Part shown: piece by piece, positions 1 through 23,217 of the stretch
Numbering within the stretch: the stretch's first letter is position 1
Layout: each line of letters opens with the position of its first letter
IMG/VR virus record: IMGVR_UViG_3300020578_002130
Span: 1-23,217 of that record
DNA length: 23,217 nt
Reading direction: 5' to 3' (one strand)
Source of the DNA: a virus
Translations under genes and position numbers: made by a program
Notes under the pieces: model-generated
Told to the model about the DNA's origin: nothing
The model's database searches: none
What the model saw: the letters and a program-made list of their open reading frames with translations, nothing else

Positions 1-226
1 TTCAGCAATCATCTATGATTCAGACATTCTTACGGTCATTGAACCAAAAGATGATTTAATTAATTATTACGGGCAAATTGTAATCTCTGCCCAAGAGAGA
101 ATGGAAAACTCTACTAACATCTTTGGGGAAGAAGATGATGATGAAGATGAGGATATGAAAGAAGAAATTGATCCAGAAGCATTGTTTGAACTGCTAAAAG
201 AAAAGAAGAAGAATAAGTTACACTAA
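1..226 (+). CDS. Unidentified protein, 3' end only (5' truncated)
   Basis: An open frame enters at the window edge (codons in phase with base 2) and runs about 74 codons to a TAA at 224-226. The visible C-terminus starts with an ordinary globular-looking stretch (SAIIYDSDILTVIEP), then an acidic run of Asp/Glu around bases 130-160, then a lysine-rich end (KEKKKNKLH). I do not recognise the family. Acidic then basic tails of this kind occur in several phage assembly and DNA-binding proteins, but that is not enough for a function. It ends 24 bases before the next gene. Confidence 0.7.
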   Translation, partial: SAIIYDSDILTVIEPKDDLINYYGQIVISAQERMENSTNIFGEEDDDEDEDMKEEIDPEALFELLKEKKKNKLH

Positions 227-250
227 ATATTTTATTATCGTGAGGTCATT

Positions 251-1765
251 ATGTCAAATGTGTGTTTCGTGGTGCCAAGTAGTGCATCTAAAGCATATCA
301 AGATTTAGCAAAAACATATTCGGCAATTGAAATGCCCACATGGGCAGCATTGTTGGCTTCTGCTGTGCGTGTTAAAGGCCATGAACCATGTATATTGGAC
401 TTTGATGCTTGTCCTGCAACTGACGAAAATGCGGCAGAACAAATTGCATCATCAAAGCCAAAACTAGTAGTATTTGTTCTCTACGGACAAAATCCAAATT
501 CAGGCACCACAATGATGATTGGTGCCAAATCTCTAGTCACTCAACTAAAACTATCACATCCAAATTTAAAGACTGCATTTATTGGGTCACATACATCAGC
601 ATTACCACATGAAGTAATTCAATACAAATATGTTGATTTTGCTTTTATTAATGAGGGCGTTTACGGTCTTTTGGATTTATTAGAAACAGATTTAGAAAAT
701 GATTTAGATAATGTTCGTGGCATGTGGTATAAAAAACATGGACTTCCAAGACCAACAACAGGCGGATGCATAGTAAAGACCGATGATATGGATGTTGTAA
801 TGCCTGGTTATGCTTGGGATTTATTACCTAAAGATAAAAATTTATTAGACAATTATCGGGCTCATTATTGGCATACTAACTTTTTAGAGAAAGGTCGTAC
901 ACCATTTGCGGCAATTTATACATCATTAGGTTGCCAATTTGGTTGCAACTTCTGTATGATTAACATTGTAAACAGAACATCATATGACGAAGGCATTGTA
1001 TCTTCTGATAGTCGTGGTATGAGATTTTGGTCTCCAAAATTAATATTGAAAGAATTGGAATACTTGTATGAGAATGGTGTTAGAACAATTCGTCTTACAG
1101 ACGAGATGTTTTTTCTAAACAAAAAATATTATCAACCAATATTGCAAGGTATTGTGGATCGTGGCATGAAGTTTAACTTTTGGGCTTATGCTAGAGTAGA
1201 TTCTGTTCGTGAAGATCAATTAAAACTATTTAAAGATGCAGGTGTAAATTGGTTGGCACTTGGCATTGAATCAGGTAATCAACAGGTTCGTTTAGAAATT
1301 GACAAAGGTAGATTCAAACAAGTAAATATTCGTGAAGTGGTAAAACAAATTAAAGATGCCGATATTAATGTTCTTGGTAATTATATGTTTGGATTTCCAG
1401 AAGATACTAGAGAAACAATGCAAGAAACTTTAGATTTAGCTTTAGAGTTAAACTGTGAACACGCAAACTTCTATGCAGCAATGGCATTACCTGGTAGTCC
1501 ATTGTATATGGAAGCCAAAAATAATAATTGGGAATTGCCACAAACTTTTGATGAGTTTGCTTTCTTATCATATGATTGTAAACCATTAAGAACTAAATCG
1601 CTATCTGGTGCTGAAGTATTGAAGTTTCGTGATGATGCATGGCATACTTACTTTTCACACAAACCGTTTTTAGATTTGGTAGAAAATAAATTTGGAATAC
1701 AATCAAGACAAAATGTAGAAGAAATGTCAAAGATTCGTTTGAAAAGGAAAATATTAGGTGACTAA
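251..1765 (+). CDS. B12-binding-domain radical SAM enzyme
   Basis: 504 aa. The C-terminal two thirds is a radical SAM barrel: the cluster motif CX3CX2C is visible as C228, C232 and C235 (LGCQFGCNFC), followed by the expected GIES and MFGFPED segments near residues 338 and 378. Residues 1-180 look like the Rossmann-type cobalamin-binding domain found in the B12-dependent radical SAM class, but the base-off DxHxxG histidine motif is not seen, so cobalamin may bind base-on or not at all. Family members carry out methylations, ring contractions and other radical chemistry at unreactive carbons. It opens a sugar-type cluster and overlaps the next gene by 8 bases, so a role in modifying a sugar or lipid-linked glycan is inferred. 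The ATG at 251 follows a GTGAGG ribosome-binding site. Confidence 0.85.
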   Translation: MSNVCFVVPSSASKAYQDLAKTYSAIEMPTWAALLASAVRVKGHEPCILDFDACPATDENAAEQIASSKPKLVVFVLYGQNPNSGTTMMIGAKSLVTQLKLSHPNLKTAFIGSHTSALPHEVIQYKYVDFAFINEGVYGLLDLLETDLENDLDNVRGMWYKKHGLPRPTTGGCIVKTDDMDVVMPGYAWDLLPKDKNLLDNYRAHYWHTNFLEKGRTPFAAIYTSLGCQFGCNFCMINIVNRTSYDEGIVSSDSRGMRFWSPKLILKELEYLYENGVRTIRLTDEMFFLNKKYYQPILQGIVDRGMKFNFWAYARVDSVREDQLKLFKDAGVNWLALGIESGNQQVRLEIDKGRFKQVNIREVVKQIKDADINVLGNYMFGFPEDTRETMQETLDLALELNCEHANFYAAMALPGSPLYMEAKNNNWELPQTFDEFAFLSYDCKPLRTKSLSGAEVLKFRDDAWHTYFSHKPFLDLVENKFGIQSRQNVEEMSKIRLKRKILGD

Positions 1766-2357
1766 AGAAGAACTCATATCATTCGAAGAAAAAATGGCCG
1801 ATCATTTCAATAAGGCTAAAATTCGAGCACCAATTCATTTATACTATGGTAATGAAAAAGAATTGATTGATATATTTAAAAACATTCGTTCTAAAGATTG
1901 GGTATTTTGTTCTTGGCGTTCACATTATCAATGTTTACTTAAAGGTGTTCCACCTGTCGAATTAGAAAAAGATATACTAGAAGGTAAATCCATTTCTTTA
2001 TGTTATCCTAAGTATAACATATATTCTTCAGCGATTGTTGGTGGTAATATACCAATTGCAGTTGGTGCTGCTATGGCAATGAAACGAAAAAATATTGATA
2101 CTAAAGTTTATTGTTTCGTTGGTGATATGACAGCTGAAGCAGGTATATTTTCAGAAAATTTAAAATATAGTATGAATCACAAATTACCTATTAAATTTAT
2201 TGTCGAAGACAATGGCAAATCCGTTTGTACGAACACAAATGAAACATGGAGTATAGATAATTCTTCCTATAAAAATTTAAATAATGATTATGTTTATTAC
2301 TACGAATATGAAACAAAATATCCACATGCTGGTGCAGGAATGAGGGTACAATTTTGA
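1758..2357 (+). CDS. Thiamine-diphosphate enzyme, PP half (E1-alpha-like, short)
   Basis: 199 aa, GTG start inside the end of the preceding gene. The layout matches the cofactor (PP) half of the pyruvate/acetoin dehydrogenase E1-alpha family: an HYQCLLKGVP segment at 56-65, the IVGGNIPIAVGAA segment at 93-105, and the ThDP/Mg site GDM...EDNGKSV at 122-156. The usual GDG reads GDM here, which is uncommon, but the Asp and the downstream Asn are kept. Typical E1-alpha proteins are over 300 aa; this one lacks the C-terminal part. Together with the next gene it should make one heteromeric ThDP active site. In a sugar cluster, paired E1-like proteins are known to attach two-carbon branches to nucleotide sugars (for example AviB1/AviB2 in avilamycin), so a transketolase or carboligase role is more likely than pyruvate oxidation. 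Substrate unknown. Confidence 0.85.
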   Translation: MTKEELISFEEKMADHFNKAKIRAPIHLYYGNEKELIDIFKNIRSKDWVFCSWRSHYQCLLKGVPPVELEKDILEGKSISLCYPKYNIYSSAIVGGNIPIAVGAAMAMKRKNIDTKVYCFVGDMTAEAGIFSENLKYSMNHKLPIKFIVEDNGKSVCTNTNETWSIDNSSYKNLNNDYVYYYEYETKYPHAGAGMRVQF

Positions 2358-2884
2358 AATATTTTGAAGAACTTAAAACAGCGATGGAGATGTTATCAAA
2401 AGATCCAAGAGTAATGTTTATTGGCCAAGCAGTTGAGTATCCTGGCACTGCAATGTCAAATACACTAAAAGACATTTCAAAAGACCAATTATATGAATTG
2501 CCTGTTTTTGAAGATACACAAATGGGTATGTCTTTAGGTCTTGCACTTGCAGGTTTTATTCCGGTTAGCATTTATCCAAGATGGAATTTTTTAATATGTG
2601 CAACAAATCAACTTGTCAACCATGTTGATAAAATAACTCTAATGTCAGATTATAAACCAAGAATGATTATACGCACAAGTATTGGATCTGAAAGACCTTT
2701 GCATCCACAACATCAACATATTGGTGATTATACTGATGCATTTAAAATATTGTGTCCAAATATTGACATAATTAAATTAGAAGAACCAGAAGATATTGTG
2801 CCTGCTTATACAAAAGCTTATGAAAGAAAAGATGGCAAAGCTACTGTGTTGGTTGAATATGGAGATTTTTATAGCGAAAAATGA
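2354..2884 (+). CDS. Thiamine-diphosphate enzyme, PYR half (E1-beta/transketolase-like, short)
   Basis: 176 aa with a TTG start overlapping the previous stop by four bases (TTGA), so it is translationally coupled; a GAGGG ribosome-binding site lies at 2342-2346. The sequence resembles the N-terminal pyrimidine-binding domain of E1-beta: AMEMLSKDPRV near the start, the catalytic Glu expected at E53 in FEDTQMGMSLGLALAGF, and a GSERPLHPQHQH segment near 112-123. The usual C-terminal transketolase domain (about 120 aa) is absent. It must pair with the upstream PP half. Two short halves of this size resemble sulfopyruvate decarboxylase ComD/ComE in size, but the PP-then-PYR gene order and motifs are E1-like. 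The next gene begins at its stop codon. Confidence 0.85.
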   Translation: MKYFEELKTAMEMLSKDPRVMFIGQAVEYPGTAMSNTLKDISKDQLYELPVFEDTQMGMSLGLALAGFIPVSIYPRWNFLICATNQLVNHVDKITLMSDYKPRMIIRTSIGSERPLHPQHQHIGDYTDAFKILCPNIDIIKLEEPEDIVPAYTKAYERKDGKATVLVEYGDFYSEK

Positions 2885-3876
2885 TTATCACAAAAACACC
2901 TTATAGATTGTCGTTGTTTGGAGGCGGTACGGATTATCCAGCGTGGTTCAATGATAACCCAAGTATCTGTATATCAGCTGCAATGGCAAACTATTGTTAT
3001 TTGACAGTAAAAAAATTACCACCATTCTTCGATTACAAATCACGAATTATCTATTCACAGATAGAGAGTGTTCAATCAGTAGATGACATTAATCATCCAT
3101 CAGCACGAGCATGTTTACAGTATCTTGATATGAAAGATATCTCTGTGACACACGATGGTGATTTGCCTGCAAGGTCTGGTATTGGTTCTTCATCTTCTTT
3201 TACTGTTGGTCTATTACATGCACTCTATACAATGCGTGGCAATACAATAACAAAAGATGAATTGGCAAGACAAGCAATTCATGTTGAACAAAGCATCATT
3301 GGTGAAAATGTTGGCATACAAGACCAAATCATTGCTGCAAAAGGTGGCATACAAGTCATTCGTATGGGGCCAGGCTCAGGGATGTATTCATGGACATCCA
3401 ATACACTAAAAATTTCAAATGACTATATGAAAGAATTAGAATCACACATCATGCTTGGTTTCTCTGGTGTGTCTCGTCATGCCGAAGTGCAGTCAAAGAA
3501 AAAAGTAGAAAACATCAAACAAGGCATTAATCACAATCAATTACAACTCACGGCAAAATTAACAGAAGAAGCCTTAGAAATGCTTGTCAAACAAGAAGAA
3601 ATTATTACAATAGGTAATTTCTTAAATCTTGGTTGGAGATTAAAAAGAAAACTAGCAGAAGGTGTAACTGAGAAATGGATTGATGACATATATGAACAAT
3701 CAATTAAAGCAGGTGCGTTTGGTGGTAAATTGATGGGTGCTGGTGGCGGTGGGTTCTTTATGTTCTTAGTGCCATCTGAACACCAAGAAAAATTTAGAGA
3801 AGAAATGAAATCAATTAAAGTATGGGTACCTTTTAGATTTGATACAGAAGGTTCTCAATTAGTTTTGAATACATGA
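2881..3876 (+). CDS. hddA: GHMP kinase, D-glycero-D-manno-heptose 7-phosphate kinase-like
   Basis: 331 aa. All three GHMP kinase signatures are visible: the N-terminal GGGTDYP substrate motif at residues 14-20, the ATP-binding PARSGIGSSSS motif near 96-106, and the C-terminal MGAGGGGFF motif near 278-286. The GGGTDY start and overall length match HddA, which phosphorylates D-glycero-D-manno-heptose 7-phosphate at C1 on the way to GDP-heptose; related kinases act on other sugars, so the exact sugar is not certain. The ATG overlaps the TGA of the ThDP PYR-half gene (ATGA). No heptose isomerase (GmhA), phosphatase (GmhB) or guanylyltransferase (HddC) is visible in this window; they may lie upstream or be supplied by the host. 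Confidence 0.85.
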   Translation: MIITKTPYRLSLFGGGTDYPAWFNDNPSICISAAMANYCYLTVKKLPPFFDYKSRIIYSQIESVQSVDDINHPSARACLQYLDMKDISVTHDGDLPARSGIGSSSSFTVGLLHALYTMRGNTITKDELARQAIHVEQSIIGENVGIQDQIIAAKGGIQVIRMGPGSGMYSWTSNTLKISNDYMKELESHIMLGFSGVSRHAEVQSKKKVENIKQGINHNQLQLTAKLTEEALEMLVKQEEIITIGNFLNLGWRLKRKLAEGVTEKWIDDIYEQSIKAGAFGGKLMGAGGGGFFMFLVPSEHQEKFREEMKSIKVWVPFRFDTEGSQLVLNT

Positions 3877-3883
3877 GGTTAAA

Positions 3884-5053
3884 ATGAAATATCCTTTGAT
3901 GAGAAATAATATTACACGGCAAGATTTAGATGCCATGATTGAACATCTGAAACAAGATGATCCTATTTTAACAAATGGGCCTAAGTGCCGAGAGTTTGAA
4001 CAGGCCTGGTCTGATTGGTTAGGTGTAAAGTATTCCGTTTTTGTAAACTCTGGTGCATCTGCCAACCTTCTGTCAATAACAATGTTAAAGATAATGTATC
4101 CTGAAGGTGGTCAAATTATTGTGCCACCTCTGACATGGGTATCTGACATTGCATCGGTATTGCAAACAGGTTTTACTCCTGTGTTTGTTGACATTAATTT
4201 AGATACACTTGGTATGAATATTGATGCCATTTTGAATGCAATTACACCAAATACCCGTGCCGTATTTCTTTCACATATACAAGGCTTCAATGCGCTCACA
4301 GATGAATTGATAGTTGAATTAGAAAGAAGAAAGATTCATTTAATTGAAGATGTTTGTGAATCACATGGTGCAACCCATAATCGACAATTATGTGGTAGTT
4401 TTGGACTCATGTCAAATTTCTCATTCTACTATGCACACCACATGACTACAATTGAAGGTGGCATGGTGTGTACCAATGATGAAAAGATTTACAATACAAT
4501 TCGTATGCTAAGGTCACATGGCATGGTAAGAGAATGTGACAATGAAACAATGAAGGCAAACTATAAAGAACAAAATTCAGAACTCAATTCTGATTTCATC
4601 TTTGCTCATGCAGCATATAACATGCGTAATAATGAACTTGGCGGTATACTTGGTCTCAACCAGTTGCCAAATCTAGACCAAAATGTTATACTCCGAAATA
4701 GAAATCACGAAAGATTTTTAAGTAGATTAGACCAAAACAAATACTTCGTGGGTTTCAAATTAGTTGGGGCAAGCAACTATGCCTTCAATTTGATTGTCAA
4801 AGAAAAAGACAAAGAGTTTACAGAAAGACTGATGCAAAGAATGAGAGAAGAAGGTATTGAATTTAGACGAGGTAGTGCAGGCGGTGGTAATCAATTGAGA
4901 CAGCCATATCTGCAAAATATTCTGCCTAAAGAATACTATAAAAACTTTCCTAACACAGAACATGTTCACTTCTATGGATTTTATATTGGTAATTTTCCTG
5001 CAATGACAATTGAAGAAGTAGATGCAATCACAAATATATTGAATGGAGTATAA
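3884..5053 (+). CDS. DegT-family PMP-dependent sugar 3-dehydratase (ColD-like)
   Basis: 389 aa, DegT/DnrJ/EryC1/StrS fold: NSGASANLL near 55-63, the cofactor-binding LIEDVCESHGA at 153-163 and the EGGMV motif at 191-195. Where sugar aminotransferases carry the Schiff-base lysine, this protein has His185 (FSFYYAHHMTTIEGG). That replacement is the hallmark of the PMP-dependent 3-dehydratases (ColD, and E1/RfbH), which remove the C3 hydroxyl of a 4-keto-sugar. The CxCxxxC-type cysteine cluster that holds the 2Fe-2S centre in RfbH is not present, so the glutamate-driven ColD type fits better. The ATG at 3884 has a GAGG site 6 bases upstream. It implies a 3-deoxy sugar product. Confidence 0.88.
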   Translation: MKYPLMRNNITRQDLDAMIEHLKQDDPILTNGPKCREFEQAWSDWLGVKYSVFVNSGASANLLSITMLKIMYPEGGQIIVPPLTWVSDIASVLQTGFTPVFVDINLDTLGMNIDAILNAITPNTRAVFLSHIQGFNALTDELIVELERRKIHLIEDVCESHGATHNRQLCGSFGLMSNFSFYYAHHMTTIEGGMVCTNDEKIYNTIRMLRSHGMVRECDNETMKANYKEQNSELNSDFIFAHAAYNMRNNELGGILGLNQLPNLDQNVILRNRNHERFLSRLDQNKYFVGFKLVGASNYAFNLIVKEKDKEFTERLMQRMREEGIEFRRGSAGGGNQLRQPYLQNILPKEYYKNFPNTEHVHFYGFYIGNFPAMTIEEVDAITNILNGV

Positions 5054-5980
5054 ATGGCAAATATTTTAGTTACGGGTGGTGCAGGTTACATTGGCTCAAT
5101 GTTGGTGCCAGAACTTCTTAAAGATGGTCACAATGTAACCGTTTTAGATAATTTTATGTATCAACAAACATCACTCAATCATCTATGTAATCATTCAAAC
5201 TTTAGAGTATATAGAGGCGACATTCGTATTGGTGCAGATATCTTCCCTCTAATGAATCAAGCGGATGTTATTATTCCTTTGGCAGCTTATGTTGGTGCAC
5301 CATTGTGTGATAAAGACCCAATCGGTGCAACTACTACAAACAAAGATGCCATTTTTATGATGATTGAAAAGTTAAGTGACAATCAACTTGTATTAATGCC
5401 TACAACAAATAGTGCATATGGTACTGGTGATTATTGTACCGAAGAATCACCATTGAATCCTATTTCTAGATATGCCATAGATAAAGTAGAAGTAGAAAAA
5501 AGATTGATGCAACATCCTAATGCAATTAGTTTCAGACTTGCAACTGTATTTGGCATGTCACCAAGAATGAGAATTGATTTGTTGGTAAATGATATGACAT
5601 ATCGTGCTGTGAATGATGGCTTTGTTGTGTTGTTTGAATCACACTTTAAGAGAAACTACATTCATGTGATGGATGTTGTTCAGGCATTTCTATTGGCTAT
5701 TCGTAATCATATTATTATGAAAGGTAACATCTACAATGTTGGTCTTTCTTCTGCCAATGTCTCTAAGAAAGAATTGTGTGAAATCATTAAAGACCATGTA
5801 CCAAGATTTGAAATCATTGAAGCATCTATTGGGAAAGATAAAGACCAAAGAAACTACATTGTGTCTAATGAGAAGATAGAGAGTGTTGGTTTTACTCCTA
5901 AATATACATTGAATGATGGAGTAAAAGAACTGATTAAAGGTTACACAATGGTTAAGAATACAAAGTATGGTAATATCTAA
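5054..5980 (+). CDS. NAD-dependent epimerase/dehydratase (extended SDR)
   Basis: 308 aa. The Rossmann dinucleotide motif GGAGYIG (G8, G11, G14) is at the N-terminus, D32 after the second strand favours NAD(H), and the catalytic YxxxK is Y140/K144 with Ser120 in TTNSAYG. These are the features of nucleotide-sugar epimerases and 4-ketoreductases. It starts directly after the stop of the 3-dehydratase gene and closes the sugar cluster. A plausible job is epimerising or reducing the 4-keto sugar formed by the other enzymes, as ColC does after ColD. The substrate and stereochemistry cannot be read from sequence. Confidence 0.88.
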   Translation: MANILVTGGAGYIGSMLVPELLKDGHNVTVLDNFMYQQTSLNHLCNHSNFRVYRGDIRIGADIFPLMNQADVIIPLAAYVGAPLCDKDPIGATTTNKDAIFMMIEKLSDNQLVLMPTTNSAYGTGDYCTEESPLNPISRYAIDKVEVEKRLMQHPNAISFRLATVFGMSPRMRIDLLVNDMTYRAVNDGFVVLFESHFKRNYIHVMDVVQAFLLAIRNHIIMKGNIYNVGLSSANVSKKELCEIIKDHVPRFEIIEASIGKDKDQRNYIVSNEKIESVGFTPKYTLNDGVKELIKGYTMVKNTKYGNI

Positions 5981-6060
5981 GCAGCTGCTATTAACATCTA
6001 ACGGGAACACCCAGACTATAACATCTGTCAAGCACTAAGTCAACAAAAAAGAAGGCAATT

Positions 6061-6597
6061 ATGAGTGATAAGAAAACAAAACATTATGTGAATAACGCCG
6101 ATTTCTTGGCTGCACTTATTGAATACAAAAGAGTGTGTGATGAAGCCAAAAAATCAAACAAACCAGAGCCATCAATACCAAATTACATTGGTGAATGCTT
6201 TCTAAAGATTGCGGAACATCTATCTCGCAAACCTAACTTCATTTCGTATTCGTTTCGTGACGAGATGATTGCCGATGGTATTGAAAATTGCCTTATGTAT
6301 TTTCGCAATTTCGATCCGGATAAGTCCAAAAATCCATTTGCATACTTCACACAAATCATTTACTATGCTTTCTTGCGAAGAATTGTTAAAGAGAAAAAAC
6401 AACTCTATGTGAAGTATAAGGCAACAGAACAGTTTGGCATACTTGATGAATTCGAAATGTTTGAAGACTCTGATGGCAACATGAGACAATTTCAATTGTA
6501 TGATAATATTTCTGAATTCATTCATAACTTTGAGGAAAGTAAACGAAAGAAAAAAGAGGCAAAGATAAAAGGCCTAGAAAAATTTATAGATGAATAA
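6061..6597 (+). CDS. 55: T4 gp55-like late-transcription sigma factor
   Basis: 178 aa (T4 gp55 is 185). The protein follows T4 gp55 closely in its core: a YVNN segment at the N-terminus, EMIADGIE at residues 69-76, then NFDPDKSKNPFAYFTQIIYYAF at about 83-104, which corresponds to sigma region 2 with the -10-recognising helix, and a basic KEKKQLYVKYK stretch. gp55 redirects host RNA polymerase to TATAAATA-type late promoters and works with the sliding clamp (gp45, encoded at 18286) and gp33. No gp33 gene was recognised here. It stands 80 bases after the sugar cluster with an AAGAAGG ribosome-binding site and no obvious promoter of its own. Confidence 0.92.
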   Translation: MSDKKTKHYVNNADFLAALIEYKRVCDEAKKSNKPEPSIPNYIGECFLKIAEHLSRKPNFISYSFRDEMIADGIENCLMYFRNFDPDKSKNPFAYFTQIIYYAFLRRIVKEKKQLYVKYKATEQFGILDEFEMFEDSDGNMRQFQLYDNISEFIHNFEESKRKKKEAKIKGLEKFIDE

Positions 6598-6608
6598 TTG
6601 CCTGATTC

Positions 6609-6640
6609 TGCTTGACTTGTGACACAATAGGAGATATAAT
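6609..6640 (+). promoter_or_regulatory. Sigma70-type promoter overlapping a start codon
   Basis: TTGACT at 6612-6617, a 17-base spacer and TATAAT at 6635-6640, preceded by TGC to give TGCTTGACT. The -10 box overlaps the ATG (6639-6641) of the DUF465-like gene, so transcripts from it would start around 6647, inside that gene, and would feed gp47/gp46 and the genes behind them. Confidence 0.6.
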
Positions 6641-6818
6641 GGACAAGGTAAAAATTGAACATCACATTAAACACTTAGAAGAACAGCACAATAAGTTAGA
6701 CAAAGAAATCATAAAAGAAGAAACAAATTATGGTAATTGTGCCGTCATATCAATTCTCAAAAAGAAAAAACTTAAACTTAAAGACGAAATTGAAGGATTC
6801 AAAAAACAGATAGCATGA
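6639..6818 (+). CDS. DUF465/YdcH-like small coiled-coil protein
   Basis: 59 aa. The ATG at 6639 is preferred over an upstream TTG at 6612 because an AGGAG ribosome-binding site (6628-6632) sits just ahead of it. The protein is almost wholly helical and charged: HHIKHLEEQHNKLDKEI, then a short turn, then LKKKKLKLKDEIEGFKKQ. This helix-turn-helix hairpin with the LKKxKLxLKDEI end matches the small DUF465 (YdcH) family, whose biochemical role is not settled. It overlaps gp47 by four bases (ATGA) and so belongs to the recombination operon. A strong promoter overlaps its own start codon, which makes its expression dependent on upstream transcription. Confidence 0.7.
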   Translation: MDKVKIEHHIKHLEEQHNKLDKEIIKEETNYGNCAVISILKKKKLKLKDEIEGFKKQIA

Positions 6819-7885
6819 AAATTTGTATACTTGGAGATACCCATTTTGGTGCCCGTGGGGATTCGTTGGACTTCCACAAATACTTTGAAAAGTTTTATGA
6901 TGAAGTATTTTTTCCTTATCTTAAAGCAAATAACATTGAAGTAATTTTTCAGATGGGTGATTTGTTTGACCGAAGAAAATTTATCAACTTCAATACACTA
7001 CATCTTTGTCGGCAATACTTTTTTGACCGATGCCAAATTCTTGATATCAAAGTTCACACACTTCTTGGTAATCACGATATTGCTTTCAAAAATACACTAG
7101 AGATAAATTCAACTGGTCTATTGTTGAATGAATATGAAAACATTGAATACTATGATTCATTTGAGACAGCAGAGTTTGATGGTGTTTTAATTGATGTTGT
7201 GCCATGGATTTGTGATGACAATGAACAAGAAATCTTCAATGAAATGAAACAATCAAAGGCACAGATTTGTTTCGGCCATTTTGAAATTACTGGTTTTGAA
7301 ATGGATAAAGGTAATGTTTGTGACCATGGTCTTGACAAAGCACTACTTAAAAAGTATGATGTTGTATTGTCTGGCCACTTTCACCATAAGTCTACTGATG
7401 ATAACATTACCTATGTTGGCACACCGTATGAAATGACCTGGTCTGACTACAATGATCCAAAAGGTTTTCACATCTTTGATACCAACACAAGAGAAATGAC
7501 ATTCGTAAAGAATCCTTTTGCGATGTTTCATAAGTTGACATACGATGATGGGCAAACTGATTTTGAGCATTGGAAGAATTATGACTTTGAATCACTCAAA
7601 GATTCTTATGTCAAAGTGATTGTGATGAACAAACAAAATCCTTATTTGTTTGATACCGTCATCGACAGCCTATATAAAGTAGGTGTTGCTGATTTATCGA
7701 TTGTAGAAGATTTTAGTGATACACTTATTGATGATGATAGTGATATCATTGACCAGGCAGAAGATACAATGACAATTCTCTCTAAGCACATAGACAATCT
7801 TGCGCTCGATGTTGAATCAGAAAAACTTAAATTACTAATGCGTGAATTATACATCGAGGCTCTTAATACAGAAATTGCTGAATGA
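6815..7885 (+). CDS. 47: Recombination endonuclease subunit gp47 (Mre11/SbcD-like nuclease)
   Basis: 356 aa (T4 gp47 339). Calcineurin-like phosphodiesterase motifs appear in order: D8xH10 (GDTH), GDLFDRR at 48-54, GNHD at 85-88, GHFE at 154-157 and GHFHH at 187-191; these hold the two metal ions. The rest forms the capping domain and a C-terminal helical part that binds the gp46 coiled-coil base. In T4, gp46/gp47 resects double-strand ends to make 3' single strands for UvsX, needed for recombination-dependent replication and host DNA breakdown. ATGA overlaps on both sides couple it to the DUF465-like gene and to gp46. Confidence 0.96.
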   Translation: MKICILGDTHFGARGDSLDFHKYFEKFYDEVFFPYLKANNIEVIFQMGDLFDRRKFINFNTLHLCRQYFFDRCQILDIKVHTLLGNHDIAFKNTLEINSTGLLLNEYENIEYYDSFETAEFDGVLIDVVPWICDDNEQEIFNEMKQSKAQICFGHFEITGFEMDKGNVCDHGLDKALLKKYDVVLSGHFHHKSTDDNITYVGTPYEMTWSDYNDPKGFHIFDTNTREMTFVKNPFAMFHKLTYDDGQTDFEHWKNYDFESLKDSYVKVIVMNKQNPYLFDTVIDSLYKVGVADLSIVEDFSDTLIDDDSDIIDQAEDTMTILSKHIDNLALDVESEKLKLLMRELYIEALNTEIAE

Positions 7886-9594
7886 TTCTATTTCGTAATG
7901 TTCGTTGGAAGAATTTGCTTTCAACAGGTAACTTCTTTACTGAAATCAAACTGGACGGCAATACCAACACACTCATTGTTGGTGAAAACGGTTCTGGTAA
8001 AAGCACAATGCTCGATGCGTTGTGTTTTGGTTTGTTCGGTAAGCCATTTCGCAACATCAACAAACCACAACTACTGAACTCAATCAATCAAAAAGATTGT
8101 ATTGTGGAAGTAGAGTTTGATACCAATAACAAGTCATACAAAATTGTTCGTGGTATCAAACCAAATAAGTTTGAAATTTATCAAAACGGCGACCTCATCA
8201 ATCAAGATGCAGCCACAAGAGACTATCAAGAATTCTTAGAGAAGTTTATTCTCAAACTCAATTACAAATCTTTTACACAGATTGTAACGCTTGGTTCTGC
8301 ATCATTCACGCCGTTCATGCAATTGTCTGCTGCCGACAGACGGGCTATCATCGAAGACTTGTTAGACATTCAAATCTTTTCGACAATGAATACACTTGTC
8401 AAAGAAAGATTGTCTATTAATAAAGAGAGTTTGTTTGATATGAAACATCAGATTGAACTCACCCAACAGAAATACGATATGCAGAAAAAACATATCGATG
8501 ATTTGAAACAGAACAATGAAGATAAGGTGAAAGAATATGATGCAGAAATTTCATGTCATAGCAATACCATATCCCTCTTACTCAACAATGTTGCGACCCT
8601 TACCACAGAGACAGAACAACTCCAATTGGTTGTTGCGAGTAAAATTGATACAGAGGCTAAGGTCAAGAAAATTACAAAACTTGAATCGCAAATTGAAAGC
8701 AACTTATCCAAATTTCAAAAGGATATCAGTTTCTTTCAATCGCATGACGATTGTCCAACCTGTCGGCAGGCCATTGCCAGTTCTTTTAAAGAAGAAGAAC
8801 TTAGCAGTCTTTCTATCAAAGTTACTGAATGCCAACACGGCCTCTCAGAATTAGAAAAGAAACTTCTTGCTGAACAGAATAAATTGAATGAGATTAATGA
8901 TAAACAAAAACTTATCAATCAGAAACAAGTTGAAATTGCAACTGCCAATACAACCATCAACGAAACAAACAAATTGATTGCTCGCTTGCGTAAATTGATT
9001 GACGAACTTAAAAACTCAAAAGTAGTAACAGACTTAGAAGAACAACGCCTGAAAGAACTAAAGGATTCTCTGAGTATACTGCAATCAAACTTAAAACAGC
9101 TAATTGAAGAAAAATCATATTACGATGTTGCCTCTTTATTGTTGAAAGATACTGGTATTAAAACGAAGATTGTTAAACAGTATTTACCAATCATTAACAA
9201 ACTTGTCAACAAGTATTTAGCGTCCCTAGATTTCTTTGTCAATTTCAATCTTGACGAATCGTTCAAAGAAACAATTAAATCTCGGCATCGTGATGATTTT
9301 AGTTACAACAATTTCTCCGAAGGCGAGAAGCAACGGATAGATATGGCATTGATGTTGACATGGCGTGCAGTTGCCAAGTTAAAGAACTCATCGAATACCA
9401 ATCTATTGATACTTGATGAAACATTTGATTCTTCATTAGATGCCAATGGCACGGAAGAACTTATGAAAATCCTACATATGCTAGAAGGTATAAATTTGTT
9501 CGTTATTTCGCACAAAGGCGACATACTGCAAGACAAGTTTGCCAATGTGATTCGATTTACAAAAGAGAAAAACTTTTCGAGGATAGTAAAATGA
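7882..9594 (+). CDS. 46: Recombination endonuclease subunit gp46 (Rad50/SbcC-like ATPase)
   Basis: 570 aa (T4 gp46 560). The N-terminal ATP-binding half has Walker A GENGSGKST at 34-42; long coiled coils span about 170-430 and are interrupted by the zinc hook CPTC at 291-294; the C-terminal half has the ABC signature FSEGEKQR at 478-485 and Walker B LLILDETFDSSLD at 508-520. This is a full SMC-like gp46 with every key residue present. It dimerises through the hook and drives the gp47 nuclease. It overlaps peptide deformylase by ATGA. In T4, gene 45 follows close behind; here about 8.7 kb of other genes separate gp46 from gp45. Confidence 0.97.
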   Translation: MILFRNVRWKNLLSTGNFFTEIKLDGNTNTLIVGENGSGKSTMLDALCFGLFGKPFRNINKPQLLNSINQKDCIVEVEFDTNNKSYKIVRGIKPNKFEIYQNGDLINQDAATRDYQEFLEKFILKLNYKSFTQIVTLGSASFTPFMQLSAADRRAIIEDLLDIQIFSTMNTLVKERLSINKESLFDMKHQIELTQQKYDMQKKHIDDLKQNNEDKVKEYDAEISCHSNTISLLLNNVATLTTETEQLQLVVASKIDTEAKVKKITKLESQIESNLSKFQKDISFFQSHDDCPTCRQAIASSFKEEELSSLSIKVTECQHGLSELEKKLLAEQNKLNEINDKQKLINQKQVEIATANTTINETNKLIARLRKLIDELKNSKVVTDLEEQRLKELKDSLSILQSNLKQLIEEKSYYDVASLLLKDTGIKTKIVKQYLPIINKLVNKYLASLDFFVNFNLDESFKETIKSRHRDDFSYNNFSEGEKQRIDMALMLTWRAVAKLKNSSNTNLLILDETFDSSLDANGTEELMKILHMLEGINLFVISHKGDILQDKFANVIRFTKEKNFSRIVK

Positions 9595-10172
9595 GTGATG
9601 TATTAACAATTGATACTGGTGCTGGAATTGCGATTGAAGAAACAATCAATCCGTTGCCAGTCTATGACGAAAATCATCCAATGCTCAAACAAAAAATACC
9701 CGAGCATGGATATTCATTGCCAAGTCCTTTGATGACAACATTGGCCAAACGATTGAAGATGACGATGAAGTTATATGGTGGTATTGGCCTATCTGCAAAT
9801 CAATGTGGTGTGTTTGAACGAATTTTTGTCATTGGTACAGACCAGTTTCAAATTGCATGTATCAATCCTAGAATCATTAATTCATCAGCAAAAATCAATA
9901 AGAGTGATGAAGGCTGTCTTTCTTTTCCTGGTTTGTATTTGAAGATTGAAAGACCAGAATGGATTGAAGTTGAATTTACAAATGAAGAAGGAGTGATTCA
10001 ACAGATGCGGTTAGAAGGACTTACCGCAAGATGTTTTCAGCATGAGCTAGACCATTTGAATGGCATTCGTTTCGTTGACAATATAAAACCAGTCGCATTG
10101 CAGATGGCAAGAAAAAAACAAAAAAAACTTATGCAAAGGATAATTAGAGCAAATGAAAAGACCGGTCGCTAA
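9591..10172 (+). CDS. def: Peptide deformylase
   Basis: 193 aa. The three deformylase motifs are intact: GIGLSANQ at 64-71 (GxGLAAxQ), EGCLS at 107-111 with metal-binding Cys109, and QHELDH at 150-155 with metal ligands His151 and His155 and catalytic Glu152. It removes the formyl group from nascent N-terminal methionine. Compared with minimal phage deformylases (about 130 aa) it has roughly 35 extra N-terminal residues and a basic C-terminal extension (ARKKQKKL...), which could contact the ribosome or nucleic acid. Phage deformylases are common in marine T4-like phages, where faster processing of early proteins is the usual explanation. It overlaps gp46 by ATGA and the next gene by 20 bases. 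Confidence 0.95.
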   Translation: MSDVLTIDTGAGIAIEETINPLPVYDENHPMLKQKIPEHGYSLPSPLMTTLAKRLKMTMKLYGGIGLSANQCGVFERIFVIGTDQFQIACINPRIINSSAKINKSDEGCLSFPGLYLKIERPEWIEVEFTNEEGVIQQMRLEGLTARCFQHELDHLNGIRFVDNIKPVALQMARKKQKKLMQRIIRANEKTGR

Positions 10173-10755
10173 ACATCTAAACATTCCTAAATACAAGGGT
10201 GATTTGTCAAAGATAATTTCTTACATTGAAAATATTCCATTGTCTTTGGTCAAAACAAAGTATAATGATGGTAATTGGGAAGCAATTTCACTTCGTGGAT
10301 ACAGTACCGACCCAGGTCATATTTTGAAACCTGGTGTATTGAAAACAGAAGAAACAGACAACACACTACAAGACACAACACTTAGGGCATTGCCAGAGAT
10401 GGCTGCAATCAATGAAATACTTAAACAGATACCTGCTGAGTTCGAAAGAGTGAGAATCATGCGATTGAAGGCAGGAACAAAGATTGAGAAACATACTGAC
10501 AAGGTAGACAAGTCAATTGGTTTTGATGATGGGCAAATTGTTCGCATTCATGTGCCAATTAAAACAGACCCAAAAGTTATCTTCTCTCTCTATGAAGGCA
10601 AAGACAAGAAAGACTTTTTCTTTGAGACTGGCAACTATTACTATGCCGATGTAACAAAGGCACATGAAGTTCACAATACATGGGATCAGGATAGATTGCA
10701 TTTAGTTGCCGACTGTTACTCTAACGAAACAATTAGGAATTTAATTTTAGAATGA
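10153..10755 (+). CDS. Aspartyl/asparaginyl beta-hydroxylase-like 2OG-Fe(II) oxygenase
   Basis: 200 aa. The jelly-roll metal site is readable: H114-T-D116 as the HxD pair, H171 as the distal histidine, and Arg181 ten residues later as the 2-oxoglutarate carboxylate anchor; the H-to-R spacing of ten matches AspH-family enzymes. RIHVPIKTDP near 131-140 is the strand pattern of this family. Members hydroxylate protein side chains or small molecules using O2, Fe(II) and 2-oxoglutarate. The target is unknown; candidates are a ribosomal or virion protein or a modified base. The gene starts within the deformylase coding sequence, with AAAGGA as a distant ribosome-binding site, and its TGA overlaps the next ATG. 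Confidence 0.82.
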   Translation: MKRPVAKHLNIPKYKGDLSKIISYIENIPLSLVKTKYNDGNWEAISLRGYSTDPGHILKPGVLKTEETDNTLQDTTLRALPEMAAINEILKQIPAEFERVRIMRLKAGTKIEKHTDKVDKSIGFDDGQIVRIHVPIKTDPKVIFSLYEGKDKKDFFFETGNYYYADVTKAHEVHNTWDQDRLHLVADCYSNETIRNLILE

Positions 10756-11180
10756 ATATTGCCACACTTGACGATTTCGATGTGATAAAATCTGTATTTG
10801 CACCACATCAAAAAACATATTTTCCTCACATTCGTTCCGACTACATTCAACGAAAGATAGAATCAGGCAATGTGATTTATGAAGATGGTGTTGTAATCAT
10901 CTTTGGTGTCTACAAAAGAAAACAAAAAATTGGTACTCAACAAGCAGAAAGAGGTGATGCACACATTGGTCAAATCGTGGTTCAACAACAAGGCAATGGC
11001 AACGCAAAGAAAGTATTGAATAAGTTTTTTACAGAAATGAATACAAAAGTTTGGTTAACAGTTCGAGCAGAAAATACAAGAGCCCGTGCCTTCTATGAAA
11101 AGAATGGTATGAAGAATGTTGGTGATATCAATTGGTCGGATGGTAAAATTCCTGGCGTGATATATCTCTATACAAATTAA
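10752..11180 (+). CDS. GNAT-family N-acetyltransferase
   Basis: 142 aa. The acetyl-CoA pyrophosphate-binding motif A is visible as IGQIVVQQQGNGNAKKVL (about residues 73-90, with QQGNGNA matching Q/RxxGxG/A), followed by the motif B segment LTVRAENTRARAFYEKNGM at about 97-115 that is typical of GNAT enzymes. The N-terminal 70 residues are less conserved, with a YIQRKIESGNV segment like those of substrate-binding arms. Acceptor unknown: a protein N-terminus, a small molecule or a base are all possible. It is joined by ATGA to the oxygenase before it and lies one base before the methyltransferase, so it is probably co-expressed with both. Confidence 0.85.
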   Translation: MNIATLDDFDVIKSVFAPHQKTYFPHIRSDYIQRKIESGNVIYEDGVVIIFGVYKRKQKIGTQQAERGDAHIGQIVVQQQGNGNAKKVLNKFFTEMNTKVWLTVRAENTRARAFYEKNGMKNVGDINWSDGKIPGVIYLYTN

Positions 11181-11181
11181 T

Positions 11182-12759
11182 ATGTCAAAATATTTTTACG
11201 AAAAGAATACTGAGTTTTTAGAATCGACTGTCAATAAAACATTCGAAGAAATTCTATGGATGTCCAAAGATGATTTTCGTCAATGGGTAATTGATATGCG
11301 TAAAGAAGTGGTTTGCCTTTGGGATGAAAAAGGACAACCACCAAGAGTTGGGTATAACGAACAAGAAATCATTGACCAATTCAATGAGATGACTTCTTTT
11401 CCTATTCACAAGTTTTTGGTGAAAGATGAATTAACTGGTGATGAAGATGTGATTCGTAACACAAGTGTGGTTGGCAATGCAGTCAATCAATGGTTTCCTA
11501 CCATGATGAAAACTCGCATCAACTATACCAAAGATGTTGAGAAAGGTAAATCAATCTATGATTACTTTGCCAAAGATGAATTGTTAGAGACATTTGTTAC
11601 CTATGCATCACGACATTTCAAACGAGATTCATTCTACCATCATTCTACGCCTGTTAAGATTGATGAAGTAATTGAACTTGGTAGTTTACAATTCAAAACT
11701 TCAACCGTAGAAAAATTTGTTGAGTGGTTTGAAAAGTTTGCTCGTTCTTATGACACACATGATTATTGGTTCGAACCTAACTCTGGTGAGAACGAATATA
11801 CTGGCTACAACGAAGACCTAAAGAATCAAAAGTATATGCTCATCACAAAAGATGAGTTATTGAAACTAAATGTGCCGAATGGTTGCAAAACAAACATTGA
11901 ACACAAAGATGCACAAATATTTCGTGTTCGTCTTTACAAGAAAGGACAAAAAGTATTTCCTGTTGGACTTAAAGCCTTCCGTGTATCATTTTGTCAGTAT
12001 GCAGTAAACTTTCCACCATTGACTGCCAAGTATCTGTATGAGAGATACACCGAACATTTTAAGACACAAGAACAAATCAACATCTATGATCCATCTTCTG
12101 GCTGGGGTGGTAGATTACTCGGTGCAATGTCGATTGATGATGAACGAAACATTCATTACATTGGCACCGATCCAAACACAGACCACATTACAACAGAAGG
12201 CAGAACAAAATACCATGAATTCGCAGATTTTTTTAATACCAAAACCTATCGTGCTACAGGTTTGTTTCCAAAGACCCATACTTATGAAATCTACCAACTT
12301 GGTTCAGAAGAAATTCATAACAATAAAAGTTTTCAAAAATACAAAGGCAAGTTAGATTTAATCTTTACATCACCTCCATATTTTGCGAAAGAGGCATATA
12401 GTGAAGATGAAGAGCAGTCTTATAAAAAGTTTTCACAATACGATTCTTGGCGAGAAGGTTTTCTTCGTAAGACATTGGAAACATGTGTTGAGTATTTGAA
12501 AGAAGACCGATACCTTCTTTGGAATATTGCTGATGCAGCTTTTGGTGGTGATATGTTGCCATTAGAGCAAGATTCAATTGACATTCTTACAGGTCTTGGT
12601 ATGGAATATAAAGGCAAGTTGAAAATGTCACTCGCACAAATGCCTGGTGGTAATCGTGTTGATTCTGAAACTGGTCTGCCCAAGGCAAAGAATTTTTGTA
12701 AAGTCAATGGCATGTGGCTAAAATACGAACCCGTTTTCGTATTCTATAAACCAAAGTGA
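11182..12759 (+). CDS. DNA methyltransferase-like protein (DPxxGxG / TSPPY type)
   Basis: 525 aa. The C-terminal 240 residues hold the AdoMet motif DPSSGWGG at 303-310 and the catalytic motif TSPPY at 396-400, then a PGGN segment. The TSPPY form is usual in amino-methyltransferases acting on N4-cytosine or N6-adenine, and motif I before motif IV is the alpha/gamma order. The N-terminal 280 residues carry no motif I recognise and could be a target-recognition or regulatory domain. No restriction enzyme gene is adjacent, so it is best read as an orphan methylase protecting phage DNA from host nucleases or marking it. RNA as a substrate cannot be excluded. A terminator follows at 12796. Confidence 0.8.
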   Translation: MSKYFYEKNTEFLESTVNKTFEEILWMSKDDFRQWVIDMRKEVVCLWDEKGQPPRVGYNEQEIIDQFNEMTSFPIHKFLVKDELTGDEDVIRNTSVVGNAVNQWFPTMMKTRINYTKDVEKGKSIYDYFAKDELLETFVTYASRHFKRDSFYHHSTPVKIDEVIELGSLQFKTSTVEKFVEWFEKFARSYDTHDYWFEPNSGENEYTGYNEDLKNQKYMLITKDELLKLNVPNGCKTNIEHKDAQIFRVRLYKKGQKVFPVGLKAFRVSFCQYAVNFPPLTAKYLYERYTEHFKTQEQINIYDPSSGWGGRLLGAMSIDDERNIHYIGTDPNTDHITTEGRTKYHEFADFFNTKTYRATGLFPKTHTYEIYQLGSEEIHNNKSFQKYKGKLDLIFTSPPYFAKEAYSEDEEQSYKKFSQYDSWREGFLRKTLETCVEYLKEDRYLLWNIADAAFGGDMLPLEQDSIDILTGLGMEYKGKLKMSLAQMPGGNRVDSETGLPKAKNFCKVNGMWLKYEPVFVFYKPK

Positions 12760-12795
12760 GTATTCACTAACTTACTGGTAATATTACCGCACAAT

Positions 12796-12833
12796 AAAAC
12801 CCCATACAGTATAATGAATATATAGGGTTTTTT
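12796..12833 (+). terminator. Rho-independent-type terminator after the gp47-methyltransferase operon
   Basis: AAAACCC at 12796-12802 pairs with GGGTTTT at 12825-12831; after one mismatch ATA (12804-12806) can pair with TAT (12821-12823). A run of six T (12828-12833) lies at and after the 3' arm. The loop is large, so efficiency is uncertain. Confidence 0.6.
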
Positions 12834-12856
12834 CTGTATCTTTTTTACAACAAATG

Positions 12857-12888
12857 TGCTTGACAATTGCCTTTTTTTCTGTTATAAT
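12857..12888 (+). promoter_or_regulatory. Consensus sigma70 promoter for the zincin/VWA gene
   Basis: TTGACA at 12860-12865, a 17-base spacer and TATAAT at 12883-12888, preceded by TGC and followed by GAT. Both boxes match the consensus perfectly. The expected start near 12895 leaves a 5' leader of about 24 bases carrying a GGAG site. Confidence 0.85.
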
Positions 12889-12918
12889 GATTAAATAATA
12901 GTGAATGGAGTATTATAC

Positions 12919-15255
12919 ATGTCTTTTACTGCCGAACAAAAATCGCAATTAGCTAAACTGCTTGCGACTGAAAATCTTACGGTTCAACACCAAAAGATTC
13001 GCACCGCAAAGTTTGATCCAACTAATCGTGTTCTCTATCTTCCTATCTGGCAAAACATGTCAGGTGCCATCTATGACCTTCTTGTTGGTCACGAAACTGG
13101 TCATGCACTCTATACTCCGCCAGAAGGTTGGCATGATGCAATCGTAAAAAATGCCAAAGGCAAATACTACAAAAACTTTCTGAATGTGGTCGAAGATGCC
13201 CGTATCGAAAAGAAAGTTCAACGCAAATATCCTGGTCTCAAAAAACAATTTGTTACTGCATATACTGATTTAATCAATCGTGATTTCTTTGGCACTAAGA
13301 GCCGTGATGTAAATGAATTGTCTTTTATTGACCGACTCAATGTATTCAGTAAATCACAATGGATGAATACCAGTATTCGATTCTCTGCTAAAGAGAAAGA
13401 CCTTGTTGACCAAGTTCGTGCCGTAGAAACATGGGATGATGTTGTCCGTGTTACTGGTGCCGTGTTCGATTATTCCAAAGAAGAACAAAAAGAAATGCAA
13501 TTGGAACAATTCGAAGAAATGATAATGAATGGTTACGGTGAAGATGAAGAACAAACCGATGACTATGATAGTTACGATGACTATGATAGTGATACCGATT
13601 TATCTGAAGAACCCGATGAGTCTGGTGATGCTTCTGGTGATGCTGGCGAAGGCGAACAAGGTGACAATGGTGTTCAAAGTAACTCTGATTTTGATGAGAG
13701 TACCGAAGAACAATTGCATGATGATTCGGTGCAATCACAATTCAATCGATACAAACAATCGAAAGAATCATGGGAAGACCAATTTACTCCTAAGTGTGAG
13801 ACTGACCAACAGTTTCGCCGCAATGAAGATGCATTGCTTGATGAGGCTTGCAAAGATGTTGTTTATGTTACGATTCCAAAACCAATTTTGAGTAACATCA
13901 TCACACCTGCAAAACGAGTCCACGAATTGCATGACAGTTATGTGCGTGAGTATGTTAGAGAATCTTGGTTGAATCCTAATCTTGCTTCTGAATTATTGCA
14001 ACAATTCAAAAATCGAAACGACCGATACATTGGTCTTCTTGCCAAAGAATTTGAAATGCGTAAGGCTGCTCGTTCATACAGTAAGGCAAAAGTTTCTGAT
14101 ACTGGCGACATTGACATTAACAAACTGGCATCATACAAATTTGATGACAATATCTTCCGTAAAATTATGAGTGTGCCAAAAGGCAAGTCGCACGGTCTGA
14201 TTCTGTTACTCGACAAGTCTGGTTCAATGTCTAAAAATATGCCTGGTTCGATTGAACAGATTCTTGTGCTGACAATGTTCTGCCGCAAAGTGAACATTCC
14301 GTTTATTGTTTACGGTTTTGGTGGTTCGGCACCTGTTAAGTATATTGATGTTGATTTTGATAGAAAAACTCAAAAGCTTGAACAATGTTTCACAGAAAAC
14401 GAAAACGAACTTCAATTTGCAAGTGTTTATTTGCGTGAGTATCTAAACTCTAAAATGTCAAATGCAGAGTTTACGAAGGCAACAAAACATATGCTTCTCA
14501 TTAAAGAATCATTTGAGAGTGATGCTTCTGGTCGTTATAGTCGAAGTCGTTGTTATCGATTTGCAACCGAAGATTTGTCAAACACTCCTTTGACCGAGGC
14601 TCTGGTTGCAACTGCTGAAATTATGAAAGATTTCAAACAGAAAAACAATCTTGACATTACCAATCTTGTGATTGTGCATGATGGTGATGCCGACTTCCAT
14701 AATTGTTTTGTAAAAACAAGAGTTGGTTACGATGGCAAACAATTTAAGAGTGGTGCTTACTTTATGCATCGTGATGTAAATTACTTTTTGACTGATGCAA
14801 AGAATAAGTTTACAGGCAAAATTACTTCAGACAATAATACTGTTTTCGTGAATGTGATAAATTGGTTCAACAAAGTAACTAATTCGAAAGTGTTTGGTTT
14901 CTTTATCTGTGATACAACTCGTGGTTCTGCCAAGTTTGCAATTGAAAATCATTACTATGTTGATGATAAACCTTTGGGTGATTTACGGGCTACAAATTGG
15001 TTTGCCTACAAAGAAACACTTACGAAGAAACAGAAAGAATTGCGAAGTGAAAAATTTCTAGAATCTAAGTCACCTGGTTATGGTTCGTTCTTCCTGATTG
15101 CAGGCGGCAATCAACTAGAAACCGATGAAGAAGAAATTGAAGTAAAAGGTAAACAGACTACCAAGTCATTGGTAAAAGCATTTACTGAATTCAACAAAAA
15201 GAAGGCAGTCAATCGTGTGCTTGTCTCTAAATTCATACAGGGCATTGCTGCCTAA
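12919..15255 (+). CDS. Zincin-motif, acidic-linker, VWA-domain protein (CobT-like)
   Basis: 778 aa from the ATG at 12919, chosen over the GTG at 12901 because GGAG at 12907-12910 serves it. Residues 58-62 read HETGH, a zinc metallopeptidase HExxH motif, followed by NVVEDARIE (89-97), which supplies a possible third ligand. Residues about 207-275 are a very acidic Asp/Glu/Ser/Gly linker. Residues from about 425 form a von Willebrand A domain with MIDAS motif D432-K-S434-G-S436. This zincin-linker-VWA layout is the CobT-like partner of MoxR/CobS AAA ATPases, one of which is encoded next. Cobalt insertion is not a safe conclusion; AAA-VWA pairs more often act as remodelling or chelatase machines. 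It has its own consensus promoter; no clear terminator was seen after it. Confidence 0.85.
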   Translation: MSFTAEQKSQLAKLLATENLTVQHQKIRTAKFDPTNRVLYLPIWQNMSGAIYDLLVGHETGHALYTPPEGWHDAIVKNAKGKYYKNFLNVVEDARIEKKVQRKYPGLKKQFVTAYTDLINRDFFGTKSRDVNELSFIDRLNVFSKSQWMNTSIRFSAKEKDLVDQVRAVETWDDVVRVTGAVFDYSKEEQKEMQLEQFEEMIMNGYGEDEEQTDDYDSYDDYDSDTDLSEEPDESGDASGDAGEGEQGDNGVQSNSDFDESTEEQLHDDSVQSQFNRYKQSKESWEDQFTPKCETDQQFRRNEDALLDEACKDVVYVTIPKPILSNIITPAKRVHELHDSYVREYVRESWLNPNLASELLQQFKNRNDRYIGLLAKEFEMRKAARSYSKAKVSDTGDIDINKLASYKFDDNIFRKIMSVPKGKSHGLILLLDKSGSMSKNMPGSIEQILVLTMFCRKVNIPFIVYGFGGSAPVKYIDVDFDRKTQKLEQCFTENENELQFASVYLREYLNSKMSNAEFTKATKHMLLIKESFESDASGRYSRSRCYRFATEDLSNTPLTEALVATAEIMKDFKQKNNLDITNLVIVHDGDADFHNCFVKTRVGYDGKQFKSGAYFMHRDVNYFLTDAKNKFTGKITSDNNTVFVNVINWFNKVTNSKVFGFFICDTTRGSAKFAIENHYYVDDKPLGDLRATNWFAYKETLTKKQKELRSEKFLESKSPGYGSFFLIAGGNQLETDEEEIEVKGKQTTKSLVKAFTEFNKKKAVNRVLVSKFIQGIAA

Positions 15256-15279
15256 GTGTTGTATTTGTGCAACATGGGA

Positions 15280-15311
15280 TGCTTGACAAACATCCTCTTT
15301 TCTGATATAAT
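15280..15311 (+). promoter_or_regulatory. Consensus sigma70 promoter for the AAA ATPase gene
   Basis: TTGACA at 15283-15288, a 17-base spacer and TATAAT at 15306-15311; TGC precedes the -35 box and GAT follows the -10 box, as at 12857. The leader runs to an AGGAG site about 12 bases before the ATG at 15346. Confidence 0.85.
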
Positions 15312-15345
15312 GATCGTATAACAATCGTGATAGGAGTTTTATATT

Positions 15346-16530
15346 ATGTCTAGTCGTGCCGAACTCAAACAACAATTTATTGATGCTCTTATTTCTACTG
15401 GTAAGGGTACTATTACCCGTACCGAACTGAAAGAGATTGCAACAAAAATTGGTCTTGGTTCTGTAGGGTTCTTTACCAAAGAAGAATCGAATCGTGTCGG
15501 TCGTGGTAAGTACCGAGTTCCTTCTACCGCAATTTCAATGCAAGGGCAAGTAATTCAAATGCCAAAACAACAAGTAGAAAAATCTGGCAGTCGCATTCAA
15601 AATGTGACTACGGCTCTAGATGAAACAAATTTGGTGCCTGCACAATACAAAAACTATGTGCCGTTTGGTAACTACGAAGATGTTTTGTCCATCGTAATGG
15701 CGAATCGTTTCTTTCCTGTTTTCATTTCTGGTCATTCTGGTAATGGTAAAACAATGTCTATCGAACAGGCTTGTGCCAAGGCAAAACGCAAATTCGTTTG
15801 TGTATCAATGACACCTGAAACCGATGAGAGTGATTTGCTTGGCAACTATGTTCTCATTGATGGTAATATGGAGTGGCGTGATGGTCCTGTGACTACTGCT
15901 GCTCGACAAGGTGCCGTTCTCTGCATCGATGAGATTGATTATGGTGCTCAAAATCTTTCCAGTCTTCAGCGAGTGCTCGAAGGCAAACCATTTATGTTGA
16001 AGAAGAAAGGCGAAGTAATTACACCGGCGCCTGGCTTTACTGTGTTTGCGACTGCGAATACAAAAGGTAAAGGTTCTGACGATGGTCGTTATATGTTTAC
16101 CAATGTGTTGAATGAGGCTTTTCTCGAACGCTTTCGTACCACAATGGAACAAGACTTTCCTCCTGCCAAGACTGAACGCAAAATCATTGAGAAAGAACTG
16201 GTATCTGCCGGTCGTGCTGACGATGACTTTGCTGAGAAACTTGTTACTTGGGCAGATGTTATTCGTAAAACATTCGCTGATGGCGGTTGCGATGAAGTGA
16301 TTTCTACTCGCCGTCTTGTGCATATCGTAGAAACCTATGGTATCTTTGGCGATAAGATGAAGGCAATTACTCTCTGTCTGAATCGTTTTGATGACGATAC
16401 CAAAATGTCATTCATTGACTTGTATACCAAAGTTGATGCGGGTGCTACTGCCGAAGAAATTTTGGCACCTGTAGTTGAACCCGAAGAAACAAAGGTAGAA
16501 ATGCGTAGTGAAGAAGAACAACCTTTTTAA
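15346..16530 (+). CDS. cobS: MoxR/CobS-type AAA+ ATPase
   Basis: 394 aa. Walker A GHSGNGKT is at 129-136, Walker B LCIDEID at 192-198, the sensor-1 Asn in FATAN at 234-238 and a probable arginine finger in LERFR at 260-264; a DESDLLG segment near 160-166 is typical of the MoxR/CobS group. The first 75 residues look like a small helical, possibly DNA- or partner-binding domain. In cyanophages this family is annotated CobS, the ATPase of cobaltochelatase, but no other cobalamin gene is present here. Its probable partner is the VWA/zincin protein directly upstream. The C-terminus is acidic (EPEETKVEMRSEEEQ). It has its own promoter and a strong terminator. Confidence 0.88.
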   Translation: MSSRAELKQQFIDALISTGKGTITRTELKEIATKIGLGSVGFFTKEESNRVGRGKYRVPSTAISMQGQVIQMPKQQVEKSGSRIQNVTTALDETNLVPAQYKNYVPFGNYEDVLSIVMANRFFPVFISGHSGNGKTMSIEQACAKAKRKFVCVSMTPETDESDLLGNYVLIDGNMEWRDGPVTTAARQGAVLCIDEIDYGAQNLSSLQRVLEGKPFMLKKKGEVITPAPGFTVFATANTKGKGSDDGRYMFTNVLNEAFLERFRTTMEQDFPPAKTERKIIEKELVSAGRADDDFAEKLVTWADVIRKTFADGGCDEVISTRRLVHIVETYGIFGDKMKAITLCLNRFDDDTKMSFIDLYTKVDAGATAEEILAPVVEPEETKVEMRSEEEQPF

Positions 16531-16547
16531 TTAGTGGTCGGCACTTT

Positions 16548-16576
16548 GACCCATCGGTAACGATGGGTCTTTTTTT
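16548..16576 (+). terminator. Strong rho-independent terminator after the AAA ATPase gene
   Basis: Perfect 9-bp stem GACCCATCG (16548-16556) and CGATGGGTC (16561-16569) with a GTAA (GNRA-type) tetraloop, followed by seven T. Confidence 0.92.
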
Positions 16577-16596
16577 AATTACTACCGAAGTAAGTG

Positions 16597-16625
16597 TTGA
16601 CATACACATAAAAGTATAATATAAT
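16597..16625 (+). promoter_or_regulatory. Consensus sigma70 promoter for the small DNA-binding-type gene
   Basis: TTGACA at 16597-16602, a 17-base spacer and TATAAT at 16620-16625. A second TATAAT at 16615-16620 has only a 12-base spacer and is less likely. The transcript would start near 16632. The -35 box is preceded by GTG rather than TGC. Confidence 0.82.
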
Positions 16626-16631
16626 TGTAAC

Positions 16632-16690
16632 AAGATTTGAGAGAACGGTCGCCTCTCAAATGATTTTTTAACTGCGGCCTTTTTAATCTT
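16632..16690 (+). promoter_or_regulatory. Structured 5' leader RNA with pseudoknot or attenuator potential
   Basis: The leader begins at the predicted transcript start. A 9-bp stem pairs ATTTGAGAG (16635-16643) with CTCTCAAAT (16653-16661), followed by six T at 16664-16669, like a terminator. The hairpin loop contains GGTCGC (16647-16652), which can pair with GCGGCC at 16674-16679 with one G-U pair, making an H-type pseudoknot; that downstream strand is itself followed by five T. AAGATT at 16632-16637 can pair with AATCTT at 16685-16690, just before the ribosome-binding site. I match it to no known riboswitch. Confidence 0.55.
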
Positions 16691-16706
16691 TATGGAGTAT
16701 TTCGTA

Positions 16707-16979
16707 ATGTCTGTTAAATCTAAAGTCCTTTCTTATCTGTCGAAAGATTCTTCTTACAACACCCTGACTGCTAACAAGATGCAGTCAATGTTCGGTGCCG
16801 CCAATCCTTCTGCCGTGATTGACGAACTGCGTAAAGATGGTCATGCCATCTATCTGAACACTCGCATCAATGCGAACGGTGAGAAAGTTTCTTTCTATCG
16901 CCTTGGCACTCCTACCAAGCGCATGATTGCTGCTGGCATTCGTGCTCTGCGTGAGAACGGAGTCCGTGCTTTTGCCTAA
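16707..16979 (+). CDS. Small basic winged-helix-like protein, probably highly expressed
   Basis: 90 aa from the ATG at 16707; the in-frame ATG at 16692 is rejected because GGAG at 16694-16697 is the ribosome-binding site for 16707. The sequence suggests a small wHTH domain: a helix SVKSKVLSYLSK, then NTLTANKMQSMFG and NPSAVIDELRKDGH as the helix-turn-helix, and a wing with YLNTRINANGEKVSFYRLG. The C-terminus is basic. Codon use differs from neighbours, with many CTG, CGT/CGC, AAC, ACC and GCC codons, as in strongly expressed genes. Together with its own promoter, structured leader and terminator, this suggests an abundant early DNA-binding protein. I do not recognise a named family. Confidence 0.72.
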   Translation: MSVKSKVLSYLSKDSSYNTLTANKMQSMFGAANPSAVIDELRKDGHAIYLNTRINANGEKVSFYRLGTPTKRMIAAGIRALRENGVRAFA

Positions 16980-16998
16980 AATAGTTTAGAAAAAGCAT

Positions 16999-17037
16999 AG
17001 AGGAAGTAATACATATAGGTGTTACTTCCTCTTTTTT
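16999..17037 (+). terminator. Strong rho-independent terminator after the small wHTH-like gene
   Basis: Perfect 11-bp stem AGAGGAAGTAA (16999-17009) with TTACTTCCTCT (17022-17032), a 12-base loop, and T through 17037. Confidence 0.92.
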
Positions 17038-17053
17038 CATTTATGGAGTTGTC

Positions 17054-17869
17054 ATGGAAATACAAGTTAAAGTTGAAGATTTGAAAAAGCATAAGGTGTT
17101 TGTGGCAACACCAATGTATGGAGGCATGGCACATGGTCTCTATATCAAATCATGCCTCGACCTACAGACCACAATGTCGAAATATGGCATCGAAACCAAA
17201 TTCTCATTTCTGTTCAATGAATCATTAATTACACGGGCTCGCAACTATCTTGTTGATGAGTTTCTCCGTTCAGATTTTACCCACCTTCTCTTTATTGACT
17301 CTGACATTCATTACAATCCACAAGATGTAATTGCAATGCTGGCGTTGAATAAAGATGTAATTGGTGGTCCTTATCCTAAGAAATCAATCAATTGGGGCAA
17401 TGTCGCCCAAGCCGCAAGAAACCATCCAAAGATGGAACCAAAAGAATTAGAAACTCTTGTCGGTGAGTATGTGTTCAATGTTGTAAAAGGCACAAAACAA
17501 TTCCAAGTTACCGACCCATTAGAAGTTTTAGAAATTGGTACTGGCTTTATGATGGTCAAGCGTGAAGTGTTTGATAAGATGAAAGAAGCTTATCCAATGA
17601 TTCACTATAAACCTGACCATGTTGGTCAAGCAAACTTTGACGGCACTCGTTACATTCACGCATTCTTTGATACCGTAATTGATACCGCAGATTCAATTAC
17701 TGGTGGTGGTTCTGACCGTTATCTAAGTGAAGATTATATGTTCTGTCAAATGTGGCGTAAGATTGATGGACAAGTTTGGTTATGTCCGTGGATGAAAACG
17801 CAACACATTGGCACTTATGCATTCACTGGTAATATGCCTGCGGTTGCACAATACACAGGAAGATTGTAA
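17054..17869 (+). CDS. GT-A-like glycosyltransferase
   Basis: 271 aa. The N-terminus has the strand VFVATPMYGG (15-24); an SLITRARNYLVDEFL segment (57-71) leads into THLLFIDSDIHYNP (76-89), in which D82-S-D84 is the DxD metal/nucleotide-sugar motif, then DVIGGPYPKK. A second conserved-looking region, IGTGFMMVKREVF near 163-175, resembles the acceptor side of GT-A enzymes. It probably transfers a sugar from a nucleotide donor; whether to host surface glycan, virion protein or DNA is not visible. It stands after a terminator with a TGGAG ribosome-binding site and no clear promoter, and its TAA overlaps the next ATG by one base. Confidence 0.72.
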   Translation: MEIQVKVEDLKKHKVFVATPMYGGMAHGLYIKSCLDLQTTMSKYGIETKFSFLFNESLITRARNYLVDEFLRSDFTHLLFIDSDIHYNPQDVIAMLALNKDVIGGPYPKKSINWGNVAQAARNHPKMEPKELETLVGEYVFNVVKGTKQFQVTDPLEVLEIGTGFMMVKREVFDKMKEAYPMIHYKPDHVGQANFDGTRYIHAFFDTVIDTADSITGGGSDRYLSEDYMFCQMWRKIDGQVWLCPWMKTQHIGTYAFTGNMPAVAQYTGRL

Positions 17870-18270
17870 TGGACGCTGAATATCCAATGCATCCAAATTG
17901 GAAAGTTTCATTTACTGGACCAGGTGAGAGTGATTGGAAGATTGATTCAGTAAAGGCATCACAAAATGCAACAATTGGTGGTCGTAAGTTCGATGGTGGC
18001 AAATTGCAATATGGTCTTGTGCCGCCACTTGCACTCAAAGCTACAGTTGATGTTTTGACATTTGGTGCCGAGAAGTATGAACCGGACAATTGGAAAGTTG
18101 TACCTGATTCTAAACGCAGGTACTTTGATGCCCTACAAAGACATGTATGGGCATGGAAAGAAGGTGAACAAATTGATCCAGAATCAGGTAAACATCACCT
18201 CGCACATGCACTTTGCTGCTTGATGTTTCTGTATGAACATGATATAATATATTCTGTTGATAAATCTTAA
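17869..18270 (+). CDS. dATP/dGTP diphosphohydrolase-like protein (DUF5664/MazZ-like)
   Basis: 133 aa. The central segment GRKFDGGKLQYGLVPPLAL, then DVLTFGAEKYEPDNWK, RRYFDALQRHVWAWKEGE and HHLAHALCCLMFLYE, is the pattern of the phage dATP/dGTP diphosphohydrolase N-terminal family, related to MazG-type all-alpha NTP pyrophosphatases. Such enzymes cleave dNTPs to dNMP and pyrophosphate. In phages with 2-aminoadenine (Z) DNA, the MazZ relative supplies dGMP and removes dATP, but many phages carry this domain without the Z pathway, and no PurZ is in this window. It begins at TAATG with the glycosyltransferase stop. Its 3' end contains a good promoter for gp45. Confidence 0.75.
   Translation: MDAEYPMHPNWKVSFTGPGESDWKIDSVKASQNATIGGRKFDGGKLQYGLVPPLALKATVDVLTFGAEKYEPDNWKVVPDSKRRYFDALQRHVWAWKEGEQIDPESGKHHLAHALCCLMFLYEHDIIYSVDKS
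18217..18248 (+). promoter_or_regulatory. Sigma70-type promoter for the gp45 clamp gene
   Basis: TTGATG at 18220-18225, a 17-base spacer and TATAAT at 18243-18248, with the same TGC ahead of the -35 box seen in other promoters here. It lies within the last codons of the dNTP diphosphohydrolase gene and would start transcription about 30 bases before the gp45 ATG. Confidence 0.7.
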
Positions 18271-18285
18271 TTATGAAAGGTCACT

Positions 18286-18969
18286 ATGAAATTATCAAAC
18301 GAAACAATTGCTGTATTGAAAAACTTTGGTGCAATCAACCAAGGTATTCTTTTCAAACCTGGTAAGAAACTCAAAACAGTTTCTTCACATAAAAATATTC
18401 TGGCAGAAGTTGATATCAAAGAAGATATTCCTGCTGAGTTTGGCATCTATGATTTGAACAATTTTCTGTCGGTCATTTCTCTACATAAAGATGATCCGTC
18501 TTTTGAATTCGATGACAAACAAGTTACAATCATTGGCAACAAAGGTCGTAGTAAAATCAAGTATCGTTTTACTCCTGCCAATATGATTGTCACACCGCCA
18601 GAGAAACAATTGACAATGCCTAATGCAGAAATCAAATTCGAATTGAAATTTGAAGACTTTGATTGGATCATGCGGGCTGCCAATGTTCTTTCTTCACCAC
18701 AAATTGCAATTGAATCTGATGGCAAAAAAGTCAACATTGTTACTCTCGACCTGTCAAATGATTCTGCACACACAGACGCACTAGAAATTACAGAAGGCAC
18801 TGGCAACAAATACAAGATGATTTTCAAAACAGAAAACATTACCAAGATTATGTCTGGTTCGTATGATGTTTCGATTTCATCTAAAGGCATCTCGCATTTC
18901 AAAAACAAAACTCTACCACTTCAGTATTGGGTTACAACTGAGGCAGGTTCTAAATTTGAGGCCTCATAA
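18286..18969 (+). CDS. 45: Sliding clamp gp45 (DNA polymerase processivity factor)
   Basis: 227 aa, the same length class as T4 gp45 (228). It reads as gp45 throughout: MKLSNETIAVLKNFG at the start, a YDLNNFLSVISL segment near residues 55-66, DWIMRAANVLSSPQIAI near 125-141 and the PLQYWVTTE end. The trimeric ring holds DNA polymerase gp43 on DNA, and in T4 it is also the mobile activator of late transcription with gp33/gp55. An AAAGG ribosome-binding site lies at 18276-18280, and a sigma70-type promoter is just upstream. The gp44 gene follows after 32 bases. Confidence 0.96.
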   Translation: MKLSNETIAVLKNFGAINQGILFKPGKKLKTVSSHKNILAEVDIKEDIPAEFGIYDLNNFLSVISLHKDDPSFEFDDKQVTIIGNKGRSKIKYRFTPANMIVTPPEKQLTMPNAEIKFELKFEDFDWIMRAANVLSSPQIAIESDGKKVNIVTLDLSNDSAHTDALEITEGTGNKYKMIFKTENITKIMSGSYDVSISSKGISHFKNKTLPLQYWVTTEAGSKFEAS

Positions 18970-19001
18970 TGTTATTATGAATATTGTGAAAGGTTTATAT
19001 T

Positions 19002-19931
19002 ATGGAACATTTATTGTGGACAGAGAAGTATCGTCCGAAGACAGTAGAAGATTGTATTCTACCAAATCGTTTGAAACAACCATTTCAGGAGTATGTCAAT
19101 CAGAAACAGATTCCTAATCTGCTTCTAACTGGCGGTGCGGGTGTTGGCAAGACTACAGTTGCCAAAGCACTCTGCAATGAAATTGGTTGTGACTTTATGG
19201 TCATCAATGGTTCTGATGAGAATGGCGTTGAAACAATTCGTGTCAAAATCAAAAACTATGCCTCATCTGTTTCATTCTCTGGTGGTCGTAAAGTTATTAT
19301 TCTAGATGAGGCTGATTATCTAACAACAAACGCACAAGCAATTCTCCGTAATGCGGTTGAAGAATTTGCAAGTAATTGTTCATTCATTTTTACTTGTAAC
19401 TATAAGAATCGCATCATCGAACCATTGCATTCTCGGTGTGCAGTCGTAGATTTTTCTTTGAAGAATGGCGAGAAGGCCAAGATGGCGGCCGCCTTCTTTA
19501 AGAGAATTCAATCAATTCTGCAAAGTGAAAAAGTTGAGTATGAGGATGCTGTAATTGCAGAACTCATCAAAAAACATTTTCCTGACTTTCGTAGGGCAAT
19601 CAATGAACTTCAAAGATACTCACAATTAGGTAAAATTGATACAGGCATTCTGTCTCAAATTGGTGAAGTATCAATTGAAGAAATCGTAAAGAACATCAAA
19701 GATAAAGACTTTGGTTCAATTCGTAAGTGGGTTGCGACACACGAAATTGATTCGTCTACACTCTATCGTAAACTGTATGATGCTCTTTATGATAATCTAA
19801 AACCTCAATCAATTCCTCAGGCAGTTATTATTCTTGCTGACTATCAATACAAGGCGGCCTTTGTTGCTGACCAAGAGATTAATACTGTTGCATGTTTGAC
19901 TGAATTGATGGTATCTTGTGAGTTTGTATGA
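19002..19931 (+). CDS. 44: Clamp loader large subunit gp44 (AAA+ ATPase)
   Basis: 309 aa (T4 gp44 319). The N-terminus has WTEKYRPKTVEDC; Walker A GGAGVGKT is at 44-51, Walker B VIILDEAD at 98-105, sensor-1 at FTCNY (130-134) and the trans-acting SRC motif HSRC at 143-146. These are the RFC/clamp-loader features. Four gp44 with one gp62 open and load the gp45 ring in an ATP-dependent way. The ATG at 19002 has AAAGG at 18989-18993. It overlaps the small membrane protein gene by ATGA. Confidence 0.97.
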   Translation: MEHLLWTEKYRPKTVEDCILPNRLKQPFQEYVNQKQIPNLLLTGGAGVGKTTVAKALCNEIGCDFMVINGSDENGVETIRVKIKNYASSVSFSGGRKVIILDEADYLTTNAQAILRNAVEEFASNCSFIFTCNYKNRIIEPLHSRCAVVDFSLKNGEKAKMAAAFFKRIQSILQSEKVEYEDAVIAELIKKHFPDFRRAINELQRYSQLGKIDTGILSQIGEVSIEEIVKNIKDKDFGSIRKWVATHEIDSSTLYRKLYDALYDNLKPQSIPQAVIILADYQYKAAFVADQEINTVACLTELMVSCEFV

Positions 19932-20215
19932 ATGAAATATTTCAAAACACTTGGACATGGATACATGAAGATTTTAGAAGCAATCAATTCCGCTTTGTCG
20001 TGGAAGTATTTGCTTGGGCTATTTCTATTGGTTGCAGTATCACTATGGCTCTCACAGTTCCTACCCCACCCCTTCTTATTCTTTATCCTATTTGGATTAT
20101 TGGTTGTGGCATGTATGCTTGGGCTGCTTGGACTCGTAGTTCTTTTGGTATGCTTGCTAACTATCTTCTTCTTGTTACGATTGACTCGGTTGGTCTCATA
20201 AGGATGATTATATGA
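19928..20215 (+). CDS. Small three-helix membrane protein between gp44 and gp62
   Basis: 95 aa. After a polar start (MNEIFQNTWTWIHEDFRSNQFR), three hydrophobic stretches are visible at about 23-44, 48-68 and 74-94, with WTRSS as a short loop. It is joined by ATGA overlaps to both gp44 and gp62. The reading frame starting four bases later (19932) is also open and very hydrophobic, but it ends before gp62 without coupling and is treated as a shadow. I recall similar short membrane proteins at this position in T4-like marine phages, but know no function. Membrane anchoring of the replication complex is only a guess. Confidence 0.75.
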   Translation: MNEIFQNTWTWIHEDFRSNQFRFVVEVFAWAISIGCSITMALTVPTPPLLILYPIWIIGCGMYAWAAWTRSSFGMLANYLLLVTIDSVGLIRMII

Positions 20216-20595
20216 GTCCTTTCGATTATGTCAAAGAGATTTTGCAGGGAAAGAAGCAACTAATTGTTGATGAATTGACAGAGAAAGAATACTCACCTTT
20301 TCTGACAAATCGTAGTCTTTCCTATCATAAAGATTGTATTATGTTCGCAAATGAGATGAACAGACGCCATCATGCCGATAAAAAGCTCCAACATGATTTT
20401 CTTATAAATACCGTCAGGTCACAGAAACGACCTTTTGCGAAGTGGGTAAAATCTGAAAAGAGTGATAATATAGAATGTATAAAGACTATCTACGGTTTCT
20501 CAGATACTAAGGCCCGAGAGGCACTTTCTCTACTAAGCAAAGAACAAATCCAAGAATTAAAAGAACAAACCAGAATTGGTGGATTAGGGAAATGA
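20212..20595 (+). CDS. 62: Clamp loader small subunit gp62
   Basis: 127 aa, shorter than T4 gp62 (187). Position between gp44 and regA and the sequence (MSPFDYVKEILQGKKQLI, NRSLSYHKDCIMFANEMN, ending in a helical region) identify it as gp62, the single non-ATPase subunit that organises the gp44 tetramer. The shorter length is like that of clamp-loader small subunits in marine T4-like phages and suggests loss of the T4 C-terminal domain. ATGA overlap upstream. A perfect T4-type late promoter string TATAAATA lies inside the gene at 20403-20410. Confidence 0.9.
   Translation: MSPFDYVKEILQGKKQLIVDELTEKEYSPFLTNRSLSYHKDCIMFANEMNRRHHADKKLQHDFLINTVRSQKRPFAKWVKSEKSDNIECIKTIYGFSDTKAREALSLLSKEQIQELKEQTRIGGLGK
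20403..20410 (+). promoter_or_regulatory. Possible T4-type late promoter (TATAAATA) inside gp62
   Basis: Exact match to the gp55-dependent late promoter core TATAAATA, on the + strand within the gp62 coding sequence. If used, it would transcribe regA and hsp20 late. An 8-base AT string can occur by chance in this composition, so this is only a candidate. Confidence 0.3.
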
Positions 20596-20596
20596 A

Positions 20597-21001
20597 ATGG
20601 TAGACTTGACTAAATTCATTGAGGTAAGTCTCAATGAACAAGATGATTTTTTGAAGGTGAGAGAGACACTTACTCGTATTGGTGTTTCTTCCCGTAAAGA
20701 AAGAGTGCTGTATCAATCGTGCCATATCTTACACAAGCAAGGCAGATATTATATTGTTCATTTCAAAGAGCTGTTTGCCTTGGATGGTAAACCATCGAAC
20801 ATTACAGAGAACGACATACAAAGAAGAAACGCAATTGCTAATTTGTTAGAGGAATGGGGACTGGTAAAGATATTGAATCCTAGACTTTTAGAAGACAATA
20901 TTGCCCCACTTCATCAGATAAAAATTATATCATTCAAAGAGAAAGATGATTGGGAGTTAGTTGCCAAATATAACATTGGCAAAAAGTCCACTGATTACTA
21001 A
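20597..21001 (+). CDS. regA: Translational repressor RegA
   Basis: 134 aa (T4 RegA 122). The core is very close to T4 RegA: DFLKVRETLTRIGV, then ERVLYQSCHILHKQGRYYIVHFKEL, LLEEWGLVKI and ISFKEKDDWELVAKYNIG in the same order. RegA binds the start regions of early phage mRNAs, including those for gp44 and gp45 in T4, and blocks initiation. It has a slightly longer C-terminus (KKSTDY) and a longer N-terminus than T4. AGGGA at 20586-20590 is the ribosome-binding site. It follows gp62 by one base, the standard T4 order 45-44-62-regA. Confidence 0.95.
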   Translation: MVDLTKFIEVSLNEQDDFLKVRETLTRIGVSSRKERVLYQSCHILHKQGRYYIVHFKELFALDGKPSNITENDIQRRNAIANLLEEWGLVKILNPRLLEDNIAPLHQIKIISFKEKDDWELVAKYNIGKKSTDY

Positions 21002-21008
21002 ATAATTG

Positions 21009-21033
21009 TGCGGCGCCTAATGGGTCGCATTTT
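21009..21033 (+). terminator. Weak terminator-like hairpin between regA and hsp20
   Basis: TGCGGC (21009-21014) pairs with GTCGCA (21024-21029) with one G-U pair; after a bulged G, CC (21016-21017) pairs with GG (21022-21023) around a TAAT loop. Four T follow. The T-run is short, so read-through into hsp20 is likely. Confidence 0.45.
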
Positions 21034-21062
21034 GATAACTTGCTTTTTTAAGGAGATAAAAC

Positions 21063-21545
21063 ATGACAGTAGGTCGTATTTCTTTTGGGCCACTTGCCCA
21101 TACAACATTGGGTTTTGAGCGTTTCTTTGATGATGTTGAAAAACTTTTGAGCATGGATGTGACAAAAACAACCCAGTCTTTTCCTCCTCACAATATCATC
21201 AAACTAGATGAGACACATTACATTGTCGAACTAGCTGTTGCTGGTTTCAGTAAGAATGAAATCGAAATCACAGCAGAAGATGGTACACTCACAATCAAAG
21301 GTGAGAAGAAAGACAAAGATGTTGAAGTGACATATCTGCATCGTGGTATCGGCACTCGTTCATTTACAAAACAGTTGACGATTGCTGACACCGTTGAAGT
21401 AAAAGGTGCAGAGTATAAAGATGGTATCTTGCGTGTTGGTTTAGAGAATGTAATTCCTGAACACAAGAAACCTCGTAAGATTGAAATTGGTAATGAACTT
21501 AAAGAGTTTAAGCCGCAACTTCTACAAGAAGCAAAAGCAGCATAA
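21063..21545 (+). CDS. hsp20: Small heat-shock protein Hsp20 (IbpA-like)
   Basis: 160 aa. The alpha-crystallin domain spans about residues 40-145: PHNIIKLDETHYIVELAVAGFSKNEIEI, then GTLTIKGEKK, then RSFTKQLTIADTVEVKGAEYKDGILRVGLE; the DGILRVGLEN element corresponds to the conserved A-x-x-x-n-GvL motif. The C-terminus contains PRKIEI. Hsp20 chaperones hold misfolding proteins in oligomers and are common in T4-like phages of aquatic bacteria. It has a near-perfect AAGGAG site at 21050-21055, implying strong translation, and a UUCG hairpin right after the stop. Confidence 0.93.
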   Translation: MTVGRISFGPLAHTTLGFERFFDDVEKLLSMDVTKTTQSFPPHNIIKLDETHYIVELAVAGFSKNEIEITAEDGTLTIKGEKKDKDVEVTYLHRGIGTRSFTKQLTIADTVEVKGAEYKDGILRVGLENVIPEHKKPRKIEIGNELKEFKPQLLQEAKAA

Positions 21546-21549
21546 ACTC

Positions 21550-21571
21550 AGCGGGACTTCGGTCCCGCTTT
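21550..21571 (+). terminator. UUCG-capped hairpin after hsp20
   Basis: Perfect 8-bp stem AGCGGGAC (21550-21557) and GTCCCGCT (21562-21569) around a TTCG loop closed by C-G, an unusually stable tetraloop. Only three T follow before A, so it may act as a partial terminator or as 3'-end protection of hsp20 mRNA. Confidence 0.7.
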
Positions 21572-21584
21572 ACTTGGAGATATT

Positions 21585-21758
21585 ATGACAAAGCGTGATA
21601 AAAACTTTCGCATGGCAAAGCAAACAAAACGGCGACTTGCTCTGCTATTCCCACCACTTAGAGGCTACTATAAAAATCTGATGATTAATGCTCAGATTGC
21701 CTCTGAAATTGTTCCAAAGACAGACAAAAAGAAAAGAGAAGTTGAAAAGGAAGAATAA
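21585..21758 (+). CDS. Small basic protein of unknown function (57 aa)
   Basis: 57 aa with an ATG at 21585, a TTGGAG ribosome-binding site at 21574-21579 and a TAA overlapping the next ATG (TAATG), so its frame and start are well supported despite the short length. The sequence is MTKRDKNFRMAKQTKRRLAL, then LFPPLRGYYKNLMINAQIA, then a charged tail KKKREVEKEE. It is very basic at the N-terminus and amphipathic in the middle, consistent with binding nucleic acid or RNA polymerase. I recall similar short proteins in T4-like marine phages but cannot name a function. Confidence 0.75.
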   Translation: MTKRDKNFRMAKQTKRRLALLFPPLRGYYKNLMINAQIASEIVPKTDKKKREVEKEE

Positions 21759-22573
21759 TGTCTATTCAGATGTATAGTCATTTTCATATGTCTTTTCCTT
21801 TCAACTTTAAGTCTGAGTGGATGTTTGCGACTTATGCTGGTGGAATGGAAGCATATAAATGGATGCCACCGGATGAAATGGGCACTTACAAGAACATTGG
21901 AAGACCTATACAAGATTTTAGACGCCACTATTTCAAAACTTCCGAAGATGATTTCCTTCGTGCATTGGGTCAACAGGCAACAGAGTATTGGTTACTCAAA
22001 GAAACTCCTGTGACTGACTATATTGGTTGCACAACCTATCGTAGATATTTGTTATTGGATAGAAACATAGAAAAGAATGTTGCAAAAATTTCAATGCCTG
22101 CAACACAAGCAAATGCCGACAAGTTTGGCACAAAAGAACAACAAGAGATTGCATTAGAATATTTACAGACGGCTGATGTTTTGACAAATCATTCAATTGC
22201 ATTACCATTTTCAGTAGAGGCACAGTATCTTCAATCACAACCTAGTTTGTATTGGCAATTGTTCAAAGAAGCAATATATGATTTGTTTCCCAATTATCGT
22301 CAACATCTGACATGGTTTACGCATAACAATATTATCAACTATGAAACTTGTTACATTATGCGCCGAGATATCTTTGTGAGATATGCCACAGAACTGTTTG
22401 CAATCTTAGAAAACATTTGGCAGAATTCTGATGACAACTATCCCACACAACAAACAACCTCTGAGCCATTTCCGTGGAGATATCCTGGTTTCTTAGGGGA
22501 AAGATTTATGCCATTCTTTCTTTATGCAAACTCATTGAAAAAGATACAAGTACCTTTGGTGATATTAGAATGA
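21758..22573 (+). CDS. DUF4422-like probable glycosyltransferase
   Basis: 271 aa. The central pattern TEYWLLKETPVTDYIGCTTYRRYLL (about 75-99) matches the DUF4422 family, in which a TEYW..KN segment and DYIGLCHYRRYF recur; these proteins are usually encoded in capsule and LPS gene clusters and are regarded as glycosyltransferases. A later ETCYIMRRDIF segment and the C-terminal FMPFFLYANSLK also fit. It could glycosylate a host surface glycan or a virion protein. The start is at TAATG after the small basic gene, and its TGA overlaps the ATG of the dCMP deaminase gene. Confidence 0.7.
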   Translation: MSIQMYSHFHMSFPFNFKSEWMFATYAGGMEAYKWMPPDEMGTYKNIGRPIQDFRRHYFKTSEDDFLRALGQQATEYWLLKETPVTDYIGCTTYRRYLLLDRNIEKNVAKISMPATQANADKFGTKEQQEIALEYLQTADVLTNHSIALPFSVEAQYLQSQPSLYWQLFKEAIYDLFPNYRQHLTWFTHNNIINYETCYIMRRDIFVRYATELFAILENIWQNSDDNYPTQQTTSEPFPWRYPGFLGERFMPFFLYANSLKKIQVPLVILE

Positions 22574-22998
22574 AACAGAAATTTATTGATGCCCACATGC
22601 AAGCCGCAGAAGTCTATGCAAAACTCTCATCGGCAAGGAGACTACAAGTTGGTTGTGTAATTGTCAAAGAGAATACAATCATTGGCATAGGATACAATGG
22701 CATGCCTTCTGGTTGGGACAATGATTGTGAATATGCAGATTATTATGAAGATGGTGACTTTGTGATTAAATCAAAGCCAGAGGTTTTACATGCTGAAACG
22801 AATGCAGTTGCTAAAGTTGCAAGGTCTACAAATTCAACAGAAAATGCAGATTTGTTTGTTACTCATGCACCTTGCCTAGACTGTGCCAAGTTAATTTTTC
22901 AATCTGGCATTGGTCGAGTTTTCTATAGGGATACATATAGGAGTGAAGACGGTATAAACTTTCTTCGTCAATGTAATGTTGAGGTGAATCGTGTTTAA
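22570..22998 (+). CDS. cd: dCMP deaminase
   Basis: 142 aa from the ATG at 22570 (ATGA overlap); an in-frame upstream ATG at 22474 lies inside the previous gene and is rejected. The cytidine/deoxycytidylate deaminase zinc site is complete: H74-A-E76 in LHAETNAV, and C102/C105 in PCLDCAK. GYNGMPSGW at 41-49 is a dCMP deaminase signature. It converts dCMP to dUMP, the substrate of thymidylate synthase, for phage dTTP supply. It is shorter than T4 Cd (193 aa). No hydroxymethylase or thymidylate synthase gene is in the window. Confidence 0.94.
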   Translation: MKQKFIDAHMQAAEVYAKLSSARRLQVGCVIVKENTIIGIGYNGMPSGWDNDCEYADYYEDGDFVIKSKPEVLHAETNAVAKVARSTNSTENADLFVTHAPCLDCAKLIFQSGIGRVFYRDTYRSEDGINFLRQCNVEVNRV

Positions 22999-23019
22999 CT
23001 TAACAAAGGAAAAAAACAA

Positions 23020-23217
23020 ATGCAATTGACAAAAAACTTTTCACTAGCTGAAATGATTAAGAGTGAGACAGCACTTCGCCATGACATGGATAATACCCCT
23101 GGTGAACAGGAAATTGAAAATCTTAGAGTGCTATGTGAGCAAATACTACAACCGCTTCGTGATGCATACGGCAAAGGAATTAAAGTAAACTCTGGCTTCC
23201 GTCATCCAGAAGTTAAC
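23020..23217 (+). CDS. Peptidase M15-type protein, 5' part (truncated by window end)
   Basis: 66 codons are visible, open to the window edge. The ATG at 23020 is preceded by an AAAGGA site at 23005-23010. The sequence MQLTKNFSLAEMIKSETA, then NTPGEQEIENLRVLCEQILQPLRDAYG and IKVNSGFRHPEVN, matches the N-terminal half of M15A-type zinc D-Ala-D-Ala carboxypeptidase-like proteins; SGFRxPxVN leads into the zinc-ligand region, which lies beyond the edge. In phages these are endolysins, tail peptidoglycan hydrolases or related domains. It follows dCMP deaminase by 21 bases. Confidence 0.82.
   Translation, partial: MQLTKNFSLAEMIKSETALRHDMDNTPGEQEIENLRVLCEQILQPLRDAYGKGIKVNSGFRHPEVN

Follow-up and report, generated by a model that had tools for sequence, protein, structure and literature searches.

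In bacteriophage T4, a pseudoknot in the leader of gene 32 nucleates autogenous repression, and of all T4 mRNAs that of gene 32 is the most stable (PMC3014915, PMC535899). We analysed a 23,217-base virus record (the window, meaning this whole stretch of DNA) and found a leader that resembles the gene 32 leaders of T4, T2 and RB69: it belongs to a T4-type phage, its predicted fold is an H-type pseudoknot with coaxial stems followed by an A+U-rich spacer and a Shine-Dalgarno sequence, and it precedes a gene for a putative nucleic-acid-binding protein (PMC3014915, PMC535899). Unlike gene 32, the gene here encodes a winged-helix protein (PHROG 4973) and not a single-stranded-DNA-binding protein. 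The pseudoknot lies at the RNA 5′ terminus, 17–31 nt from the AUG, with a first stem (S1) of usually 9–10 bp; there is no UUAAA repeat array, and protein binding is a prediction in this case.

Stem-loops of the ompA/papA type, which stabilize bacterial mRNA, likewise place a paired element directly at the start of the transcript, ahead of the ribosome site (PMC3997798). The leader described here differs in being a pseudoknot whose second helix (S2) is strictly maintained, and its stabilizing role is putative. Structured 5′-UTR elements of T4-like phages also include the manA and wcaG RNA motifs, known from cyanophages and marine metagenomes (PMC2864571). In contrast to these motifs, the leader matches no Rfam family (with Rfam 15, no family was found at the gathering threshold, and none for the leader at E up to 5), and the associated genes differ. 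Small pseudoknot folds just before the Shine-Dalgarno sequence, as in this leader, are known from the preQ1-I, preQ1-II and SAM-II riboswitches; here, in contrast, there is no conserved ligand pocket and the Shine-Dalgarno sequence lies outside the fold.

In the open-access literature searched, we found no gene of this sort described as having a pseudoknot leader. We regard the leader as a new RNA element that belongs, as a variant, to the known kind 'phage mRNA leader pseudoknot'; it is not classed as a gene 32 operator, since it precedes a different gene from the one that defines that operator. It adds a second phage leader pseudoknot, one that sits on another gene, covaries strongly and is widely distributed among uncultured T4-like phages; a compact, testable RNA–protein pair and a ready covariance model come with it. 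It would show whether leader pseudoknots are reused to check abundant DNA-binding proteins, or simply to armour early messages.

Anatomy of the leader and its gene

The genes of the window place its source among the T4-like phages: they include a sliding-clamp homologue, homologues of the two clamp-loader subunits and a RegA homologue. The nearest clamp loader among named phages is found in marine cyanophages (~57–59% identity). The leader and its flanks comprise the following features.

16548–16576, + strand: intrinsic terminator of the upstream AAA/CobS-like gene (hairpin 16548–16569 plus T-run), isolating the leader–gene unit
16597–16625, + strand: sigma70-type promoter, TTGACA-17-TATAAT (12/12 matches); a promoter also precedes the leader in relatives
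16632–16633, + strand: predicted transcription start, deduced from the −10 position; the RNA would begin 2–3 nt before S1
16635–16643, + strand: S1 5′ strand, ATTTGAGAG, pairing with CTCTCAAAT at 16653–16661
16644–16646, + strand: loop L1, AAC (1–5 nt in relatives)
16647–16652, + strand: S2 5′ strand, GGTCGC, pairing with GCGGCC at 16674–16679 with one G-U
16653–16661, + strand: S1 3′ strand, CTCTCAAAT, directly abutting S2
16662–16673, + strand: loop L3, 12 nt (10–19 nt in relatives; usually U-rich, sequence not conserved)
16674–16679, + strand: S2 3′ strand, GCGGCC, pairing with the S2 5′ strand
16680–16693, + strand: U-rich single-stranded spacer to the Shine-Dalgarno sequence (mostly 7–14 nt in relatives)
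16694–16697, + strand: Shine-Dalgarno sequence GGAG, found in relatives' leaders too
16707–16979, + strand: coding sequence of the 90-aa basic winged-helix protein, PHROG 4973 (the mechanical ORF start, 16692, is not conserved)
16999–17037, + strand: predicted intrinsic terminator ending the winged-helix mRNA (hairpin 16999–17032 plus T-run)

Positions 16635–16679, between the promoter and the Shine-Dalgarno sequence of the winged-helix gene, thus correspond to an H-type RNA pseudoknot with an S1 of 9 bp, an L1 of 3 nt, an S2 of 6 bp and an L3 of 12 nt, and with 0 nt between S1 and S2. In keeping with the definition of an H-type fold, the hairpin loop pairs with a downstream strand, the helices fit coaxial stacking and both covary. 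The initial annotation had described a 9-bp hairpin with a T6 tail whose loop can pair downstream, and all of its coordinates proved correct: ATTTGAGAG pairs with CTCTCAAAT, T6 follows at 16664–16669, and the loop GGTCGC pairs with GCGGCC, after which T5 occupies 16680–16684. Complementarity of the leader ends had also been pointed out. The letters are present (AAGATT, 16632–16637; AATCTT, 16685–16690), but the pairing is conserved in the closest relatives only; it overlaps S1 bases and lies outside the conserved structure.

Among relatives, S1 usually has 9–10 bp, L1 1–5 nt, S2 6–8 bp and L3 10–19 nt, and the junction between the stems (L2) was 0 nt in 50 of the 53 leaders measured and 1 nt in the rest. 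S1 starts mostly 7–9 nt past the −10 hexamer, about +1 to +3 of the RNA, so that the pseudoknot would begin within a few nucleotides of the predicted 5′ end. The end of S2 lies 17–31 nt upstream of the AUG and typically 7–14 nt upstream of the Shine-Dalgarno sequence, the spacer being usually U-rich and free of UUAAA-type repeat arrays. Every leader (43/43) has a C-G pair where S1 meets S2, and no loop sequence conservation was seen among the relatives' leaders. An in-frame upstream start at 16692 was considered and rejected, as it is absent or out of frame in relatives and represents just Shine-Dalgarno context.

Since terminators lie on either side of the promoter and the 90-aa ORF, a monocistronic mRNA of ~400 nt is predicted. 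A terminator-like hairpin 3′ of the winged-helix gene was detected in 38/40 relatives and was visible by eye in the other two.

The encoded protein (9.9 kDa, pI 10.2) is modelled as a basic winged-helix, DNA-binding-like protein. AlphaFold2, run on 39 aligned relatives, gave a winged helix with a mean pLDDT of 88.4. In Foldseek searches with this model, the PDB matches were weak and to winged-helix DNA-binding proteins (best E 0.008); in BFVD, the matches were phage 'helix-turn-helix domain' proteins, with E down to 6e-7. A PDB sequence search gave no meaningful match, and a homologue search of GTDB genomes found nothing. The gene has the strongest codon bias among the window's ORFs (CTG for 71% of Leu, CGY for 100% of Arg); in a 172-kb relative, where the gene ranks 33 of 200 by C-ending codons, the bias is no more than moderate. 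A separate small phage protein family (L130–L147, MNQKQRVLDYL...) shares the N-terminal helix-turn-helix pattern and has no such leader.

Conservation, covariation and distribution of the two stems

The initial annotation had judged the nested complementarities to exceed chance expectation. For the leader alone this holds to a modest degree, its pseudoknot score being reached by 2/1000 dinucleotide shuffles; the nested-fold energy is unexceptional (z −0.80 for 16610–16720, z −1.23 for 16632–16694). Single-sequence energy was discarded as an uninformative guide: nested folding even favours S2 together with the outer AAGATT/AATCTT pairing, and that pairing is not retained among relatives.

The reality of the leader was settled by its homologues. 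Protein searches of IMG/VR yielded 76, 70 and 80 loci, the last being the best 80 of 382 relatives. An enumerating scanner found the two-stem H-type arrangement in 88/88 distinct leaders of homologous genes, a set comprising all distinct copies preceded by 80 nt or more of DNA. Held-out leaders, which had not been used in defining the structure, scored at least 13 in 14/14 cases, as against 8/223 other upstream regions and 11/300 dinucleotide shuffles. Dozens of related phages from lakes and the sea share the element, with its letters changing in matched pairs.

When 38 leaders were aligned with plain MAFFT, the structure derived from the window was paired in 97.8% of cells, compared with 37–45% when the partner was slid by 1–3 columns. 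Two-sided changes occurred at 14/15 pairs, and 0/500 shuffles equalled any covariation measure of this alignment. With 43 leaders, S1 was paired in 95.1% of cells, with two-sided changes at all 9 pairs, and S2 in 100%. Taken together, the two alignments give 97% of pairs formed, against about 37–47% on sliding. Because alignment cells are not events, we mapped the pair states on the gene tree by parsimony; 59 double compensatory changes were counted (24 in S1 and 35 in S2), numbers that are approximate since the tree rests on a short gene. No broken state was found in S2 among 42 inferred changes, and the slid controls gave 5–11 double paired changes, with >100 broken in all. Single-sided changes produced G-U far more often than A-C (36:5 overall; 27:5 in S1 and 9:0 in S2), which indicates selection on RNA and not on a DNA operator. 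The leader stays with the winged-helix gene where the upstream neighbour differs (e.g. L013, L043, L074).

These comparative sequence data show the two-stem structure and its conservation at the RNA level, and make it almost certain that the leader genuinely serves the encoded small DNA-binding protein as a control or protection element. That the leader is able to form a pseudoknot, as had been noted, is thus strongly supported by covariation of both stems. Compensatory changes in homologous leaders were looked for and found within the gene clade, in which no homologous gene lacks the leader; genes without the pseudoknot occur only among far homologues (33–52% identity to the protein of the window).

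A covariance model of S1 and its flanks gave one significant match per record in 12/12 gene-carrying phage records, including the 172-kb contig, and no further copies in these records beyond weak chance-level matches. No comparable 5′ element was found on other sigma70-type leaders in the window or the 172-kb contig. The element thus occurs once per phage, on this winged-helix gene only. High-scoring control upstream regions were isolated matches and were dismissed; the best (17.2, before 17054) combines the terminator stem with a G-U-rich chance helix.

In Methylophilales phage Melnitz-3 (L255, 1393–1430) and Stenotrophomonas phage DLP6 (L077, 2374–2398), 5′-terminal hairpins of 10 bp and 9 bp, respectively, follow promoter-like sequences without an S2, and in HTVC008M the homologous gene follows an S21-like ORF and has no such leader. 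The protein family therefore does not need the pseudoknot. From these three cultured relatives, the pseudoknot looks like a lineage-specific elaboration of a 5′-terminal hairpin, and the hairpin of Melnitz and DLP6 is possibly the ancestral state.

Candidate functions of the leader

We propose, with a probability of roughly 45%, that the 5′-end pseudoknot of this early monocistronic mRNA acts in cis as a protein-binding, probably autogenous translational operator, by analogy with gene 32. S1 would form first during transcription and S2 would then lock it. A protein could dock on the folded element; the most likely candidate is the basic winged-helix protein that the mRNA encodes, when present in excess of its DNA targets. 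Once bound, it would mask the U-rich spacer and the Shine-Dalgarno sequence and so block ribosome entry, as in T4 gene 32; in addition, the same fold might hold the 5′ end in paired form and prolong the life of the mRNA. That S2 is so strictly maintained speaks for a specific three-dimensional target and not merely a paired 5′ end, and confinement of the element to one gene favours autogenous control. The basic DNA-binding-like product, the gene 32-like layout of pseudoknot, A+U-rich spacer and ribosome site, and the codon bias, strongest in the window, also count in favour of the operator. Against it, the loops show no base-specific recognition signal beyond the invariant junction C-G, the pseudoknot ends nearer the AUG than in gene 32, the Shine-Dalgarno sequence is not hidden by the fold, far homologues manage without the pseudoknot, and the codon bias of the 172-kb relative is moderate. 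More specifically, and at somewhat less than even odds, the leaders may form a new phage pseudoknot family, unrelated to gene 32, in which the winged-helix protein recognizes RNA shape and shuts off its own translation. If true, this would be a second, independently evolved case of phage autogenous control via an mRNA pseudoknot, using a fold normally tied to DNA.

Of the roles listed in the initial annotation, an autoregulatory site and an mRNA cap are the two leading readings, while the attenuator fails and the riboswitch is unlikely. The serious alternative to the operator, held to be somewhat less probable, is that the pseudoknot is a 5′-terminal cap whose sole job is high, long-lasting expression: RppH and 5′-end-dependent RNase E would act poorly on the paired-off 5′ end, and the ribosome site would be held open. 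The exact 5′-terminal position of S1 (mostly 7–9 nt after the −10 box) argues for this, and the monocistronic mRNA with its conserved 3′ terminator hairpin and the promoter-proximal hairpins of Melnitz (10 bp) and DLP6 (9 bp) without S2 point the same way; moreover, an appended 5′ hairpin stabilizes bla mRNA and impedes RppH (PMC3997798). However, a plain stem-loop should suffice for protection, yet S2 is unbroken in 42 inferred changes, and other strong-promoter leaders of the same phages have no such cap. An operator and a protective cap can coexist, the T4 gene 32 mRNA being repressed as well as unusually stable (PMC3014915). Binding of a host or other phage protein, such as a ribosomal protein or RegA, instead of the encoded protein seems improbable. 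Structure-based recognition would be equally compatible with it and a regA homologue lies nearby (20597–21001), but confinement of the element to one gene favours autogenous control, and T4 RegA binds unstructured initiation regions.

A compact H-type riboswitch for a small molecule, as exemplified by preQ1 or SAM-II, would have a fold of similar size just 5′ of the Shine-Dalgarno sequence. It is nevertheless very unlikely, given relatives without conserved loop or pocket nucleotides, the lack of an Rfam match even at E up to 5, a Shine-Dalgarno sequence outside the fold and a gene that is not metabolic. That the winged-helix protein binds S1 as a DNA dyad and represses its own promoter is suggested by the perfect palindrome just 3′ of the promoter, but the G-U versus A-C asymmetry of 36:5 and the second, interleaved covarying helix, which has no role in a DNA dyad, leave it hardly probable. 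The proposed attenuator, switching between two terminator-like hairpins, can be all but dismissed. It drew on T6 after S1 and T5 after S2 in the window alone; U-runs are absent in several relatives (L048 ACTATGG, L128 AAAAAATGG, L074), and no conserved U-tract directly after a G+C-rich-based hairpin was seen in relatives' leaders. The S1 base is A/U-rich, the wrong way round for an intrinsic terminator, and the stems covary independently and are joined with 0–1 nt (53/53), an arrangement in which they coexist (L2 = 0), as coaxial stacking requires.

Other observations in the window

The position of the terminator at 16999–17032 is conserved across relatives, and its GAGGA-type 5′ arm is kept with compensatory changes. 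Two further 12/12 sigma70 promoters lie directly 5′ of a peptidase-like gene (promoter 12860–12888, gene at 12901) and of the AAA/CobS-like gene (promoter 15283–15311, gene at 15346), both with short, unstructured leaders. The segment 21007–21068, which directly precedes a small heat-shock-like ORF (21063), matches the ROSE_3 heat-shock RNA thermometer weakly and below threshold (28.2 bits against a gathering threshold of 43, E 0.08); its predicted fold is unexceptional (z −1.05). Judged by translations alone, a run of ORFs at 251–5980 resembles sugar or surface-modification genes (B12/radical-SAM-like, an E1-like pair, GHMP-kinase-like, aminotransferase-like and epimerase-like).
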